Below, piece by piece: positions 1-64,000 of a stretch of DNA of 64,000 nucleotides. The position numbers and the translations under genes were made by a program. The stretch is from Catenulispora sp. MAP5-51 (GTDB lineage: Bacteria > Actinomycetota > Actinomycetes > Streptomycetales > Catenulisporaceae), in the NCBI RefSeq assembly GCF_041261205.1, contig NZ_JBGCCH010000001.1, positions 496,001-560,000 of the forward strand, in the 5' to 3' direction. Below the pieces are notes generated by a model. That model was given only the letters and a program-made list of their open reading frames with translations, searched no databases and was not told the origin of the DNA. Numbering within the stretch: the first letter of the stretch is position 1; the number at the start of each line of letters is the position of its first letter.

Positions 1-997
1 TCGTCCGGAGCCGCCCCCGCACGCCCGCCGCCAGCAGCATCAAGACCGCGGCCGCGGTCCACATGCCCAGCACGACCTCAGCGTGCCCGCCGCCGTGCCC
101 GTGAAAGAACGCCGTCGAGCGGATCAGCGTGGCGGCGGCGCCGGCGGGCAGGTCCTGGCCGATCCGGCCCCAGGGGGTGGGGAGGAGCTCGGGGGCGCTC
201 GACGCTGCCGACAGAGGGTTGGAGAGCAGCATCATGATCGCGCCGGCGGCGGCGAAGCCGAAGCGGCCGACGAGCGAGGCCGTGGCGGTGCTGAAGAGGC
301 TGATGGTGGCGATCGGCGCCGCGGTCGCCGCGGCCAGGGGGAGGAACGCGCCGGGCAGGAAGGCCAGGGCGTGGCCGGCTATCAGGGCGACGGAGGCGCC
401 GCCGCCGAGAGCGAAGAGCAGGGTGCCGAGGGCTCTTTCGCGCAGGCGGGGGAGCTTGATGGTGAGCAGGACTCCGCCGATCAGGGAGGACATCACCACC
501 GGGAGGACCATCGAGGTGAACGCCGCGCCGTGCGGGTCGGCCGTCGATGCCGGGACCACGTCGGTCACCTCGGCCGGGGTGCCGGTGGACGCTGCCGAAC
601 CGGTGGAGTCGGGGGACGTTGCCGAACCGGTGGAGTCGGGGGATGCCAGATGTGAGCCGACTTCGGTGAGCAGGGCCGCGACCGTCGGGCTGGCGGCGGA
701 GGCGACGAGCATGTGCGGGCCCTGACTTGTCACGACCACGGCCCCGTACGCGTCCCGATCGGTGAGCGCGGCGCGTGCGCTCGTCTCGTCGGAGACTTCG
801 CGCACCGCGAAGGCGCCCGGCGCGGCGTGCTCCAGCCGCTGCTCGATCGTCGCGCGCAGCGGGGCGGGGGCGCTCACCACCAGCGGGACCTTGTGCGGGG
901 CGCTGTGGGCGGCCGGTGCGGTGAACGCGAACACCATCAGCGCCTGGATGCCGACGGCGGCCAGGGCGACACCGGTCGGACGGGTGAGGTGCCTCAT
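1..997 (-). CDS. Membrane protein, YhgE/Pip or ABC-2 permease-like (3' end outside window)
   Basis: Open reading frame on the minus strand from the ATG at 997 to the window edge, 332 codons without a stop. Residues 5-30 are a hydrophobic N-terminal anchor. An extracytoplasmic domain follows (about 35-160), and several hydrophobic segments begin near residue 165 (ending SLIGGVLL) and continue to the edge. One anchor, an outer domain and then a C-terminal membrane bundle is the layout of YhgE/Pip and DUF3533-like proteins related to ABC-2 permeases; this assignment is by architecture only. Residues about 118-135 hold a duplicated Ser/Asp/Thr/Gly linker encoded by two identical 24-nt units at 593-616 and 620-643. 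It is divergent from the TetR gene at 1103, which probably represses it. Substrate unknown; drug or lipid export is a guess. Confidence 0.7.
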   Translation of the reverse strand, partial: MRHLTRPTGVALAAVGIQALMVFAFTAPAAHSAPHKVPLVVSAPAPLRATIEQRLEHAAPGAFAVREVSDETSARAALTDRDAYGAVVVTSQGPHMLVASAASPTVAALLTEVGSHLASPDSTGSATSPDSTGSAASTGTPAEVTDVVPASTADPHGAAFTSMVLPVVMSSLIGGVLLTIKLPRLRERALGTLLFALGGGASVALIAGHALAFLPGAFLPLAAATAAPIATISLFSTATASLVGRFGFAAAGAIMMLLSNPLSAASSAPELLPTPWGRIGQDLPAGAAATLIRSTAFFHGHGGGHAEVVLGMWTAAAVLMLLAAGVRGRLRT

Positions 998-1067
998 GGC
1001 GGTCCCCTTAAAAAGAATGCTCGTTTTGTTTTATCGCCGACACCCATGCTCACCGGATCGGCCCGCA

Positions 1068-1103
1068 TTGTCAAGAACGAGCGTTCGTTTTAGGTTGTAC
1101 CTG
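1068..1103 (+). promoter_or_regulatory. Leaderless promoter with embedded operator for the TetR gene
   Basis: TTGTCA (1068-1073), a 17-nt spacer and TAGGTT (1091-1096) form a good sigma-70-type promoter. The expected start of transcription falls on the GTG at 1103, so the mRNA is probably leaderless. The spacer contains the inverted repeat AACGA-GCGT-TCGTT (1076-1089), well placed for a TetR dimer to block both this promoter and the divergent gene. Promoter and operator are read from sequence; binding is inferred. Confidence 0.6.
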
Positions 1104-1687
1104 TGCCCAAGGTCTCCGCAGAACACGCCGCCGCCCGACGGGAGCAGATCCTGTCCGCCGCGCAGCGCTGCTTCGCGCGCAAGGGCTTCCACACCACCTC
1201 GATGAACGACGTCTTCGCCGAGGCCGGACTGTCCGCCGGCGCCGTCTACAGCTACTTCAAGAGCAAGGACGAGATCATCGCCGCGATGGCCGAGCGGGCC
1301 GTCCGCACGATCATCCCGTTCTTCGACACAGTGCTGGCTGAGCACCCCGCGCCGGCCCTCGAAGACGTGATGCGCCGCTACACGCTCCAGCTCCAGGACC
1401 TGGCCGCCGGCCCCGGCTCGGTGGCCCCGCAGGTGTGGGCCGAGGCCACCCACAACCCGGCATTGGTCCCCATCGTCACCGCCAACATGCAGCGGATGCG
1501 CGACTTCTGGACCGAGATCGCCCGCCGCGAACTGGCCGCCGGCCGCCTCGCCCCGGACGCCGACCCCGAGGCGGTCGGCACCTTCCTGTTCATGACGACC
1601 CCGGGCTACATGTTCGGCCACCTGCTACTCGGCGACCTCAGCCCCGAGACGATGGAGCGCGGGCTGCGCGGCCTGCGTAGGCCGTAG
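1103..1687 (+). CDS. TetR/AcrR-family transcriptional repressor
   Basis: A 194-residue protein of normal TetR length. Residues about 10-56 are the TetR helix-turn-helix, with the typical run RCFARKGFHTTSMNDVFAEA and then GLSAGAVYSYFKSKDEI. The rest is a helical ligand-binding domain containing the stretch APQVWAEATHNP. The GTG at 1103 is chosen because it coincides with the predicted transcription start and no Shine-Dalgarno sequence precedes it. It lies head to head with the membrane protein at 1-997, the usual arrangement of a TetR repressor with the exporter it controls. The ligand cannot be told from sequence. Confidence 0.9.
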   Translation: MPKVSAEHAAARREQILSAAQRCFARKGFHTTSMNDVFAEAGLSAGAVYSYFKSKDEIIAAMAERAVRTIIPFFDTVLAEHPAPALEDVMRRYTLQLQDLAAGPGSVAPQVWAEATHNPALVPIVTANMQRMRDFWTEIARRELAAGRLAPDADPEAVGTFLFMTTPGYMFGHLLLGDLSPETMERGLRGLRRP

Positions 1688-2030
1688 CGCAGAACGCCCC
1701 CAGCCCCCTGAAGACCGTCCGGACCGGCTGCGGGGTCGTAACGGTGGACCAGCGAATCAGAGATCAGATGGCCGGCACCCACAGCGCCGTGCGGCTGGTT
1801 GGGTCAGGTTCACTTGGCTGAGGAATCTTCGTTGGTCAGAGCCCTTCTGTCGTCCAGCTCGCGAGCACCGGCAGCTCTTGTCTGAACCGTCCCGACGATC
1901 TTGTTACGGGCGAGGTGTAGGGCATGGAAAGCGAGCGCGTATGCTTCCGAGGCCGCATATCGCCGGTGATCGCCGGACTTGCTGATGCAGGCGCCGGCCG
2001 TATACGTATTTGGGGAGGGTTCCGCACGTC
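1688..2030. other. Intergenic region, no gene recognised
   Basis: About 340 bases between the TetR stop and the start of the cell-wall protein. I see no credible coding frame, tRNA or strong hairpin. The last 20 bases carry GGGGAGGG at 2012-2018, the likely ribosome site of the next gene. Confidence 0.5.
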
Positions 2031-4022
2031 ATGAGCAGCCGCTTGAAGCCATCTGCGACTCGCCTGTCGGCTCTTGCCGTCGGCACGTCCCTTGCCGCTG
2101 CCGGCTTCGGGGCCGGCGGCACCGCAGTGGCGTATGCCGCCGTCGCGACGACCGCGGCTGTGCCGACGCTCACTGAGCCGAGCCGCATGACGGTCCACGC
2201 CGACCTGACCGGCTCGTTCGCCGACACGGATATCGACGCGGCCAAGAGCGTCGTGCAGTGGGGTGATGGCACGACGTCGTCGCTCACGATCGATCCGGTG
2301 ACCCGTGCTCTGTCGGTCGGCGACCATACGTATACGACTACGGCCGCCCGTGGGTACACCGTCGTGCTGTATTTGGTCGAGCAGGGTGCCAGCACCTCGA
2401 TCGTCAACGAGGCCGATATCGTCGTCGGCGACTTCGCGTATATGTGGGTCCCGCAGAATGCGCACTACGGCAGCACAGTGACCGCCCTCCCTGACGCCTT
2501 TGCCGACAAGTTCGACACCAACGTGACCTACTCCATCGACTGGGGCGACGGTCACACCGACACGACCAAGCCGGGTGAGCCGTTCTCCGCGCTTACCGGC
2601 ACGCACGTATACGCGACTCCGCGGATGACGCCGTATACCGTCGTCCTCACTGTGTTCGACAACGGTGTCGCGGCGGCCACGTCTTCGCAGCCGATCACGA
2701 TCAACCCCAGCGCGGTCCAGGCTGAGCTCCAATCGCGAGGGGGCAGGCCGTTTACCGTTTACGCCTACCTGGACGGCTCGTCGGTGGACAGCCTCGCGAC
2801 GCCCGCGACCTACACGATCGACTGGGGCGACGGCACGCCACAAGCCCCTGACATCCAGACGCTCCATGCGACCGGTGCCGCGCTGCCGGCGGACCCGAGC
2901 CACAAGTACGCTGCGGCCGGCACCTATACCATCACGCTCACCATCCACGACGCGTTCGGCAGTACCGGGACCGCGTCGACGACCCAGGTCGTGGACGCTC
3001 CATGGAATCCGGCGCCGATCACCCAGTACGCGGGCGCCGACCGCTACCGGACGAGCCTGCTGGCCTCGCAGGCGCGCTGGGCGGATCACGGCGTGACCGG
3101 TGGCCCGGCCGGCCGCGTCCAGGCGAACGCGGTCGTCCTCGCGACCGGCACCGCGTTCCCGGACGCCTTGTCCGGCGTCCCGCTGGCCAAGGCCAAGAAC
3201 GGCCCGCTGCTGCTGACCGACGGCAAGCAGTCTTCCGTCGACCCGGCAGTTCTGGCCGAGATCCAGCGCATCCTGCCGGAGGGTGGTGCGATCTACATCC
3301 TCGGTCAGACCGGGGCGGTCAGCCAGGGTATCCAGAAGGAGCTGTCAGGCCTCGGATACCAGATCACCCGCTACGGCGGCGCGGACCGCTACGCGACATC
3401 GCTGGAGATCGCGCAGTTGGGGATGAACAACCCCTCGCACGTCGTCGTTGCGCGGGGCGACCAGGGAGCGGACAACGACGGGTTCGCCGACGCTCTGTCC
3501 TCGGGCCCGTTCGCGGCCGACGTCTTCGGCGGAGGCGGCGCAGCCGTCGTCCTGTCGGACGACAAGACCCTCACCCCCGCGGTGGCGACGTACGTGAAGA
3601 GCAAGTTCTCAACCACCGCTGTCGACGTGGCAGCCGTCGGGGGCGCAGCCGTATCGGCGGTCGGAACACTACCGGGAGCCGGCAAGGCGGCCACGGACAT
3701 CGCGGGCGCGGACCGTTACGACACGGCGTGGCTGGTGGCCCAGAGGTTCGCCGTCAACGCCCCGATCGGCATCGCCACCGGCCTGCAGTTCCCGGACGCG
3801 ATGACCGGTGGCGCTTACCTGGCATCGGTCGGAGGGCCGCTGATCCTCACCGATCCGGCCAGCGAGACAGTCGGCGACGGAGGCACAGCACAAGCAGTGT
3901 TCCGGTTCCGCTACACAACGTCGGCCGTGAGCGTATTCGGCGGCGATGCGGCCGTGAGCCCGGCTGTGGTCAAGCTGATCATGGCGCAGCTCGGGCAGAC
4001 CAATCTGGACAGGATCTCGTGA
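2031..4022 (+). CDS. Secreted PKD-domain protein with three cell-wall-binding (CWB2) repeats
   Basis: A 663-residue exported protein. Residues 1-36 form a signal peptide ending in AVAYA. Three PKD-type beta-sandwich modules follow, each recognisable by WGDG (VVQWGDG, YSIDWGDG, YTIDWGDG) and a closing HTY/HVY/HKY strand (about 45-320). The C-terminal half holds three CWB2 (PF04122) repeats, each starting with an A-G/GADRY motif (ITQYAGADRY, ITRYGGADRY, IAGADRY) and containing FPDALSG or FPDAMTG. CWB2 triplets anchor proteins to anionic cell-wall polymers in Gram-positive bacteria; PKD modules usually mediate adhesion or spacing. No catalytic domain is visible, so this is probably an adhesin or surface scaffold. 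I chose the ATG at 2031, with GGAGGG about 12 nt upstream; a TTG at 2010 is possible. Confidence 0.85.
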   Translation: MSSRLKPSATRLSALAVGTSLAAAGFGAGGTAVAYAAVATTAAVPTLTEPSRMTVHADLTGSFADTDIDAAKSVVQWGDGTTSSLTIDPVTRALSVGDHTYTTTAARGYTVVLYLVEQGASTSIVNEADIVVGDFAYMWVPQNAHYGSTVTALPDAFADKFDTNVTYSIDWGDGHTDTTKPGEPFSALTGTHVYATPRMTPYTVVLTVFDNGVAAATSSQPITINPSAVQAELQSRGGRPFTVYAYLDGSSVDSLATPATYTIDWGDGTPQAPDIQTLHATGAALPADPSHKYAAAGTYTITLTIHDAFGSTGTASTTQVVDAPWNPAPITQYAGADRYRTSLLASQARWADHGVTGGPAGRVQANAVVLATGTAFPDALSGVPLAKAKNGPLLLTDGKQSSVDPAVLAEIQRILPEGGAIYILGQTGAVSQGIQKELSGLGYQITRYGGADRYATSLEIAQLGMNNPSHVVVARGDQGADNDGFADALSSGPFAADVFGGGGAAVVLSDDKTLTPAVATYVKSKFSTTAVDVAAVGGAAVSAVGTLPGAGKAATDIAGADRYDTAWLVAQRFAVNAPIGIATGLQFPDAMTGGAYLASVGGPLILTDPASETVGDGGTAQAVFRFRYTTSAVSVFGGDAAVSPAVVKLIMAQLGQTNLDRIS

Positions 4023-4095
4023 GCCGACTCCGGCCGCATGGTCTGCTCACCGCGATACTCGACCCAAGGCACGCCCTGACCGGCCATACTGAATC

Positions 4096-4863
4096 ATGGC
4101 GAATATCCAGCTACGCGACGTGGCGACCTGGTACGAGGTGCACGGCGACGGCGAATCGGTGCTCCTGCTCCACAGCGGCTTCGTGGATTCGCGGATGTTC
4201 GCACCTGTTCTGCCCTTCTTCGTCGACAACTTCCGCGTCTACACCGTCGACCGGCGCGGCCACGGCCGCACCCCCGACGTCGAAGGTCCGCTCACCTACG
4301 AAGCAATGGCCGATGACACCATCGCCTTTCTCGACAAGGTGGTGGGCGAGCCCGCCCATCTGGTCGGCCACAGCGACGGAGCCAACGTCGCCCTGCTGGT
4401 GGCCCTGAAGCGCCCCGACCTGGTCCGAAAACTAGTGCTCGTCAGCGGAACCTTCCACTACGACGGCAACCTGCCCGGCACCCTCAGCGAGTTTGACGAC
4501 CAGACGCTAAGTCGCATGAGCTCCCGCCACGGGGAGGTGTCCCCTGACGGCGGAGAAAATTTCCCCGTCATCGCCCGCAAGGTCCTTGACATGGCTGCGA
4601 CGGAGCCCACTCTCACCTCCGACGACCTGCGAGCAGTCGCGGCCCGCACCCTGGTCATAGTCGGCGACGACGACACGGTCTCACTGGAACACACCATCGC
4701 CCTCTATCGCGGCATCCCGGATTCCGAACTGGCCATCGTCCCCGGCACATCGCATCTGCTGGTCATCGAAAAGCCCGACGCGGTGTACTCCCTGACCGCC
4801 GAATTCCTCACCACGCAGCCAACGCCGACGCTCATGCCCATACGCCGAGCCACGTCGGCCTGA
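4096..4863 (+). CDS. Alpha/beta hydrolase
   Basis: A 255-residue cytoplasmic alpha/beta hydrolase of typical size. The nucleophile elbow is GHSDG with Ser93. The oxyanion region is LLLHSGFVDSRMF, the acid is probably in IVGDDDT, and the catalytic His lies in PGTSHLL. The RRGHGRT strand motif is typical of peroxidase/esterase-like members (2-hydroxymuconic semialdehyde hydrolase group). There is no Shine-Dalgarno. CATACT lies five bases before the ATG (4085-4090), so the mRNA may be leaderless, though I see no good -35 box. The gene stands alone between the wall protein and a non-coding stretch. Substrate unknown. Confidence 0.8.
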   Translation: MANIQLRDVATWYEVHGDGESVLLLHSGFVDSRMFAPVLPFFVDNFRVYTVDRRGHGRTPDVEGPLTYEAMADDTIAFLDKVVGEPAHLVGHSDGANVALLVALKRPDLVRKLVLVSGTFHYDGNLPGTLSEFDDQTLSRMSSRHGEVSPDGGENFPVIARKVLDMAATEPTLTSDDLRAVAARTLVIVGDDDTVSLEHTIALYRGIPDSELAIVPGTSHLLVIEKPDAVYSLTAEFLTTQPTPTLMPIRRATSA

Positions 4864-5523
4864 CGCAAAGATGTGGGCCCGTTGCAGCGCGACCGACCCA
4901 CACGCGTCCGGCGATGGAGATCCAGCAGGGGATATTCGTGAGTTGATCTCCGTTCAGAATGAGTTCGGTCGTGACACACCATGAAGCGGATCAAACACCG
5001 TATTCCGGTGCCGTCGTCCGCTCGGACCCGGTCGCGGCGGACGACTTCGCCGGCGCACGCCGGGAGCGATGATCGCTAGGTGGTCCGATACCCCGTCCAC
5101 CGATCCACAGGTACCCGTTCGCTTAGATCGGGCCGCCGGCCGCGCCAATAAACAGCAGGTAGTGCATGGTTTTGATGCCATCCTAGGAACCCGGACTGAT
5201 CGTGTATTCCGATTGAATTCGTCAGTCGTCGGCCCGGCCGCGCCCAGGTCGGCGCGCACCGTACCGTGCGGCAGCACGCGGCTGAGAGATGCTCTCGGCG
5301 GGAAGCTCTGCTTAAAGAAGTTCGAATTCCAGGAAGGATTCCCCGCGTCGCCGGCTGCGAATACCGTTCCGGCGGGTAAAGGCAAAAAGTCGCGCTCCGA
5401 ATGTGTGAATAGGCGTGTGCCCGGGAGTGCTCGGCTGCCAGGGCCGTTCCAACATCATTTTGTGAGTCCAAGCGCCTACCTGCTAGAACCACGTCAAGTG
5501 ACGTTGACCTCTCGGCACGGTCG
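4864..5523. other. 660-bp intergenic stretch holding a solo ISAs1-like end
   Basis: No convincing gene. The only recognisable piece is 5440-5475, which matches the transposase stop and element end at 6248-6283 with a few changes; both share GGGCCGTTCCAACA followed by TCATTTTG. It looks like the end of an ISAs1-type insertion sequence whose body has gone. The rest (4864-5440) has mixed base composition and short frames only. Confidence 0.45.
5440..5475 (-). mobile_element. Degenerate ISAs1-type element end (solo remnant)
   Basis: Read on the minus strand it gives the last codons of an ISAs1 transposase, a TGA stop and the following end sequence TTGGAACGGCCCTG, as at the intact 3' end at 6251-6280. 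No transposase body adjoins it. This implies a second insertion of the same family, later deleted. Confidence 0.5.
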
Positions 5524-6009
5524 TCACTGCACAGTGATGACGGTGCCGAGCGACGAGAGGTCAGCCGGCTGGGAGCTCATTCCGTTGTCGAGGCCCATGA
5601 ACGTCGACGCGTCGACGATGGCCGTCAGCTCAGTGAAAGGTCTCGGCGACGGTGCCGTGCAGCATGGGTAGGAATCGGGACCGCCGATGAAGTTCCCGGT
5701 GATCTGGATCAGATAGACCTTCTGATCGCCGGGGACGATGTCGCCGCCGGCCGCCTTGTTCGCCTTCTCCCGCGTCGAGGCAACGAACTGGACGAGCGTC
5801 GCGGCCCCTCCGCCCCCATGCCGCTTCACGTCGTCGGCGGCTATCTTCCCGACTTGTCCGCACGCGGACGCATCGACAGCGGGCCGACATGTGTACGGCC
5901 CCGATGTCACCGATGAGCCGGTCGACGCCGACCCGCCGATGGATGACGCGCATCCGCTCGCGAGCGCCACCACGGCAACCGTGCCAGCCACCACCCTGCT
6001 GATCCTCAT
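5524..6009 (-). CDS. Small secreted lipoprotein of unknown function
   Basis: A 161-residue lipoprotein. Residues 1-20 are a lipoprotein signal (MRISRVVAGTVAVVALASGC) with lipobox LASGC, so Cys20 should be lipidated and the protein anchored outside the membrane. The mature part has two further cysteines near the start (TCRP and SACG) and a CC pair in SYPCCTAP, suggesting disulfides. I recognise no family. The start at 6009 is chosen because it opens the signal peptide and follows AAAGGGGTGG; an upstream in-frame start would put 24 non-signal residues in front. It sits between two stretches of insertion-sequence debris but looks intact. Confidence 0.75.
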   Translation of the reverse strand: MRISRVVAGTVAVVALASGCASSIGGSASTGSSVTSGPYTCRPAVDASACGQVGKIAADDVKRHGGGGAATLVQFVASTREKANKAAGGDIVPGDQKVYLIQITGNFIGGPDSYPCCTAPSPRPFTELTAIVDASTFMGLDNGMSSQPADLSSLGTVITVQ

Positions 6010-6267
6010 GCCCACCCCTTTGCGAGAAATCGTCTCTGTCAGACGTGCCGTGCTCCCGCCCGGTTCCCCCCGCCGGAACACCCTTTAAGATCTTTGCGGC
6101 ATCCCGTCTATCGCGTCAGCTGCCCGTTTTTCAGCTGATCGGGTGAATCCGACGAGACGAGTACGACGAAAAGGCCCCCCTCTGACGAGCAGGGCTCGCA
6201 GCGTTTTCGGATGGCGAGACGCCGAACGCGCCCGAATCGGACGCATCTCGCAGGGCCGTTCCAACAA

Positions 6268-7186
6268 TCATTTTGCGAATCCAAGGATGGTGAACGGGCG
6301 TTCCGGTCGGCGGTCGGCCCATCGGGTGGCTTCGGTGGTGTCGCGCCGTCCGGCCAGGTGCAGCGCCCCGGTGGCCAGGTTGCGCAGGGCGGTTGTGACA
6401 CGGGGTCCTGACCTGGTGCGGGCCTTGGAGTCGTCTTCGCGGTAGAGGGTGTCGCGGATCCAGTGCAGGACTTCGGATTCCAGTGGTCGCGGACGTGGTC
6501 GGCGATGCGGGCGGGTCCGACTTTGGCCGCGGTCAGGCTGGTGACGCCGAGCACCGCGACGGCCGACAGGCGCTCACCGCGCAGGTCGGATACGTAGCGC
6601 TCGATCAGGAACACCTGGTTGATGTGTGGGAACGGCAGGTCTTCGGGGGCGGGCAGCACGCAGATGGTGCGGCGAGTGAACCGGCCGTGACCGCGCTCGG
6701 TGCTCTCGTGCCCTGTCGGGGTGGTCTCCCAGGGCAGTACGTCCGGGGCGTCAAACAGGCGTGGCTGGTTGCCCTTGACACAGAACACGAACTTTGCGTT
6801 CCGGCCGTGCTGGTATTCGGCGTGGCCGCGCTGGGTGTGCAGGGCGTCGGCGGTGACGGTACGCCCGGCCACCCGCAGGCGGTCCAGCAGCGGGGCGAAG
6901 CCGGTGATCTCGTTCGTCTTGGCGGCCACGTCGTCCTGGGCCAGCACCACGCCGGTATCGGTGACGGCCGCCAGCAGGTGGACCTGGTCGCCGTCGGCGT
7001 CGATCGCGCCGCGCTGCGTCTTGCCGTCTACGTGGACTCCTTCAGCCGGTGCCGGATCACGGTCGGCCAGCCAGCCGGTGACCGCCACATCGACCGCGTC
7101 GGCGTCGGCCGCGGTGACCATCCGCCAGATCGTCGTCTTCGACGGCGCCGCCGCGTCCGGCTCACCGCAGCGGGCGTACCGCGTGT
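6268..7186 (-). pseudogene. ISAs1-family transposase, 5'-truncated and frameshifted
   Basis: The minus-strand frame contains the ISAs1 DDE core: HVDGKTQRGA, the TDTGVVLAQDDVAAKTNEITGF block, VTADALHTQR and KFVFCVKGNQPRLF. At about 6475, just after DHVRDHW, the frame breaks. The true C-terminus continues in another frame as LHWIRDTLYRED through TRWADRRPERPFTILGFAK and stops at 6268. This is a net one-base deletion or an equivalent small indel. The N-terminal ~80 residues of a normal ISAs1 transposase are absent; at about 7186 homology switches to a serine recombinase. The element is therefore dead. Confidence 0.75.
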
Positions 7187-7323
7187 AGCCGGGTCGACTC
7201 CGAATGGTCGACGACCTGGGCCGCGGTCGACTGCCGGACATACACCACCGCCAACCGATCACGATGCCAGGCCTGGATCTTGCCTTCAGTCCGCTCCCAC
7301 GGCCGGCGCGAGACCACTCTCAT
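7162..7323 (-). pseudogene. Serine recombinase N-terminal fragment
   Basis: A 53-codon frame starting at the ATG at 7323. It gives KIQAWHRDRLAVVYVRQST followed by AAQVVDHSESTRL, the characteristic first strand of large serine recombinases with the catalytic Ser inside VRQST. Homology ends near 7186, where the ISAs1 fragment begins, and the frame closes soon after. Only the first ~45 residues of a protein normally over 500 residues remain, so this is the scar of an excised or deleted integrating element. Confidence 0.6.
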
Positions 7324-7564
7324 CGTCCTCACCCCCGCCCCGAGAACGCGCCACCGTCATCCGCCAGGCCAACAGACCCAACAGACGCCCTGCCAGCAGC
7401 CGGTTCACCTCCGGGAACGACTCCCACGGCGGCACCATGTCCGGAACCACCGTCAACTGGGGGGCTCGTCCGCCCCGGCCCGCACCACCGCTGGCCTTCC
7501 TCGCCGTTCCCGTCCCGCTCCCGCAGCCGCCGAACCGCCGCGACCAGCACCAACAGGCCCTCAA
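7286..7564 (-). other. Possible small gene upstream of the recombinase fragment, probably decayed
   Basis: The C-terminal part of this 92-codon frame (PPWESFPEVNRLLAGRLLGL, then LAWRMTVARSR) looks like real protein and overlaps the recombinase start, as small helper genes often do. The N-terminal part reads better in a neighbouring frame (LLVLVAAVRRLRERDG), suggesting a frameshift. I do not recognise a family, and it may be part of the same lost element. Confidence 0.3.
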
Positions 7565-7618
7565 TCCCTACAACAGGGACATCTCCACCCCCACACTCGG
7601 TTATGTATGCACTCTGGC

Positions 7619-7745
7619 TTGCTCCTTGAACGCTGCGTCAACCAGCTCAAGCAGTGGCGTAGCCTTGCCACCTGCTATGACAAGACCGCCATCGTCTACC
7701 CGGCCGCACTGCACATCGCTGGGATCTTCACCCGGTGGGCTGGTT
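7619..7745 (+). pseudogene. IS5-type transposase C-terminal remnant
   Basis: This plus-strand frame encodes LERCVNQLKQWRSLATCYDK and TAIVYPAALHIAGIFTRW. It matches the conserved end of IS5-group DDE transposases, where the glutamate of the catalytic triad precedes RCFNRLKQ-like residues and RGLATRYDK-like residues. Nothing upstream continues the protein, so only about 40 residues survive. Confidence 0.6.
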
Positions 7746-7935
7746 GTGGTGGGAGCAGATGCGCCAGGAGTCTGCGGATTCCCGCCACAGTGAGTGCGAT
7801 GACAGGTTGTGAACTTGGCCGGCCTCCTTTTCGACGGTGGTGGCGGCCAGACAGGCGAGGAAGGCATGGGCGGGCACGCATCGCCGAGGTGATGTGCCGA
7901 TACCAGCCGATGTAGCGCCGGACTTCGTACTGGTA
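7745..7935 (-). pseudogene. IS701-type transposase C-terminal remnant, frameshifted
   Basis: Read from 7935 downward the minus strand gives YEVRRYIGWYRHITSAM, then (after a shift) AHAFLACLAATTVEKE, then VIALTVAGIRRLLAHLL. These are the conserved closing segments of IS701-family transposases. At least two frameshifts separate them. It abuts the small secreted protein gene exactly where the duplicated segment starts (7936). Confidence 0.55.
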
Positions 7936-8241
7936 TCAGGCGGTTCCGGTACAGGTGCCCTGCGCCTCGGCTGTCCAGGCGCCGCCCAGCGGGTAGCTCG
8001 CGATGAGGACTATGTTCGTACACCCGGTGTACCTCGCGTTGAGCGCGCGAAAGGCGGCCTGGTCGGCGCTCGTCGCGGTTGGGCCCAAACCCCAGGCTGT
8101 GGCCGTGAATGTGGTGGGTGCGGCTACTGACACGGCGGGCGCATTCGCAGACGCCGCGGATTCGGTCGCGGACGCCGTACCGCTCGCCAAGCCGACCGAC
8201 AGAACACCGGCCGCGACCAATATCGCTGGACGCATTCGCAT
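7936..8241 (-). CDS. Small secreted protein, copy 1
   Basis: A 101-residue exported protein: signal peptide about 1-27 (MRMRPAILVAAGVLSVGLAS, then GTASA) and a mature domain of about 70 residues with two cysteines (YTGCTNIV and QGTCTGTA), probably one disulfide. No family recognised. GGAGAAGCGAC supplies a ribosome site 5 nt from the ATG. A stronger AAGGAGG lies about 60 nt further upstream ahead of a GTG in a different frame. A second copy at 27812-28117 differs at only about six residues, so both copies have been kept under selection or duplicated recently. Confidence 0.7.
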   Translation of the reverse strand: MRMRPAILVAAGVLSVGLASGTASATESAASANAPAVSVAAPTTFTATAWGLGPTATSADQAAFRALNARYTGCTNIVLIASYPLGGAWTAEAQGTCTGTA

Positions 8242-8337
8242 GTCGCTTCTCCGTTCATCGCTTGATACCTGGCAGTTCGCCCGAGCACCGGATTACCTCC
8301 TTAGGATTGTCAGAGAGTCACGTTCCGAAACAGTCGT
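7936..8337. repeat. Duplicated ~400-bp segment, copy 1
   Basis: The small secreted protein gene plus about 95 bp upstream recurs in the same orientation at 27812-28207. Similarity begins at the gene's last codons and ends just beyond GTTTCGGAACGTGACTCTCT (minus strand). Differences are a handful of substitutions and one small indel in the leader. Both copies start right against transposase debris. Confidence 0.75.
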
Positions 8338-8607
8338 TGGCAGAAAACCAGCGGTGATGTTCACGAGGCGCGTGGTCCATGCGGGACAGTGGCTCGCTCG
8401 ACGGCTGTGCTGGTTGACGCACGCTCGCGATAGACGAAGGCAATCTGACCCGCCGCGGTGGAGGGGCCTGACGCCGATACCGCCCGACGACTTTCACGGA
8501 CGCCCTCGCGCCTGCCATACACGGGTGAGGTATTCGGCTCCGGCAAGGATAATGATCGACTATCGCCCGAAACACCTCGCCCAGCTCGGCCGTCGGCGTC
8601 AGCCCAG

Positions 8608-9471
8608 CTATGCGCCGTGAGTGCGTCCGCCGACTGTGGAAGCCACGAATTCCGCGGCCGGTCTCAGCGCATTGTCGCGGAAGTTGAGAAAGACAGGGAT
8701 GCTGCGGGCTCCGGGCCAGTCCTCGGGCAGGATCGAGCGTGGCAGGCCCGGGTCGAGATAGGGGATGGGCCGCCAGGCGTCGAGGACGGTGATCCAGGCC
8801 CGGAAGGCCGTTCGTGGTGTGGGGTCGGTGTGATAGTCGTCGATCGCGTCTTGGGCACGGCCCAGGAAGTCGTGGTGCAGAGCCCGGATCACGTCCAGGT
8901 CCCACCACTTTCCGACGGCCGCGCGCAGGTCGTTCACGCCGCGTACCCCGTCGACGAGGAAGAGTGTGACCCGGTCCTCGAGTCCCAGATCGGCGACGAT
9001 TTCCTCGACCTCGTCGGCGAGGTAGGCCGGGCAGATCCACAGGGCGCCTGCCACCGTTCCGCAGCCGATCCAGCTGAGCCGGCGCCTCAGCTGGTGGCGT
9101 ACCTCGCGGCTGCTCTCGGGGACGGAGAAGGAGATGAGGCACCAGCGGTCCCCGTCGGCCATGAACCGCGGCTGGTAGATGCGCCGGTCGCCGCGGGCGA
9201 GCATCGGCCACGCACCAGGTGCGAGGGCGTAGCCGGGGAGACCGTCGCGGTTCTCCGAGAGCAACAGGCCGCCGGCCTTCACCCGGGTGAGGGCGTTGCG
9301 GGTCCGGGAGGGCGGTGAGTCGACCGCCTCCATGAGGGCGACCAGGTCGGCGGACGAAAGCCAGCCGCCCTGGTCGCGCAGGGTCACGCCGACGACGGTC
9401 CGCAGCAGGGAAGTGGTGCTTCCCGGCCGTGAATCGAGATCGTCCAGCGGGACCACGGCCTCCTCAGCCAT
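8608..9471 (-). CDS. PaaX-family transcriptional regulator in the kynurenine operon
   Basis: A 287-residue protein. The N-terminal winged helix covers about 20-90 (LLRTVVGVTLRD through RTRNALTRVKAGGLL). A PaaX central domain follows (WCLISFSVPESSREVRHQLR, then RRLSWIGCGTVAGALWICP), then the PaaX C-terminal domain with HHDFLGRAQDAIDDY and FRAWITVLDAWRPIPYLDPG. PaaX proteins are usually repressors released by CoA thioesters of aromatic acids. Here the start codon overlaps the kynureninase stop by 8 bases, so it is translated with the tryptophan-degrading enzymes and probably regulates them. The effector, perhaps anthraniloyl- or another aryl-CoA, is inference. Confidence 0.85.
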   Translation of the reverse strand: MAEEAVVPLDDLDSRPGSTTSLLRTVVGVTLRDQGGWLSSADLVALMEAVDSPPSRTRNALTRVKAGGLLLSENRDGLPGYALAPGAWPMLARGDRRIYQPRFMADGDRWCLISFSVPESSREVRHQLRRRLSWIGCGTVAGALWICPAYLADEVEEIVADLGLEDRVTLFLVDGVRGVNDLRAAVGKWWDLDVIRALHHDFLGRAQDAIDDYHTDPTPRTAFRAWITVLDAWRPIPYLDPGLPRSILPEDWPGARSIPVFLNFRDNALRPAAEFVASTVGGRTHGA

Positions 9472-10717
9472 GGGTCGCGGCCTCCGCGAGCAGGAGACGG
9501 ACGTGTGCCAGGCCGGTGGCGAGCTCGGTGAACCCGGTGCTGAGCGGGGAGAGCCCGACGCGCAGGCCGTGCGGCGGCCGGAAGTCCGGGATGACGCCCC
9601 GCTTCCACAACTCGGCGGTGATCCCCTTGAATCCAGGGTGGTCCAGCGTCACATGGCCGCCCCGGACGGCCGCGTCGCGCGGGGACACGACCCGGACGCC
9701 ATACGGGGCGAGCGCCTCGTCGGCGATCTCGATCGCGAACTCGGTGAGCTGCACCGACTTGGTGCCGATGGCGGGCATGCCGACTTCCTCGATCAGCGCG
9801 ATCATGTCGTGGATCGGCAGCATCCCGGCGATCGGCGGGGTGCCGCTGATGAAGCGGCGCATGCCGGGCGCCGGCCGGTAGCTGTCCGCCATGGTGAACG
9901 GGTCGGCGTGCCCCATCCAGCCCTGGATCGGCTGGCGGAGTTCGTCCTGGAGGGCGCCGGCGACGTAGCCGAAGGCAGGAGCGCCGGGGCCGCCGTTGAG
10001 ATACTTGTAGGTGCAGCCGACGGCGAGGTCGACGCCGGACCGGTCGAGGGCGACTTCGATCGAGCCGGCCGAGTGGCACAGGTCCCACAGCACGAGTGCG
10101 CCGGCTTCGTGGGCGGCGGCCGTGATCGCCGGCATGTCGGCCACATAGCCGGACTTGTAGGCTATGTGGCTGAGCAGCAGCAGGCCTGTGCGGTCGGAGA
10201 GCTGAGCTTTCGTTTGGTCGAGGGTCACGCCGGCCGCGGGGTCCGGCGTGATCCACCGGATCGTCAGGCCGCGCTCGGCGGCGATGCCCTCGAGCACGAA
10301 CCGGTCGGTCGGGAAATTCTCGGTGTCGGCGACGATCTCGTTCCGCCCGGGGCGGGCGTCGACGGCGGCACGGGCCAGTTTGTAGAGCATGACCGTGGTC
10401 GAGTCCGCCACCACGGTCTGGCCGGGTGCGGCGCCCAGAACGGCTCGGCCGATGCGGTCGCCCAGCTCGGTCGGTGCGTCCATCCACTGCTCATCCCATG
10501 CCCGGATCAGGCGGGAGCCCCAGGCGCCGTCGACGAAGTCGCACAGGCTGTCGCGGGTCGCCTTCAGCGGGCGGCCGAGGGAGTTCCCGTCCAGATAGGC
10601 GACCAGGCCGTCGGCTTGGACGAACCTTGCCCGGTAGGCGCCGAGCGGATCGGAGACGTCGAGGGCCTGGGCCTTGCGGACCAGGTGTGCTGGAAGGGCT
10701 GCGAGTGCGTCGTTCAT
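9464..10717 (-). CDS. kynU: Kynureninase
   Basis: A 417-residue PLP enzyme that cleaves L-kynurenine to anthranilate and alanine (EC 3.7.1.3). Visible motifs: YLDGNSLGR near residue 41; PTDRF; the PLP-binding Asp212 in LWDLCHSAG; and Lys238 in TYKYLNGGPGAP, which forms the internal aldimine. Length fits the family. The ATG at 10717 is chosen because it opens MNDALAALP right at the family's N-terminus and lies 5 nt after the dioxygenase stop. The middle gene of a three-gene operon. Confidence 0.95.
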   Translation of the reverse strand: MNDALAALPAHLVRKAQALDVSDPLGAYRARFVQADGLVAYLDGNSLGRPLKATRDSLCDFVDGAWGSRLIRAWDEQWMDAPTELGDRIGRAVLGAAPGQTVVADSTTVMLYKLARAAVDARPGRNEIVADTENFPTDRFVLEGIAAERGLTIRWITPDPAAGVTLDQTKAQLSDRTGLLLLSHIAYKSGYVADMPAITAAAHEAGALVLWDLCHSAGSIEVALDRSGVDLAVGCTYKYLNGGPGAPAFGYVAGALQDELRQPIQGWMGHADPFTMADSYRPAPGMRRFISGTPPIAGMLPIHDMIALIEEVGMPAIGTKSVQLTEFAIEIADEALAPYGVRVVSPRDAAVRGGHVTLDHPGFKGITAELWKRGVIPDFRPPHGLRVGLSPLSTGFTELATGLAHVRLLLAEAATHG

Positions 10718-10722
10718 CTGGC

Positions 10723-11577
10723 TCAGCCCCCGATCGAACTGCGCACGCTGTAGAGCTCGGGGAAGAAGGTCAGCCCGAGCGCCCGCTGAAGGAAGGCGAC
10801 ACCTGACGAACCGCCGGTGCCGGTCTTGAAACCGATCGTGCGTTGCACCGTGCGCAGGTGTCGGAAGCGCCAGAACTGGAAGGCGTCCTCGAGGTCGACC
10901 AGGTCCTCGCACGCGGCGTAGGCGGCCCAATGGGCCTCGGTGTCCTCATAGATCTTCGCGAACATCGAGACCAGCTCGGGCTGGGGGACCCACGCCTGGG
11001 CCACGTCCCGCTCGAGCACCTCCGCCGCGATGTCGTGCCCGGCACGGGCCAGGTGGCGCAGGAACGCCTCGTACACGGTCGGGGTTTCCAGCAGCTCGCG
11101 CAGCATCGCCTGCTCGCCCGGGCGGGAATCGAACACGGCGAGCATGGCGGCGTTCTTGTTGCCGAGGATGAACTCGACCGCACGGTACTGATGGCTCTGG
11201 AAGCCCGAGGACGAACCGAGGCTACCGCGGTATTCGGCGTACTCGTTCGGGGTCAGTGTCGCCAGCACCGACCACTGCTCCGTGAGCGTGCGGAAGATGT
11301 GCTTGACCCTGGCCAGCCCCTTACGGGCACGCGCGACGTCGTCGGTGTCGAAGTGTGCCCGCACCTCGCGCAGCTCGTGCAGGACCAGCTTGAACCACAG
11401 TTCGGTGGTCTGGTGCTGAATGATGAACAGCAACTCATCCGGGTGCGGGCCTTCGCTGACCGGGTGCTGTGACGCGAGCAGAGCGTCCAGGTGGAGATAG
11501 CTCCCGTAGTCCATCGTCGAGCTGAAGTCTGTCCGTACACCCTCTTCAAGCGGACGGACGCCGTTCTCGGTCGTCAC
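10723..11577 (-). CDS. kynA: Tryptophan 2,3-dioxygenase
   Basis: A 284-residue haem enzyme that opens the indole ring of L-tryptophan to N-formylkynurenine (EC 1.13.11.11). All landmark residues are present: His55 in IIQHQTTELWFK, Tyr113 and Arg117 in NEYAEYRG, the axial haem ligand His240 in FRHLRTVQR, and Thr254 in KTGTGGSSG. First gene of the operon with kynureninase and a PaaX regulator. No arylformamidase (kynB) lies in the operon, so the formyl group must be removed by an enzyme elsewhere or spontaneously. The ATG at 11577 gives the expected N-terminus. Confidence 0.97.
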   Translation of the reverse strand: MTTENGVRPLEEGVRTDFSSTMDYGSYLHLDALLASQHPVSEGPHPDELLFIIQHQTTELWFKLVLHELREVRAHFDTDDVARARKGLARVKHIFRTLTEQWSVLATLTPNEYAEYRGSLGSSSGFQSHQYRAVEFILGNKNAAMLAVFDSRPGEQAMLRELLETPTVYEAFLRHLARAGHDIAAEVLERDVAQAWVPQPELVSMFAKIYEDTEAHWAAYAACEDLVDLEDAFQFWRFRHLRTVQRTIGFKTGTGGSSGVAFLQRALGLTFFPELYSVRSSIGG

Positions 11578-11802
11578 GGTAGCCTCCCATCGCGACCGTC
11601 AAAGTATCACTATCATGACGACCGTCGCAATCGTGGGACTCGAATGTGCGCCAAGCCGCCAGCCTTTGGGCGCACCGCTGCCGCTGATTCCGTGCTGACC
11701 TGTCCCGAGGTATGCGGACAGTCCGCGCGGCGCCGGTTCGCCAGTGATGGGATGTCCGTGCCCGACTCGGAGATGCGCTCGCCACGCGGGCAAAGGTGTG
11801 AA
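11578..11802. other. Non-coding stretch upstream of the kyn operon
   Basis: Contains the kynA promoter region on the minus strand (AT-richer around 11590-11640) and no recognisable gene. It leads directly into the integrase remnant. Confidence 0.4.
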
Positions 11803-12003
11803 GCGTCCGACGGCGGCGAAGAAGACCAAGCAGATCCTTACCGCCGCCCAGTTCGACCGGATCCATGCTGCGATCGGCGCCTGCGAGAGCAGCTGCCGGA
11901 TCCGATCACGCTGGGTTGGACTGACCGGCATCCCAAGTCCGGTCGGCAGTATCGGCACGGGACGATCTCGGCTTACTCCGGCATGAAGTGCGGAACTGCT
12001 GAA
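11803..12003 (+). pseudogene. Tyrosine recombinase (integrase) remnant with internal deletion
   Basis: One plus-strand frame gives KKTKQILTAAQFDRIHAAI, which resembles the start of the catalytic domain of actinobacterial phage-type integrases. About 80 bases later a different frame gives LREQLPDPITLGWTDRHPKS, then GRQYRHGTISAYSGMKC, resembling their extreme C-terminus. The catalytic block between them (R..HxxR..Y) is missing. No att-site repeat or tRNA is visible nearby. The family call is from pattern memory only. Confidence 0.45.
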
Positions 12004-12045
12004 GATGATGGCAGCCATCAAGGGCGCGTATGACCGCTCAGCGCC

Positions 12046-12702
12046 CTAGCCCGCCGCGAGGCTGAGCCGTTCTCGGGCGCGCCGGATGTGCGTGCGCATG
12101 GCGCCCGCTGCGGTGTCCGGGTCGGCTTCCCGCAGGGCTTCGACGATCCGCTCGTGTTCCCGGCAGGTGGTCTCGGCTATTCCGCTGCCGAAGTACAGCC
12201 GGTACAGGTGGGCGTGGGAGTGGAAGCGGCGCAGGGTGTCGGCCATCAGGGTGTTGCCGCCTGAGGCCGCGATCTGTTCGTGGAAGGCCGCGTCGTGGTG
12301 GAGGAACACGAGCAGGGTCTGTTTGTCGGTTTCGCTGTGGGTGGCGCGGCGCATCTCGACCAGCAGATCGTCCAGGACGGCCAGGTCCGGGCCGGGGATC
12401 CGGACGGCGGCTCGTGCGGCGGCGGCGGGTTCGATGAGCAGGCGCATCTCGAACAGGTCCTCCAGCTGCTGGTTGGTCAGCAGCGGGGCGGCGGCGTAGC
12501 CGGCCAGGTTGCGTTTGACGACCAGTCCGTCGGCTTCGAGGCGGGCGAGGGCTTCGCGGATCGGGGTGGGCGACACGTCCAGCTCGGCGCTGAGGGTGGC
12601 GATGTTCAGTTTGCTGCCCGGCTCGATGTCGTGGTCGACCAGGCGCTGGCGGATCAGCTCGTAGGCCGTCTCGGTCAGCACCGTTCTCTGTGTCGACGCC
12701 AT
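12046..12702 (-). CDS. GntR-family (FCD) transcriptional regulator of the sugar locus
   Basis: A 218-residue regulator: GntR winged helix at about 8-75 (LIRQRLVDHDIEPGSKLNI through VSPTPIREALARLEADGLV) and an FCD ligand domain at about 85-210, with its metal/ligand residues in FEMRLLIEPAAAARAA, FHHDAAFHEQI-type, FHSHAHLYR and EHERIVEALR segments. FCD regulators typically sense sugar acids or their keto-deoxy derivatives. It is divergent from the substrate-binding protein gene, and a repeated 18-bp motif lies at each end of the shared intergenic region. Regulation of the 13-25 kb locus is inferred. Confidence 0.88.
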   Translation of the reverse strand: MASTQRTVLTETAYELIRQRLVDHDIEPGSKLNIATLSAELDVSPTPIREALARLEADGLVVKRNLAGYAAAPLLTNQQLEDLFEMRLLIEPAAAARAAVRIPGPDLAVLDDLLVEMRRATHSETDKQTLLVFLHHDAAFHEQIAASGGNTLMADTLRRFHSHAHLYRLYFGSGIAETTCREHERIVEALREADPDTAAGAMRTHIRRARERLSLAAG

Positions 12703-12755
12703 CGCGTCCCCTCCTGTCTCCCGTGGGCCGACCCTATCGTCTCGTCCCAGTAAAT

Positions 12756-12973
12756 AATATAGGATCCGGCTCCGTTGTGTGGCGGGACGCCACCTCTCAT
12801 TCTCCGTCGGCCAGATCTGTCCGGAGGGTCATGACGGGCCTTCTGGGTCGATGTTTTGGCTGACTGACAACCATCTGTCGAGCGAAGAGCCTCCGTGTTG
12901 CGATCGGGTAACGCCTCTTGACTGTCGCGCTGATCACACCGCAGGGTAAGCGGAAAATATACGATCCGAATCC
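12756..12973. promoter_or_regulatory. Divergent control region with two direct copies of an 18-bp motif
   Basis: AATATAGGATCCGGCTCC (12756-12773) and AATATACGATCCGAATCC (12956-12973) match at 15 of 18 positions, in the same orientation, exactly 200 bp apart. One lies just upstream of the GntR gene, the other 18 bp before the binding-protein start. They are AT-rich islands in GC-rich DNA and are good candidates for the GntR operator. TTGACTGTCGC at 12918 resembles a -35 box but has no matching -10 at normal spacing. Confidence 0.45.
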
Positions 12974-12990
12974 TGATGGAGGTGGACAGC

Positions 12991-14070
12991 ATGACGCGCT
13001 CATCCCTGATCCGGGCCCGGCTGGCGGCCGGAGCGGCCGCGGTGCTGATGGTGGCGGCGGCCGGCTGCAGCACGAAGTCGTCGGGCGGCACGGCCGCCGC
13101 GGGCGGCGCGAAGGGTTCCGGGGCGAAGGTGCCGATATCGAGCGTCAAGGTCGCGCTCGTGCCCGGCGGCGCGCACCCGTACTTCCAGCCGTGGATCGCG
13201 GCCGGCGCCAAGGCCAAGAGCGACTTCGGTCTGGGCGGCGTGACGTTCAACGAGACCGCCGAGTGGGACCAGGCCAAGCAGAACAGCCTGCTGACCTCGC
13301 TGGCGGCACAGGGCTACAACGCGTTCGGGATCTTCGGGGTGTCCCCGACCGACATCAACGCCACGTTCGGCGACCTGAAGTCCAAGGGCTTCGCCGTCGC
13401 TTCGCTGGCCTCCTGCCCGGCCGGGGGCACCGACGCCGCGGACTTCTGCCTGTCCACCGACGTCCAGCAGGCCGCCTACCAGGCGGCCAAGGCCACGATC
13501 GCCGCGATGGGCGGGCACGGCGTGCTGGTCCACATGACCGGCAACAGCGTCGACTCCAACACCCAGCGCCGCGAGGCCGGCGTGCAGCAGGCGGTGGACG
13601 AGACCCACGGCCAGGTCAAACTGCTGACCACGATCACGGACGTGGACACGGACCTGCAGACCGCGCAGAAGGCCGTCTCCGATCTGCTGACCGCGCACGG
13701 TTCGCAGATCAACGGGATCGTCAACACCGCCTACAACCCGGCGGTGGCCTCGGCGGCCGCGGTGAAGGCCGCGGGCCTGCCGATCAAGGTGGTCGCGATC
13801 GACGACGACCCCAAGGTGCTGGCCGGCATCAAGGACGGCTCGGTGGCCGCCACGGTCGCGCAGAACCCGGTCGGGCAGGCGTACGTCGGTTCGTGGGCCC
13901 TGGGTCAGCTGGCCAGCAAGGCTTGCACGGTGAAGAACCCCGGCGTCGTCGTCGACTCCGGCGAGTTCGTCGTCACCGCCGCGAACGTCGGCACCTATGA
14001 CACCCAGCGCCAGGCCAAGACCCAGCAGCTGATGGCGTACTTCAAGAGCGACGTCCTGTCCTGCTCCTGA
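12991..14070 (+). CDS. Sugar ABC transporter substrate-binding lipoprotein (RbsB-like)
   Basis: A 359-residue lipoprotein: signal peptide with lipobox VAAAGC (Cys near residue 26), then a Gly/Ala/Ser linker and a periplasmic-binding fold of the Peripla_BP_4 type. Typical features are VKVALVPGGAHPYFQPWIAA, AQGYNAFGIFGVSPTDINAT, DDDPKVLAGIKDGSVAATVA and AQNPVGQAYVGSWAL. It captures a sugar outside the cell and delivers it to the permeases encoded downstream. The ATG at 12991 has GGAGGTG 7 nt upstream; an ATG five codons earlier lacks a site. The ligand is probably a deoxyhexose, judging from the rest of the locus (inference). Confidence 0.9.
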   Translation: MTRSSLIRARLAAGAAAVLMVAAAGCSTKSSGGTAAAGGAKGSGAKVPISSVKVALVPGGAHPYFQPWIAAGAKAKSDFGLGGVTFNETAEWDQAKQNSLLTSLAAQGYNAFGIFGVSPTDINATFGDLKSKGFAVASLASCPAGGTDAADFCLSTDVQQAAYQAAKATIAAMGGHGVLVHMTGNSVDSNTQRREAGVQQAVDETHGQVKLLTTITDVDTDLQTAQKAVSDLLTAHGSQINGIVNTAYNPAVASAAAVKAAGLPIKVVAIDDDPKVLAGIKDGSVAATVAQNPVGQAYVGSWALGQLASKACTVKNPGVVVDSGEFVVTAANVGTYDTQRQAKTQQLMAYFKSDVLSCS

Positions 14071-14146
14071 CCCTGATCCGCCGTCCGGCCCGGACCGGCG
14101 GGATCCGCCGGGCGGCAGCGGCCCCGAACGAGAAACGAGTAAGCAC

Positions 14147-15235
14147 ATGATCAAGGTCGTCGACGCGGAAGCCTGGCTGGCCGACTTGGAAGTGGAGACG
14201 GTACGGACCGACGCGGTCCAGGCCTTCCTCAAGCAGGAGACCGTCTTCGTCCGCCTGACCACCGACGACGGCAACACCGGTGTCGGATACTCCTACACCA
14301 TCGGCACCGGCGGCTCCTCGGTGCTGGCGATGCTGCGCGACCACCTGCTGCCCCGGCTGGTCGGGGCCGATGCCGCACTGGTCGAGCAGGCCTGGTCCGA
14401 CCTGTTCGCCTCGACCAGGGCGACGACCGTCGGCGCGATCACCTCGCTGGCGCTGGCCGCCGTGGACACCGCACTGTGGGATCTGCGCTGCAAGCGGGCC
14501 GGGGAGCCGCTGTGGCAGGTGGCAGGCGGATTCCGGCAGAAGGTGCCGCTGTACGACACCGAAGGCGGCTGGCTGCACCTGGGCACCGACGAACTCGTGG
14601 CCGGTGCGCTGGCCTCTCGTGCCGCCGGCTGGCGCGGAGTGAAACTCAAGGTCGGCAAGCCCCGGATCGAGCAGGACGTGGAACGGCTGTCCGCGGTGCG
14701 GGACGCGGTCGGCGCCGGGCTGGACATCATGGTCGACGCCAACCAGTCGATGACGCACGCCGAGGCCCGGCGCCGCGCCGCCGCCTTCGAACCGCTGGAG
14801 TTGGCCTGGTTCGAGGAGCCGCTGCCGGCTGACGACGTCGAAGGCCACGCCGTGCTGGCCCGCTCGACGACGATCCCGGTCGCAGTGGGGGAATCGATGT
14901 ACTCCGTCGGCCAGTTCCGCGACTACCTCGCGCGCGGCGCGGCCTCCATCGTGCAGGCCGACGTCGCCCGGGTCGGCGGGATCACGCCGTGGCTGAAGAT
15001 CGCGCATCTGGCCGAGGCGTTCAACGTCCACATCTGCCCGCACTTCCTCATGGAGCTTCACGTCAGCTTGGTGGCCGCGGTTCCCAACGGCCGCTACGTC
15101 GAGCACATCCCGCAGTTGCGCGCGATCACGCGAAGCCGAATGCGCGTCGAGGACGGCCACGCGGTCGCCCCGGAGTCGCCGGGGCTGGGCATCGACTGGG
15201 ACTTCGACGCGATCGACGACCGGAGGTTGGCATGA
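14147..15235 (+). CDS. Enolase-superfamily acid-sugar dehydratase (mandelate racemase subgroup)
   Basis: A 362-residue MR/MLE protein with all catalytic positions visible. Lys166-x-Lys168 lies in GVKLKVGKP. Metal ligands are Asp197 (VDANQ), Glu223 (WFEEP) and Glu249 (VGES). The Asp272/His299 dyad is in VQADVARVGG and CPHFLMELH. KxK plus His-Asp places it in the mandelate-racemase subgroup, whose bacterial members usually dehydrate aldonic acids to 2-keto-3-deoxy acids. It is shorter than classical L-fuconate dehydratases (about 440 residues), so the exact substrate is open. Translationally coupled to the permease (ATGA overlap). Confidence 0.88.
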   Translation: MIKVVDAEAWLADLEVETVRTDAVQAFLKQETVFVRLTTDDGNTGVGYSYTIGTGGSSVLAMLRDHLLPRLVGADAALVEQAWSDLFASTRATTVGAITSLALAAVDTALWDLRCKRAGEPLWQVAGGFRQKVPLYDTEGGWLHLGTDELVAGALASRAAGWRGVKLKVGKPRIEQDVERLSAVRDAVGAGLDIMVDANQSMTHAEARRRAAAFEPLELAWFEEPLPADDVEGHAVLARSTTIPVAVGESMYSVGQFRDYLARGAASIVQADVARVGGITPWLKIAHLAEAFNVHICPHFLMELHVSLVAAVPNGRYVEHIPQLRAITRSRMRVEDGHAVAPESPGLGIDWDFDAIDDRRLA

Positions 15236-16317
15236 GCGCCATGGAACTGAGGGAACCGGACCACGTCGACGAAGCTGTGAGCGGGCCCGCCAAGGCAGTC
15301 CGCCGCTTCGGCCGCACACCGGGATTCGCTCAACGGGTCGGCCTGCTGCTCGTCATCACCATACTCGTGCTGTTCTTCGGGTCGGCCCGCAGCGCGTTCT
15401 ACTCCCAGCAGTTGAGCGTCTTCCCGCTGCTGCGCGACATCGCGACGTTGACGGTCGTCGGCCTGGCACAGCTGGCGGTGCTGTCGATCGGCCACATGAA
15501 CCTGGCCGTCGGGCGGATGGCCGCGTTCTCGGCCATGTTCATGGGCCTGGCATATCAGGACTGGCACTTGCCGCTGTACGCCGGCCTGCTGGTCGGCTTG
15601 CTGGCCGGTGCCGCGATCGGGGCGCTGACCGGCTGGATCATCACCGTCACCGGCGTCAACTCCTTCGTGGTGACCCTGGCCATGGATTTCGTTCTGCTCG
15701 GCCTGGTGTCCCTGGTCTACTCGCAGTTCACGACCGCGGCCGCGTTCACCGCCAAGCCCGCCGGGATGGATCAGCTGCGCAACCTGTCACTGGGCGATCT
15801 GTGCGCGGGTCAGGTGTGCGGTTCCCCGGCAGTGCCGCAGCTGATGCTGTTCGCCCTGGCGGCCATGGGAACCGTCGGCTACCTCTACAGCCGTACTCGC
15901 GTGGGCCGCGAACTGCTGCTGGTGGGCTCGAACGTCACGGCGGCGCAGCTGTCGGGCATCCCCACCTCGCGCCGGATCGTCACCGCGCACGCGATGTCCG
16001 GTGCCCTGGCGGCGCTCGCGGGCTTCATGCTCGCGGTGACCGCCGGCTCCTTCACGGCCGACATCGGCGGCGACTTCATGATCCCGTCCTTCCTCGGCCC
16101 GGTCCTCGGCGGCACCCTGCTGGCCGGCGGCGCGGTGTCGGTCGTCGGGACGCTGCTGGGAACCTCGCTGGTCCAGGTGATCCGCCAGGGCCTGACCATG
16201 ATGGGCATCGGGTTGGAGAGCCTGAACATCTATCTGGGCGTGATCCTCCTGGTCGCGCTGTCCACCGACCGCGTTCGCGACGCGATCTCGACCCGCAGGA
16301 CGGTGGCTTCCTCATGA
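15232..16317 (+). CDS. Sugar ABC transporter permease 1 (RbsC/AraH-like)
   Basis: A 361-residue integral membrane protein with about nine hydrophobic segments. The family block GLAQLAVLSIGHMNLAVGRM corresponds to the conserved G-Q-x-D/N-L-S-V-G signature, and GGDFMIPSFLGPVLGG with GGTLLAGGAVSVVGTLLG closes the core. The ATG at 15232 overlaps the dehydratase stop. It should pair with permease 2 and the double ATPase as a ribose-type importer. Confidence 0.9.
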   Translation: MSAMELREPDHVDEAVSGPAKAVRRFGRTPGFAQRVGLLLVITILVLFFGSARSAFYSQQLSVFPLLRDIATLTVVGLAQLAVLSIGHMNLAVGRMAAFSAMFMGLAYQDWHLPLYAGLLVGLLAGAAIGALTGWIITVTGVNSFVVTLAMDFVLLGLVSLVYSQFTTAAAFTAKPAGMDQLRNLSLGDLCAGQVCGSPAVPQLMLFALAAMGTVGYLYSRTRVGRELLLVGSNVTAAQLSGIPTSRRIVTAHAMSGALAALAGFMLAVTAGSFTADIGGDFMIPSFLGPVLGGTLLAGGAVSVVGTLLGTSLVQVIRQGLTMMGIGLESLNIYLGVILLVALSTDRVRDAISTRRTVASS

Positions 16318-17384
16318 GCGCCCCGATGACGTCCACCCTTCGCACCCTGACCTCCCGGCTGCGTCCGGCGGCCGGAGCCGGCCGCTCGACGGCGGCGACC
16401 CTGGCGGCGGTCGGCGTCGCCGGATACGCCGTCCTGACGGCCACCTCGCACGGGAGTCTGCTGCACGGCAACGCCGTGCGCGGCGTGCTGACCTATCTGA
16501 CGGTGCCGATCCTGATCGGCCTGGCCCAACTGGTCGTGTTGGCCGTCGGCCAGATGAACCTGTCGGTCGGCGCGCTCGGCGGTTTCCTGTCGGTGGCGAT
16601 GGGCGTCCTGATGGCCGACCACGGCGTCCCGGCCTGGCTCGCGGTGCTGGTCGGGCTGGCCGCCGGCGCGGTCTTCGGCGCCCTCAACGGTGCGCTGGTG
16701 GTGGCCACCCGCATCAACGGCTTCATCGTCACCCTGGCCACCATGACCATTCTCTCCGGGTTGCAGTACCGGGTGGTCGGGACGCGCACCGTGAACGTCC
16801 CGGACCGGGCGCTGACCGACTTCGGCACGGCGGCGGTGGCGAACGTCCCGGTGATCTTCCTGGCCGCGCTCGCGGTGGCCGCGGTCCTGGGCTTCTTCCT
16901 GCGCCGGGCCGTTGCGGGGCGCCGGCTGCTGGCCAGCGGCGGCAATCCGCTGGCCGCGCAGCTGTCCGGCATCTCGAACAACCGCAGCCTCGTGCTCGCC
17001 CACACCCTGTCGGGGCTGATCATCGGTGTCGCCGCCGTGCTCACCACGGCCTCCTCGCCCGGTGTCAACAACAGCATCGGCGGCGACTGGCTGCTGCCCA
17101 GCTTCGCGGCGCCCATCATCGGCGGCGCCGCGCTGGCCGGCGGCGCGGTCTCGGTGGCCGGCACGGTCTTCGCCGCGTTCGTCGTCCGTCTCGTGGACAT
17201 CGCCCGCGCGCAGTACTCACTGGATCCCAGCTGGGTCAACTTCACCGTCGGCGCGGTCGTGCTCGGCACGGTGATCCTCGGCCGGCTGCGCCAGACCCGG
17301 CAGGACCGCGCCGCCGCCCCCACCCGCACGCCGCCCACCCGGCCGGCCGCCGCCGCGCAGCCCACCGCAGGGAGTTCCTCATGA
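16314..17384 (+). CDS. Sugar ABC transporter permease 2 (RbsC-like)
   Basis: A 356-residue membrane protein homologous to the preceding gene: LAQLVVLAVGQMNLSVGALG is the signature segment, followed by FIVTLATMTILSGLQY and GGDWLLPSFAAPIIGGAAL. Two different permeases in one operon suggest a heterodimeric channel. The start at 16314 overlaps the previous stop as ATGA. The C-terminus ends in a Pro/Thr/Ala-rich tail of about 25 residues, cytoplasmic by prediction. Confidence 0.9.
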   Translation: MSAPMTSTLRTLTSRLRPAAGAGRSTAATLAAVGVAGYAVLTATSHGSLLHGNAVRGVLTYLTVPILIGLAQLVVLAVGQMNLSVGALGGFLSVAMGVLMADHGVPAWLAVLVGLAAGAVFGALNGALVVATRINGFIVTLATMTILSGLQYRVVGTRTVNVPDRALTDFGTAAVANVPVIFLAALAVAAVLGFFLRRAVAGRRLLASGGNPLAAQLSGISNNRSLVLAHTLSGLIIGVAAVLTTASSPGVNNSIGGDWLLPSFAAPIIGGAALAGGAVSVAGTVFAAFVVRLVDIARAQYSLDPSWVNFTVGAVVLGTVILGRLRQTRQDRAAAPTRTPPTRPAAAAQPTAGSSS

Positions 17385-18901
17385 CCACGACCTCCGAACC
17401 GGTCCTGCTCGCCGACCGCCTCGTCAAGCGCTTCCCGGGTGTGCGCGCCCTGGACCAGGCCACCTTGCGCATGCACCCCGGATCGATCCACGCCCTGCTC
17501 GGCGAGAACGGCGCCGGGAAGTCGACTCTCATCAAGATCCTGACAGGAGTGCACCGCCCCGACGCCGGGACGCTCACCCTGGCCGGGGAGCAGCGAAGCT
17601 TCCATTCTCCGCACGACGCCCTCACCGCCGGGGTCGGAGTCGTCCACCAGGAACGCAACCTGGTCCCGGAGTTCTCCGTCGCCGAGAACGTCACGCTGAA
17701 CCGCACCCCGGCCCGGCGTGGACTCCTCGACCGCGATTCCATGCGGGAGCAGGCCCGCGCGGCGCTGGACCTGATCGGGCTGGACGTGGACGTCGACACC
17801 CCGGTCCGGACCCTGTCGGTGGCCCAGATGCAGCTCGTCGAGATCGCCAAGGCCCTGGCCACCGACTCCCGCGTGCTGCTGCTCGACGAGCCGACCTCCG
17901 CGCTGACCCTGGCCGAGACCGACCGGCTCCTGGAGGTCATGGCCCGGCTGCGCGACCAGGGCCGGTCGCTCCTGCTGGTCAGCCACAAACTCGACGAGGT
18001 CTTCGCGGTCTGCGACACCGTGACGGTGCTGCGTGACGGGGCCTCGGTGCTCCAGGCCGCTCCGCTGGCCGACCACCCCCGCGACGAGGTCGTCGACCTC
18101 ATGGTCGGCCGCCGCCACGAGCAGGCCGAGTTCGCCGCGCGGGAGTTCGACCGCACGGCGGTCCCGGCCCTGGAACTGGCCGGCGTCGCCACCGGATACG
18201 GTCACCGCGCCGTCGACCTCGACGTCCGCCGGGGCGAGATCGTCGGTCTCTACGGTCTGGTCGGGGCCGGCCGCACCGAGCTGGCCAAGGCCGTCCTCGG
18301 GCTGGACCGGATCACCGCCGGCGAGGTCCGGGTGGGAGGCAGGCCGGTGCGCATCGCGGGCGTCGGAGAGGCGCTGGCCGACCATCGCATCGGCTACGTC
18401 CCGGAGAACCGCAAGGAGGAAGGACTCTTCCTCACGCAGCCCCTGACCATGAACATCGCGGTCACGGTGTGGCGTCGGATCGGCAAGGCGCTGGGCTACG
18501 TGCCCCGCGCCGCCGAACGCTCACTGGCCCAGGAGTACATCGAGCGGCTCGGCATCCGCGTCTCGGGCCCGGGCCAGCTGGCCGGCCAGCTCTCCGGCGG
18601 CAACCAGCAGAAGGTCAGCCTGGCCAAGTGGCTGGCCGCCGACGTGGAGATCCTCATCGTCGACGAGCCGACCGTCGGCGTGGACGTCCGCACCAAGGCC
18701 GCGTTCCACCAGGTCATCTGGCAGCTCGCCGCCGACGGCATGGCGATCCTGCTGATCACCAGCGACCTGCCGGAAATGGTCACGCTCGCCGACCGCATAG
18801 CCGTCATGCACGAGGCGCGGGTCGTCGGGACCGTTCCCAATGATCACGACTACCCGAGCACCAGCCAGGCCGTGATCGGCCTGGTGCACCGAGCCGGCTG
18901 A
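17381..18901 (+). CDS. Sugar ABC transporter double ATPase (RbsA/MglA-like)
   Basis: A 506-residue cytoplasmic protein with two ABC cassettes. Cassette 1 has Walker A GENGAGKST, signature LSVAQMQLVEIAKAL and Walker B VLLLDEPTSAL. Cassette 2 has the degenerate Walker A typical of this family (GLVGAGRTEL), signature LSGGNQQKVSLAKW and Walker B ILIVDEPTVGVD. It overlaps permease 2 by ATGA and energises import with the binding protein and both permeases. Confidence 0.95.
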   Translation: MTTTSEPVLLADRLVKRFPGVRALDQATLRMHPGSIHALLGENGAGKSTLIKILTGVHRPDAGTLTLAGEQRSFHSPHDALTAGVGVVHQERNLVPEFSVAENVTLNRTPARRGLLDRDSMREQARAALDLIGLDVDVDTPVRTLSVAQMQLVEIAKALATDSRVLLLDEPTSALTLAETDRLLEVMARLRDQGRSLLLVSHKLDEVFAVCDTVTVLRDGASVLQAAPLADHPRDEVVDLMVGRRHEQAEFAAREFDRTAVPALELAGVATGYGHRAVDLDVRRGEIVGLYGLVGAGRTELAKAVLGLDRITAGEVRVGGRPVRIAGVGEALADHRIGYVPENRKEEGLFLTQPLTMNIAVTVWRRIGKALGYVPRAAERSLAQEYIERLGIRVSGPGQLAGQLSGGNQQKVSLAKWLAADVEILIVDEPTVGVDVRTKAAFHQVIWQLAADGMAILLITSDLPEMVTLADRIAVMHEARVVGTVPNDHDYPSTSQAVIGLVHRAG

Positions 18902-18958
18902 CAGACCGGAAGGGAAGCCGCACCACCGTCATCACCACGACAACGAGTTGGAGAGTCT

Positions 18959-21900
18959 GTGTCTGTGTTCGCCAGCAAGACAGCGAGATCGCTTGTCGTC
19001 ATCGCGGTCGCCGCATCGTTCGTCGACGGGGCGCTCGACGTCGCCACCACGTCCGCCACGCGGGCGGTCTCGGTCTACGCCTCTCCCGGCGGCAGCGGGA
19101 CCGCGTGCCAGACCGCCAGCCCGTGCTCGATCACCCAGGCGCAGACCACTGTGCGCAGCCTGAAGGCGAGGAAGAACTCTGATATAGACGTCATCCTCGC
19201 CGACGGCACCTACACCCTGACCGCGCCGCTGTCGCTGTCGCCGCAGGACTCGGGGAACGGCGGGCACAAGGTGGTCTGGCAGGCCGCCGCCGGCGCCCAT
19301 CCGGTCATCAGCGGCGGGACCGCGATCACCGGGTGGACCCAGACGGCTCCGGGGTCGGGCATATGGTCGGCTCCGGCTCCGGCCGGCCTGCAGACCCGCC
19401 AGCTGTACGCCGACGGGGCACGCATCCCTCGCTCCACCGGCACCCTCGGCTCCGGTGCTCTGGCCGGTGTGAGCCTGACCCAGAACACCAGCGGCGGGTT
19501 CACCGCGAACACGAACTCGATGTCGACCTGGCGGAACCCGGGCAACATCGAGTTCGTGTTCGCCGGCGGAAACGGCGCGTGGACCGAGCCGCGGTGCGAC
19601 GTCTCGTCGATCTCCGGCACCGCGGTCACGATGGTGCAGCCCTGCTGGGACAACCTGCACCTGCCGTCCACGCCCACGGCCCCCGACGGCGACAACCCCT
19701 CCGGCGGATTCCCCGGCCTGAGCGCCTCGGCGACGCCCAGCCGCATCGAGAACGCCTACGAGCTGCTGACACCCGGATCCTGGTACTACGACACGGCCGC
19801 GAAGACCATCTTCTACGACGCGCAGTCCACGGACCACGTGCCGGCCATGAACTTCGTGGCCCCGGCGCTCCAGCAGCTCGTGACGAGCACCGGCACGCCC
19901 ACCGCGCCGGTGCATGACCTGACCTTCTCCGGCATCGAGTTCGCCTACGCGACCTGGCTCCAGCCCAGCAGCCCCGACGGCTTCGCCGAGATGCAGGCCA
20001 ACGAGACGGTCACCGGGGCCGGCGGGGCCACCACACAGGGGTTGTGCGCCTATGACACGGGCGGCACCTGTCCGTTCGCGGCGTGGAGCCGCGAGCCCGC
20101 GGCGGTGGACCTGGTCGGCACGCGGAACGTGTCCTTCCTCGGCGACAAGTTCGACCACCTCGGCGGCGCCGGCCTGGCCCTGTACCACGGGGCGAACTCG
20201 GACCTGGTCCAGGGCAACGAGGTCACCGACGTCTCCGGCAACGGCATCGAACTCGGCACCATCGACGATCCGCAGCCGCTGGACGACCTCGCGCTGGGCA
20301 AGACGGCGACACAGTCCTCGAACTACTCCACCACCGGTGGGGGTGCCTCGCTCGCGGTCGACGGCGACACCGACGGCGCCTTCACCGACGGTTCCGTGAC
20401 GCACACGAACAACAACCCGAATGCGTGGTGGCAGGTCGATCTCGGTGCCGCGCGACCGCTGACGTCGCTGAACATCTGGAACCGCACCGACACCTGCTGC
20501 GCCAGCCGACTGTCCGACTACTGGGTGTTCGTCTCGGCCACGCCCTTCGACACCTCGCTGACCCCGACCCAGCAGGCCGCCCGGCCCGGCGTATGGTCCA
20601 GCCACCAGAGCACCCAGGCCGGAACGCCGACGACGATCCCAGCTGCCACCACCGGCCGATACGTCATGGTGCAGCTGTCCGGCACCGGCTACCTGAGCCT
20701 GGCCGAGGTCCAGGCCGGCGCCGAGGTTGCGTCGCACAACACGATCAGCGACAACTACGTTCACCACACCGGCGCGGAGTTCCCGGGCGCGGTCGGCATC
20801 TTCGGCGGCTACTCGCAGCACACCACCATCACGCACAACCAGGTGAGCGATGAGCCCTACAGCGGCATCAGCTTCGGCTGGGGCGGCTGGCACACCAACG
20901 CCAGCACGCCGGACGCCAACGCCAACATCGACGCCGACAACGTCATCTCGGACAACGCCATCTTCAACGTCATGGGTGTGCGCTCCGACGGCGGTGCCAT
21001 CTACACCAACGGCTCGCAGGGCACCAGCCACGCCCACGGTCTCACCCTCAGCGGAAACGTCGCCTTCAAGATGAACAACACCGACAACGTCTATTACCAG
21101 GACGAAGGCAGCCGCTACGTCACCATCGACAGCGACGTCCAGTATGGCGGCGGCGGGAGCTTCAACGGCGGCTGCTCCACTACCGGGCCCATCATCGTCA
21201 GCAACAGCTACCACTCTTCCCCGCTCAACAGTTACGGCTGTGACAACGTGGGTGCGGCGAGCCAGTTCGTCGACGCCGGCACCAACGTCGCGATCGCCTC
21301 GAACCCGGCGCCCGGCGTCATCCCGTCCTGGCTCCTGACCGGCGCCGGCCTGGAAGCCGCTTACACCGGCCTGACCACCGGCGAGATCCCAGCCGTCGAC
21401 CTGGTCAGCCCGGTGGCCGACAACAGGGTCCTGATCTCAGGGTCCGGTTTCACCCCGAGCGCGACCGTGGCGTTCGCCGGACAGGCCAGCCCGAGCGTGA
21501 CCTACGTGTCGTCGAACTACCTGACAGCCGCGGTGCCGGCCGGGGCCGCCACCGGAACCGCGACGACAGCCGTGACCACCGCCTCCGGCACCAGCCCGAC
21601 CCCCTATGCCGTCACCGGCGTCGACCTGGCGCTGGGCAAGACCACGAGCCAGTCGTCGAACTATGCCGACACCACCCCGGCCTGGCTCGCGGTCGACGGC
21701 GACACCGACGGCGACTACAACGACGGCTCGGTGTCCCACACCGGCGACGACGCCAACGCCTGGTGGCAGGTGGACCTCGGGTCGGTCCGGCAGCTGTCGT
21801 CGGTCAGCGCCTACAACCGTACGGACTGCTGCTCCAGCCGCCTGTCGGACTACTGGGTGTTCGTCTCCTCCACCCCCTTCAACACGTCCCTGACCCCGAC

Positions 21901-22054
21901 CCAGCAGGCGACTCAGCCCGGCGTGTGGTCCAGCCACCAGACCACCCAGGCCGGCTTGCCGACCACCATCCCGACGTCCGCCTCCGGTGAATACGTGATG
22001 GTCCAGCTGTCAGGCACGAACTATCTGGCGCTGGCCGAAGTGGTCGTGAGGTGA
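18959..22054 (+). CDS. Secreted parallel beta-helix protein with two F-type lectin modules
   Basis: A 1031-residue exported protein. A hydrophobic N-terminus is followed by VYASPGGSGTAC and VILADGTYTL, typical of right-handed parallel beta-helix (pectate-lyase-like) proteins; helix repeats run from about 40 to 440 and resume about 593-780. A discoidin-like module (about 444-590) is inserted inside the helix and a second closes the protein (about 890-1031), preceded by an IPT/TIG-like domain (about 815-885). Both modules carry the F-type lectin signature: His482, Arg509, Cys513-Cys514, Arg517; and His927, 26 residues, Arg954-x-Asp956, Cys957-Cys958, Arg961. In known F-type lectins these residues and the vicinal disulfide bind L-fucose. 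Probably a fucoside-targeted glycan lyase or hydrolase; the catalytic site is not identified. Confidence 0.8.
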   Translation: MSVFASKTARSLVVIAVAASFVDGALDVATTSATRAVSVYASPGGSGTACQTASPCSITQAQTTVRSLKARKNSDIDVILADGTYTLTAPLSLSPQDSGNGGHKVVWQAAAGAHPVISGGTAITGWTQTAPGSGIWSAPAPAGLQTRQLYADGARIPRSTGTLGSGALAGVSLTQNTSGGFTANTNSMSTWRNPGNIEFVFAGGNGAWTEPRCDVSSISGTAVTMVQPCWDNLHLPSTPTAPDGDNPSGGFPGLSASATPSRIENAYELLTPGSWYYDTAAKTIFYDAQSTDHVPAMNFVAPALQQLVTSTGTPTAPVHDLTFSGIEFAYATWLQPSSPDGFAEMQANETVTGAGGATTQGLCAYDTGGTCPFAAWSREPAAVDLVGTRNVSFLGDKFDHLGGAGLALYHGANSDLVQGNEVTDVSGNGIELGTIDDPQPLDDLALGKTATQSSNYSTTGGGASLAVDGDTDGAFTDGSVTHTNNNPNAWWQVDLGAARPLTSLNIWNRTDTCCASRLSDYWVFVSATPFDTSLTPTQQAARPGVWSSHQSTQAGTPTTIPAATTGRYVMVQLSGTGYLSLAEVQAGAEVASHNTISDNYVHHTGAEFPGAVGIFGGYSQHTTITHNQVSDEPYSGISFGWGGWHTNASTPDANANIDADNVISDNAIFNVMGVRSDGGAIYTNGSQGTSHAHGLTLSGNVAFKMNNTDNVYYQDEGSRYVTIDSDVQYGGGGSFNGGCSTTGPIIVSNSYHSSPLNSYGCDNVGAASQFVDAGTNVAIASNPAPGVIPSWLLTGAGLEAAYTGLTTGEIPAVDLVSPVADNRVLISGSGFTPSATVAFAGQASPSVTYVSSNYLTAAVPAGAATGTATTAVTTASGTSPTPYAVTGVDLALGKTTSQSSNYADTTPAWLAVDGDTDGDYNDGSVSHTGDDANAWWQVDLGSVRQLSSVSAYNRTDCCSSRLSDYWVFVSSTPFNTSLTPTQQATQPGVWSSHQTTQAGLPTTIPTSASGEYVMVQLSGTNYLALAEVVVR

Positions 22055-22061
22055 GGCAGCC

Positions 22062-22172
22062 GTGCAACGGTTCGGAATGACCATCGGGGTCCGCCCCGAG
22101 GGGCTCGCGGAATACAGGGCTCTGCACGCCGATCCTTGGCCGGGAGTCATCGAGGTGTTCCTCATGGAGTGA
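22062..22172 (+). pseudogene. Sugar mutarotase (RhaM-like), middle deleted
   Basis: GTG at 22062 opens MQRFGMTIGVRPEGLAEYRA and ends 36 residues later in VIEVFLME. The first ~28 residues resemble the start of L-rhamnose/L-fucose mutarotases (about 105 residues), and the last few resemble their usual terminus (EVFHL-like). About 70 central residues are missing, in frame. Too short to be active. It starts 8 nt after the lectin-protein gene. Confidence 0.55.
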
Positions 22173-22190
22173 GACGGAGCACGCATCCCA

Positions 22191-22226
22191 CGCTGTCGGC
22201 GTCGTGTCCCAGCGACGCCGACAGCG
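22191..22226. terminator. Perfect 14-bp hairpin between mutarotase and hydrolase remnants
   Basis: CGCTGTCGGCGTCG (22191-22204) pairs perfectly with 22213-22226 around the 8-base loop TGTCCCAG. There is no T-tract, so it could be a factor-independent stop of the actinobacterial kind, an attenuator or an mRNA stabiliser at the 5' edge of the catabolic genes. Confidence 0.5.
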
Positions 22227-22258
22227 TTCCCTCAGCACAGCAAGGACGGAAGGACACA

Positions 22259-22583
22259 ATGAAGCTGCTACGTCTCGGCGCGGCGGGACAGGAGTCCCCG
22301 GCGCTCCTCGACGACACCGGCCGCGCCTTCGATCTGAGCCCGGTGACACCGGACATCGACGGCCGGTTCCTCGCCGAGGGCGGCGTCGCCGCCGCACGGC
22401 ACGCCCTGGCTGCCGGCCTTCTCCCCGAACTCGAGATCGCCGGGCAGCGGCTCGGCCCGCCGATCACCCGCCCCGGCAAGGCGGTGTGCATCGGGCTGAA
22501 CTACCGGGACCACGCCGAGGAGACCGGCGCGGCCGTCCCCGACCGACCCGTGGTGTTCATGAAGGCCCCGTACACGGTCGTCG
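22259..22583 (+). pseudogene. Fumarylacetoacetate-hydrolase-family gene, 5' fragment only
   Basis: ATG at 22259 encodes a typical FAH-family N-terminus: MKLLRLGAAGQESPALLDD, then GKAVCIGLNYRDHAEETGA and PVVFMKAPYTVVG. After residue ~109 the frame collapses. The catalytic metal-site half (E-x-E...D, about 175 residues) is gone, replaced by the middle of a short-chain dehydrogenase. In non-phosphorylating L-fucose/L-rhamnose pathways this family cleaves 2,4-diketo-3-deoxy acids to pyruvate and lactate (known); use here is inference. Confidence 0.65.
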
Positions 22584-22892
22584 GTCCTCGACCTGGACCC
22601 GTCCCCGGCCGTCGCCGCCGGGCTGTACGGGTTCACCGCCGACGTGTCCGACGACGCCTCGGTCCGCGCCGCGGTCGAGGCCGCCGCGCAAGTGCTCGGC
22701 GGGATCGACGTCTTGGTCAACAACGCCGGCATCGGCGCGTCCGGGACCGTCGAGGACAATCCGGATGAGCAGTGGCACCGCGTGTTCGACGTGAACGTCG
22801 TCGGCCTGGTGCGGGTGACCCGCGCGGCTCTGCCGTAGCTGCGCGCGTCGTCGAATGCCGCGGTCGTCAACACCTGCTCGATCGCGGCCAAC
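22584..22892 (+). pseudogene. Short-chain dehydrogenase fragment with a stop codon
   Basis: From 22584 the frame reads VLDLDPSPAVAAGLYGFTAD, then DVLVNNAGIGASG and NVVGLVRVTRAALP, a classical SDR with the NNAG motif. The N-terminal glycine-rich motif (TGxxxGxG) is missing at the junction with the FAH fragment. A TAG interrupts at 22836-22838. After LRASSNAAVVNTCSIAAN (which should lead into the YxxxK catalytic segment) the frame ends at about 22892. Broken at both ends and in the middle. Confidence 0.65.
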
Positions 22893-23635
22893 CGGTGGAC
22901 CCGGTGACCGGGGACGATCTGGCGAACGGCTTCGCCGTCCCGGCCGCACACCGCCGCCGCTGGGACTTCTCCGCCGACGGCGTGGAGCGCTCGCTCACCG
23001 AGAGCCTGCAGCGGCTCGGGCTCGACCACGTCGACATCGTCTACCTGCACGACCCGGACGACTTCGGAGACCAGGTGCTGCGCGAGGCCTACCCGGCCCT
23101 GGAACGACTGCGCGACCAGGGAATCGTGGGAGCAATCGGCGCTGGCATGAACCAGACCGCGATGCTCACCCGCATCGTGCGCGACACCGATGTGGACGTG
23201 GCGCTGCTGGCCGGCCGCTACACCCTGCTCGACCAGACCGGCCTGGCCGAACTGCTGCCGACAGCCCATGCCGACGGCGCGTCCGTGGTGATCGGAGGCG
23301 TGTTCAACTCCGGCCTGCTCGCCCGCCCCGTCCGCGGCGCGACCTTCGACTACGGACCGGCCCCCGAAGATCGACTCACCGCGGCGATCCGCATGAAAAC
23401 CGTCTGCGAACGACACGGCGTGCCGCTGCGCTCCGCAGCCCTGCAATTCCCATTCGGACATCCCGCCGTCGCCAGCGTCCTGATCGGCGCGCGCAGCCCC
23501 GAAGAAGTCCGCGACGCGGTGGTCATGGCGACCCGACCGATACCGCCGGCGGTGTGGACGGGGCTCCGCGATTTCGGGCTGCTCCCCGACGACGTCCCGA
23601 CACCCGACTCCAACCCCCCAGCAGGAGGGCGGTGA
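22886..23635 (+). pseudogene. Aldo/keto reductase (L-fucose dehydrogenase-like), 5' end missing
   Basis: From about 22892 the frame gives PVDPVTGDDLANGFAVPAAH and RRRWDFSADGVERSLTESLQ, then LGLDHVDIVYLHDPDD and later IGAGMNQTAML, GGVFNSGLLARP and SVLIGARSPEEV. This matches the D-threo-aldose (L-fucose) 1-dehydrogenase branch of aldo/keto reductases. About 90 N-terminal residues, including the Asp and Tyr of the catalytic tetrad, are missing at the SDR junction. Short shared bases (CCTGCTCGA) would be expected at this point in both parents and may mark the deletion (inference). Confidence 0.65.
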
Positions 23636-23636
23636 C

Positions 23637-23697
23637 GTGCGCATCGCGTTGTTCATGACCTGTTTCAACGATTCCTTGTTCCCCGGGACCGGCAAGC
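23637..23697 (+). pseudogene. lutA-like 5' fragment
   Basis: GTG at 23637, with AGGAGG upstream, encodes MRIALFMTCFNDSLFPGTGK, the characteristic first residues of LutA, an Fe-S subunit of the L-lactate oxidation complex (about 240 residues). The frame then jumps into the lutC C-terminus. All cysteine-rich parts and the whole of lutB are absent. Confidence 0.6.
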
Positions 23698-24024
23698 CTC
23701 GACGCGGCCGACGCCGTCCTCACCACGGCGGCGCTGGGCATCGCCGTCACCGGCACCCTCGTGCTCGACGCCGGTCCGGGTCAGGGCCGGCGGGCCGCGA
23801 CCCTGCTGCCAGATCGGCATGTGTGCGTTCTGCCCGCCGGTCAGGTCGTCGGCGACGTCCCGGAGGCACTGGCCCGGCTCGACCCGACACGGCCGCTCAC
23901 CTGGATCTCCGGCCCGTCGGCGACCAGCGACATCGAGAACGACCGGATCGAAGGCGTGCACGGCCCCCGGCACCTCCACCTGATCCTCACGACCCCCGGC
24001 CCGAACGAGAAGGAGGAGCCGTGA
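23695..24024 (+). pseudogene. lutC-like (LUD domain) 3' fragment
   Basis: The frame reads SLDAADAVLTTAALGIAVTG, then TLVLDAGPGQGRRAATLLPD, VCVLPAGQVVGDVPEAL and WISGPSATSDIENDRIEGVH before stopping at 24024. TGTLVLD and SGPSATSDIE are hallmarks of the LUD domain of LutC. About the last 108 residues remain, fused to the lutA start. The stop overlaps the start of the next, intact gene, so the original operon order survives. Confidence 0.65.
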
Positions 24025-24869
24025 CGGCGAACCTCATCGACGCCCACCACCACCTGTGGGACCTGGACGTCCGCGACCAGCCGTGGCTCACCGGCCCCGA
24101 CCTGGCGCCACTGCGGCGGAGCTTCCTCGCCGCCGACTTCGCGGACGCGGCCGGGCCCGCCGGGGTCGTGAGCAGCGTCGTGGTGCAGACGGTCACCGAC
24201 CCCGACGAGACTCCGGAACTGCTGGCGACAGCCGAAGACAGCCCACTGATTCTCGGCGTCGTCGGCTGGACCGACCTGACCGCGCCCGACGCGGCCGACC
24301 GCCTCGCCCGGCTGCGCGCCGGGCGAGGCGGGGACCGGCTGGTCGGCATCCGCCACCAGGTTCAGGGCGAACCGGACCCGGACTGGCTCACCCGCCCCGA
24401 CGTGCTGCGCGGCCTGGCCGCTGTCGCCGCCGCGGGCCTGGTCTACGACCTGGTCGTCACCGCAGGCCAGCTTCCCGCCGCGACCCGGGCCGCCGCCGCG
24501 GTGCCGGATCTGAGATTCGTCCTGGACCACCTCGGCAAACCCCCCATCGCCTCCGGGCAGCTGGAGCCGTGGGCCTGCGCCGTGCGCGACCTCGCCGCGC
24601 TGCCCAACACCGTCTGCAAGCTTTCGGGCATGGTCACCGAAGCCGACTGGCATCACTGGACACCCGCCGGCCTGCGCCCTTACGCGGATACGGTTCTCGA
24701 CGCTTTCGGGCCCGACCGTGTGATGTTCGGCTCCGACTGGCCCGTGTGCACCCTGGCCGCGAGCTACGACGAGGTCGTCGCCACGGCTGGCGAGCTCACC
24801 GCCGCCTTGACGGAGGCCGAACGCCGAAGCCTGTTCGCCGGAACCGCCGCCGACGTCTACGGACTCTGA
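24021..24869 (+). CDS. Amidohydrolase-2 family protein, L-fuconolactonase-like
   Basis: A 282-residue TIM-barrel hydrolase. The metal-site start motif DAHHHLWD is at residues 6-13. RSFLAADFADA, VQTVTDPDETPELLATAE, FVLDHLGKPPI, KLSGMVTEADW and the closing VMFGSDWPVC follow in family order. Relatives (COG3618) include L-fucono-1,5-lactonase and L-rhamnono-lactonase, hydrolysing the lactone made by the sugar dehydrogenase. The GTG at 24021 follows AAGGAGGAGCC and overlaps the lutC stop as GTGA. It is the only intact enzyme gene in the downstream half of the locus. Confidence 0.82.
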   Translation: MTANLIDAHHHLWDLDVRDQPWLTGPDLAPLRRSFLAADFADAAGPAGVVSSVVVQTVTDPDETPELLATAEDSPLILGVVGWTDLTAPDAADRLARLRAGRGGDRLVGIRHQVQGEPDPDWLTRPDVLRGLAAVAAAGLVYDLVVTAGQLPAATRAAAAVPDLRFVLDHLGKPPIASGQLEPWACAVRDLAALPNTVCKLSGMVTEADWHHWTPAGLRPYADTVLDAFGPDRVMFGSDWPVCTLAASYDEVVATAGELTAALTEAERRSLFAGTAADVYGL

Positions 24870-24947
24870 CGGTGGCCGTCGTGGTCCCGGACCTGTCGGC
24901 GGGATCGGCCCCGCACGCCCGGCGTAGTCGGTGCGCTTCGCGTGCTG

Positions 24948-25913
24948 TTACCGCAGCGGCAGGTTCTCTATGGTGAACACCGGGCTGGTCAGCGGGGCGC
25001 CGTAGAGGTAGGTGTCCATCTGGGAGTTGGTCACCAGCAGCCGGTCTCCGCTGACGGCGACGCCGGTGGTGGTGTCGGCGCCCGGGTAGGTGTGCTCGGA
25101 GACGAGCGTGCCTTGGGTGTCGTGGTGGGACAGCCGTACGGTGACGACTTCGTTGTCGACGGAACGGGCGATGTAGAGGGTGTCGCCGCGCATTGCGATC
25201 CCGTCGTCACTGGTCAGTGGCGGTGCGTCGATCTTGCGGTCCTCGCCGGTGGCCAGGGTCAGCCGGTAGAGGGCGCCGCTGGACCAGTAGCCGATGATCA
25301 GTGACTTGCAGTCCGGGGTGGCGACGATGCCGTTGCCGTTGGAGGTGCCGGTCACGTAGTCCGGCAGGTGGTATGCGACCTGCAGTGTGCGGTGGTTTCC
25401 GGTGGTCTGGGCGTGGACCTCGGCGGCCGGGACGCGGTAGACCACCGCGCGCAAGGAGTCGGTGATGTAGACGTCTCCGTTCGGGGCCACGGCCTCGTCG
25501 TTGACGAGGGTCTTCTCGCCGGTGTCGGGAACGGTGTAGGAGGCGACGAGCTTGCCGGTCTTGGTGTAGATGAAGAAGCGGCCGGTGAAGGCGCCGGCGA
25601 CCAGGAGCCGGTCGCCGGCGATTCTGATGCCGGTGACCTGGGTGCGGCCGTCCGAGCCGGCGGGGAGGAAGGGTTCGAGAGTCTTGGCTCCCAGGCGTCC
25701 GTGGTAGACCGTGCCGTCGTCGATGCTGCCGGTGTACATGTCGTGGCTGTCGGCCGCGATGCTTTCGGGGAAGGCGTTGTGGCCGTCTATGGTGATCGTG
25801 TAAGGACCCTGTTTGTGGTGTTGGGCGGTCGCGCTCGCGGCCAGGGCCGTGGCCGGGACCGCGGTCAGGGCGACAGCCGTCGTGGCCAGGGTCACCAGTG
25901 TCCGTCGCAGCAT
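24948..25913 (-). CDS. Secreted beta-propeller (SMP-30/gluconolactonase-like) protein
   Basis: A 321-residue exported protein with a signal peptide ending in TALAASATA. Repeated blades follow, such as PESIAADSHDMYTGSIDDGT, TGIRIAGDRLLVAGAF, NDEAVAPNGDVYITDSLR, NGIVATPDCKSLIIGYW and DGIAMRGDTLYIAR, a six-bladed SMP-30/LRE-like propeller. Some relatives are lactonases, others have no proven activity. Its ATG overlaps the stop of the upstream NmrA-type gene by one base (TAATG), so the two form an operon. Distance and strand separate it from the sugar locus. Confidence 0.75.
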   Translation of the reverse strand: MLRRTLVTLATTAVALTAVPATALAASATAQHHKQGPYTITIDGHNAFPESIAADSHDMYTGSIDDGTVYHGRLGAKTLEPFLPAGSDGRTQVTGIRIAGDRLLVAGAFTGRFFIYTKTGKLVASYTVPDTGEKTLVNDEAVAPNGDVYITDSLRAVVYRVPAAEVHAQTTGNHRTLQVAYHLPDYVTGTSNGNGIVATPDCKSLIIGYWSSGALYRLTLATGEDRKIDAPPLTSDDGIAMRGDTLYIARSVDNEVVTVRLSHHDTQGTLVSEHTYPGADTTTGVAVSGDRLLVTNSQMDTYLYGAPLTSPVFTIENLPLR

Positions 25914-26773
25914 TACCGCACCGCCTTGTCGATCGCGGTGGCCAGGGTGGTCGTGGGGCGGCCGATCAGCCGGCTCAGGTCGCCGGAGTCGCTGTACAGT
26001 TCGCCGCGGCCCAGCCCGAGATCGGCGTCGGCGAGGGCATGCGCCACCTCGGTGGGCACGCCCGCGCCGGCCAGTGCTGCCGCGAACTGCTCGGCTGGCA
26101 GGTCGGTGTACGTGATCGGCCGGCCGGTGCGGTCGGCGACCGTTGCGGCGAGTTCGTTCAGGGTGAACGCTTCGTCGCCGGCGAGTTCGTACACCTTGCC
26201 GACGTGCCCTTCTGTGGTCAGCACGTGTGCGGCGGCCTCGGCGTAGTCGGCACGGGACGCCGCGCTGATCCGCCCCTGGCCCGCGGCCCCGATGAACGCG
26301 CCGTGCTCGAGTACTACGGGCAGTTGGGAGGTGTAGTTCTCCAGATACCAGCCGTTGCGCAGCATCACACTGGGGACCGTCTGCTCACGCAGGTACTCCT
26401 CGGTCGCGCGATGCGTCTCGCCGATGATCGTGGCGGTGGTGTCGGCACGGGTCATGCTTGTGTACGCCACCAGCGAAACGCCCGCGGCTTGCGCGGCGTC
26501 GATGGCCCGCCGATGGTTGGCGAAGCGGTCCGCCACCGGCACCGAGGCCGAGATCAGCAGCAGCTTCTCAGCCCCCTCGAAAGCCGCCGCGAGGCTGTCC
26601 GGGTCGCCGAAGTCGGCCCGCCGGACCACCACCCCGCGATCGGCCAGGTCTTTGATCCCGGCGACATCCCGCCCGGTGGCGACGATCCGCGAGGCCGGAA
26701 TCCCGCGTCGCAGCAACGCCTCCACAGCAAGCCGGCCCAACTGCCCTGTGGCCCCGGTAACGACGATGGACAT
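25913..26773 (-). CDS. NmrA-type NAD(P)-binding oxidoreductase
   Basis: A 286-residue Rossmann protein: GATGQLGRLAVEALLRRG is the dinucleotide-binding loop. VVVRRADFGDPDSLAAAFEGAEKLL, VSLVAYTSMTRADT and VMLRNGWYLENYTSQL are typical of the QorB/NmrA group of atypical SDRs that sense or reduce quinones. The ATG at 26773 begins directly at the first beta-strand. Divergent from an HxlR regulator, the arrangement seen for qorB-type genes and their redox-sensing repressors. Confidence 0.88.
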   Translation of the reverse strand: MSIVVTGATGQLGRLAVEALLRRGIPASRIVATGRDVAGIKDLADRGVVVRRADFGDPDSLAAAFEGAEKLLLISASVPVADRFANHRRAIDAAQAAGVSLVAYTSMTRADTTATIIGETHRATEEYLREQTVPSVMLRNGWYLENYTSQLPVVLEHGAFIGAAGQGRISAASRADYAEAAAHVLTTEGHVGKVYELAGDEAFTLNELAATVADRTGRPITYTDLPAEQFAAALAGAGVPTEVAHALADADLGLGRGELYSDSGDLSRLIGRPTTTLATAIDKAVR

Positions 26774-26847
26774 GGACGAATCCTCGTTTCCGCCGCGGCC
26801 CCTCCGCGGCACACGCCTATGCTGACCTGGTGACTAACCGACGGGAA

Positions 26848-26874
26848 GTAGCCACTTTTCGGTAAGGTAGCCAC
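26848..26874. promoter_or_regulatory. Direct repeats GTAGCCAC in the HxlR/NmrA intergenic region
   Basis: GTAGCCAC occurs at 26848-26855 and 26867-26874, 19 bp apart, in the 130-bp divergent control region. Two turns of helix separation on one face fits a dimeric winged-helix regulator. Binding by the adjacent HxlR protein is inferred. Confidence 0.4.
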
Positions 26875-26901
26875 CCGATGGAAAGAAAAGAGGTGAGCCC
26901 G

Positions 26902-27309
26902 ATGGCACCCGCCACCGCAGTGACGCAGGCAACATCGACCTGGGACCCCTACGAACGTGGTTGCCCCTCTCGCAATCTCTTGGACCGCATCGGCGACAAA
27001 TGGTCCATCCTCGTCCTCGGCGAACTGGCGCAAAACGGCACCGCCCGCTTCACCCAGCTCCGCAAGCGCCTCGAAGGCGTCAGCGAGAAGATGCTCACCC
27101 AGACCCTCCGCGCCCTCGAACGCGACGGCCTGGTGCTCCGCACGGTCCACCCCGCGGTCCCGGTGCGCGTGGAGTACGAGCTGACGGCACTGGGCCAGAC
27201 GCTTCGCGGGCCGCTGAAGGGCCTCACAGAATGGTCGACTGAGCACACGGCGGACGTTCTCGCCGCCCAGGAGAGCTACGACGCCCGGGATCGTACGGCG
27301 GGTGGCTGA
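26902..27309 (+). CDS. HxlR-family transcriptional regulator
   Basis: A 135-residue winged-helix protein with one cysteine (YERGCPSRNLLDRIGDKWSI), the conserved redox-type Cys of HxlR/QorR/YodB regulators. The DNA-binding core RFTQLRKRLEGVSEKMLTQT, then LRALERDGLVLR, follows. It probably represses the divergent NmrA-type reductase in response to quinone or thiol stress. I chose the ATG at 26902 because AGAGGTGAG precedes it by 5 nt; an ATG at 26878 (eight residues longer) is the alternative. Confidence 0.85.
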   Translation: MAPATAVTQATSTWDPYERGCPSRNLLDRIGDKWSILVLGELAQNGTARFTQLRKRLEGVSEKMLTQTLRALERDGLVLRTVHPAVPVRVEYELTALGQTLRGPLKGLTEWSTEHTADVLAAQESYDARDRTAGG

Positions 27310-27395
27310 TTGAGCCGGCACGCGGTTGTCCGGTTACCCGGCGCGGTCGGCGTCGCCGTCCTGCTCTTCGGATGCCCCGGTGCTGTCGGGGGCCG

Positions 27396-27772
27396 GGCCG
27401 GTGCGGAAGATCGCCAAGACCGACCCCAGGCTGTGGCGTGCCTACCTGCTCAAAGAGGGACTACGCCACGTCTTCAAGGTCAAAGGCGCCGCCGGACGCG
27501 CCGCGCTGGACCGCTGGCTCATCTGGGCCACCCGCTGCCGCATCCCCGCGTTCGTCGAGTTGGCCCGCACCATCAAACGCAACCGCACCGAGATCGACAA
27601 CGCCCTCGACCACAACCTGTCCAACGCCCTGATCGAATCCATGAACACCAAAATCCGGCAGATCGCCCGCACCGCCTACGGCTTCACCAACCCCGAAGCC
27701 CTCATCGCACTCGCACTCCTCGCCCACGGCGGCTACCGACCCCAACTACCCGGCCGAACCACCCACACATAG
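27396..27772 (+). pseudogene. ISL3-family transposase, C-terminal third
   Basis: The plus-strand frame gives VRKIAKTDPRLWRAYLLKEG, then LDRWLIWATRCRIPAFVELA, IDNALDHNLSNALIESMNTK and IRQIARTAYGFTNPEALIAL, the conserved closing part of ISL3 transposases including the Glu of the DDE triad (ALIES). No matching sequence precedes 27396, so roughly two thirds of the gene is missing. It ends 40 bp from the duplicated small secreted protein gene. Confidence 0.7.
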
Positions 27773-27811
27773 GTCAGAGGCGCCACTTTTTACCCTCCTA
27801 CCCGCGAAAGA

Positions 27812-28117
27812 TCAGACGGTTCCGGTACAGGTGCCCTGCGCCTCGGCTGTCCAGGCGGCGCCCAGCGGGTAGCTCGGGATGAGGACTATGTTCGTACACC
27901 CGGTGTACCTCGCGTTGAGCGCGCGAAAGGCGGCCTGGTCGGCGCTCGTCGCGGTTGCGCCCAAACCCCAGGCCGTGGCCGTGAATGTGGCGGGTGCGGC
28001 TACGGACACGGCGGGCGCATTCGCAGACGCCGCGGATTCGGTCGCGGACGCCGTACCGCTCGCCAAGCCGACCGACAGAACACCGGCCGCGACCAATACC
28101 GCTGGACGCATTCGCAT
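27812..28117 (-). CDS. Small secreted protein, copy 2
   Basis: A 101-residue near-duplicate of the protein at 7936-8241: same signal peptide apart from one residue and the same two cysteines. Changes include Thr/Ala, Pro/Ala, Ala/Pro, Gly/Ala and a Val in place of the last Ala. Both copies are intact, which argues that the product is useful or the duplication recent. GGAGAAGCGAC precedes the ATG. The strong upstream AAGGAGG and GTG are also conserved. Confidence 0.7.
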   Translation of the reverse strand: MRMRPAVLVAAGVLSVGLASGTASATESAASANAPAVSVAAPATFTATAWGLGATATSADQAAFRALNARYTGCTNIVLIPSYPLGAAWTAEAQGTCTGTV

Positions 28118-28207
28118 GTCGCTTCTCCATTTGCTTGATACCGGGCAGTTCGCTCGAGCACCGGATTACCTCCTTAGGATTGTCAGAGAGTCACGTTCCG
28201 AAACAAT
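27812..28207. repeat. Duplicated ~400-bp segment, copy 2
   Basis: Matches 7936-8337 in the same orientation over the gene and about 90 bp of leader, with a short indel between the ATG and the conserved ACCTCCTTAGGATTGTCAGA block. The flanks differ. This copy lies beside an ISL3 remnant, the other beside an IS701-type remnant. Confidence 0.75.
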
Positions 28208-28594
28208 CGCCCGCAGAGCGGTGTGCGACGCCGGTGCGGTTCGAGTGTGAGGGGTGCGGCGTTCCGGTTCCCGCCTCGGGTCTGTGCCGATCCTGTCGGG
28301 AAGTTCGGCCTGCGGGTGCCCGAGCGAAAGCTGATGATCACGTGCTGGCCCGTGGCGTCGCGATGGCCCGCGCCGCGTTGCGTGGCTTGTCGATGGAGCC
28401 TGGGAAGGCCATGCCGGCGTGAGAGCTTGATGGCAGGTCGAGGCCCGGTGCTGCGGGCCGGGCCAAGCGGTCCAGCACAGCCAGGCAGTGGTTGGAACGC
28501 CCGATGGACCGGAGTATAGGAGCTCATCGTTGTTGGCCGTGGTATCAAGTGGCCGATTGTCTGTGCGCTGGTCGCGCAGCCCCGCGAAGGCTGT
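28208..28594. other. Non-coding or decayed stretch with a zinc-ribbon-like fragment
   Basis: A plus-strand frame at about 28230-28422 reads RFECEGCGVPVPASGLCRSC, then MARAALRGLSM, with a CxxC...CxxC zinc-ribbon look, but it has no start in its own context and no recognised family. Probably the 3' end of a lost gene. The remaining 170 bp show nothing I can assign. Confidence 0.35.
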
Positions 28595-29188
28595 CTATCG
28601 CATGGCCACTGCGATGACCAGGATGACGACCGTGTCGGTCGATCGTCTCTCGATGATGACGTTGCCGGATGACGCTCCATCCCACTGGTAGACCGCAGAT
28701 CCTGCCGTGGCGGTCTTGTCCCAATCCGGACCGAGTCCCTCCACGAACGACTGGGATCGGAAAGTTCCCGACGTCACCTCAGCCGGGGTCTTCGCCGCTG
28801 GTGAAGCTGCGAGCGTCTTCAGGAAGGCTGCCATGCCTGGTGCCCCGACGGAGAAATGCAGGAGGAGGGTGTCTGGTCCGTTGAATGAGTCGTCGTCGCT
28901 GTAGTAGCGCACGTCGCTGGCCGCTGGGGGCAGTGCAAGGCCGTAGTACTGCAATGCCCCGGTCAGCGTGTTGGTTGACGAATTGGTCCAGCCTGACGAA
29001 CACTCGTTGCGGTGATAGGCGTGCGGGTCGGTTCGCACGGGATCGTCCGGCCAGCATGGGGCTACTGCCTGCCTGGTGGTGTAGCCGGCTGCGCTCAGCA
29101 CCATGATGACTATCAGCACCCAGAGACAGCTTCGGCGGCCCCGACGAGTTGGGGCCGGCCCTTCAAATCCTGTGCTCGGCTCGGCCAT
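28595..29188 (-). CDS. Membrane-anchored protein of unknown function
   Basis: A 197-residue protein: short cytoplasmic N-terminus with RRGRRSC, one transmembrane segment (about 23-45, LWVLIVIMVLSAAGY), then an outer domain with the cysteines of PCWPDD and NECSSGW. The stretch ARYYSDDDSF-like to LLLHFSVGAPGMAAFLKTL and the final VYQWDGASSGNVIIERRS suggest a compact extracellular fold. No family recognised. I took the ATG at 29188 rather than an upstream TTG. It sits among mobile-element debris but appears intact. Confidence 0.6.
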   Translation of the reverse strand: MAEPSTGFEGPAPTRRGRRSCLWVLIVIMVLSAAGYTTRQAVAPCWPDDPVRTDPHAYHRNECSSGWTNSSTNTLTGALQYYGLALPPAASDVRYYSDDDSFNGPDTLLLHFSVGAPGMAAFLKTLAASPAAKTPAEVTSGTFRSQSFVEGLGPDWDKTATAGSAVYQWDGASSGNVIIERRSTDTVVILVIAVAMR

Positions 29189-29240
29189 GTCCAGATACTC
29201 GCAGGGCAAGCGCCTGGAATATGTCGGCGCAGTCGTATCT

Positions 29241-29830
29241 TCACAAGTTCTTTCGCGATTGGCTGTGCGGTCCGCTGGTGCGGGTTGTGAGGTGTCCTCG
29301 GGCTCGGCGGGCGGTGGCGCAGCGTGCGCGTAGCCGCTGGTTGGCGGGGTTGCGGTAGCCGCACGCGCAGCGGGCGTCGGTCTTGATCAGCCGGTTGATC
29401 CCTTCGGAGGCGGCGTTCGTCACGCCCGTGGTGATCGCGGCAAGTATTTGGGGCCACCAGGCGGAGACGGTGTTCGCAAGCCGCTCCATCTCCGGCAGGC
29501 CGGACGCGGTGGCAGACTCGTAGAAGCGGGCGGGCAGCGCCGATATCCATGCTCGCTCGGGGTGGGTGCCGTGCAGCGCTAGCAGGTCCATCAGGTCCTC
29601 TTTGACATTCCACGCCGCCAGGATCGGTGCGATCCTGGCGGGCAGCGCCTTGAGATCCTCGACCATGGGGTCAAACCGGTCCACCACGAGCGTCGCGTGC
29701 GGCAGCGATTGCCGGACTGAGGCCATGAACACGCACGCGAACGCCTTCACTAGTGCGCGCTGGCCGGGGTCGAGGGCGTCGCCAGCTTTCTGCTCGTGAT
29801 CGGCCAACACCAAGTCGGTCGTTTGCCCGT
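29241..29830 (-). pseudogene. ISL3-type transposase with internal deletion
   Basis: The frame opens inside an ISL3-type transposase (VKAFACVFMASVRQSLPHAT, then LVVDRF), jumps to AAWNVKEDLMDLLALHGTHP and continues through WWPQILAAITTGVTNAASEG, INRLIKTDARCACGYRNPAN and QRLRARCATARRARGHL. In intact relatives about 60-80 residues separate VVDRF from the KEDL block; here they are fused in frame. The N-terminal half is also absent. Confidence 0.65.
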
Positions 29831-29854
29831 CATGAGGGGCGGAGTGAGAGCTGA

Positions 29855-30550
29855 TTGCCGGCACCGATCAAGCTCGGCGTCGCCTCCACCGAAGCCGTCG
29901 GCGGCCCGCGTCCAAACCTGTTCGCGCAGGTCGTACTGCACTGGAACGATGACGTCGTGTCCGCATACCCGAAGCTGACGATCGACGACTATGAGCGGCT
30001 CGTCGCCGGCCTGCCCGGCCGGACGATCGAGGCAGTTGACTACTACGTGCTCATGGTCGGTGCGGACGGCATGGAGCCCGACGACTGGGACTTCGGCAGC
30101 TGGCACGAGCCGACCGTGGGGATCGAGCTGGTCACAGGTGGCGGCGGTGTCTTCTCGGCGATCTGGGGCAACGTGTTCGACTGCTACGGGCTGGAGGTGT
30201 ACTCCGATCCCATGAGCGAGCACATCCGAGGTGTCGGCGAGCAGGGCGGCACAGCGCGCGTCGCGGTCGCCTCACACGCCGCGTGGGCAGGGATCATCGG
30301 TGAGCCGATCGAGACTGCGCGGATTCTTTGGTGGCAGGCCGGTCAGGGCGTCCGTCGGGATCCGCTGCCACTGGCGGTCCACCTGGGAACTGCGGAGGGT
30401 CAGGTTTGGATCGGTGTCGGACGGTCTGAGACCCGAACGCCGGAGAGCCCGTTCTACCTGGGCACCGATGACGTTCTCGTCGTCTTTGACGCGGAGGCGG
30501 CGTCGCGTATGGGTCTCGAAGCCGCGTCAGAGGCCAACGGTCCGGCCTGA
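29855..30550 (+). CDS. Acidic protein of unknown function
   Basis: A 231-residue, strongly acidic and aromatic protein (EPDDWDFGSWHEP, FSAIWGNVFDCYGLEVYSDP, ILWWQAGQGVRRDPLP). No signal peptide or membrane segment. Composition and size recall soluble immunity-type proteins, but I recognise no family. It begins at a TTG beside a transposase remnant with only GGAG upstream, so its true N-terminus may have been lost. Confidence 0.5.
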   Translation: MPAPIKLGVASTEAVGGPRPNLFAQVVLHWNDDVVSAYPKLTIDDYERLVAGLPGRTIEAVDYYVLMVGADGMEPDDWDFGSWHEPTVGIELVTGGGGVFSAIWGNVFDCYGLEVYSDPMSEHIRGVGEQGGTARVAVASHAAWAGIIGEPIETARILWWQAGQGVRRDPLPLAVHLGTAEGQVWIGVGRSETRTPESPFYLGTDDVLVVFDAEAASRMGLEAASEANGPA

Positions 30551-30709
30551 ACTCGCCGCCGAATGTGCAAGGTCAAATTGACCAACCCAACGCATGGCCG
30601 TGCAGCTCGATCTGTCATCGCGCGGGTCAGGCCACCGGGCTATGCAGGGTTCGACTGCACGGGACAGCCTCAGTCCTGTGGGCGGCTCGCCGGGTACGGC
30701 TGCGCTTGA

Positions 30710-31357
30710 TTACAGGGCCTGTGGTGCGAGTACGGCGTCAGTCATGGTCGTGGCGAGCCAGGCTTGGTACCTGTCCCAGGTCCAGGAGCGTTCGGCGACC
30801 AGGCGGCGGGCGAGGTCGGGCGCGGTGAGCGTCCACAGGATGTCGGCCGCGTCCTCGGTGTCCAGGCCGTCGCGCAGTCCGAAGTGCTGTGCGAGGTGGC
30901 CGGCGGCGTTGGCGGTCCCGGTGGCGCGTTCGCCCTCGATGGTCTCGGCGAAGGCGCGCAGATCGGGGTCTCCGGTGGCGGCCTGCGCGAGGACCATGCT
31001 GACCAGGGGTTGTACGCGCTCATTGAGGTGGCGGGCGATCGCGGCGTAGTGGTTCAGGAACTCCCGGCCGGCCTTCGCCTGGATCATGGCCTGGAAGACG
31101 GGGCGCTGGGCCATGGGCACCGGCTCGTCATCGCCCGCCAGGGTGACGTCGTAGACCACTTTGAGCAGTGCGCTCTTACCGCCGACGGTGTTGTAGATGG
31201 TCTGCACGCTGACTCCGGCGGTCTTGGCGATCCCGTTCAGGGTCGTGCCGAGGTAGCCCTGCTCGACGAACATCCGTCCGGCGACCTCCAGGACACGGCC
31301 TCGGGTCAGGGCCATCTGCTCGGTGCGCAGCGCGGCGGAGTAGCGGCGCTTCTCCAT
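30710..31357 (-). CDS. TetR/AcrR-family transcriptional regulator
   Basis: A 215-residue protein. Helix-turn-helix at about 15-60 (GRVLEVAGRMFVEQGYLGTT, then GIAKTAGVSVQTIYNTVGGK). The C-terminal domain resembles those with a conserved DILWTLTAPDLARRLV segment. The start at 31357 follows AAGGAAGAGGACTG. A near-palindrome TTGGAATCACGTTCAAA (31381-31397) lies just upstream and is a likely operator shared with the divergent secreted-protein gene. Confidence 0.88.
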   Translation of the reverse strand: MEKRRYSAALRTEQMALTRGRVLEVAGRMFVEQGYLGTTLNGIAKTAGVSVQTIYNTVGGKSALLKVVYDVTLAGDDEPVPMAQRPVFQAMIQAKAGREFLNHYAAIARHLNERVQPLVSMVLAQAATGDPDLRAFAETIEGERATGTANAAGHLAQHFGLRDGLDTEDAADILWTLTAPDLARRLVAERSWTWDRYQAWLATTMTDAVLAPQAL

Positions 31358-31376
31358 CAGTCCTCTTCCTTGACAG

Positions 31377-31404
31377 TTGATTGGAATCACGTTCAAACTA
31401 ATAG
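31377..31404 (+). promoter_or_regulatory. Promoter/operator between TetR and secreted-protein genes
   Basis: TTGATT (31377-31382) and TAATAG (31399-31404), 16 nt apart, form a plausible plus-strand promoter. The imperfect inverted repeat TTGGAA-TCACG-TTCAAA overlaps its spacer, as expected for a TetR operator. Inferred from position only. Confidence 0.4.
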
Positions 31405-31535
31405 AGCGACGTTCCATCGTAGCTTACGGATGGGGGGCGGACGACGGCTGCCATCCAGCCGCCGTCCACGCTACGCCGCTCTACACGCCGCCCGCGGTGG
31501 CGGGCGGACCAGCCACCAGTGGAGGGAACTGAACC

Positions 31536-31982
31536 ATGAAACTGCCCTACCGGATCGGTCTCACAGCATCCGTACTCGCGCTCGCCTCAAGCCTGGCGGC
31601 GGGCACCGCATCCGCGGCGACGGCCGCACCCGTCAAGGCCGGGGCCGCCACGGCGACCGCCGCCGCGGCGCCCGCGTTCAACGCGGCGGGCACCTGGACG
31701 CTGAATCAGAGCAACGGTTACACGGTCACGCTCACCCTGACCCAGGACTCCGCCGGCAACCTCTACGGCTACGCCGCCTCGGCGCCCGACGGCCTCAGCG
31801 GCCGCATCGAGGACGGCTCGATGGTGAACGGCACCAGCATCGTCTTCGTCATCGGCTGGAGCAGCGGAATCTGGGGCAAGTACACCGGCTCCTTGAACGC
31901 GGACCGGACGCTGTCGGGCAACACGGAGGCCATCCAGCACCCGTGGGTGCAGGCCACCTGGAACACCTTCCAGACCTTCTGA
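31536..31982 (+). CDS. Small secreted beta-rich protein
   Basis: A 148-residue exported protein: signal peptide 1-28 (ending TASA), an Ala-rich linker, then about 100 residues of alternating strands (GTWTLNQSNGYTVTLTLTQD, NLYGYAASAPDGLSGRIEDG, TSIVFVIGWSSGIWGKYTGS). No cysteines. The pattern recalls small lipocalin- or avidin-like barrels but no specific family. GGAGGGAACTGAACC gives a clear ribosome site. Followed by a very strong hairpin terminator; probably controlled by the divergent TetR regulator. Confidence 0.7.
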   Translation: MKLPYRIGLTASVLALASSLAAGTASAATAAPVKAGAATATAAAAPAFNAAGTWTLNQSNGYTVTLTLTQDSAGNLYGYAASAPDGLSGRIEDGSMVNGTSIVFVIGWSSGIWGKYTGSLNADRTLSGNTEAIQHPWVQATWNTFQTF

Positions 31983-32001
31983 CGAGCCGGCGACGCCAGC
32001 C

Positions 32002-32038
32002 TGAGCCGAAGCACCGCGGGGCGGTGCTTCGGCTCAGC
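32002..32038 (+). terminator. Perfect 17-bp hairpin terminator
   Basis: CTGAGCCGAAGCACCGC (32002-32018) pairs without mismatch to 32022-32038 around a GGG loop, 20 bp after the secreted-protein stop. No T-tract, as often in actinomycetes. Confidence 0.75.
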
Positions 32039-32320
32039 ACACGAAGTCACATGCGAGATGTCTGTCGATGCTGCGGCGAGGCTTGTTCGCGGCTGTGATG
32101 ACGGCGCTTTTCACTCGTGAGCGCGAGAAGGGCCAGATCTGCGAGCGCGAGAGGTGCCGGGCTCGGTGGTGCTCTGCCACCCCGAGGTTGAGGCACTGCC
32201 ATGATCGGTAGCCGGCGTGCGTCGGTGTTAGCCGCCGGGAACCAGCGGTGATCACCTGAACGTTGACCACCTGGTCCATGCTCATGATCGGCACCACGGC
32301 TCGTGCACGAGGGGAAAACT
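32039..32320. other. 280-bp leader region, no gene seen
   Basis: Between the terminator and the NTF2-like gene. It should hold that gene's promoter, but I see no box pair good enough to name. Confidence 0.4.
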
Positions 32321-32782
32321 ATGACAGACATGACAACGTTGGTTGACCGGGCCGCGCTCATCGAGCTCGTCGACAGCATCTTCGATACCGTCGATGCCAA
32401 GGACTGGGATGGTGCCGAAGCCCTGTTCGCCGACAAGGTCGACGTCGACTTCACCAGCCTTGCCGGCGGTGAGCCCGCGGAAATCACCAACGTGCAGCTG
32501 GTCGATGGCTGGCGCGTGGGGCTGCACGCGAAGAAGGCCAGCTTCCACACCGTCTCCCAATATCGCGTCGTCGTGACTGGCGATGAGGCATTGGTCAAGG
32601 TCAAGGGCTACGCCTACAACGTCCTGGACGCCTCGCTCGGCGGCGAGATGTGGGAGGTCTGGGGCCGCTATGAGATCCCGGCACGTCGCACTGCCGAGGG
32701 TTGGAAGGCGACCGGACTTACATTCGTCGCGCTGCACACCCGAGGCGACGACGCAGTGCGGACTCACGTGCTTGAGGCGTAG
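32321..32782 (+). CDS. SnoaL/NTF2-like domain protein
   Basis: A 153-residue cone-fold protein: RAALIELVDSIFDTVDAKDW, then DGAEALFADKVDVDF, HTVSQYRVVVTGDEALVKVK and MWEVWGRYEIPARRTAEGWK. This is the SnoaL-like pattern in which a helix with D..DW is followed by four beta-strands and a final TGLTFVALHTRGD. Members are small-molecule isomerases, dehydratases or binding proteins; the substrate cannot be deduced. The ATG at 32321 has GAGGGGAAAACT in front. Confidence 0.82.
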   Translation: MTDMTTLVDRAALIELVDSIFDTVDAKDWDGAEALFADKVDVDFTSLAGGEPAEITNVQLVDGWRVGLHAKKASFHTVSQYRVVVTGDEALVKVKGYAYNVLDASLGGEMWEVWGRYEIPARRTAEGWKATGLTFVALHTRGDDAVRTHVLEA

Positions 32783-33218
32783 CGGAGAGCTCGCCGTCGC
32801 GGGGGAGTGGGTGGCCCTGGGCTGAACCGATCGAGGCCACCCAGCCGGGTGTCAGTACAGCAAGATGTACGGTCGTGTTTCGGTGAGCTCTTGGGAGGAC
32901 GCGTTCTGAGCATCGCCGGACGGCTGCCGTGTCGAAGTCACTTTCGATGGTGAGTACGTCGGCGAGCCACTGACCGGCGGCCATCTCGCGGACGCGTTCG
33001 GCGAGCGTGTTGTGTGCCGTGTCCAGCCACTGTAGTGCCAGGCCGTCGGCCAATTCCCAGCGGCCCAGGCTCGGCGCGCACCAGCCTGCGGCGCTCAGCG
33101 CTGCGGCGCTGGCCGGGCCTTCGTGGCGGTCCATCCTGGCGAGGTCGAGCGTCAGCATCAGGACTCGGCGTGCCCCCGCCTCAGTGCGGGCGAACGTGGC
33201 GAGGTAGTTCCGGACCAC
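32718..33218 (-). other. Uncertain reading frame, possibly a decayed gene
   Basis: The first ~100 codons (GTG at 33218 or further upstream) read like protein: VVRNYLATFARTEAGARRVL, LDLARMDRHEGPASAAALSA and TLAERVREMAAGQWLADVLT. The last 60 look like random GC-rich translation and run into the NTF2-like gene on the other strand. No family recognised. Perhaps a gene with a lost 3' end. Confidence 0.3.
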
Positions 33219-33484
33219 AGAGTCTTCGCCGATGCGGCGCAGTACCGTCGCGGACCGCGGGTGGCCATCGACGAGGTGTGGCCTGGGGTGTCGCTGAAGA
33301 CAACTCGGTCAGTTGTTGTGCGGTCTTCGTCAGGAGGAGGGGGACCTCTTAAGGCATCAATGAAAGTTCATGCAGGGTGGTGATGGAGCGGGGCGGGAAG
33401 TGCAAATCACTCGGACGGCCGAAGGGCTGGACTGGTAGCTGAAGCGCTTCTGGGTGGCCGTCCACTGGAGGTCTGTTTGCCCTG

Positions 33485-33850
33485 GTGGACGTGGCACGAC
33501 GAGCGGGAGCATCAGCCCGGACCCGGGCGCTGGCCAAGGCGCGGGAAGCCACGTTGGCCGACTACTACCAGGCGCAAGGGGAGATAGAGCGGATACATGT
33601 CGCCGCCGAGGCGTCAGCGGCACCGTTCGAGGCTGCTGTTCGCGAAGCCGTGCTCCTCGTGGACCGTCTGGGAGAGACCCGCGCCGGTATTGCCGGACTG
33701 ACCGGGCTTTCGCTGCTTCACGTGCGGGACTATCTCCGAGGCGACTCCGTAGCTGGGCTGGTGGCGTTGTGCGCCGTGGGGTCCTTACCGAGTGATGAAC
33801 TATGCGGGTCGTGCAGGGCATGTCGCCCGGCGGCGTGTTTGGCTGAACCC
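33485..33850 (+). CDS. Small helical, putative HTH protein (boundaries uncertain)
   Basis: The frame starting at 33485 encodes RRAGASARTRALAKAREATL, then a coiled helix with VLLVDRLGETRAGIAGLTGL and LLHVRDYL, resembling the small charged helical proteins with a terminal helix-turn-helix found in many actinomycetes. It continues without a stop into the flavodoxin-like gene, so either the two are fused by a deletion or the natural stop was lost. The cysteine-rich joint (CGSCRACRPAACLAEP) is unusual. Confidence 0.4.
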
Positions 33851-36739
33851 ATGACGGACACGGACGGCTGGCGGTTTGACGGGCTTCGGGCGCTGTTCAT
33901 CAACTGCACCCTCAAGAAGTCGCCGGAGACCAGCAACACGCAGGGGCTGATCGACATCAGTCGAGCCATCATGGACAAGCACGGTGTGCGGTCGTCGGTG
34001 CTGCGGGCCGTCGATCACGACATCGCCACCGGGGTGTGGCCGGACATGACCGAACACGGGTGGGCCTCGGATGCCTGGCCCGGCATCCATGAGCAGGTGA
34101 TGGCCGCCGACATCCTGGTGCTGGCAGGGCCGATCTGGCTGGGGGACAACAGCTCGGTGATGAAGCGCGTCATCGAACGGCTGTACGCGAACTCCAGCGT
34201 TTTGAACTCTGCCGGGCAGTACGCCTACTACGGCCGGGTGGGCGGCTGCCTGATCACCGGCAACGAGGACGGCGTGAAGCACTGCGCGATGAACATCCTC
34301 TACAGCCGGCAGCATCACTGCCGCGGTGCCCGGGATCGCCACCGCCGCCAGGATCCCGGCGCAGGCCAGGGGCGGGATCGACAGCATCGGCAGGCCGGTG
34401 ACGCCGGCGGCGAAGGCGATCAGCGTGACGCCCGCGACCGCGGCTCCGGCGAGGGTGCCGACTCCGATGATGATGACCGTCTCCAGGCGCAGAGCGTGCA
34501 GCAGCTGGTCGCGGGTGGCACCGATGAGCCGCAGCAGTGTCAGCTCCCTGCGTCGCGATGCCGTGGCCACGCCCAACGTGGTCACCACGCCGATCAGGAT
34601 GAAGCCGGCGATCGCCACCACCGCGATCAGACCCATCAGACCGTCGCGGTGGGCCTGCTCGCTCAGGGCACTGCCATAGTCGGCCGCCGAGGCGGTGTGC
34701 AGCCCGGTGAACTCGGCCGTCAGCGGGCTGAGATCGCCGGTGCCGTTGACGAGGAGGTCGTCGTCCAGCGACGTGGCGGCGTGCGCGGCCACCAGGTCCC
34801 GGGGCAGCAGTACGTCCCCGAAGCCGAGCCCCCGGTCGTACAGCGCCACCACCTTCAGCGTCACCTGTGTGCCGTCGCCGAGCCAGAGCTGGCGCACGTC
34901 GCCGACCTTCGTGTCGTGCGCGACCATCGTGCTCAGCGCGACCGTGCCGGGGGCGTTCAGCCCGGCCAGGGAGCCGGCGGTGACCTTCGGGTCCAGCGTC
35001 GCGGCCGCTCCGCCCTCCAGCCCCTGCGCCGACAGCGACTGCAGCGAGGTGTCCAGGTTCCACACCGGCATCACCACCGTGGTCCGCTTCACCGCCGTCA
35101 CGTCGCTCACCCCCGGCAGCTTCTTGGCGGCGTCGTAGGCGGCGTGCGGGACGCCGGGGCCGGAGGAGGTCAGGACACGCGTGGCGAGCAGGCCGTCGCG
35201 GGCCTCGGCGGAGGTGGCGTTGGCGGAGGTGGTCTGCGCGAACAGCTGCGTGCCGCCGAAGGACACCGCCAGCGCGATCGGCGTGATGACCGCGGCCATC
35301 CGCACGGCGGCGGCGCGCGCCGAGGTGGCGGCCAGGTCGCCGGTGATCGGCCAGAGCCGGCGCAGCGGCGCACCCAGCACCCTGACGCCGGCGCGCGCGA
35401 TCCACGGCCCGAGCAGGGCCACCGCCCACATCAGCGAGACCACCAGACCGGCCACCGAGGAGGCCGCCGTCTGGCCGCCGGCGGTGAAGGTCAGCACCAG
35501 CATCCCCGCGCCGAACACCAGGAACACCGATCCGGTGATGACCCGCCAGCGCGGCAGCCGGGTCGGCTCCACGGCGCTCTCGCCGAGCGCCTGCACCGGC
35601 TTGATCTTCGACACCCGCCGCGAGGCCAGCCAGCCGGTGCCGACCGCGGCCAGCACGGTGACCAGCGCCGAGCCGAAGACCGGGATCGGGCTCAGGGCGA
35701 GCGCGTAGCCGGCGGGCAGGACGCCATGGGAGGTCATCCATGCTTTCAGGGCCGCTCCGAGGCCGAGTGAGGCGACTCCCCCGAGCAGCGCCGAGGGCAC
35801 CGCGATCCGCAGCATCTCGCGCACGATGACCCGCCGCACCTGCCGCGGCGTGGCGCCCACGGCCCGCATCACCGCCAGCTCCCGGGTCCGGTCGCGCACC
35901 GAGAGCTCCAGCAGCCCGGAGACGACCAGCAGCGCCACCAGCAGCCCGACGCCGCCCAGAGTGCCGGCCGAGCCCAGGTTGTCGTAGCGGCCGTTCTGGA
36001 TCGCCGGGTTCTCCACGTCGCCGCGCGCCGCGCCGGTGGCGACGTCCAGGCCGGGGACGGCTGCACGCAGCGCGGAGGCGGAGACGTGCGCGCCGGCGGC
36101 CGGCAGCACGACCAGCGCGTCGGCGCGGTCCGGGTGGCCGGAGAGCGTCGCGGCCTGCTGCTGGGTGAAGTACAGGGTCCCGGCCGGGCCGCCGGCACTG
36201 ATGCCGGACACCAGGAGGTTCTGGGGCTCCCCGCCGAGTTGCAACCGGAGGTCGACACCGGCCCGGATTCCTAGACCAGCAGCCGTTTTCGCGTCGAGCA
36301 CCACGTCCTGCGACGAGGTCGGCGCGTGTCCGGAGGCCAGCGTGGTGGAGGTCAGTTTCGCCGAGTCCCAGCCGTGGCCGGTCAGCGTGGTGCCGGCCGC
36401 CCCGGCCCCCGCCTGGGACCCCGATCCCGCCACCACCACCGGCAACGAGTAGTCCGCGACCACGTCCCCGACCCCGGCCACCGCCTTCAGCGCCGCGGCG
36501 GCGGCCGTCGGCACCCGGTTCGGCTCGACCAGCGGCCGGCTCTCGGAGTTCTTGTTGTCCCCGCTCCCGGTGACGCGCGTCACGCTCTGCTCGCCGTGCA
36601 CCACCGCGGCGGCCGAGGCGTAGCGGTCCACCGCGCCGTGGGCGCGGACGCCGGACTCGATCAGCACCCCGAAGGCGCCGAGCACCATGGCCGCCACCGC
36701 CAGCGCGGCGGCGACCCCGAAGGCGATGCCCTTCCTCAC
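33800..36739 (-). CDS. ABC transporter permease (FtsX/MacB type), C-terminus replaced by read-through
   Basis: GTG at 36739 (overlapping the ATPase stop as GTGA) starts a protein of about 811 authentic residues: N-terminal membrane segment, large extracytoplasmic domain, FtsX domain with LELSVRDRTRELAVMRAVGA, a second outer domain, and a second FtsX block (LGVATASRRRELTLLRLIGA, then CAGILAAVAIPGTAAVML). At about 34308 it meets the truncated reductase gene and the frame reads on antisense to a stop at 33800, adding ~170 unrelated residues. Only a few natural C-terminal residues are lost, so it may still work. It pairs with the upstream ATPase as a MacB-like exporter or envelope-stress transporter. 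Confidence 0.75.
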   Translation of the reverse strand: MRKGIAFGVAAALAVAAMVLGAFGVLIESGVRAHGAVDRYASAAAVVHGEQSVTRVTGSGDNKNSESRPLVEPNRVPTAAAAALKAVAGVGDVVADYSLPVVVAGSGSQAGAGAAGTTLTGHGWDSAKLTSTTLASGHAPTSSQDVVLDAKTAAGLGIRAGVDLRLQLGGEPQNLLVSGISAGGPAGTLYFTQQQAATLSGHPDRADALVVLPAAGAHVSASALRAAVPGLDVATGAARGDVENPAIQNGRYDNLGSAGTLGGVGLLVALLVVSGLLELSVRDRTRELAVMRAVGATPRQVRRVIVREMLRIAVPSALLGGVASLGLGAALKAWMTSHGVLPAGYALALSPIPVFGSALVTVLAAVGTGWLASRRVSKIKPVQALGESAVEPTRLPRWRVITGSVFLVFGAGMLVLTFTAGGQTAASSVAGLVVSLMWAVALLGPWIARAGVRVLGAPLRRLWPITGDLAATSARAAAVRMAAVITPIALAVSFGGTQLFAQTTSANATSAEARDGLLATRVLTSSGPGVPHAAYDAAKKLPGVSDVTAVKRTTVVMPVWNLDTSLQSLSAQGLEGGAAATLDPKVTAGSLAGLNAPGTVALSTMVAHDTKVGDVRQLWLGDGTQVTLKVVALYDRGLGFGDVLLPRDLVAAHAATSLDDDLLVNGTGDLSPLTAEFTGLHTASAADYGSALSEQAHRDGLMGLIAVVAIAGFILIGVVTTLGVATASRRRELTLLRLIGATRDQLLHALRLETVIIIGVGTLAGAAVAGVTLIAFAAGVTGLPMLSIPPLACAGILAAVAIPGTAAVMLPAVEDVHRAVLHAVLVAGDQAAAHPAVVGVLPGRVQNAGVRVQPFDDALHHRAVVPQPDRPCQHQDVGGHHLLMDAGPGIRGPPVFGHVRPHPGGDVVIDGPQHRRPHTVLVHDGSTDVDQPLRVAGLRRLLEGAVDEQRPKPVKPPAVRVRHGFSQTRRRATCPARPA
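33851..34313 (+). pseudogene. Flavodoxin-fold NAD(P)H oxidoreductase, 3' end missing
   Basis: From the ATG at 33851: RALFINCTLKKSPETSNTQG, then VLRAVDHDIATGVWPDM, ADILVLAGPIWLGDNSSVMK, RVIERLYANSSVLNSAGQYA and GRVGGCLITGNEDGVKHCAM. This is the FMN-binding part of an NADPH-dependent FMN-reductase-like protein. At about 34305-34312, inside what should be NILYSLQHLGY-like sequence, it runs into the tail of the convergent ABC permease. Roughly the last 70-80 residues are lost. Confidence 0.65.
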
Positions 36740-37476
36740 AGCGTCTCCCAGCGGTTCAGGACCGTCGCGGCGGTCGGGTGCGGCAGTTCGTCGACGATGC
36801 GTCCCTCGGACAGGAACACGACGCTGTCGGCCCAGGCCGCGGCGGCCGGGTCGTGCGTCACCAGGACCACGGTCTGCCCGGTGGCGTCCACGGCCTCGCG
36901 CAGCAGCCGCAGCACGTGCCCGGCGGTGCGCGGGTCCAGCGCGGCGGTGGGCTCGTCGGCGAAGACGATCTCCGGCCGGGTCACCAGCGCCCGCGCCACC
37001 GCGACCCGCTGCTGCTGCCCGCCGGACAGCTGCGAGGGCTTGGTGTCGAGGCGCTCGGCCATCCCGACCCGGTGCACGACCTCGGAGAACCAGCCGCGGT
37101 CCGCGCGCCGTCCGCCCAGCGAGAGCGGCAGCGTGATGTTGCGCTCGACGGTCATGGAGGGCACCAGGTTGTAGCCCTGGAAGACGAACCCGACGCGGTC
37201 GCGCCGCAGCCGGGTCAGCTCGGTCTCCTTCAGGCCGCCCAGGTCGGTCTCGCCGAGCCGGACCGTGCCGGAGCTCGGCCGGTCCAGGCCGGAGGCGCAG
37301 TGCAGGAACGTGCTCTTGCCGGAGCCGGAGGCGCCCATGATCGCGGTGAAGGTGCCGCGCTGGAAGGCCCAGGAGACGTTGTCCAGGGCGGTCACGCGGC
37401 CACGGTCGTAGGACTTGGTCACGCGTTCCAACACCACGGCGGTGCCGGTCGCGGTGAGGGTGTTCGGGGAGGTCAT
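36736..37476 (-). CDS. ABC transporter ATP-binding protein (MacB/LolD-like)
   Basis: A 246-residue ATPase: Walker A GASGSGKST, Q-loop VFQGYNLVPSMTV, signature LSGGQQQRVAVARAL, Walker B IVFADEPTAALD and switch His in VTHDP. LVPSMTVERNI and the FtsX-type partner place it in the MacB-like group, which drive conformational changes for export or lipoprotein/peptide handling rather than import. Divergent from a two-component system across a perfect 18-bp palindrome. Confidence 0.93.
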   Translation of the reverse strand: MTSPNTLTATGTAVVLERVTKSYDRGRVTALDNVSWAFQRGTFTAIMGASGSGKSTFLHCASGLDRPSSGTVRLGETDLGGLKETELTRLRRDRVGFVFQGYNLVPSMTVERNITLPLSLGGRRADRGWFSEVVHRVGMAERLDTKPSQLSGGQQQRVAVARALVTRPEIVFADEPTAALDPRTAGHVLRLLREAVDATGQTVVLVTHDPAAAAWADSVVFLSEGRIVDELPHPTAATVLNRWETL

Positions 37477-37562
37477 GGGGCTCCTGCGATCGGTGGATCA
37501 GGACGCCTTCGACGCTAGTTTCCAAGCGCTCCCCGCCCCAGCGGCCCCGGTCCCCTCTTCTT

Positions 37563-37580
37563 GGTGTAGCGCGCTACACC
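37563..37580. promoter_or_regulatory. Perfect 18-bp palindrome, putative response-regulator site
   Basis: GGTGTAGCGCGCTACACC is fully self-complementary and lies in the 163-bp region between the ATPase and the histidine kinase. It is well placed to be the binding site of the NarL-type regulator encoded two genes on. Not obviously repeated elsewhere in the window. Confidence 0.5.
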
Positions 37581-37639
37581 ATGAACGGTGGGGCCAGCCG
37601 GGCCGACGCGCCGCGACCTGGGCTCTAGAGTTGGGGACG

Positions 37640-38872
37640 ATGAAGATCCGCGACCGTTTCGCCCGAAGCCTGCGCGCGACCTGGTACCTGGTCGCGGGTC
37701 TGCGCACGGCGCTGCCCGCGCTGCTGGGCGTGTGCCTGCTGCCGCTGGCGCTGCTGCTGGCGTTCGGGGTGCCGGGGCTGCCGTGGGTGGCCGGACGGAT
37801 CCGGGTCCTGACCAACATCGAGCGGCGCCGGGCGGCCAAGGTGCTGGGGCACCCGATCCGGGAGCCGTCCACGCCGCTGCACACCGACCCCTACCGGCAG
37901 TACTTCGCGCTGATGCGCTCGTCCTCGGTGTGGCGGGACATCGCGTGGATGGTGGTGCACGGCTTCCTCGGCCTGTTCGTCCCGGTGATCTCGGTCGAGT
38001 TGTGGATCGGGATCCCGTGGGACCTGGGGCTGCCGTTCTGGTGGTGGACGCTCAAGCCCGGGACGCTCGGCGCCGGCCCCCAGATCTACACCTGGCCGCA
38101 GGCCATCGCCTACCCGCTGGGGATGGCGGTGTTCCTGACCGTCCTCCAGCTGTGGTTGCAGCCCCTGCTGGCCCGCTTCCAGGGCTGGTACGCCGCGCGC
38201 CTGCTCGGCCCGACCCGCCGGACCGAGCTCGCGGCCCGCGTGGAGTCGCTGACCGAGACCCGCGCGCAGGCGCTGGAGGCGCACGGCGCCGAGCTGCGCC
38301 GCATCGAGCGCGACCTGCACGACGGCACCCAGGCCCAGCTGGTCAGCGCGGCGCTGCGGCTGGGCCTGGCCGACCAGACCTTCGACGCCGACCCGGGCGG
38401 GGCCAGGAAGCTGATGCTCGACGCCCGCGGCGGCATCGAGGACGCGCTGGCCGAGCTGCGCGACGTGATCCGCGGCATCCACCCGCCGATCCTGAGCGAC
38501 CGCGGCCTGGCCGGGGCGGTGCGCTCGCTGGCCGCGGGCCGCCCGATGCCGGTGTCGGTGGAGATCCCGGACCCGGAGCGCCGCTGCCCGGCGGCAGTGG
38601 AGGCCGCGGCGTACTTCGTGATCGCCGAGGCCCTGACCAACGTGTCCAAACACAGCGGCGCCGCCCACGCCTGGGTGTCGCTCCGGCATGATGGCCCCTA
38701 CCTGACCATCAGGGTCCAGGACGACGGCCGCGGCGGCGCCGACCCCACGGCCGGCAGCGGCCTGGCCGGCATCCGCCGCCGGGTGGCGGCCCTGGACGGC
38801 GTGACCCGCATCGGCGCCCGCACCGACGGCACCGGAACGAACGTGGAGGTGGAGCTGCCGTGCGGCTTGTGA
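37640..38872 (+). CDS. NarL-type sensor histidine kinase
   Basis: A 410-residue membrane kinase. Hydrophobic segments at about 15-52, 102-128 and 152-178 make a membrane sensor without a large outer loop. The HisKA_3 dimerisation segment is RIERDLHDGTQAQL with phospho-acceptor His227. The HATPase domain shows IAEALTNVSKHSGAAHAWV, DDGRGGAD and GSGLAGIRRRVAALDG. Divergent from the ABC transporter, it probably senses the envelope stress or compound the transporter handles. The ATG at 37640 is at a position without a strong ribosome site (TTGGGGACG). Confidence 0.9.
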   Translation: MKIRDRFARSLRATWYLVAGLRTALPALLGVCLLPLALLLAFGVPGLPWVAGRIRVLTNIERRRAAKVLGHPIREPSTPLHTDPYRQYFALMRSSSVWRDIAWMVVHGFLGLFVPVISVELWIGIPWDLGLPFWWWTLKPGTLGAGPQIYTWPQAIAYPLGMAVFLTVLQLWLQPLLARFQGWYAARLLGPTRRTELAARVESLTETRAQALEAHGAELRRIERDLHDGTQAQLVSAALRLGLADQTFDADPGGARKLMLDARGGIEDALAELRDVIRGIHPPILSDRGLAGAVRSLAAGRPMPVSVEIPDPERRCPAAVEAAAYFVIAEALTNVSKHSGAAHAWVSLRHDGPYLTIRVQDDGRGGADPTAGSGLAGIRRRVAALDGVTRIGARTDGTGTNVEVELPCGL

Positions 38873-39504
38873 TCGCCGAGGACAACGTGCTGCTGCGCGA
38901 AGGCCTGCAACTGCTGCTGACCACGGTCGGCCACGAAGTGGTGGCCGTGGCCGGCAGCGGCCCGGAGGTGGTCCCGACCCTGCTGGAGCACCGCCCCGAC
39001 GCCGCCATCCTGGACGTCCGCCTCCCCCCGGGCTTCCGCGACGAAGGCCTGCGCGCCGCGATCCAGGCCCGCAAACTCCTCCCGGGCCTGCCGATCCTGG
39101 TCCTGTCGCAGTACGTGGAGGAAAGTTACGCCGCCGAACTCCTCGCCGACGGCGCCAGCGGCATCGGCTACCTCCTCAAGGACCGCGTGGCCCGCGTCTC
39201 GGAATTCCAGGAGGCCCTGGAACGCGTGGCCGCCGGCGGCACAGCCCTGGACCCCGAGGTGGTCACCCAGCTGCTGACGCGCCGCGACCCCCTGAACGCC
39301 CTCACCCCGCGCGAACGCGAGGTCCTGTCCCTGATGGCGCAGGGGCTGGACAACCCGACCATCGCCACCACGCTGGTGATCACCGAGCGGAGCGTGAGCA
39401 AGCACATCGGGAACATCTTCGGCAAGCTCGGGCTGCCGCCGGACGAGGCCGGGGACCGGCGGGTGCGGGCGGTGCTGGCCTATTTGGAGGCGGGGACCGA
39501 CTGA
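38860..39504 (+). CDS. NarL/FixJ-family response regulator
   Basis: A 214-residue protein: receiver domain with the acidic pair in VIAEDNVLL, phosphorylation site Asp52 (AILDVRLPP) and Lys in LLKDR, then a LuxR-type helix-turn-helix (LTPREREVLSLMAQGLDNPT, then ERSVSKHIGNIFGKLGL). The GTG start lies 13 bases inside the kinase gene, so the two are translationally coupled. Expected to bind the palindrome at 37563. Confidence 0.93.
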   Translation: MRLVIAEDNVLLREGLQLLLTTVGHEVVAVAGSGPEVVPTLLEHRPDAAILDVRLPPGFRDEGLRAAIQARKLLPGLPILVLSQYVEESYAAELLADGASGIGYLLKDRVARVSEFQEALERVAAGGTALDPEVVTQLLTRRDPLNALTPREREVLSLMAQGLDNPTIATTLVITERSVSKHIGNIFGKLGLPPDEAGDRRVRAVLAYLEAGTD

Positions 39505-39556
39505 CCAGCCGGCAGCGATCGGCGCTGCCGCAAGCCGGTCCCGGAACCCCGTCGCC

Positions 39557-40165
39557 TCAGCCGATCCACCCGGCGTCCACCGAAGGCCGACTGTCGTAGA
39601 CCACGTATTCACGCTCGACACCGACCATCTCGTACCCCGCGCCCCGCACCGCCGCGACAAGCCTTTCCAGCTTCCCGACCGCCGTGTCCGCACCGACCCG
39701 ATGGCACCGCTGCGTCACGAACCGCTCCGCGCATCCGTCCTCGCGCACCCGCCGCGCGTTCCGCGACAAGTGAGCACCGTGCGGCACCACCAACTCAGCG
39801 AGCGCCACCTCGTCGGCGTCCGGCGCCAGCAGCAGCTTGAGATGGTGCTCGAAGTACCGGTCCGCCGGCTGCCGCGAAGCCTCCGCGGCCGTCGCGGGCA
39901 CCCCGTCCCCGAACGGCGAGGACTCCACCTTCACCCGCGTCACCTCGAACCCCGCGACGCGCAAGTCCCCAGCCATCGCGTCGGCCTCAGCGAGCACCGC
40001 CTCCAGCGCCCCGCCGGCCCGAACCGTGAGCATCGGCTGCGACACCGTCTCCCCCCGCGCCAGCACGATGTGCGTGAACTTCACCCCGCGCTCCCCCGCC
40101 CACGCCGCGAGCCCGGCGGCGTCCTGAGCGCGGACCGTGATATGGAACTCGAATCCACCGCTCAC
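39557..40165 (-). CDS. Unknown protein paired with the AbiEii-like nucleotidyltransferase
   Basis: A 202-residue soluble protein: FEFHITVRAQDAAGLAAWAG, FTHIVLARGETVSQPMLTV, then DRYFEHHLKLLLAPDADEV and HGAHLSRNARRVREDGCAER, and VGVEREYVVYDSRPSVDAGW. Paired HxT-like and EHHLKL segments suggest a two-lobed fold, but I recognise no named family. Its GTG overlaps the stop of the nucleotidyltransferase gene (GTGA), so the two are made together and may work as a pair. Confidence 0.65.
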   Translation of the reverse strand: MSGGFEFHITVRAQDAAGLAAWAGERGVKFTHIVLARGETVSQPMLTVRAGGALEAVLAEADAMAGDLRVAGFEVTRVKVESSPFGDGVPATAAEASRQPADRYFEHHLKLLLAPDADEVALAELVVPHGAHLSRNARRVREDGCAERFVTQRCHRVGADTAVGKLERLVAAVRGAGYEMVGVEREYVVYDSRPSVDAGWIG

Positions 40166-40962
40166 GCCAGCCCCAGCGCGTCCACGAGACGCTGCTTCCA
40201 CTGCTCCAGCGAGCCCTGCACCTCTGGGTTCTCGGCAACGAACGCGTTCCACGCGACCTCCCAGCCCTCCACGTCCCGGCGCCTCAACCCGGCCTGCGCC
40301 GAACCTCCGGCTCGAATCCCCTCCCGGAGCGAGTCGAGCTCAGCCAGTACCACCGCGTCGTACAAGTCCTTGCCCCGGCTGATGCCCTCCTTCGAGTCCT
40401 CCATCAGCCACATCAGCTTCCACACCAGCGAAAGCTCCGCGCTGGCGGCGAGCACGACGCTGAACCCGCCGTCCAGCCGCGGTATCCGCGTCCAGCTCGG
40501 CAGCGCCGGCATCGGCTCGTCCATCGCGAAGTCCATCTGCACCGTGCCGCAGACGTCCGTGCCCTCAGTGCCCTCAGTGCTCCCAGTGCCCTCAGTGCCT
40601 TCGACCCGCCACGGCACGGTCAGGCGCGTACCGCGCATCGCGTAGTCCACATACGTCCAGTCGCCGGAGTCCCCGAACTGCTCCGCCTCCAACACCACCC
40701 CGGCCCCCACCCGCGGGTTCTCCCGGATGAGCCGATACAGGTCCTCGAACGCCGCCCCCTCGGCCGGCCAGCCGTCCTTGATGACGATGAAGTCCAGATC
40801 GCCGGGTTTGCGCGCGGCCGATCCGGCGTATGCCGTCATCAGCATGCTCCCGCGCAGGACCAGGCAGCTGCTCCAGCCGGCCCCGGCGATCAGGCCGAGG
40901 ACGTGGTCCAGGGCCAGGCGGTGGCGGGTGTCGCGGTCGCGGGACGGGCCGGGGTCCTCCAT
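40162..40962 (-). CDS. AbiEii-like nucleotidyltransferase
   Basis: A 266-residue protein: HVLGLIAGAGWSSCLVLRGS, then AARKPGDLDFIV fits the nucleotidyltransferase G-S...DxD active site of the AbiEii/AbiGii toxin superfamily, and a later block SLVWKLMWLMEDSKEGISRG, then KDLYDAVVLA matches its helical K..D segment. AbiEii relatives act in toxin-antitoxin and abortive-infection systems by nucleotidyl transfer to RNA. Between the halves lies a low-complexity GTEGT repeat (nucleotides about 40560-40606, period 9) that may vary in length. The family call is moderate; the start at 40962 is the first good ATG. Confidence 0.6.
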   Translation of the reverse strand: MEDPGPSRDRDTRHRLALDHVLGLIAGAGWSSCLVLRGSMLMTAYAGSAARKPGDLDFIVIKDGWPAEGAAFEDLYRLIRENPRVGAGVVLEAEQFGDSGDWTYVDYAMRGTRLTVPWRVEGTEGTGSTEGTEGTDVCGTVQMDFAMDEPMPALPSWTRIPRLDGGFSVVLAASAELSLVWKLMWLMEDSKEGISRGKDLYDAVVLAELDSLREGIRAGGSAQAGLRRRDVEGWEVAWNAFVAENPEVQGSLEQWKQRLVDALGLA

Positions 40963-41050
40963 GGCGGCCGATTATGGCCGAGGGGGCCGACAGGCCGCGT
41001 CCCCCGAACGGAGTAGTTGGGTCGATCAAAAAGTTGGACTGCTCGTTATC

Positions 41051-41087
41051 TTGAATTGCTCGCCTCTAGCCCGATAGGTTGAAGCCA
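41051..41087 (+). promoter_or_regulatory. Leaderless furA promoter
   Basis: TTGAAT (41051-41056), 18 nt and TAGGTT (41075-41080) place the transcription start on the ATG at 41087, so furA mRNA should lack a leader. The preceding AT-rich stretch (41030-41060) is where a FurA box would be expected for autoregulation (inference). Confidence 0.55.
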
Positions 41088-41530
41088 TGACCGCACCGCA
41101 CCCGCCGACCGCCGCCGAGGAGCTGCGCGGCGCCGGACTCCGGGTGACCGCGGCTCGCGTGGCCCTGCTGGAGACCGTGCGCCGAGGCGACCATCTGGAC
41201 GCCGACGCCATCGCCTCCGGGGTGCGCGAGCGGGTCGGCCACGTGTCCCTGCAGGCCGTCTACGAGGCGCTGCACGCGCTGACCGCCGCCCGGCTGGTGC
41301 GGCGGATCGAGCCGGCCGGCAGCCCCGCGCGCTACGAGGGCCGGGTCGGTGACAACCACCACCACCTCGTGTGCCGGAGCTGCGGCACGGTGGTGGACGT
41401 GGACTGCGCCGTCGGCGCGGCCCCCTGCCTGGACCCGGTCGACGACCACGGCTTCACCATCGACGAGGCCGAGGTCGTCTATTGGGGCCTGTGCCCGGAC
41501 TGTGCCGTCCCGGCCGGCCCCCAGGGGTAG
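41087..41530 (+). CDS. furA: Fur-family repressor of katG (FurA/CatR)
   Basis: A 147-residue Fur protein: winged helix (GLRVTAARVALLETVRRGDH, then VSLQAVYEALHALTAARLV), metal/dimer domain with NHHHLVCRSCGTVVDVDCAV, and a closing CPDC. Both CxxC pairs for structural zinc are present. Divergence from iron-Fur proteins and the position 107 bp before katG identify it as the FurA/CatR type, a redox-sensitive repressor that controls itself and katG. Confidence 0.93.
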   Translation: MTAPHPPTAAEELRGAGLRVTAARVALLETVRRGDHLDADAIASGVRERVGHVSLQAVYEALHALTAARLVRRIEPAGSPARYEGRVGDNHHHLVCRSCGTVVDVDCAVGAAPCLDPVDDHGFTIDEAEVVYWGLCPDCAVPAGPQG

Positions 41531-41607
41531 CCGGCGCGCCGATCCGCGCTCATAGCAGCAGGACAGATCGTCGAAGCAGAACATCAGAGAACATCCGAAC
41601 AGCGTGA

Positions 41608-43875
<2,268 letters not shown>

Positions 43876-43938
43876 GCGGGACTGACGGGTCGGTGCTCTG
43901 CCCCTCCGACCCTCTGCCCCTCCGACTCTCTGACCCGG

Positions 43939-43977
43939 GCCCCGCTCGGACGCTTCGCGGCGTCCGGGCGGGGCTTT
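43939..43977 (+). terminator. Rho-independent terminator after katG
   Basis: GCCCCGC-TCGGACGC pairs with GCGTCCG-GGCGGGGC around a TTCGCG loop and is followed by TTTCT: a 15-bp stem with one imperfect position and a T-run. Confidence 0.8.
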
Positions 43978-44041
43978 CTGCTGCGCGCCCGCTGTTCAAG
44001 AGTTGTCAGTGCTGTCAGTGCTCGGCCGTACCGTGGTGACC

Positions 44042-44551
44042 ATGACCGCCGCCGACACTCCCCCGCTGACCCTGGCCCCCTGGTCGGACGCCGCTTTCGA
44101 GGTGCTCCAGAAGTCGAACACGCCGGAGATGACCGAGCATCTCGGCGGCCCGGAGAGCCCGGAGAAGCTCGCCGACCGGCATCGGCGCTACCTCGATCCG
44201 GACGAGAACGGGACCATGTTCCTGATCGTGCTGCCCGACGGCGCGGTGGCCGGCTCGACCGGCTTCTGGGACCACGAGTGGGCCGGCGAGCCCGCCTACG
44301 AGACCGGATACGCGATCCTGCCGGAGTTCCAGGGACGCGGCCTGGCGGTCGCCGCGTCGCTCGCGGTCGCCGAGGCGGCGCGCGCCGACGGACGGCACCG
44401 GTGGCTGTACGCGTTCCCGTCGGTCGAGCACGCGGCGTCGAACGCGGTGTGCCGCAAGGCGGGGTTCGAGCTCTTCGAGGAGTCGGAGTTCGAGTATCCG
44501 AAGGGGCACTTCCTCCGCTCGAACGTGTGGAGGTTCGACTTGGAGAAGTGA
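44042..44551 (+). CDS. GNAT-family N-acetyltransferase (RimJ/RimL-like)
   Basis: A 169-residue acetyltransferase. The acetyl-CoA loop is ILPEFQGRGLAVAASLAVAE, with FPSVEHAASNAVCRKAGFEL as the second conserved block. N-terminal LTLAPWSDAAFEVLQKSNTP is typical of RimJ/RimL-like enzymes acting on amines or N-termini. TACCGT lies 7 bases before the ATG at 44042, so the transcript may be leaderless; no ribosome site is visible. Confidence 0.85.
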   Translation: MTAADTPPLTLAPWSDAAFEVLQKSNTPEMTEHLGGPESPEKLADRHRRYLDPDENGTMFLIVLPDGAVAGSTGFWDHEWAGEPAYETGYAILPEFQGRGLAVAASLAVAEAARADGRHRWLYAFPSVEHAASNAVCRKAGFELFEESEFEYPKGHFLRSNVWRFDLEK

Positions 44552-44639
44552 TCTCTTCAGCGCACTGTCAGCTCACAGCCAGCGCACTGTCAGCGCCGCG
44601 CGACGCCTCCGAGCCGGTCGCGAGCGCTGTGCTGTCGCG

Positions 44640-45386
44640 CTACCGGCGCCGCGCGACCCACCCGAGGCCGTCGCGCGCCTTCTCCGTGCTCCAGCCTCGC
44701 CCCGAATCGTCGGCGCCGACGATGTGGAACACCTCGTAACCGCCGCCGTCGCGCACCACGGCGGCCGAGACCGCGGCGGACAGGTCGGAGGCCGCCAGCG
44801 CCGGAACCACGCTGCCGTCGGCGCGGCGGATCTCGACCGGCTCCTCGACGACCGGCAGCGCCCAGCGCGGCCAGACCTCGTCAGGCGTCGGGAAGGCCAG
44901 CCGCAGGACCGTGACCGTCGTGCCGTGAGTGTCGGCGGCGATCCGGCCGACCTGCTCGGCCAGGCGCTTGGTGACGCCGTAGACGTTCGCGGCGTCCGGC
45001 TCGCTGTCCTCGTCCACGTCCCGCTCCAGCAGCCGGGACTCGTCGAACACCGACAGGCTGCCGATCAGCACCGCACGCCGCACGCCAGCGACGTGAGCGG
45101 CCTCCAGCGCCGCGTACACCGAGGCCACGTTCACCTCGAACGCGCTGGCCGTGTCGGGGTGCGGCCAGTCGGTCTGGGAGCGGCGGCCCATCGCGGCGTG
45201 CACCACGGCGTCCATACCGTCCAGCGCGGCGGCCAGGGCCTGCGGATCGGTCGCGCTGCCGACGACGTGGTCGTGATCCCCCTGCGGCGGCACCAGATCC
45301 AGGACGCGGACCTCGTGATCCGCGGCCAGGCCGGCGAGCATCAGGGTGCCGACATAGCCCGAGCCGCCGATCAGCAGGATGCGCAT
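44640..45386 (-). CDS. NAD-dependent epimerase/dehydratase family protein
   Basis: A 248-residue extended SDR: dinucleotide loop LLIGGSGYVGTLML, VRRAVLIGSLSVFDES, and the catalytic YGVTKRLAEQV (YxxxK). VLRLAFPTPDEVWPRW and the short C-terminus fit nucleoside-sugar epimerase-like reductases acting on small substrates. The ATG at 45386 opens the first beta-strand and has TACCGT just upstream, again with leaderless geometry. Confidence 0.85.
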   Translation of the reverse strand: MRILLIGGSGYVGTLMLAGLAADHEVRVLDLVPPQGDHDHVVGSATDPQALAAALDGMDAVVHAAMGRRSQTDWPHPDTASAFEVNVASVYAALEAAHVAGVRRAVLIGSLSVFDESRLLERDVDEDSEPDAANVYGVTKRLAEQVGRIAADTHGTTVTVLRLAFPTPDEVWPRWALPVVEEPVEIRRADGSVVPALAASDLSAAVSAAVVRDGGGYEVFHIVGADDSGRGWSTEKARDGLGWVARRR

Positions 45387-45502
45387 TCGCCGTACGGTAG
45401 CAGGCGGGTACCGGGTACTCACCGGGTTTGCGCCCGGCTGCCCACCGACGCCGTGTCCGAATCCCGCCAGTACCGACCGGTCATCCGGCACAGACTGGAC
45501 GC

Positions 45503-46018
45503 ATGGATGAGATCACCGTCTACACCGAGATCGAGAGCCCCGTCGGACCGCTGCTGCTGGTCGGCGTGAAGAACCGGGACGGCGGCCTGCGTCTGGCGTC
45601 GCTGTCCATGGCCGGCCAGCGCACCGCGCCGGAGATCGGCGCGAGCTGGAACGCCGACACCGCGGCGTTCGCCGAGGTTGTCCGGCAGCTGCGGGAGTAC
45701 TTCGCCGGCACCCGGACCGAGTTCGAGCTCGACTACGCGGTCGCCGGCAGCGACTTCCAACGCCGGATCTGGGACGCCCTCGACACGATCCCGCACGGCA
45801 CGACCACCACCTACGGCGCCCTGGCCGCCCACCTCGGCCTCCCGCGCGACCGGGTACAGGCGCTCGGCGCGGCGATCGGCGCGAACCCGCTGCTGATCGT
45901 GCGGCCCTGCCACCGCGTCGTCGGCGCCGACGGGTCGATGCGCGGCTACGCCGGGGGCGTGGAGCGCAAGCAGTGGCTGCTGGCCGCCGAAGGTGCGATC
46001 GCGCCGCTGCTGGTCTGA
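45503..46018 (+). CDS. ogt: Methylated-DNA--protein-cysteine methyltransferase
   Basis: A 171-residue O6-alkylguanine repair protein. The suicidal Cys136 lies in VRPCHRVVG, preceded by the helix-turn-helix FQRRIWDALDTIPHGTTTTY, GALAAHLGLPRDRVQALGAA and the Asn hinge IGANPLLI. It removes alkyl groups from O6 of guanine in one step. First of three genes (oxygenase, Ada zinc domain) that look like an alkylation-repair operon. The start at 45503 matches the family N-terminus. Confidence 0.95.
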   Translation: MDEITVYTEIESPVGPLLLVGVKNRDGGLRLASLSMAGQRTAPEIGASWNADTAAFAEVVRQLREYFAGTRTEFELDYAVAGSDFQRRIWDALDTIPHGTTTTYGALAAHLGLPRDRVQALGAAIGANPLLIVRPCHRVVGADGSMRGYAGGVERKQWLLAAEGAIAPLLV

Positions 46019-46060
46019 CGCCGGCACCGGAAAGAGAGCAAAGAAAGTAAGGAACCTGCC

Positions 46061-46831
46061 ATGCCCACCCTCACCGCACTCGCCGGCACCTCCGCCCCCG
46101 CCGACACCGCCGCTTTTGCCGACACCGCCGCCACCGCCACCCTGGCCGCCGCCGACTGGCCGTCGATCGCCACCGAGCTCGACGCCTACGGCTGCGCCCG
46201 CACCCCGCAACTGCTCACCCCGCAGCAGTGCGGCACCATCGCAGCCCTCTACGACCGTCCCGAACTCTTCCGCACCACCGTCGACATGGCGCGCCACCGC
46301 TTCGGCTCGGGTCAGTACCGGTACTTCACCCACGACCTGCCCGCCCCGGTCGCCGACCTGCGCCGTGCGCTGTGGCCGTATCTGCTGCCGATCGCCCGCG
46401 ACTGGGCCGAGCGGCTGGGGCGGCCCGCGCCGTGGCCCGACGAGCTGGAGGAGTGGCTGGAGCGCTGCCACGCCGCCGGCCAGGCCCGCTCGGCGCAGAT
46501 CCTGCTGCGCTACGGTCCCGGCGACTGGAACGCGCTGCACCGCGACGTGTTCGGGGACATGCTCTTCCCGCTCCAGGCGGTCATCGGCCTGGACGCGTAC
46601 GGCACCGACTACACCGGCGGCGAGTTCCTGCTCGTCGAGCAGCGTCCGCGCGCCCAATCGCGCGGTACCGCGACGCCGCTCCCGCAGGGCCACGCGCTGA
46701 TCTTCACCACGCGCGACCGACCGGTGCGTTCCTCGCGCGGGTGGTCGATCGGGCCGGTGCGGCACGGCGTCAGCACCGTGCGCTCCGGACGGCGGCACGC
46801 GCTGGGCCTGGTGTTCCACGACGCCGCATGA
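46061..46831 (+). CDS. 2OG-Fe(II) oxygenase
   Basis: A 256-residue non-haem iron dioxygenase: iron ligands His160 and Asp162 in NALHRDVFG and His235 in VRHGVSTVRSG, with the 2-oxoglutarate Arg a few residues later. LFPLQAVIGLDAYGTDYTGG, then EFLLVEQRPRAQSRGTA is typical of a bacterial family often encoded beside ogt/ada. An Ala/Thr-rich N-terminal tail (1-32) precedes the fold. Nearby genes suggest dealkylation of nucleic acid or protein, but AlkB-type substrate residues cannot be confirmed. Coupled to the next gene by an ATGA overlap. Confidence 0.85.
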   Translation: MPTLTALAGTSAPADTAAFADTAATATLAAADWPSIATELDAYGCARTPQLLTPQQCGTIAALYDRPELFRTTVDMARHRFGSGQYRYFTHDLPAPVADLRRALWPYLLPIARDWAERLGRPAPWPDELEEWLERCHAAGQARSAQILLRYGPGDWNALHRDVFGDMLFPLQAVIGLDAYGTDYTGGEFLLVEQRPRAQSRGTATPLPQGHALIFTTRDRPVRSSRGWSIGPVRHGVSTVRSGRRHALGLVFHDAA

Positions 46832-47100
46832 GTGCGGCGCGCACCTGGACCCTGCTCGGAGCTGACGGCCGGACCTACCCGAGCCCGGCTCCCGGCACCC
46901 TCGGCGGCCATCGCCGGCTGCGCATCTACGGCCGTCTGGACTGTCCTTCGGCACTGCGTCACATCGCCGAGGGCCACTACACGGCGCACCGGGTCTTCTT
47001 CGCCGACGAGAACACGGCCGTCGCCGCCGGGTATCGGCCTTGCGCGCGCTGCCTGCCCGACCGGTACCGCGCGTGGCGGCTGGCCCAGGGCCGGGGTTAG
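46828..47100 (+). CDS. Stand-alone Ada zinc-binding domain protein without the acceptor cysteine
   Basis: A 90-residue protein matching the Ada N-terminal domain (PF02805): RIYGRLDCPSALRHIAEGHY, then VFFADENTAVAAGYRPCARC and LPDRYRAW. E. coli Ada holds zinc with Cys38, 42, 69 and 72, Cys38 being the methyl acceptor. Here the position of Cys38 is Gly (YGRLDC instead of FCRPSC), leaving three cysteines. It may therefore bind zinc differently and sense or recruit rather than repair. Overlaps the oxygenase stop (ATGA) and the convergent GNAT by 4 bases. Confidence 0.82.
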   Translation: MSAARTWTLLGADGRTYPSPAPGTLGGHRRLRIYGRLDCPSALRHIAEGHYTAHRVFFADENTAVAAGYRPCARCLPDRYRAWRLAQGRG

Positions 47101-47966
47101 GCCTCCCGGTGCATATCGCGGATCTCCGGCCGCGCCTCGAACCCGGCGGCCTTGTACGTCGCGACGCCCGCGACGTTCGAACTGGCCGTGGCCACGATCG
47201 CGCTCGATGATCCCAGCTTCTGCAACGCCGCCGCGGCAGCCTCGGTGATGGCCTTCCCATATCCGCGCCCGCGATGGTCCCGGTGCACCCCCATCGGCTC
47301 CACCAGCCCCGGCTTGCCGGGACCGGCCGACCAGACGGTCACCGCCGCCACCGCCGCGCTTCGGTCGTCGTAGGCGATCAGGCACCGCGCGTCGGCATAC
47401 ATCTCGCCGGCCGCCATCGCCTGCCAGTGCTCCCGGCTGAACGTCGAGTTCTCGAACGCCGCCCGCTGCACCGCGACCCGCTCGGCCACCCGCTCGGCCC
47501 CGACCGCCTCGATGCGCAGCTCCGACTCCTTCACCGGCTCGCCGCGCAGATCGCGGCGCAACGGCGTCCACGGCTCGTCACCGCACCACCCGTGCTCGGC
47601 CAGCATCTGCTGCAGCAGCGCGTCCATCGGCGCCTCGATGTTCGCCGCCCCGGGGGTGAGCACGTCCCGCTCGGGATCCGCGACGTCCGCGACCACCCGC
47701 CGCGCCAACTCCTCATCCTGCCGCGCGTCCGGCGCGATCGTCATCCGCAGCAACCCGGGCCCGTCCAGCAACCCCACGGCCAGGATCCGCCCATCCCGAC
47801 TCCAGGTCCGCACCGCCGCCGCCGTGGTGTCCGCGCCGAAACGCCAAAACCAGCCCAGATCCCCCGGATGCAGCTGCATGGGAGCGCCCTCGTCCTGCCA
47901 GTCCCGCAGCGCACCCACCGCCGCGCTCAGCCCCGCGCCGTCCGGCGTGCCCAGTGTGATCGCCAT
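47097..47966 (-). CDS. GNAT-family N-acetyltransferase
   Basis: A 289-residue protein with an N-terminal half of unclear fold (WFWRFGADTTAAAVRTWSRD) and a C-terminal GNAT domain: VEPMGVHRDHRGRGYGKAIT is the acetyl-CoA loop, then SNVAGVATYKAAGFEARPEI. The N-terminal half may be a degenerate GNAT copy, as in tandem-GNAT proteins. I prefer the ATG at 47966 to the GTG-type start five codons upstream. Confidence 0.8.
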   Translation of the reverse strand: MAITLGTPDGAGLSAAVGALRDWQDEGAPMQLHPGDLGWFWRFGADTTAAAVRTWSRDGRILAVGLLDGPGLLRMTIAPDARQDEELARRVVADVADPERDVLTPGAANIEAPMDALLQQMLAEHGWCGDEPWTPLRRDLRGEPVKESELRIEAVGAERVAERVAVQRAAFENSTFSREHWQAMAAGEMYADARCLIAYDDRSAAVAAVTVWSAGPGKPGLVEPMGVHRDHRGRGYGKAITEAAAAALQKLGSSSAIVATASSNVAGVATYKAAGFEARPEIRDMHREA

Positions 47967-48353
47967 GTCCTGATCACACACCAGGGCGGCCGAGGCCGCA
48001 TCCGGTTCGACGACTCAGGCCCCGCCAGGCCGCGGACCCTGATGCTGGGCGGCTTCCAGCCAATCCCGCCTCGAACAAACACAGCAACACCGCATAAAGC
48101 CCCCACCCCGCCACCGGCGTAACGTCGGAAGCATGACCGCCGGATCCGTAATCCCCGCGCCACCGACCGGAACCCTACCGGCCGGTAGCCCGTCCCCCAC
48201 CTCACGCTCCACGGAGCCCCACTCCGGTTGCACTACACTCCGACCAGTCACAACCAGCTCGTCCGGCCGACACCAACGACTGCGCGGGGAAACCGGCCAG
48301 CCCATACCCGGTCGAACGACTGGTGCCTTGGAATAGAGGAAGGGCTCCGCGCG
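47967..48353. other. Control region before the carboxylase gene
   Basis: About 390 bases without a convincing gene. It contains a perfect 14-bp palindrome CTACCGGCCGGTAG (48175-48188), a possible operator, and GAGGAAGGG (48336-48344), the ribosome site of the carboxylase gene. Some residue codons could be read across it, but composition and lack of start signals argue against a gene. Confidence 0.4.
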
Positions 48354-51300
48354 GTGTTCAGTCGTGTCGCCATCGTCAACCGGGGTGAGGCCGCGATGCG
48401 GCTCATCCACGCGGTCCGGGAGCTGAGCGCGCAGAGCGCGACGCCGATCGAGACCGTCGCCCTGCACACCGACGTGGACCGCGACGCCACCTTCGTCCGC
48501 GAGGCCGACATCGCCTACGACCTCGGCCCGGCCGCGAACCGGCCGTACCTGGACCTGAAGCTGCTGGAGCGGGCGCTGCTGGAGTGCGGCGCGGACGCGG
48601 CCTGGGTGGGCTGGGGCTTCGTCGCCGAGGATCCGGCCTTCGCAGAACTCTGCGACCGGATCGGCGTCACCTTCATCGGTCCGGACGCCGAGGCCATGCG
48701 GCAGCTCGGCGACAAGATCGGCGCGAAGCTGATCGCCGAGGAGGTCGGCGTGCCGGTGGCGCCGTGGAGCCGGGGCGCGGTGGAGACGCTGGAGGCCGCG
48801 ATCGAGGCGGCCGGGCGGATCGGCTACCCCCTGATGCTCAAGGCCACCGCCGGCGGCGGCGGGCGCGGGATCCGCGTCATCACCGACGAGTCCGAGCTCG
48901 TCGACGCCTACGAGCGCACCAGCCAGGAGGCGGCGCGCGCCTTCGGCTCCGGCATCGTCTTCCTGGAGCGCCTGGTCACCGGCGCCCGGCACGTCGAGGT
49001 GCAGGTCATCGCCGACGGCCAGGGCACCGCGTGGGCCCTGGGCGTGCGCGACTGCTCGGTGCAGCGGCGCAACCAGAAGGTGATCGAGGAGTCGGCCTCG
49101 CCGGTGCTGGCCCCCGAGCAGGCCGCGGAGCTGAAGTCCTCGGCCGAGCGCCTGGCGGTCCGGGTCGGCTACCGGGGCGCGGCGACGGTGGAGTTCCTCT
49201 ACCACCCCGGCGACAAGCAGTTCGCCTTCCTGGAGGTCAACACCCGCCTTCAGGTCGAGCACCCGATCACCGAGCTGACCACCGGCTTCGACCTGGTCAA
49301 GGCCCAGCTGCACGTGGCGGGCGGCGGCAAGTTGGAGGGCCGCCCGCCGGCCGAGCGCGGCCACGCCATCGAGGCCCGGCTGAACGCCGAGGACCCCGAC
49401 CGCGACTTCGCCCCCTCCCCCGGCCGCATCGCGCGCCTGGACCTGCCGGCCGGCCCGGGCATCCGGGTGGACACCGGAGTGTCCGAGGGCGACACCATCC
49501 CGGCCGACTTCGACTCGATGATCGCGAAGATCATCGCCTACGGCCGGGACCGCGACGAGGCCCTGGGCCGGCTGCGCCGGGCGATGGCCGACACCTCCGT
49601 GGTCATCGAGGGCGGCACCACCAACAAGAGCTTCGTGCTGGACCTGCTGGACCAGCCGGAGGTCATCGACGCCTCGGCCGACACCGGCTGGATCGACCGG
49701 GTCCGCGGCGAGGGCCGTCTGGTCTCGCACCGCAACGCCGCCGTCGCGCTGGCCGCCGCCGCGATCGACGCCTACGAGGACGAGGAGCGCGTCGAGCGCG
49801 CCCGGCTGTTGTCCACCGCCTCCGGCGGGCGTCCGCAGGTGCAGCACGAGTCCGGCCGACCGCTGGACCTGAAGCTGCGCGGCGTGGGCTACCGGGTCCG
49901 GGTGGCGCGCGTGGGCGCGCAGCGCTTCCGCGTCGGGATAGAGGCCGGCGACGGCCACGGCGCGCAGTCCCAGACTTTGACACAGACACAGACCGCCGAC
50001 GTCGAGCTGGACCGCTTCGACCGGCACACCGGCCAGATCCTGGTCAACGGCGAGCGCTTCCGGCTGCTGACCGCCACCCACGGCTCGGTGCACCAGGTCG
50101 AGGTGGACGGCGTCACCCACCGCGTCAGCCGCGACGAGGGCGGCGTGGTCCGCTCCCCGGCCCCGGCGCTGGTGATCGCCACGCCGCTGGAGGTCGGCGC
50201 GGAGGTCGAGGCCGGCGCCCCGGTGGTCGTGCTGGAGAGCATGAAGATGGAGACGGTGCTGCGCGCGCCGTTCAAGGCCCGGCTCAAGGAGCTGGCGGTC
50301 AGCGTCGGGAGCCAGGTCGAGACCGGTGCCCCGCTGCTGCGGCTGGAGCAGATCGTCGAGGAGGACGCCGACGAGGCCGCCGCCGCAGCCGCGCAGGCCT
50401 CCGAGGCCGTCGAGCTGGACCTGCCCGAAGCCCCCACCGAGGTCCCCGTCCGCACCCGCGTGGCGCAGGGCCGCGAGGACCTTCGCAGCCTGCTGCTGGG
50501 CTTCGACGTGGACCCGCACGACGAGGACCGCATCCTCGGCGGCTACCTGGAGGCCCGCGACGCGGCCGTCGAGCAGAACCTGCGGCCGCTGGCCGGCGAG
50601 CTGAGCCTGATCGAGGTCTTCGCCGACCTGGCCGACCTGGGCCGCAACCGCCCGGCGGCCGGGGTCGCCGTCGGCACCGACGAGGGCAACGGCGAGAGCC
50701 AGCTGCACAGCGCGCACGAGTACTTCCACACCTACCTGCAGAGCCTGGACGTGGAGCGCGCCGGCCTGCCGGAGTCCTTCCAGGCCGCCCTGGGCAAGGC
50801 CCTGGCGCACTACGGCGTCACCGACCTTGAGCGCTCGCCGGAGCTGGAAGCGGCGGTGTTCCGCATCTTCCTGGCCCGTCAGCGCTCTGCCACGGACGCC
50901 GCCGTGGTCGCCACGCTGCTGCGCGCCTGGCTGCGCGAGCTGCCGCCGGACGAGCTGCTGCGCGAGCCCGCGGGCCTGGCGCTGGAGCGGCTGATCGCGG
51001 CCACGCAGGTGCGCTTCCCGAACGTCGCGGACCTGGCGCGCGGCGTGGTCTATGCCTGGTTCGGCCAGCCGCTGCTGCGCCGCAACCGGGCCCGGGTCTA
51101 CGCCGGCATCCGCAAGCACCTGCGCCACCTGGACGAGAACCCGCAGGCCGAGGACCGCGCCGAGCGCATCGCCGAGATGGTGCGCAGCACCGAGCCGCTG
51201 GTGCGCCTGCTGGGCCAGCGCCTGGTCCACGCCGACCTGGACAACTCGGCGCTGCTGGAGGTCCTGACCCGGCGCTACTACGGCAACAAGGGCCTGACCG

Positions 51301-53882
51301 GCGTCCGGACCGCCGAGGTCGGCGGGACCCCGTTCGTGGTCGCCGAGCGCGACGGCTCGCAGCTGGTGTCGGCGGCGGTGCCGTTCGACCGGCTCGGGGA
51401 CGCCCTGGACGGCCTGGCCGACCTGGCCAACCTGGCCGGCTCGGCCGGCGCCCTGGACGCCGATGTCTACCTGCTGTGGGAGAACCAGCCGGACACCGAC
51501 GAGGCGGCCACCGAGCTGCAGCGCGTGATCAGCGCGCACCCGCTGCCGCAGCAGGTGCGCCGGGTGACCGCGACGGTGGCCGGCCGGCGCAACGCCGTGA
51601 TGCACCACCACTTCACCTTCCGGCGCTCCACCACCGGGATGACCGAGGAGCGGCTGATCCGGGGCCTGCACCCGTACATCGCCGAGCGGATGCAGCTGGA
51701 GCGGCTGAACAAGTTCGACCTGACGCGCCTGCCGTCCTCCGACGAGGACGTGTACCTGTACCAGTGCGTGGCCCGGGAGAACCCGGCCGACGACCGCCTG
51801 GTCGCCTTCACGCAGGTGCGCGACCTGACCGAGCTGCGCGAGCACGACGGCCGGCTGGTGGCGCTGCCCACGGCCGAGGACGCGATCGCGGCGTGCGTGG
51901 ACTCCATCCGGCGCGCGCAGCTGCGGCGGCCCTCGAACAAGCGGTTCAGCACCAACCGCGTCGTGGTCTACCTGTGGCCGGTCTCCGACATCAAGCGCTC
52001 GGAGCTGTTCCTGATCGCGCAGCGCATCCTGCCCTCGACGGTCGGCGCGGGCCTGGAGGAGATCGAGCTGATCGGCCGCCAGCGCTCCTGGAAGACCGGC
52101 GAGCTGATCAAGATCGCGGTCCGGGTCCGCTTCGACAGCGACGGCGGCCCCTCGCTGTCCGTCGGCGAGCCCACCCTGGACCCGATCGAGCCGCTGGACG
52201 ACTACCGCCTGAAGGTGCTGCGCGCGGCCAGCCGCGGCACGGTGTACCCGTACGAGCTCGTCGACTCCCTGGGCGAGTTCGCCGAGCACGACCTGAACGA
52301 CGAGCACCAGCTGGTCCCGGTCGAGCGGCCCAAGGGCCGCAACACCGCGGCGATGGTGGCCGGCGTCATCAGCACCAAGACGCGCCGCCACCGGCAGGGC
52401 GTCACGCGCGTGCTGCTGCTGGGCGACCCGACGAAGTCGCTGGGCGCGCTGTCGGAGCCGGAGTGCCGCCGGGTGATCGCCGCCCTGGACCTCGCGGAGC
52501 AGATGAAGGTCCCGGTGGAGTGGTACGCGCTGTCCTCCGGCGCCCGCATCTCGATGCAGTCGGGTACCGAGAACATGGACTGGGTGGCCGCTGCTTTGAA
52601 GCGGATCGTGGAGTTCACCCAGGACGGCGGCGAGATCAACGTCGTGGTCAACGGCATCAACGTCGGCGCGCAGCCGTACTGGAACGCCGAGGCCACGATG
52701 CTGATGCACACGCGCGGCGTGCTGGTCATGACTCCGGACTCTGCGATGGTGCTGACCGGCAAGCAGGCGTTGGACTTCTCCGGCGGCGTCTCGGCCGAGG
52801 ACAACTTCGGCATCGGCGGCTACGACCGCGTCATGGGCCCGAACGGCCAGGCGCAGTACTGGGCCCCGAGCCTGTCCGCCGCGCGCGATGTGCTGATGTC
52901 GCACTACGACCACACCTACATCGCCCCCGGCGAGACCTCCCCGCGCCGCGCCGGCACGGACGACCCCTACGACCGCGACGTCTCGAGCTTCCCGCACACC
53001 TTCGCGGGCTCGGACTTCACCACGGTCGGCGAGATCTTCAGCGCCGCGGCGAACCCGGACCGCAAGAAGGCGTTCGACATCAGGACCGTGATGCGCGCCC
53101 TGTCCGACCAGGACCACCCGGTCCTGGAGCGCTGGGCCGGCATGGCGGGGGCGGAGACCTCGGTGGTGCAGGACGTGCACCTGGGAGGCCTGCCGGTCTG
53201 CCTGGTCGGCATCGAGTCCCGGGCCGTGCCGCGCCGGGGCTTCCCGCCCACCGACGGCCCGGACACGTACACCGCCGGCACGCTGTTCCCGCAGTCCTCC
53301 AAGAAGGTGGCGCGCGCCATCAACTCGGCGAGCGGGAACCGGCCGCTGGTGGTGCTGGCGAACCTGTCAGGGTTCGACGGCTCCCCGGAGTCGATGCGCA
53401 AGCTGCAGCTGGAATACGGCGCCGAGATCGGGCGCGCGATCGTGAACTTCCAAGGCCCGATCGTGTTCTGCGTCATCTCGCGCTACCACGGCGGCGCCTT
53501 CGTGGTCTTCTCCAAGGCCCTCAACCCGAACATGACGGTCCTGGCTCTGGAAGGCTCCTACGCGTCGGTCCTCGGCGGCGCCCCGGCAGCGGCGGTGGTG
53601 TTCGCCGGCGACGTGAACTCCCGCACCGCCAACGACCCGCGCATCCGCGACCTGGAAGCCCGCGTCACCGCCGCATCCGGCACCGACCGCGCGGCCCTGG
53701 CCGCCGAACTCGACGAACTCCGCACCTCGGTCCGCGCCGAGAAGCTCGGCGAGGTCGCCACCGAGTTCGACCGCGTGCACAGCATCCAGCGCGCGGTCCA
53801 GGTCGGCTCCGTGGACGAGGTGATCAAGGCCGCCGAGCTGCGCCCGAAGATCATCGCTTCGATCGAGTCCCGGCTGGGGTAA
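48354..53882 (+). CDS. Single-chain acyl-CoA carboxylase (biotin carboxylase-BCCP-carboxyltransferase)
   Basis: A 1842-residue fusion. Residues 1-450 are a biotin carboxylase: VAIVNRGEAAMRLIHAVREL, the ATP loop LMLKATAGGGGRGIRVI, EVNTRLQVEHPITE. A linker leads to a biotin-carrier domain with the biotinyl Lys631 in VLESMKMET. A long central region (about 700-1250) resembles the ACC central region of eukaryotes. The C-terminal carboxyltransferase (about 1300-1842) has WYALSSGARISMQSGTEN, LANLSGFDGSPESMRKLQLE, YHGGAFVVFSKALNP and EGSYASVLGGAPAAAVVFAG. Most bacteria encode these parts separately; this single polypeptide is like eukaryotic ACC and a minority of actinobacteria. Expected product: malonyl- or methylmalonyl-CoA. 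The GTG at 48354 begins the first beta-strand and follows GAGGAAGGG. Confidence 0.92.
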   Translation: MFSRVAIVNRGEAAMRLIHAVRELSAQSATPIETVALHTDVDRDATFVREADIAYDLGPAANRPYLDLKLLERALLECGADAAWVGWGFVAEDPAFAELCDRIGVTFIGPDAEAMRQLGDKIGAKLIAEEVGVPVAPWSRGAVETLEAAIEAAGRIGYPLMLKATAGGGGRGIRVITDESELVDAYERTSQEAARAFGSGIVFLERLVTGARHVEVQVIADGQGTAWALGVRDCSVQRRNQKVIEESASPVLAPEQAAELKSSAERLAVRVGYRGAATVEFLYHPGDKQFAFLEVNTRLQVEHPITELTTGFDLVKAQLHVAGGGKLEGRPPAERGHAIEARLNAEDPDRDFAPSPGRIARLDLPAGPGIRVDTGVSEGDTIPADFDSMIAKIIAYGRDRDEALGRLRRAMADTSVVIEGGTTNKSFVLDLLDQPEVIDASADTGWIDRVRGEGRLVSHRNAAVALAAAAIDAYEDEERVERARLLSTASGGRPQVQHESGRPLDLKLRGVGYRVRVARVGAQRFRVGIEAGDGHGAQSQTLTQTQTADVELDRFDRHTGQILVNGERFRLLTATHGSVHQVEVDGVTHRVSRDEGGVVRSPAPALVIATPLEVGAEVEAGAPVVVLESMKMETVLRAPFKARLKELAVSVGSQVETGAPLLRLEQIVEEDADEAAAAAAQASEAVELDLPEAPTEVPVRTRVAQGREDLRSLLLGFDVDPHDEDRILGGYLEARDAAVEQNLRPLAGELSLIEVFADLADLGRNRPAAGVAVGTDEGNGESQLHSAHEYFHTYLQSLDVERAGLPESFQAALGKALAHYGVTDLERSPELEAAVFRIFLARQRSATDAAVVATLLRAWLRELPPDELLREPAGLALERLIAATQVRFPNVADLARGVVYAWFGQPLLRRNRARVYAGIRKHLRHLDENPQAEDRAERIAEMVRSTEPLVRLLGQRLVHADLDNSALLEVLTRRYYGNKGLTGVRTAEVGGTPFVVAERDGSQLVSAAVPFDRLGDALDGLADLANLAGSAGALDADVYLLWENQPDTDEAATELQRVISAHPLPQQVRRVTATVAGRRNAVMHHHFTFRRSTTGMTEERLIRGLHPYIAERMQLERLNKFDLTRLPSSDEDVYLYQCVARENPADDRLVAFTQVRDLTELREHDGRLVALPTAEDAIAACVDSIRRAQLRRPSNKRFSTNRVVVYLWPVSDIKRSELFLIAQRILPSTVGAGLEEIELIGRQRSWKTGELIKIAVRVRFDSDGGPSLSVGEPTLDPIEPLDDYRLKVLRAASRGTVYPYELVDSLGEFAEHDLNDEHQLVPVERPKGRNTAAMVAGVISTKTRRHRQGVTRVLLLGDPTKSLGALSEPECRRVIAALDLAEQMKVPVEWYALSSGARISMQSGTENMDWVAAALKRIVEFTQDGGEINVVVNGINVGAQPYWNAEATMLMHTRGVLVMTPDSAMVLTGKQALDFSGGVSAEDNFGIGGYDRVMGPNGQAQYWAPSLSAARDVLMSHYDHTYIAPGETSPRRAGTDDPYDRDVSSFPHTFAGSDFTTVGEIFSAAANPDRKKAFDIRTVMRALSDQDHPVLERWAGMAGAETSVVQDVHLGGLPVCLVGIESRAVPRRGFPPTDGPDTYTAGTLFPQSSKKVARAINSASGNRPLVVLANLSGFDGSPESMRKLQLEYGAEIGRAIVNFQGPIVFCVISRYHGGAFVVFSKALNPNMTVLALEGSYASVLGGAPAAAVVFAGDVNSRTANDPRIRDLEARVTAASGTDRAALAAELDELRTSVRAEKLGEVATEFDRVHSIQRAVQVGSVDEVIKAAELRPKIIASIESRLG

Positions 53883-54266
53883 GAGTACTGATGAGGTGGC
53901 GGTGGTCTCGGCGGCCGCCGCCGCCTCTTTGGTTTCCGGCGGCAATTCCCGCTGGCCTGACGGCGACTTATGTGTGGGTGGGTGTGGCTGGTTGCGGTTT
54001 GTTCGTGGGCTGACAGTCACAGGCGTTTCTTGACGGCTTCGCGCATGGTTTTGCGGGATCCGTTGGTGGCGCGGGTCGGGGGTGGCGCTGGTTTCGCGGG
54101 GCGGCGGTGGTGTGGGCAGGTGGTCGGCTCTACTGCGACAGTCAAGGTCAAGAGCCACAGTCAAGAGCTGAAGAGCGCCTCCGGCGGCGCCTGCGCGGCG
54201 AGCGGCCTCGCTCCGGGGAGTGGGGGCCGCGCTGTTGGGCGGCGGTCGTTGCTTGTGGTCGCCTGT

Positions 54267-54426
54267 GTCCCGGATTCCCCGCCGCTTCAGCGCCCGGAGG
54301 GAACCATCCCGGCCTGGGCGGTATCAAGCCGGATCACTGTTGCTGGCCACCGGTTCCGTCCGGCTGGACACCACCCAGGCCGGGCTGGTTGTGCAAGCAC
54401 CGCCGAAGCGACGGGGAATCCGGGAC
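54267..54426. repeat. Left hairpin unit of the nested repeat
   Basis: GTCCCGGATTCCCCGCCGCTTC (54267-54288, one base over a 20-mer shown split: GTCCCGGATTCC + CCGCCGCTTC) is answered by its complement at 54405-54426. Within the loop CGGCCTGGGCGGTATCAAGC, then CGGA (54310-54333) pairs with TCCGGCTGGACACCACCCAG, then GCCGG (54359-54383). Stem mismatches are few and partly compensatory-looking. Confidence 0.75.
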
Positions 54427-54526
54427 AACCCCGGTCTGTGGGAACGGTTCCCGCACCACACGCACACACCACCCGGCCGCCGCTGTACCTCACCGAGTGG
54501 ACCCCGTCCACACCACAGGCGGGTTT

Positions 54527-54681
54527 GTCCCGGATTCCCCGTCGCTTCGGCGGGCGAAGCCAAGCAGGCCGGGCCGGTGGTGTCAAGTCGCTGATACCCA
54601 GCCACCAGCTGGGCGATCCGACTTGATACCACCGGACCGGTCTGCTTCCGTAAGGCGACGATGCGACGGGGAATCCGGGAC
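54527..54681. repeat. Right hairpin unit of the nested repeat
   Basis: The same 22-bp motif stands at 54527-54548 and inverted at 54660-54681. Between them CAGGCCGGGCCGGTGGTGTC, then AAGTCG (54565-54590) pairs with CGACTTGATACCACCGGACC, then GGTCTG (54619-54644). The unit has the same architecture as the left hairpin but differs in sequence, so structure looks more conserved than primary sequence. Confidence 0.75.
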
Positions 54682-54773
54682 AGAGGCGACCACAAGCAGC
54701 GTCCGCCGGCAGCCAGCGCGACCCCCACTCCCCGGAGCCAGGCCGCTCGCCGCGCAGGCGCCGCCGGAGGCGC

Positions 54774-54813
54774 TCTTGACTGTCGCCCTTGACTGTCGCC
54801 CTTGACTGTCGCA
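54774..54813 (-). repeat. Three tandem 13-bp repeats in the right arm
   Basis: On the plus strand CTTGACTGTCGCC occurs three times in a row (54775-54812, last copy ending GCAG). The left arm has two less regular copies (ACAGTCAAG at 54139 and 54158). The same CTCTTGACTGTCGC string occurs once more at 12915-12928, in front of the sugar-binding protein gene. Confidence 0.6.
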
Positions 54814-54958
54814 GTAGACCCGACCACCTACCCACACCACCGCCGCCCCGCGAAAACAGCGCCACCACCGACCCGCGCCACCAACGGATCCCGCAAACCC
54901 CGCGCGAAGCCGTAAAAAGGCTCAGCCCCCTGTGTCAGTCGGCCGCTAACCTCCAAGA

Positions 54959-56014
54959 ATGACGACCGCCGCCGACATCGCCCGCTTCACAGGCCCCTAC
55001 AACCTCCCCGACGGCGAAGTCCCGGTCATCGACGGCACACCGCGCTGGCCGTGGGACGAGGCGGTCGCGCGGCAGCGGTTGGTGCGGGTCGCGCGGTCGG
55101 CCGGGTTGGCGCTGACCGGGGACGAGGTGTTCGTCGAGAGCGGCTCCAACGACGCCTGGCTCCTGCCGGACGCGGTGCTGCGCGTGTGCTGGCGCGGCGA
55201 CGTCGACCGCCTGGTGCGGGAAGCCGAACTCGCGGTGGCGTTGCCGGACGGCGTGCCGGGGCCGCGGGTGTTGGACTCCGGCCGTGACGACGCGGTGAGC
55301 TGGATGCTGGTCAAGCGCCATCATGCGACGTCGCTGTGGCACGCCTGGCAGTCCGAGCCCGCACCGGTGTTGCGCGACTACGTCCGGCAGCTGGCCGATA
55401 TCATCCGGCGGCTGCACGACTGGCAACCGCCGGCGGCGGTCCTGGAGCGCTACCGCGCCGCCGAGGCCGCCGACACCGAAGCCGACCCGATACGCATCGC
55501 CGCCAGTACCCTGACACCGTTGGCCGCCGCCCAGTTGCACCGGCTCATCGACCACGCCCGGGGCCGGCCGTACGTGGACGCGGACGTCCTGGACCGGATC
55601 GCCGCCCGCTTGTCGGCCACGGCCGCGGCCATCCTGCCGATCGACCGCGGTACCGACGTCCTCGTGCACGCCGACTGCACCCCGGCCAACGTCCTGATCG
55701 AGGACGGCCGCGTCATCGCGCTCCTGGACTTCGAATGGGCCCGCCTCGGCCCGCGCGACATAGACCTCACGCTGCCGGCGTTCTGGGCCTGGACCGACCG
55801 CCAGCGCCCCGACAACGGACGCCCGGCCATCGTGCCCTGGCTCACCGAGGCCTACCCCGCCCTGGCCACCACGCCCGAGCGCCTCTGGCTCTACCGCACC
55901 GGCTTCGCCCTCCGCGGGCTCATCCACTGGCCGGACTACGCACCGGAGGCCGAACTGCCACGCGCTCATCCGGTGCGGCAGCTGCGCCACCTCGCCAGCC
56001 CCGAAGAGGTATAG
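54959..56014 (+). CDS. Aminoglycoside-phosphotransferase-fold kinase
   Basis: A 351-residue APH-family kinase: catalytic loop VLVHADCTPANVLIEDG with His237, Asp239 and Asn244, then the metal Asp257 in LLDFEWARLGPRDIDL. The ATP-lobe motif is less clear (WMLVKRHHATSLWHAW). Such proteins phosphorylate antibiotics, sugars, choline or spectinomycin-like hydroxyls; the substrate is not predictable. TAACCT ends 6 bases before the ATG, so the mRNA is probably leaderless. It follows the large inverted repeat directly, and its promoter lies at the edge of the right arm. Confidence 0.85.
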   Translation: MTTAADIARFTGPYNLPDGEVPVIDGTPRWPWDEAVARQRLVRVARSAGLALTGDEVFVESGSNDAWLLPDAVLRVCWRGDVDRLVREAELAVALPDGVPGPRVLDSGRDDAVSWMLVKRHHATSLWHAWQSEPAPVLRDYVRQLADIIRRLHDWQPPAAVLERYRAAEAADTEADPIRIAASTLTPLAAAQLHRLIDHARGRPYVDADVLDRIAARLSATAAAILPIDRGTDVLVHADCTPANVLIEDGRVIALLDFEWARLGPRDIDLTLPAFWAWTDRQRPDNGRPAIVPWLTEAYPALATTPERLWLYRTGFALRGLIHWPDYAPEAELPRAHPVRQLRHLASPEEV

Positions 56015-56021
56015 AGGAACA

Positions 56022-56771
56022 GTGAACGTCTCAGTGATCAGCGGGGTCCCCTTCGGTGCCGGCGGCCAGCGCTTGGATGCGTATTGCCCCGACACGGGCA
56101 GCCAGGCCTCCCCCATCGTGCTGCTGTGGCACGGAAAAGGACCGGACGAACGCGACGTCCTCGCACCCCTCGCCCTGGCGACGGCCGCCGAGGGCGTCGT
56201 GTGCTTCGTCCCCGACTGGCGGCCCGACGCTGAGGACGCCGGGCGTACCCACCTGCGCGAGTCCGTCACCTTCATCCAGCAGCACGCAGCCGACTTCGGC
56301 GGCGACGCGGCGTCGGCCACGCTCGCCGGCTGGTCCTTGGGCGGCAAGACGGCGGTGGCGGTCGCCCTGGACCCCGCGGCGCTCGACGGCTGGCGGCCCC
56401 GAGCTGTCGTCGCGGTGGCCGGAGGCTACACCACCCCGGATCCGCTCACCGGCCGGGCGGCGATGGACCGGCTCGCCAACAGCGACGAACCGGCGTCCTC
56501 ACCCATCCCCATCCACCTGGTCCACGGCACCGCCGACACGATGGTCGACGTCGCGCAAGCCCGCGCCCTGCACGCGGCCCTGCGCCGCCGGAACTGGCCG
56601 ACCACCCTCACCGAGCTCGACGCGGATCACGCCGGCGTCGTCATGACCGTCTACGACCCGGAGCTGTGCCGCTGCGTACCCAGCGATTCCGACCGTGTTG
56701 TGTCCGCCGGGCACCAGACGGCGCAGCTCATCGCTCAAGCCGCGACCGACCCGTCAACGAGCTCTGTCTAA
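56022..56771 (+). CDS. Alpha/beta hydrolase (dienelactone-hydrolase-like)
   Basis: A 249-residue protein: oxyanion region VLLWHGKGPDERD, nucleophile Ser105 in AGWSLGGKTA, acid Asp in HGTADTMVD and His in DADHAGVVM. An alpha/beta hydrolase of the short BD-FAE/dienelactone type, probably an esterase. GTG at 56022 with GAGGAACA in front, 7 nt after the kinase stop, so the two are probably co-transcribed. It converges on the SGNH esterase. Confidence 0.82.
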   Translation: MNVSVISGVPFGAGGQRLDAYCPDTGSQASPIVLLWHGKGPDERDVLAPLALATAAEGVVCFVPDWRPDAEDAGRTHLRESVTFIQQHAADFGGDAASATLAGWSLGGKTAVAVALDPAALDGWRPRAVVAVAGGYTTPDPLTGRAAMDRLANSDEPASSPIPIHLVHGTADTMVDVAQARALHAALRRRNWPTTLTELDADHAGVVMTVYDPELCRCVPSDSDRVVSAGHQTAQLIAQAATDPSTSSV

Positions 56772-56785
56772 CCCCTCACCCGAGC

Positions 56786-59158
56786 TCACAGCTTCGACAG
56801 ATCCACCACATTCGTCATCGCCTGGTACCCCGCCGAGCTCGGGTGCAGGTGATCGCCGCTGTCATACGCCGCCAGCAGCGCGTCGGGGTTCGCCGGATCG
56901 CGCACCGCCGCGTCGAAGTCGACGTAGCTGTCGAACACGCCGCCGCTGCTGCGGATGAAGCTGTTCACCGCCTGCCGCTGCGTCTCGTAGGCACTCGTCC
57001 AGGCGCTGTAGCCCTCGAAGGGGGTGACGGTCGCGGCGATCACCGTGATGCCCTGGGCGTGCGCCTCGGCGGCGATCTGCTTCAGGCCGGCGATGACCGC
57101 GTCGGCCGAAGTGCCCGACTTGACGTCGTTGACGCCCTCGAGGATCAGCAGGGTCTTGACGTTGCTCTGGCTCAGGACGTCGCGATCGAGGCGACTCAGT
57201 GCGCTGATTCCGCCGTTCCCGCTCCCCTGGACGCCGGTGAAGTCGTCGCTCACCACCCGGTTGGCGCTGATCCCCTCGTCGATCACGCCCCGGTGCGGGT
57301 ACTGGCTGGCCGCCAGCCGCCGCCACAGGTCGTTCGGCCAGCGGTCGTTGCCGTTGTAGGTCGAACCGACGCCGTCGGTGATCGAGTCGCCGAGGGCGAC
57401 CACCGTTCCGACGGCCGAGCCGCTGGGGACCACGTCCACGCCGGACAGCAGCGTCCAGAAGCCGAACGTGTTGTTCACCGGGTAGTTGCTCACATCAGCG
57501 GTCTGATCCCCGGCGTTGTCGGCCGTGGAGTACATGTCCTGCATGCCCAGGCTGTGTTGCGACTCCAGCTGCACCGTGCCCGGGAAGTACACGCTCACCA
57601 GCAGGTTCGCGTCGGCCGGCACGGTGAACGGCACCGCGTCGCTGATCGCCTGGCCGCCGCCGGGTATCGTCGTGGCCTGATTCCCGGCGAAGGTCAGCGT
57701 GGCCGGGGCGCCGGTGGCGACCGAGGTGCTGCTCTGCACCGCGACCGTGACGTGCCCGACGTTGACCGGCACGCCGACGAACGCGTTGTCCAGCCGCACC
57801 CGCACCTGCGTGCCGCCCACGCTGGAGTGCTCCACCATCCGCAGCGTGCGGTTCGTCCACGGCCCCGGCACGAGCCCGTCGTCGGCCGCCGCCGCCCAAC
57901 TGCCGCTGAACGCCCCCGCCGAGGCCCGCACGCCAAGAGCGAACACGTGCAGCTCGTTGCCGGCCGGCGCAGAGACCAGGGTCGGCAGCGTCAGCGAGGC
58001 CAGCGTCTTGCCCGCCGCCAGCGGCACCGACTCGACATAGAACTTCGCCGTGGCCGTCGCCTGGCCGCCCGTCTGGTTCCAGTGCGGCAGCGTCACCGCG
58101 ACGGTGTCCGTCGCCCCGGTGATCCAGTCCGGCGTGCCCATCGTGTAGTTCTGCGTGCTGCCGTCGCTGTACGTCAGCGTCCCCGAACCGGAGGCGGCGC
58201 CGTCGGTACTGGTGGCCAGGAAACTCAGGGCGCTGCCAGCGGCCGAGAAGGCGATCCGCTGTCCGTTGGCCACCACGTTGTCCGGCTGGCCCGCCGCGAC
58301 CTGCGGCAGGGCCAAGGACGCGGCACCGGCCACCACCCGCGCGCCCGGCGACCAGCCGGCGGCGATCAGGTCCTGCTGGGAGAAGCTGTTGCCGTTGCCG
58401 TCCAGATTGGCGCCGGTGACGTTGCCGTCATCGCTGATGCCGACGTTGGTGAACGCCGCCGCCAAACCGGCCACCGGCGGCTTCGGCGCGAAGGCCGCGG
58501 CGAACACGTGCATCGCCGAGCCGCTGCCGCCGGTCGCGTGCGGCAGCGTCACCGAGGCCACCGTCTTGCCGGCCACCAGCGGCACCGAGGTCGTGAACAG
58601 GCTCACCTGGTGCACCTGCCGGCCGCCGGTGGAGTTCCGGTACGGCGCCACCGCCGCGATCGCGACGGTCCCGGTCCACCAGTCCGGCACCGACATCGCA
58701 AAGCTCTGCGTCGTGCCGTCGGAGTAGGTCACCGTCCCGGTCCCGGACGTCGTGCCGTTCGTGCTGGTCGCCACCAGGTCCAGCGCGCCGCCGGAGCCGG
58801 CGTCGGCGAACGTCTGGCCGGCGGCGACGGTGTCGTCGTTCTGGCCCGGCGCGATCTGCGGAACGCCCACCTGCGCCCCGTCGGCCAGGGTCACCACCGC
58901 CCCCGGCGACCAGCCGTCGGCGGCCAGCGCCTGCGCGGAGAAGGCCGAGCCGACCCCGTCCAGGTTCGCCGCGGTCGGCGCGGCGTCGTCGCTGATCCCG
59001 GCGTTGTCGAAGGTGGCCGCCAGGGCGTTCGAGGTCGAAGCCGCCGTCGCGGTCGCGGCACGCGCGGTGCCGTGCATGAAGCCTGCCGAGCTCAGGCACA
59101 GGGCGAGAAGGAGCACTGCGGGCCGGCGCAGCCGGGCCCGCTGGAAGGGAACGTTCAC
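56786..59158 (-). CDS. Secreted SGNH/GDSL esterase with two N-terminal beta-sandwich modules
   Basis: A 790-residue exported protein with signal peptide 1-36. Two related modules follow (about 45-215 and 232-405), each with ATFDNAGISDD or AAFTNVGISDD, ANLDG, WSPGA and TYSDGTTQSFAMSVPDWWTG-like segments; these resemble carbohydrate-associated modules of actinobacterial glycosidases. After a linker domain (FVGVPVNVGHVTVAVQSSTS) comes an SGNH hydrolase: Ser592 in VALGDSITDG, Asn in LEGVNDVKSG, and Asp769/His772 in GDHLHPSS. It probably deacylates an extracellular polymer. GTG at 59158 is the predicted transcription start. Confidence 0.88.
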   Translation of the reverse strand: MNVPFQRARLRRPAVLLLALCLSSAGFMHGTARAATATAASTSNALAATFDNAGISDDAAPTAANLDGVGSAFSAQALAADGWSPGAVVTLADGAQVGVPQIAPGQNDDTVAAGQTFADAGSGGALDLVATSTNGTTSGTGTVTYSDGTTQSFAMSVPDWWTGTVAIAAVAPYRNSTGGRQVHQVSLFTTSVPLVAGKTVASVTLPHATGGSGSAMHVFAAAFAPKPPVAGLAAAFTNVGISDDGNVTGANLDGNGNSFSQQDLIAAGWSPGARVVAGAASLALPQVAAGQPDNVVANGQRIAFSAAGSALSFLATSTDGAASGSGTLTYSDGSTQNYTMGTPDWITGATDTVAVTLPHWNQTGGQATATAKFYVESVPLAAGKTLASLTLPTLVSAPAGNELHVFALGVRASAGAFSGSWAAAADDGLVPGPWTNRTLRMVEHSSVGGTQVRVRLDNAFVGVPVNVGHVTVAVQSSTSVATGAPATLTFAGNQATTIPGGGQAISDAVPFTVPADANLLVSVYFPGTVQLESQHSLGMQDMYSTADNAGDQTADVSNYPVNNTFGFWTLLSGVDVVPSGSAVGTVVALGDSITDGVGSTYNGNDRWPNDLWRRLAASQYPHRGVIDEGISANRVVSDDFTGVQGSGNGGISALSRLDRDVLSQSNVKTLLILEGVNDVKSGTSADAVIAGLKQIAAEAHAQGITVIAATVTPFEGYSAWTSAYETQRQAVNSFIRSSGGVFDSYVDFDAAVRDPANPDALLAAYDSGDHLHPSSAGYQAMTNVVDLSKL

Positions 59159-59166
59159 ATCTTCCG

Positions 59167-59195
59167 AGTGTCGAAGTACTCTGCGACAATGTCAA
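59167..59195 (-). promoter_or_regulatory. Promoter of the SGNH esterase gene
   Basis: On the minus strand TTGACA (59195-59190), 17 nt and GACACT (59172-59167). Initiation is expected at 59158-59160, on or just before the GTG, so the transcript should be leaderless. Confidence 0.6.
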
Positions 59196-59220
59196 TGGCC
59201 TGCTACCGATTCTGGTAACG

Positions 59221-60126
59221 CTACCCGTCAAGGGATTCCGGGATCGCCCTGAGCAAAGCGGCGATCGAGGCGCTGCCGGTGCCCGCCAGATCCGCGGCGA
59301 CCCGCGCCCGCTCCCAGGGCTGCGCGTCCCGCGCCAAGGCCGCGACCCGCTCGACGATCGCGGTGGAGACCACCGTGTCGCCGGCCGCCATCAGCTCCGC
59401 GGTCACCCCGTGCACGCCGCCCAGGAAGGCCCGGCCGTGCACCGCCAACTCGATCGTCCCGCACGCCCGCAACGCGCCCCAGTCACCGGCCGCGATCGCG
59501 GCACCGGCGACTTCGGAGGCCTCCTTCGGGCCGCTCACGCAGTGATAGCCGGCCTCGGCGCCGAGCGCCAGCAGCGCCCGGTGCACGGCGATCGTCCTGC
59601 GCAGCCGGGGATCGCCGAACGCGATCTCCACGAGCATTTCGTCAGCATCCTGCGAACACAGCCGGCTGACCCGCGCGTCGTACAGCGCCCTGGACTCCTC
59701 CCACGACGGCGCAGAGATCCATGCCGCGACGTCATCGATGTCCTCGTCGGCGAAGAACGCCCACGCGGGAAGCCCCTGCCCCGTCTCGGCCCGCCACGTA
59801 CACTCCACCACCTCCGGCTCGACCCGGGTCCGGTTCCGTACCAGAACCCTGACCTGTCCGCTCACCGGCGGTACCGGGCAATGGCGCAGTCCGGCCGCCA
59901 GCCGTATGCCGTGCACGACCTCGCCGTGCAGCGCCTGGTACCACGCGTAGGCCAGCGTGATCAATGCCCGCGACGCCTCGTCGGGCAGGTTGGCGATCGC
60001 CTCCTCCCACAGCGCCGGCACCTCTGCCACCCGCCCCTGGGCCGCCATCGCGTTCGCCCGGTCGCCGAGCGAGGCCGCCACGGCGCGCATCGCGTCTGGA
60101 TCCGGAGCCGGCATATCAGCCATCAT
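59221..60126 (-). CDS. Unknown protein, possibly helical-repeat
   Basis: A 301-residue cytoplasmic protein. The first 90 residues are helical (AAQGRVAEVPALWEEAIANL, then LITLAYAWYQALHGEVVHGI) and TPR-like. The rest alternates short helices (RTIAVHRALLALGAEAGYHC, GDWGALRACGTIELAVHGRA), resembling HEAT-like stacking. A DUF-type actinobacterial protein in my judgement, with no named family. Divergent from the lanthipeptide precursor, so it could share its control region. Two adjacent ATGs start it. Confidence 0.6.
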   Translation of the reverse strand: MMADMPAPDPDAMRAVAASLGDRANAMAAQGRVAEVPALWEEAIANLPDEASRALITLAYAWYQALHGEVVHGIRLAAGLRHCPVPPVSGQVRVLVRNRTRVEPEVVECTWRAETGQGLPAWAFFADEDIDDVAAWISAPSWEESRALYDARVSRLCSQDADEMLVEIAFGDPRLRRTIAVHRALLALGAEAGYHCVSGPKEASEVAGAAIAAGDWGALRACGTIELAVHGRAFLGGVHGVTAELMAAGDTVVSTAIVERVAALARDAQPWERARVAADLAGTGSASIAALLRAIPESLDG

Positions 60127-60173
60127 GCGCCTCGATGTGTGTCAGTACTCTGTCATGCTGTGAATGAGTACAA

Positions 60174-60220
60174 ATACGCGTATGTTCACGCTTGTCAGTC
60201 CGCACAGTGAGATATATACA
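60174..60220 (+). promoter_or_regulatory. Promoter of the lanthipeptide operon with upstream palindrome
   Basis: TTGTCA (60192-60197), 17 nt and TATACA (60215-60220) make a strong promoter with a 70-bp leader before the precursor. ATACGCGTAT (60174-60183), a perfect 10-bp palindrome, lies just upstream of the -35 and may be an activator or repressor site. Confidence 0.6.
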
Positions 60221-60294
60221 GAACACATTGAGGACGAACCAGACGGTGATCCCCGGTCCGTCCCCCACCTTCCCCCCACCTTCGGAGGTCTCGC

Positions 60295-60489
60295 ATGCCC
60301 AAAACCGAAGTCCTCGACCGCGCCGACGACGTCATCAGCAGCTGGCTGAGCTCGGCCGACGAGAGCCCGGCCGGCCCGCTGTACACCGGCGGCAAGTACG
60401 CCGAGGCCGACATCGTCGGCGCCGTGGTCATCATCACCCGGGGCACGTGCAGCTCCTGCACCGCCTCGCGCGGCGGCGAGTGCTGCTGA
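60295..60489 (+). CDS. lanA: Class II lanthipeptide precursor peptide
   Basis: A 64-residue peptide made 7 nt upstream of a LanM gene. The acidic leader (MPKTEVLDRADDVISSWLSS, then AGPLYTGGKYAEADIVGA) is followed by a Ser/Thr/Cys-rich C-terminus. Core candidates: Thr48, Thr51, Ser53, Ser54, Thr56, Ser58 and Cys52, Cys55, Cys63, Cys64, enough for four (methyl)lanthionine rings. The likely leader cleavage is after VGA (residue 43) or nearby. The core ends RGGECC: two adjacent cysteines at the very C-terminus and an Arg-Gly-Gly hinge, unlike the mersacidin, lacticin 481 or cinnamycin cores I know. GGAGGTCTCGC precedes the ATG. Confidence 0.9.
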   Translation: MPKTEVLDRADDVISSWLSSADESPAGPLYTGGKYAEADIVGAVVIITRGTCSSCTASRGGECC

Positions 60490-60496
60490 CGCTCAG

Positions 60497-63412
60497 GTGA
60501 CCTCCCGCTTCTCCGGCGAGTTCGCCGGAGCCCTGGGCTGCCTGGCCGCGCCGGTCTCGGCCGGCCTGGCGGCCCGGCTCGCCGGCGTCGAGGGCTTGTC
60601 CGGCCCCGAGCGTACCGCGATCGCGCAGGCGGCCGAGCGCGCCATCCTGGAGACCGTCCACCGCAAGGTCAGCAGGGTCCTGCTGCTCGAACTCAACGCG
60701 GCGCGCGTCACGGGGCGATTGACCGCCCCGGACCCGGCAGAGCGCTGGAACGAGTTCCTGAAGATCGCGGACGACCCGCAGTTCTGGCACTCCCTGGGCA
60801 GCCGCTACCCGAGCCTGGGCCGGCGCCTGGACACCGTCATGCAGCGCCGCGCCGACGCCGCGCTGACGCTGGGCCGCCGGTTCGCGGCGGATCGCAGTGC
60901 CCTGACAGACCTGACCGAGGTCGACCCCGGCGAGCTGCGCCACGTCGACTTCGGCGCCGGCGACAGCCACCGGGGCGGGCAGTCGGTCGCGATCCTGGAG
61001 CTCGACCGGGCCGAGGTCGTCTACAAGCCGCGCCCGGTCGACGTCGACAAAGCCCTGGCGCACCTGCTGGACACCGTCCTGCCCGACGTCCCGGCGGCCA
61101 CGCGCATCCGCGTCCCCGCCGTCATCACCCGCGACGGCTACGGCTGGAGCGAGTTCATCGAGCACCGCTACTGCGCCTCCGACGCCGAGCTCAGCACGTT
61201 CTACCGCGGCGTGGGCCACTGGCTGGCGGTGATGCGCCTGCTCGGCGGCAGCGACCTGCACACCGAGAACGTCATCGCGCACGGCCCTGTCCCGGTCGTC
61301 GTGGACTGCGAAACCCTGTTCAGCACCATCCCGCAGGGCCCGCCCTCCGGCATGGGCCTGGCGGTGGACGCCGCGGCCAAGCTCGTGGACGAGACCGTGC
61401 TGCGCGTCGGCATGCTTCCCAACCGCGGCGCGGCCCTGGGCTGGCGCGGCGTGGACTCCTCCTCCGTGGGCGCGCTGCCGGACGAACAACCCGCCGGCCA
61501 GGTCCCGGTCATCATCGACGCCGGCACCGACCACGCGCACCTGGGCTACGCCGAGGCGACGCCCCAGCCGGGCGCCAGCCTGCCCAGCCCGAAGCCGGCC
61601 CTGGCCGACCACTGGGAGACGGTCGCCGCGGGGTTCGAGGAAGGCTCGGCCGCGCTGGCCGCCGCCGATGACGCCGACGTCCTGGAAGCCGCGATGGCCG
61701 CCTTCGGCGACTGCCGGATCCGCATGGTGCTGCGCGCCACCGACGTCTACGAGGAAGTCGCGCGCATGCTCTGGCACCCGGTCTCGCTGCACGACGAGCC
61801 GGCCGCCGTGCACCGCGCCACAGGCCTGTTCGTCCAGATGGCACAGCAGTCCTCGGCGGCGCCGAGCGATCCGGACGTCGTCGCGGCCGAGATCGCCGAC
61901 CTGCTGACCGGCGACATCCCCTACTTCGGCACCACGCCCCACACCGGCCGCCTCACCGGCCCCGACGACACCCGCTGGCTGCCCGAGCGGGACCTGGTGG
62001 CCGACGCGCTGACCCGCTGGCGCGGCGCCGATCTGGAGTTCGACCGCAGCATCATCCGCGCGACGCTGGTCAGCGCGTATCTGAACTCCGACTGGACGCC
62101 CAGCAAGGGACTGCGGCCGCCGACCCTGATCAGCAGGCAGGACGTCGACAAGCGTCGCAGAGCCCTGGCAGCGGGCCTGGTCCGCGAGGTCCGCGACAGC
62201 GCGACCCGCGGCGCGGACGGCACCGCGACCTGGATCGCGCCGGTGCTCAGCCTCACCGGCTGGGTGGTCCAGCCGCTCAGCCCGGACCTGTACAGCGGAC
62301 TGCCGGGCGTGGCACTGCTGCTGGCCGGCTACCGGCAGGAGGCCGAGGCCGGACGGGCCGATCCGCTCGAGGACCTCTCGCCGCTGCTCGACGCCACGGT
62401 CCAGACCATCCGCCTGGCCGGCGACCACGCGGCGAAGCTGCGCGCGGACGGCGTGGCGATGCGGCCCCGCGAGCCCGGCGGATGGGTCGGCCTCGGGTCG
62501 GAGCTGTGGACCTGGCTCACTTTGCGCGGCCTCGGCGTGGTCGGCGACGAGGCCCTGGACCGGGCCCGGGCACTGGCCGCCCAAGTCCCCGAGGCCATCG
62601 GCGACGCCGAGGAGTACGAGATCGTCTCCGGGCCGGCCGGCGCCGTCGTGCCGCTCCTGCACCTGGCGGCGGCGACCGGTGAGCAGCAGTGGACTGATAT
62701 CGCCGCACACATCGGCACCGTGCTGTGCGATGCCGCGCTCCGCAAAGACGTCGGCGTCGCCTGGCCCACGACTCGCTGGCCCGGCGGCCTCGGCGGCTGC
62801 GCGCACGGAGCCTCCGGCATCGGCTGGGCCCTGGCCCGGCTGGCGCTGGCGACCGGCGACGCCCGGGCCGCCGCGACGGCGCGGTCCGCGTTCGCCTTCG
62901 AAGAGTCCTGCTACGACGAGGCCGCGGGCGGCTGGAGCGACCTGCGCGAGATCGAACCCGGCCTGACCGCCAACGCCTGGTGCCACGGCTCGGTCGGGAT
63001 CGCCTTGACCCAGCTGGATCTGGCGCGCCGCGGCTGGCGGGCCGACAACGCCGCCAACACTGCCAACACTGCCAACGCTGCCAACACCGACAGCGTCCTG
63101 CGACGCGCCGCTGCCGCCGCGTACGGCCACGGCATGGGCTGGAACCACACCGTGTGCCACGGCGAGCTCGGCGTGTGGGAGCTGATGGACGCCGCGCTGC
63201 GCGACGGCTTCGCCCCGGCCGGCGTGGACCGGGAGGGCTTCGAGGCGCGCATCCTGGCCAGCCTGGAGGAGAACGGCGCGATCAGCGGCATGGCCCGGGA
63301 GGCGTTCTCTCCGGCGATGATGTCCGGGCTCGGGGGCGTGGCCTATCAGCTGCTGCGGATGGGAGTGGGGAGCACCCTGCCGTCGGTGATGGTGCTCGAC
63401 GATCCGCTTTAG
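60497..63412 (+). CDS. lanM: Class II lanthipeptide synthetase LanM
   Basis: A 971-residue bifunctional enzyme. The N-terminal dehydratase (about 130-560) shows VYKPRPVDVD, WSEFIEHRYC, GGSDLHTENVIAHGPVPVVV, then DCETLF: kinase-like residues that phosphorylate and eliminate Ser/Thr. The C-terminal LanC-like cyclase (about 590-971) holds zinc with Cys829, Cys887 and His888 (NAWCHGS and VCHGELG), with GCAHGASGIGWAL upstream. A short NAANTANTAN-type repeat (nucleotides 63046-63090) sits in a cyclase loop. GTG start 7 nt after the precursor stop. Cytoplasmic; modifies the peptide encoded just upstream. Confidence 0.96.
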   Translation: MTSRFSGEFAGALGCLAAPVSAGLAARLAGVEGLSGPERTAIAQAAERAILETVHRKVSRVLLLELNAARVTGRLTAPDPAERWNEFLKIADDPQFWHSLGSRYPSLGRRLDTVMQRRADAALTLGRRFAADRSALTDLTEVDPGELRHVDFGAGDSHRGGQSVAILELDRAEVVYKPRPVDVDKALAHLLDTVLPDVPAATRIRVPAVITRDGYGWSEFIEHRYCASDAELSTFYRGVGHWLAVMRLLGGSDLHTENVIAHGPVPVVVDCETLFSTIPQGPPSGMGLAVDAAAKLVDETVLRVGMLPNRGAALGWRGVDSSSVGALPDEQPAGQVPVIIDAGTDHAHLGYAEATPQPGASLPSPKPALADHWETVAAGFEEGSAALAAADDADVLEAAMAAFGDCRIRMVLRATDVYEEVARMLWHPVSLHDEPAAVHRATGLFVQMAQQSSAAPSDPDVVAAEIADLLTGDIPYFGTTPHTGRLTGPDDTRWLPERDLVADALTRWRGADLEFDRSIIRATLVSAYLNSDWTPSKGLRPPTLISRQDVDKRRRALAAGLVREVRDSATRGADGTATWIAPVLSLTGWVVQPLSPDLYSGLPGVALLLAGYRQEAEAGRADPLEDLSPLLDATVQTIRLAGDHAAKLRADGVAMRPREPGGWVGLGSELWTWLTLRGLGVVGDEALDRARALAAQVPEAIGDAEEYEIVSGPAGAVVPLLHLAAATGEQQWTDIAAHIGTVLCDAALRKDVGVAWPTTRWPGGLGGCAHGASGIGWALARLALATGDARAAATARSAFAFEESCYDEAAGGWSDLREIEPGLTANAWCHGSVGIALTQLDLARRGWRADNAANTANTANAANTDSVLRRAAAAAYGHGMGWNHTVCHGELGVWELMDAALRDGFAPAGVDREGFEARILASLEENGAISGMAREAFSPAMMSGLGGVAYQLLRMGVGSTLPSVMVLDDPL

Positions 63413-64000
63413 AGGGCGGGTTCGGCCTCGGCGGGCTGGATCGGTTGGGCTGGACCGATCCGCTCGCCGAGGCTGTCGCCTTTCTCAAAGCTCTGTCGCT
63501 GCAGCCGGTAGGAGCGCGCGTACCAGCCGTCCGCCGCGATCAGCTCGGCGTGCGTACCCTGCTCGGCGACCAGGCCGTCGGCGAAGACGTAGATGTAGTC
63601 CGCGCATTCGGCGACGTTGCCCAGGCGGTGCGTGATCATCACGACCGTCCCGCCGTACTCGCGCAGCCGGCGGTAGAACGCGGCTTCGGCGGCGGCGTCC
63701 AGGCTGGACGTCGGTTCGTCGGCGATCACCAGACAGGCACGCCGGAAGAAGCCGCGGGCCAGCGCCAGGCGCTGCCACTGGCCGCCGGAGACCGACAGGC
63801 CGCCGCTGAGGCTGCGCTCCAGCAGCGTGTCGTAGCCGCGCGGCAGGGCGCTGATGAACCGGTGCGCGTCGGCGTGCCGTGCCGCCTCCTGGATCCGTGC
63901 CGGTTCCGGATCCGCCGTCCACTCCCCGATGCGGATGTTCTCGCGGGCGGTGAACGGGAAGCGCGTGTGGTCCTGGTCGATGAAGGCGATCCGGGAGCGC
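63409..64000 (-). CDS. ABC exporter ATPase domain, N-terminus outside window
   Basis: A minus-strand frame open from the window edge to 63409 encodes the last 196 residues of an ABC protein: Q-loop FIDQDHTRFPFTARENI, signature LSVSGGQWQRLALARG, Walker B LVIADEPTSSLD and switch His in MITHRLGN. The order and the HADAHRFISALPRGYDTLLE segment are those of a fused permease-ATPase exporter (LanT or MsbA type). Stop codons of this gene and LanM overlap by 4 bases, convergent. Probably exports the lanthipeptide; whether it has a leader peptidase domain lies outside the window. Confidence 0.88.
   Translation of the reverse strand, partial: RSRIAFIDQDHTRFPFTARENIRIGEWTADPEPARIQEAARHADAHRFISALPRGYDTLLERSLSGGLSVSGGQWQRLALARGFFRRACLVIADEPTSSLDAAAEAAFYRRLREYGGTVVMITHRLGNVAECADYIYVFADGLVAEQGTHAELIAADGWYARSYRLQRQSFEKGDSLGERIGPAQPIQPAEAEPAL

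What the first reader, a model, noticed from the sequence alone, without database searches (positions are those of the whole stretch)
54030..54915. Large non-coding nested inverted repeat
Seen: ~885 bp between two unrelated genes form a near-palindrome with well-matched ~250-bp outer arms and two internal hairpins of about 155-160 bp. Long inverted arms are normally unstable in bacteria, so persistence suggests function or recent origin. Known analogues (IS-derived MITEs, replication-terminus or telomere palindromes, retron or transposon-encoded structural RNAs) do not obviously fit: no transposase, no reverse transcriptase, no terminal position. It could be a non-autonomous mobile element formed by head-to-head joining, or a structured RNA/DNA locus.
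Basis: partly seen in the sequence, partly recalled or inferred. Interest (0 to 1): 0.85.

Follow-up and report, generated by a model that had tools for sequence, protein, structure and literature searches.

The report
Mobile palindrome carrying paired RNA-like folds
A soil bacterium (Catenulispora) carries dozens of copies of a one-kilobase jumping DNA palindrome that has no gene of its own but always carries two back-to-back copies of a conserved cross-shaped fold that evolves like a functional RNA.

Summary
The palindrome is real and far beyond chance (folding z = -42). It is one of at least 39 sizeable copies in this Catenulispora genome. Intact copies are about 1.03-1.09 kb, with 24-bp terminal inverted repeats (GGCGCCCCTGACYTATGTGTGGGT) and 8-bp target duplications; the window's site is empty in a sister species. 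The same termini and an exact 8-bp duplication bound an intact ISL3-family insertion sequence in C. acidiphila, and a remnant of such a transposase lies in the window at 27.4-27.8 kb. So it is a large, non-coding, ISL3-type MITE. The window copy has damaged ends and is probably immobile.

The unexpected part is the inside. Each half holds a hairpin of about 160 nt with a four-way junction, and the two halves are head to head. The fold is kept across five species (21 of 55 pairs with double-sided changes). One strand tolerates G.U but almost never A.C, and that strand always runs from the centre outwards. More divergent pairs occur in two further species and one other genus, there without these ISL3 termini. 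A conserved, unnamed RNA (or single-strand DNA) fold, in duplicate, is the best reading. No transcription or function was tested.

The parts
53937..54920 (.). Inserted stretch of this copy: homology to the uninterrupted site in sister genome G008 stops at 53936 and resumes at 54921
   Evidence: L183; second uninterrupted site in G001 (L184)
53962..53980 (+). Damaged left terminal repeat: GGCGACTTATGTGTGGGTG, against the family consensus GGCGCCCCTGACYTATGTGTGGGTG
   Evidence: sequence; consensus
54012..54265 (+). Left outer part: type-A end sequence, then the inner terminal motif (ACGGCTTCGCGC...GGGATCCG) and outer arm
54265..54428 (-). Hairpin 1: four-way-junction fold; the strand that accepts G.U is the minus strand (145.6 bits minus, 93.3 plus)
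54293..54301 (.). Small side hairpin of hairpin 1 (CCCGGAGGG)
54391..54400 (.). Small side hairpin of hairpin 1 (GTGCAAGCAC)
54429..54524 (.). Central spacer; found in both orientations relative to the hairpins in different copies; secondary insertions (IS256-type element, a shared ~250-bp insert) sit here in other copies
54525..54683 (+). Hairpin 2: four-way-junction fold; the strand that accepts G.U is the plus strand (161.7 bits plus, 112.8 minus)
54553..54561 (.). Small side hairpin of hairpin 2 (GGCGAAGCC)
54648..54655 (.). Small side hairpin of hairpin 2 (CCGTAAGG)
54684..54916 (-). Right outer arm, ending in the inner terminal motif; the end sequence and terminal repeat beyond it are missing in this copy
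54771..54812 (+). 13-bp tandem repeat (CGCCCTTGACTGT x 3.2) in the right arm
27404..27784 (+). Not part of the element but its likely kin: C-terminal remnant of an ISL3-family transposase (PF01610, 6e-28) ending in the terminal repeat GGCGCCTCTGACCTATGTGTGGGT (27761-27784, minus strand; 1 mismatch to the element's)

Best explanation
The region is a decayed copy of a large non-coding MITE of Catenulispora. Intact copies are moved in trans by an ISL3-family DDE transposase acting on 24-bp terminal repeats, inserting into A/T-centred 8-bp targets, mostly between genes and close to gene 3' ends (mobility shown from sequence; the transposase is inferred from near-identical termini). Its payload is two head-to-head copies of a roughly 160-nt fold: a lower stem of about 25-27 bp, a four-way junction with two tiny side hairpins, and a long upper stem-loop. 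The pattern of change shows this fold is selected on one strand, the strand running from the centre outwards in each half. I read it as a structured RNA made from the element, or present in read-through mRNA (inferred). Because the two copies are inverted, a transcript crossing the element from either side contains one fold in its working orientation. As the element usually lands near stop codons, the likeliest role is a 3' structure that ends, stabilises or shields transcripts and so makes insertions tolerable (inference, weak). Confidence: about 0.95 for the mobile element, 0.9 for ISL3-type movement, 0.65 for an RNA, 0.25 for the specific role.
For: Mobility: at least 39 loci; terminal repeats with exact 8-bp duplications at L011 tcattatc, L020 agaaaagc, L021 ggttaagc, L032 ttttctca, L041 gcataggg; uninterrupted site in a sister species with one copy of the L013 target and at the window locus; three copies share the same nested insert. 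ISL3: intact IS in G004 (L153:1426-2828) with GGCGCCCCTGACTTATCCGTGGGT ends and exact 8-bp duplication catttttc; transposase remnant in the window with the same terminal repeat. Fold: four-way junction in 79 of 87 hairpins from five species and 36 of 36 from G002 and G009; 21 of 55 pairs with double-sided changes, 0 of 500 shuffles, slid controls far lower. Strand: over 62 consensus pairs A.C 167 versus G.T 1 in the h1 orientation (17 versus 1 pairs), i.e. G.U on the outward strand; 52 versus 14 in the independent set; adjoining arm sequence shows no matching mutational bias. All two-hairpin loci examined in G002, G009 and G012 diverge outwards. Context: 31 of 48 flanks are gene 3' ends at a median of 37 bp (crude ORF calls).
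Against: No transcript data could be examined, and no promoter was established. The hairpins' arms show no co-evolution copy by copy within this genome, so the signal comes from differences between subfamilies and species; sequences are related and counts are not independent. Single-strand DNA would also prefer G.T over A.C. In G002, G009 and G012 the same core lacks the ISL3 repeat, so ISL3 is not the only carrier. No intact ISL3 copy with these exact ends was found in this genome.
Confidence: 0.72

Rival explanations
1. The fold works as single-strand DNA, like the REP doublets (REPINs) moved by RAYT/HUH transposases: the paired inverted hairpins would be the recognition structures, and ISL3 ends would be a later or additional vehicle.
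For: Same geometry as REPINs: two hairpin repeats in inverted orientation (PMC3116915). The core spreads in G002, G009 and G012 without the ISL3 repeat. ssDNA hairpins would also favour G.T over A.C.
Against: Hairpins are 160-180 nt, several times larger than REPs. In this genome the termini and 8-bp duplications are those of an ISL3 DDE element. The near-absolute asymmetry (167 to 1) is more typical of RNA. No RAYT gene was searched for.
Confidence: 0.15
2. An ordinary foldback MITE with no selected fold; the palindrome persists by copying whole elements and by conversion between arms, and the pairing pattern is inherited chance.
For: Arms recombine: outer end types and the spacer flip between copies; arms of one copy are only slightly more alike than arms of different copies (0.903 versus 0.877). 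Outer arms show no strand bias (131 versus 112).
Against: Conversion between arms cannot give a G.U-only strand asymmetry at 16 pairs with none the other way, nor keep two side hairpins that vary in sequence but stay self-complementary in seven species.
Confidence: 0.12
3. Strand-biased mutation (for example C to T on a frequently single-stranded strand) rather than selection makes the G.U excess.
For: Transcribed or extruded strands can accumulate C to T.
Against: Neighbouring arm sequence in the same orientation has C>T 13 versus G>A 17 and A>G 22 versus T>C 34 per thousand, i.e. no bias in that direction; true double-sided changes occur at 21 pairs.
Confidence: 0.06
4. Assembly artefact or one-off inverted duplication.
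For: Many contigs end in the repeat.
Against: Copies occur with different flanks in ten genomes, including the single-contig 10,467,782-bp genome of C. acidiphila.
Confidence: 0.01

Closest known systems
ISL3 insertion-sequence family (e.g. ISPpu12a: 24-bp repeats, 8-bp duplication, PMC4133298 table)
   Same: Termini GGCGCCCCTGAC.TAT..GTGGGT and 8-bp duplication of the same kind as an intact ISL3-family IS of C. acidiphila
   Different: No transposase; only about 24 bp at each end are shared; the interior is unrelated to the IS
Bacterial MITEs (Correia, ERIC, RUP: review PMC2229807; TIMEs: PMC4133298)
   Same: Non-coding, multicopy, intergenic, terminal repeats, duplications, strongly folding
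   Different: About 1.05 kb against the usual 30-300 bp; two selected sub-folds; strand-specific covariation
REPINs (PMC3116915)
   Same: Inverted doublet of hairpin repeats spread through intergenic space
   Different: Much larger hairpins with a four-way junction; here ISL3 ends and 8-bp duplications; no RAYT link tested
Eukaryotic foldback elements (own knowledge)
   Same: Most of the element is inverted repeat
   Different: Two separate hairpins, bacterial host, ISL3 ends
Rfam families
   Same: Structured, covarying, non-coding
   Different: No match reaches a gathering score

Membership tests
ISL3-type MITE | No transposase gene of its own | tested here: met
ISL3-type MITE | Terminal inverted repeats like those of an ISL3-family IS | tested here: met
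   (family-level; in the window copy the left repeat is damaged and the right one absent)
ISL3-type MITE | 8-bp target-site duplication | tested here: met
   five exact in this genome; more in G006; not recognisable at the window copy
ISL3-type MITE | Empty sites in relatives | tested here: met
ISL3-type MITE | Mobilised by an ISL3 transposase in trans | not testable with these tools
   needs a transposition assay
MITE, size definition | About 30-300 bp (PMC4133298) | tested here: not met
   1.03-1.09 kb; hence 'MITE-like' in size terms
REPIN | Inverted doublet of hairpin repeats | tested here: met
REPIN | Short REP units | tested here: not met
   units are 160-180 nt
REPIN | Linked RAYT gene | not tested
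Structured non-coding RNA | Covariation above shuffled and slid controls | tested here: met
Structured non-coding RNA | Strand-specific G.U tolerance | tested here: met
Structured non-coding RNA | Transcribed | not testable with these tools
   no RNA-seq available
Known Rfam RNA | Score above gathering threshold | tested here: not met

The most novel reading that the evidence does not exclude
A previously undescribed structured RNA (or ssDNA) class, a 160-180 nt cross-shaped fold carried as a divergent pair, is the real replicating or functional unit of Catenulisporaceae genomes. It rides on different transposon ends in different species (ISL3 in some, unknown ends in others) and reaches dozens to over a hundred hairpin matches per genome.
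Probability: 0.5. Interest if true: 0.8.

Novelty: new variant of a known kind. Interest (0 to 1): 0.66.

Why it matters
MITEs are usually thought of as short leftovers of insertion sequences. This one is a kilobase long and carries a duplicated fold that evolution has kept on one strand across a genus and into a second genus. If the fold is an RNA, it is a mobile RNA gene pair spread next to gene ends and a testable case of a transposon carrying regulatory RNA. The repeats also break assemblies of these genomes and recombine with each other.

Tried and rejected
Protein-coding reading: rejected, indels and stops, no Pfam match. Known RNA family: none. Autonomous version with its own transposase: L032 carries a transposase in its centre, but it is an IS256/Mutator-type gene (PF00872) inserted there; L040, L041 and L044 share a ~250-bp insert with no obvious gene. 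The intact ISL3 IS of this genome (L127) has different ends (GGCTCTTCGC...). Wider distribution: DNA and RNA-model searches of 396 sampled genomes of the phylum gave only this genome (few candidates scored per genome, so weak or rare copies may be missed). The genome-contig scans returned only C. pinistramenti and one chance hit. Copy-by-copy co-evolution of hairpin arms: not found. First strand counts were dominated by shared positions, so they were redone per column pair with reverse-strand and mutation-bias controls. Literature searches found no description of this family (open-access papers only).

Full report
OBSERVATION. The window holds a near-palindrome with long outer arms and two internal hairpins, as reported. 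As one DNA strand it folds to -469 kcal/mol against -225 for shuffled sequence, z = -42. It has no coding signal.

WHERE. The window belongs to a 10.9-Mb genome in 87 contigs. One genome of the same genus (G004) is a single contig of 10,467,782 bp, the published length of the circular C. acidiphila chromosome; another (G002) has a contig of 89,427 bases with the terminal repeat, as does C. pinistramenti NL8. The genus is therefore Catenulispora.

A REPEAT FAMILY. The same element occurs at 39 or more places in this genome, mostly at 80-95% identity. A 29-bp inner terminal motif occurs 103 times, with none for the reversed control pattern. All ten genomes of the genus searched have it; other genera gave only noise-level DNA matches. 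By my count, 29 of 174 contig ends fall within about 400 bp of a copy.

IT MOVES. Aligning flanks outwards exposed terminal repeats GGCGCCCCTGACYTATGTGTGGGT and lengths of about 1.03-1.09 kb. Five copies have exact 8-bp duplications and others 7 of 8; G006 copies show more. The central four bases of twelve duplications are A/T in 46 of 48 cases. The site of copy L013 is uninterrupted in sister genome G008 with one target copy; other sites are uninterrupted too, though some junctions are diverged. The window site is uninterrupted in G008 and G001, which places the insert at 53937-54920. The window copy has a damaged left end and lacks the right terminal repeat, so it is probably dead.

WHAT MOVES IT. 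In the same window, 27404-27709 encodes the C-terminal part of an ISL3-family transposase (PF01610, 6e-28) that runs into the terminal repeat GGCGCCTCTGACCTATGTGTGGGT. In C. acidiphila an intact 1.4-kb ISL3 element has ends GGCGCCCCTGACTTATCCGTGGGT / GGCGCCTCTGACTCATCCGTGGGT and an exact 8-bp duplication catttttc. A published ISL3 element, ISPpu12a, has 24-bp repeats and 8-bp duplications (PMC4133298). The element is therefore an ISL3-type non-autonomous transposon; the moving step itself is inferred.

INTERNAL HISTORY. Outer end types and the central spacer occur in both orientations relative to the hairpins, which fits recombination between inverted arms. Three copies share one nested insert in the spacer, so that copy multiplied after the insertion. 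L032 carries an IS256-type gene there. Diverged half-elements, with one arm and one hairpin, also exist.

THE FOLD. Each hairpin is not a simple stem. It has a lower stem, two small side hairpins and a long upper stem-loop. The side hairpins vary (CCCGGAGGG, CCGTARACGG, CCCTAAAGGG, CCTTACGG; GTGCAAGCAC, GGCTTCGCC, GGCAGAGCC) but stay self-complementary. The four-way junction was predicted in 79 of 87 hairpins from five species. On 35 non-redundant sequences, 21 of 55 pairs show changes on both sides, no shuffle of 500 reached this, and slid structures score far lower (consensus fold).

THE STRAND. With wobble pairs forbidden in folding, so that neither strand is favoured, 62 consensus pairs gave A.C 167 against G.T 1 in the h1 orientation, at 17 against 1 column pairs. 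A related tally of single mismatches reverses on the other strand, as it should. The strand with G.U therefore runs outwards from the centre in both halves. The neighbouring arm shows no matching mutation bias. A model of the fold found further hairpins in G002 (105 matches, both strands counted), G009 (64) and a different genus of the family, G012 (10). In these, all two-hairpin loci examined diverge outwards. They keep the junction in 36 of 36 hairpins of G002 and G009 and lean the same way in strand bias (52 against 14). Default folding did not give the four-way form for the three G012 hairpins, but the alignment to the model keeps GGCGAAGCC and CCUCCGG at the two side positions. These forms lack the ISL3 terminal repeat.

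CONTEXT. With a simple GC3-based ORF caller, 31 of 48 flanks of 24 copies are gene 3' ends, at a median of 37 bp; 10 copies lie between convergent genes and 3 between divergent ones. These calls are rough.

READING. Shown: mobile family, ISL3-type termini, 8-bp duplications, non-coding, conserved fold, strand asymmetry, head-to-head arrangement. Inferred: transposition by ISL3 transposase in trans, transcription, a role near transcript ends. An ssDNA role as in REPINs (PMC3116915) is the main rival.

Noticed in passing
window 27364-27784: Remnant of an ISL3-family transposase whose end carries the same terminal repeat as the palindromic element.
   Followed up: yes
L032:2508-4036 (G000:C9): Intact IS256/Mutator-type transposase gene (PF00872) inserted in the centre of one copy.
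   Followed up: partly
L040, L041, L044 (centre): A shared ~250-bp insert with ends resembling GGTGTAAGNANTCTTC, probably another MITE nested in the spacer.
   Followed up: partly
L119:3420-3490 (G000:C28) and L118:2976-3080 (G000:C25): Very short forms with the same terminal repeat: a ~72-bp element, and one terminal repeat followed directly by joined end sequences without the core.
   Followed up: no
L263-L280 (G002, G009): A larger form (about 1.4 kb) with over 60-100 hairpin matches per genome and different outer sequence (TTCGGGGTTCGGRTCTTTT near the ends); its ends and mode of movement are unknown. The sequence just before each hairpin is T-rich (TTTTGTATTTCTCC / GATTGCTATTCTTCC) and could be an outward promoter.
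   Followed up: partly
L261 (G012): Element in another genus, about 1.5 kb, with other ends (GCGATTYGATGATCGGCTGAGYGTTGGTGGGGCG) and a long centre.
   Followed up: partly
L135, L136, L139, L141 (G006): Several insertions sit in or beside the same 8-base word ACAAAATG/CATTTTGT, suggesting target preference.
   Followed up: no
L083:1-2744 (G000:C7:276000-278744): Two 940-bp stretches in inverted orientation at about 69% identity, perhaps divergent paralogous genes.
   Followed up: no
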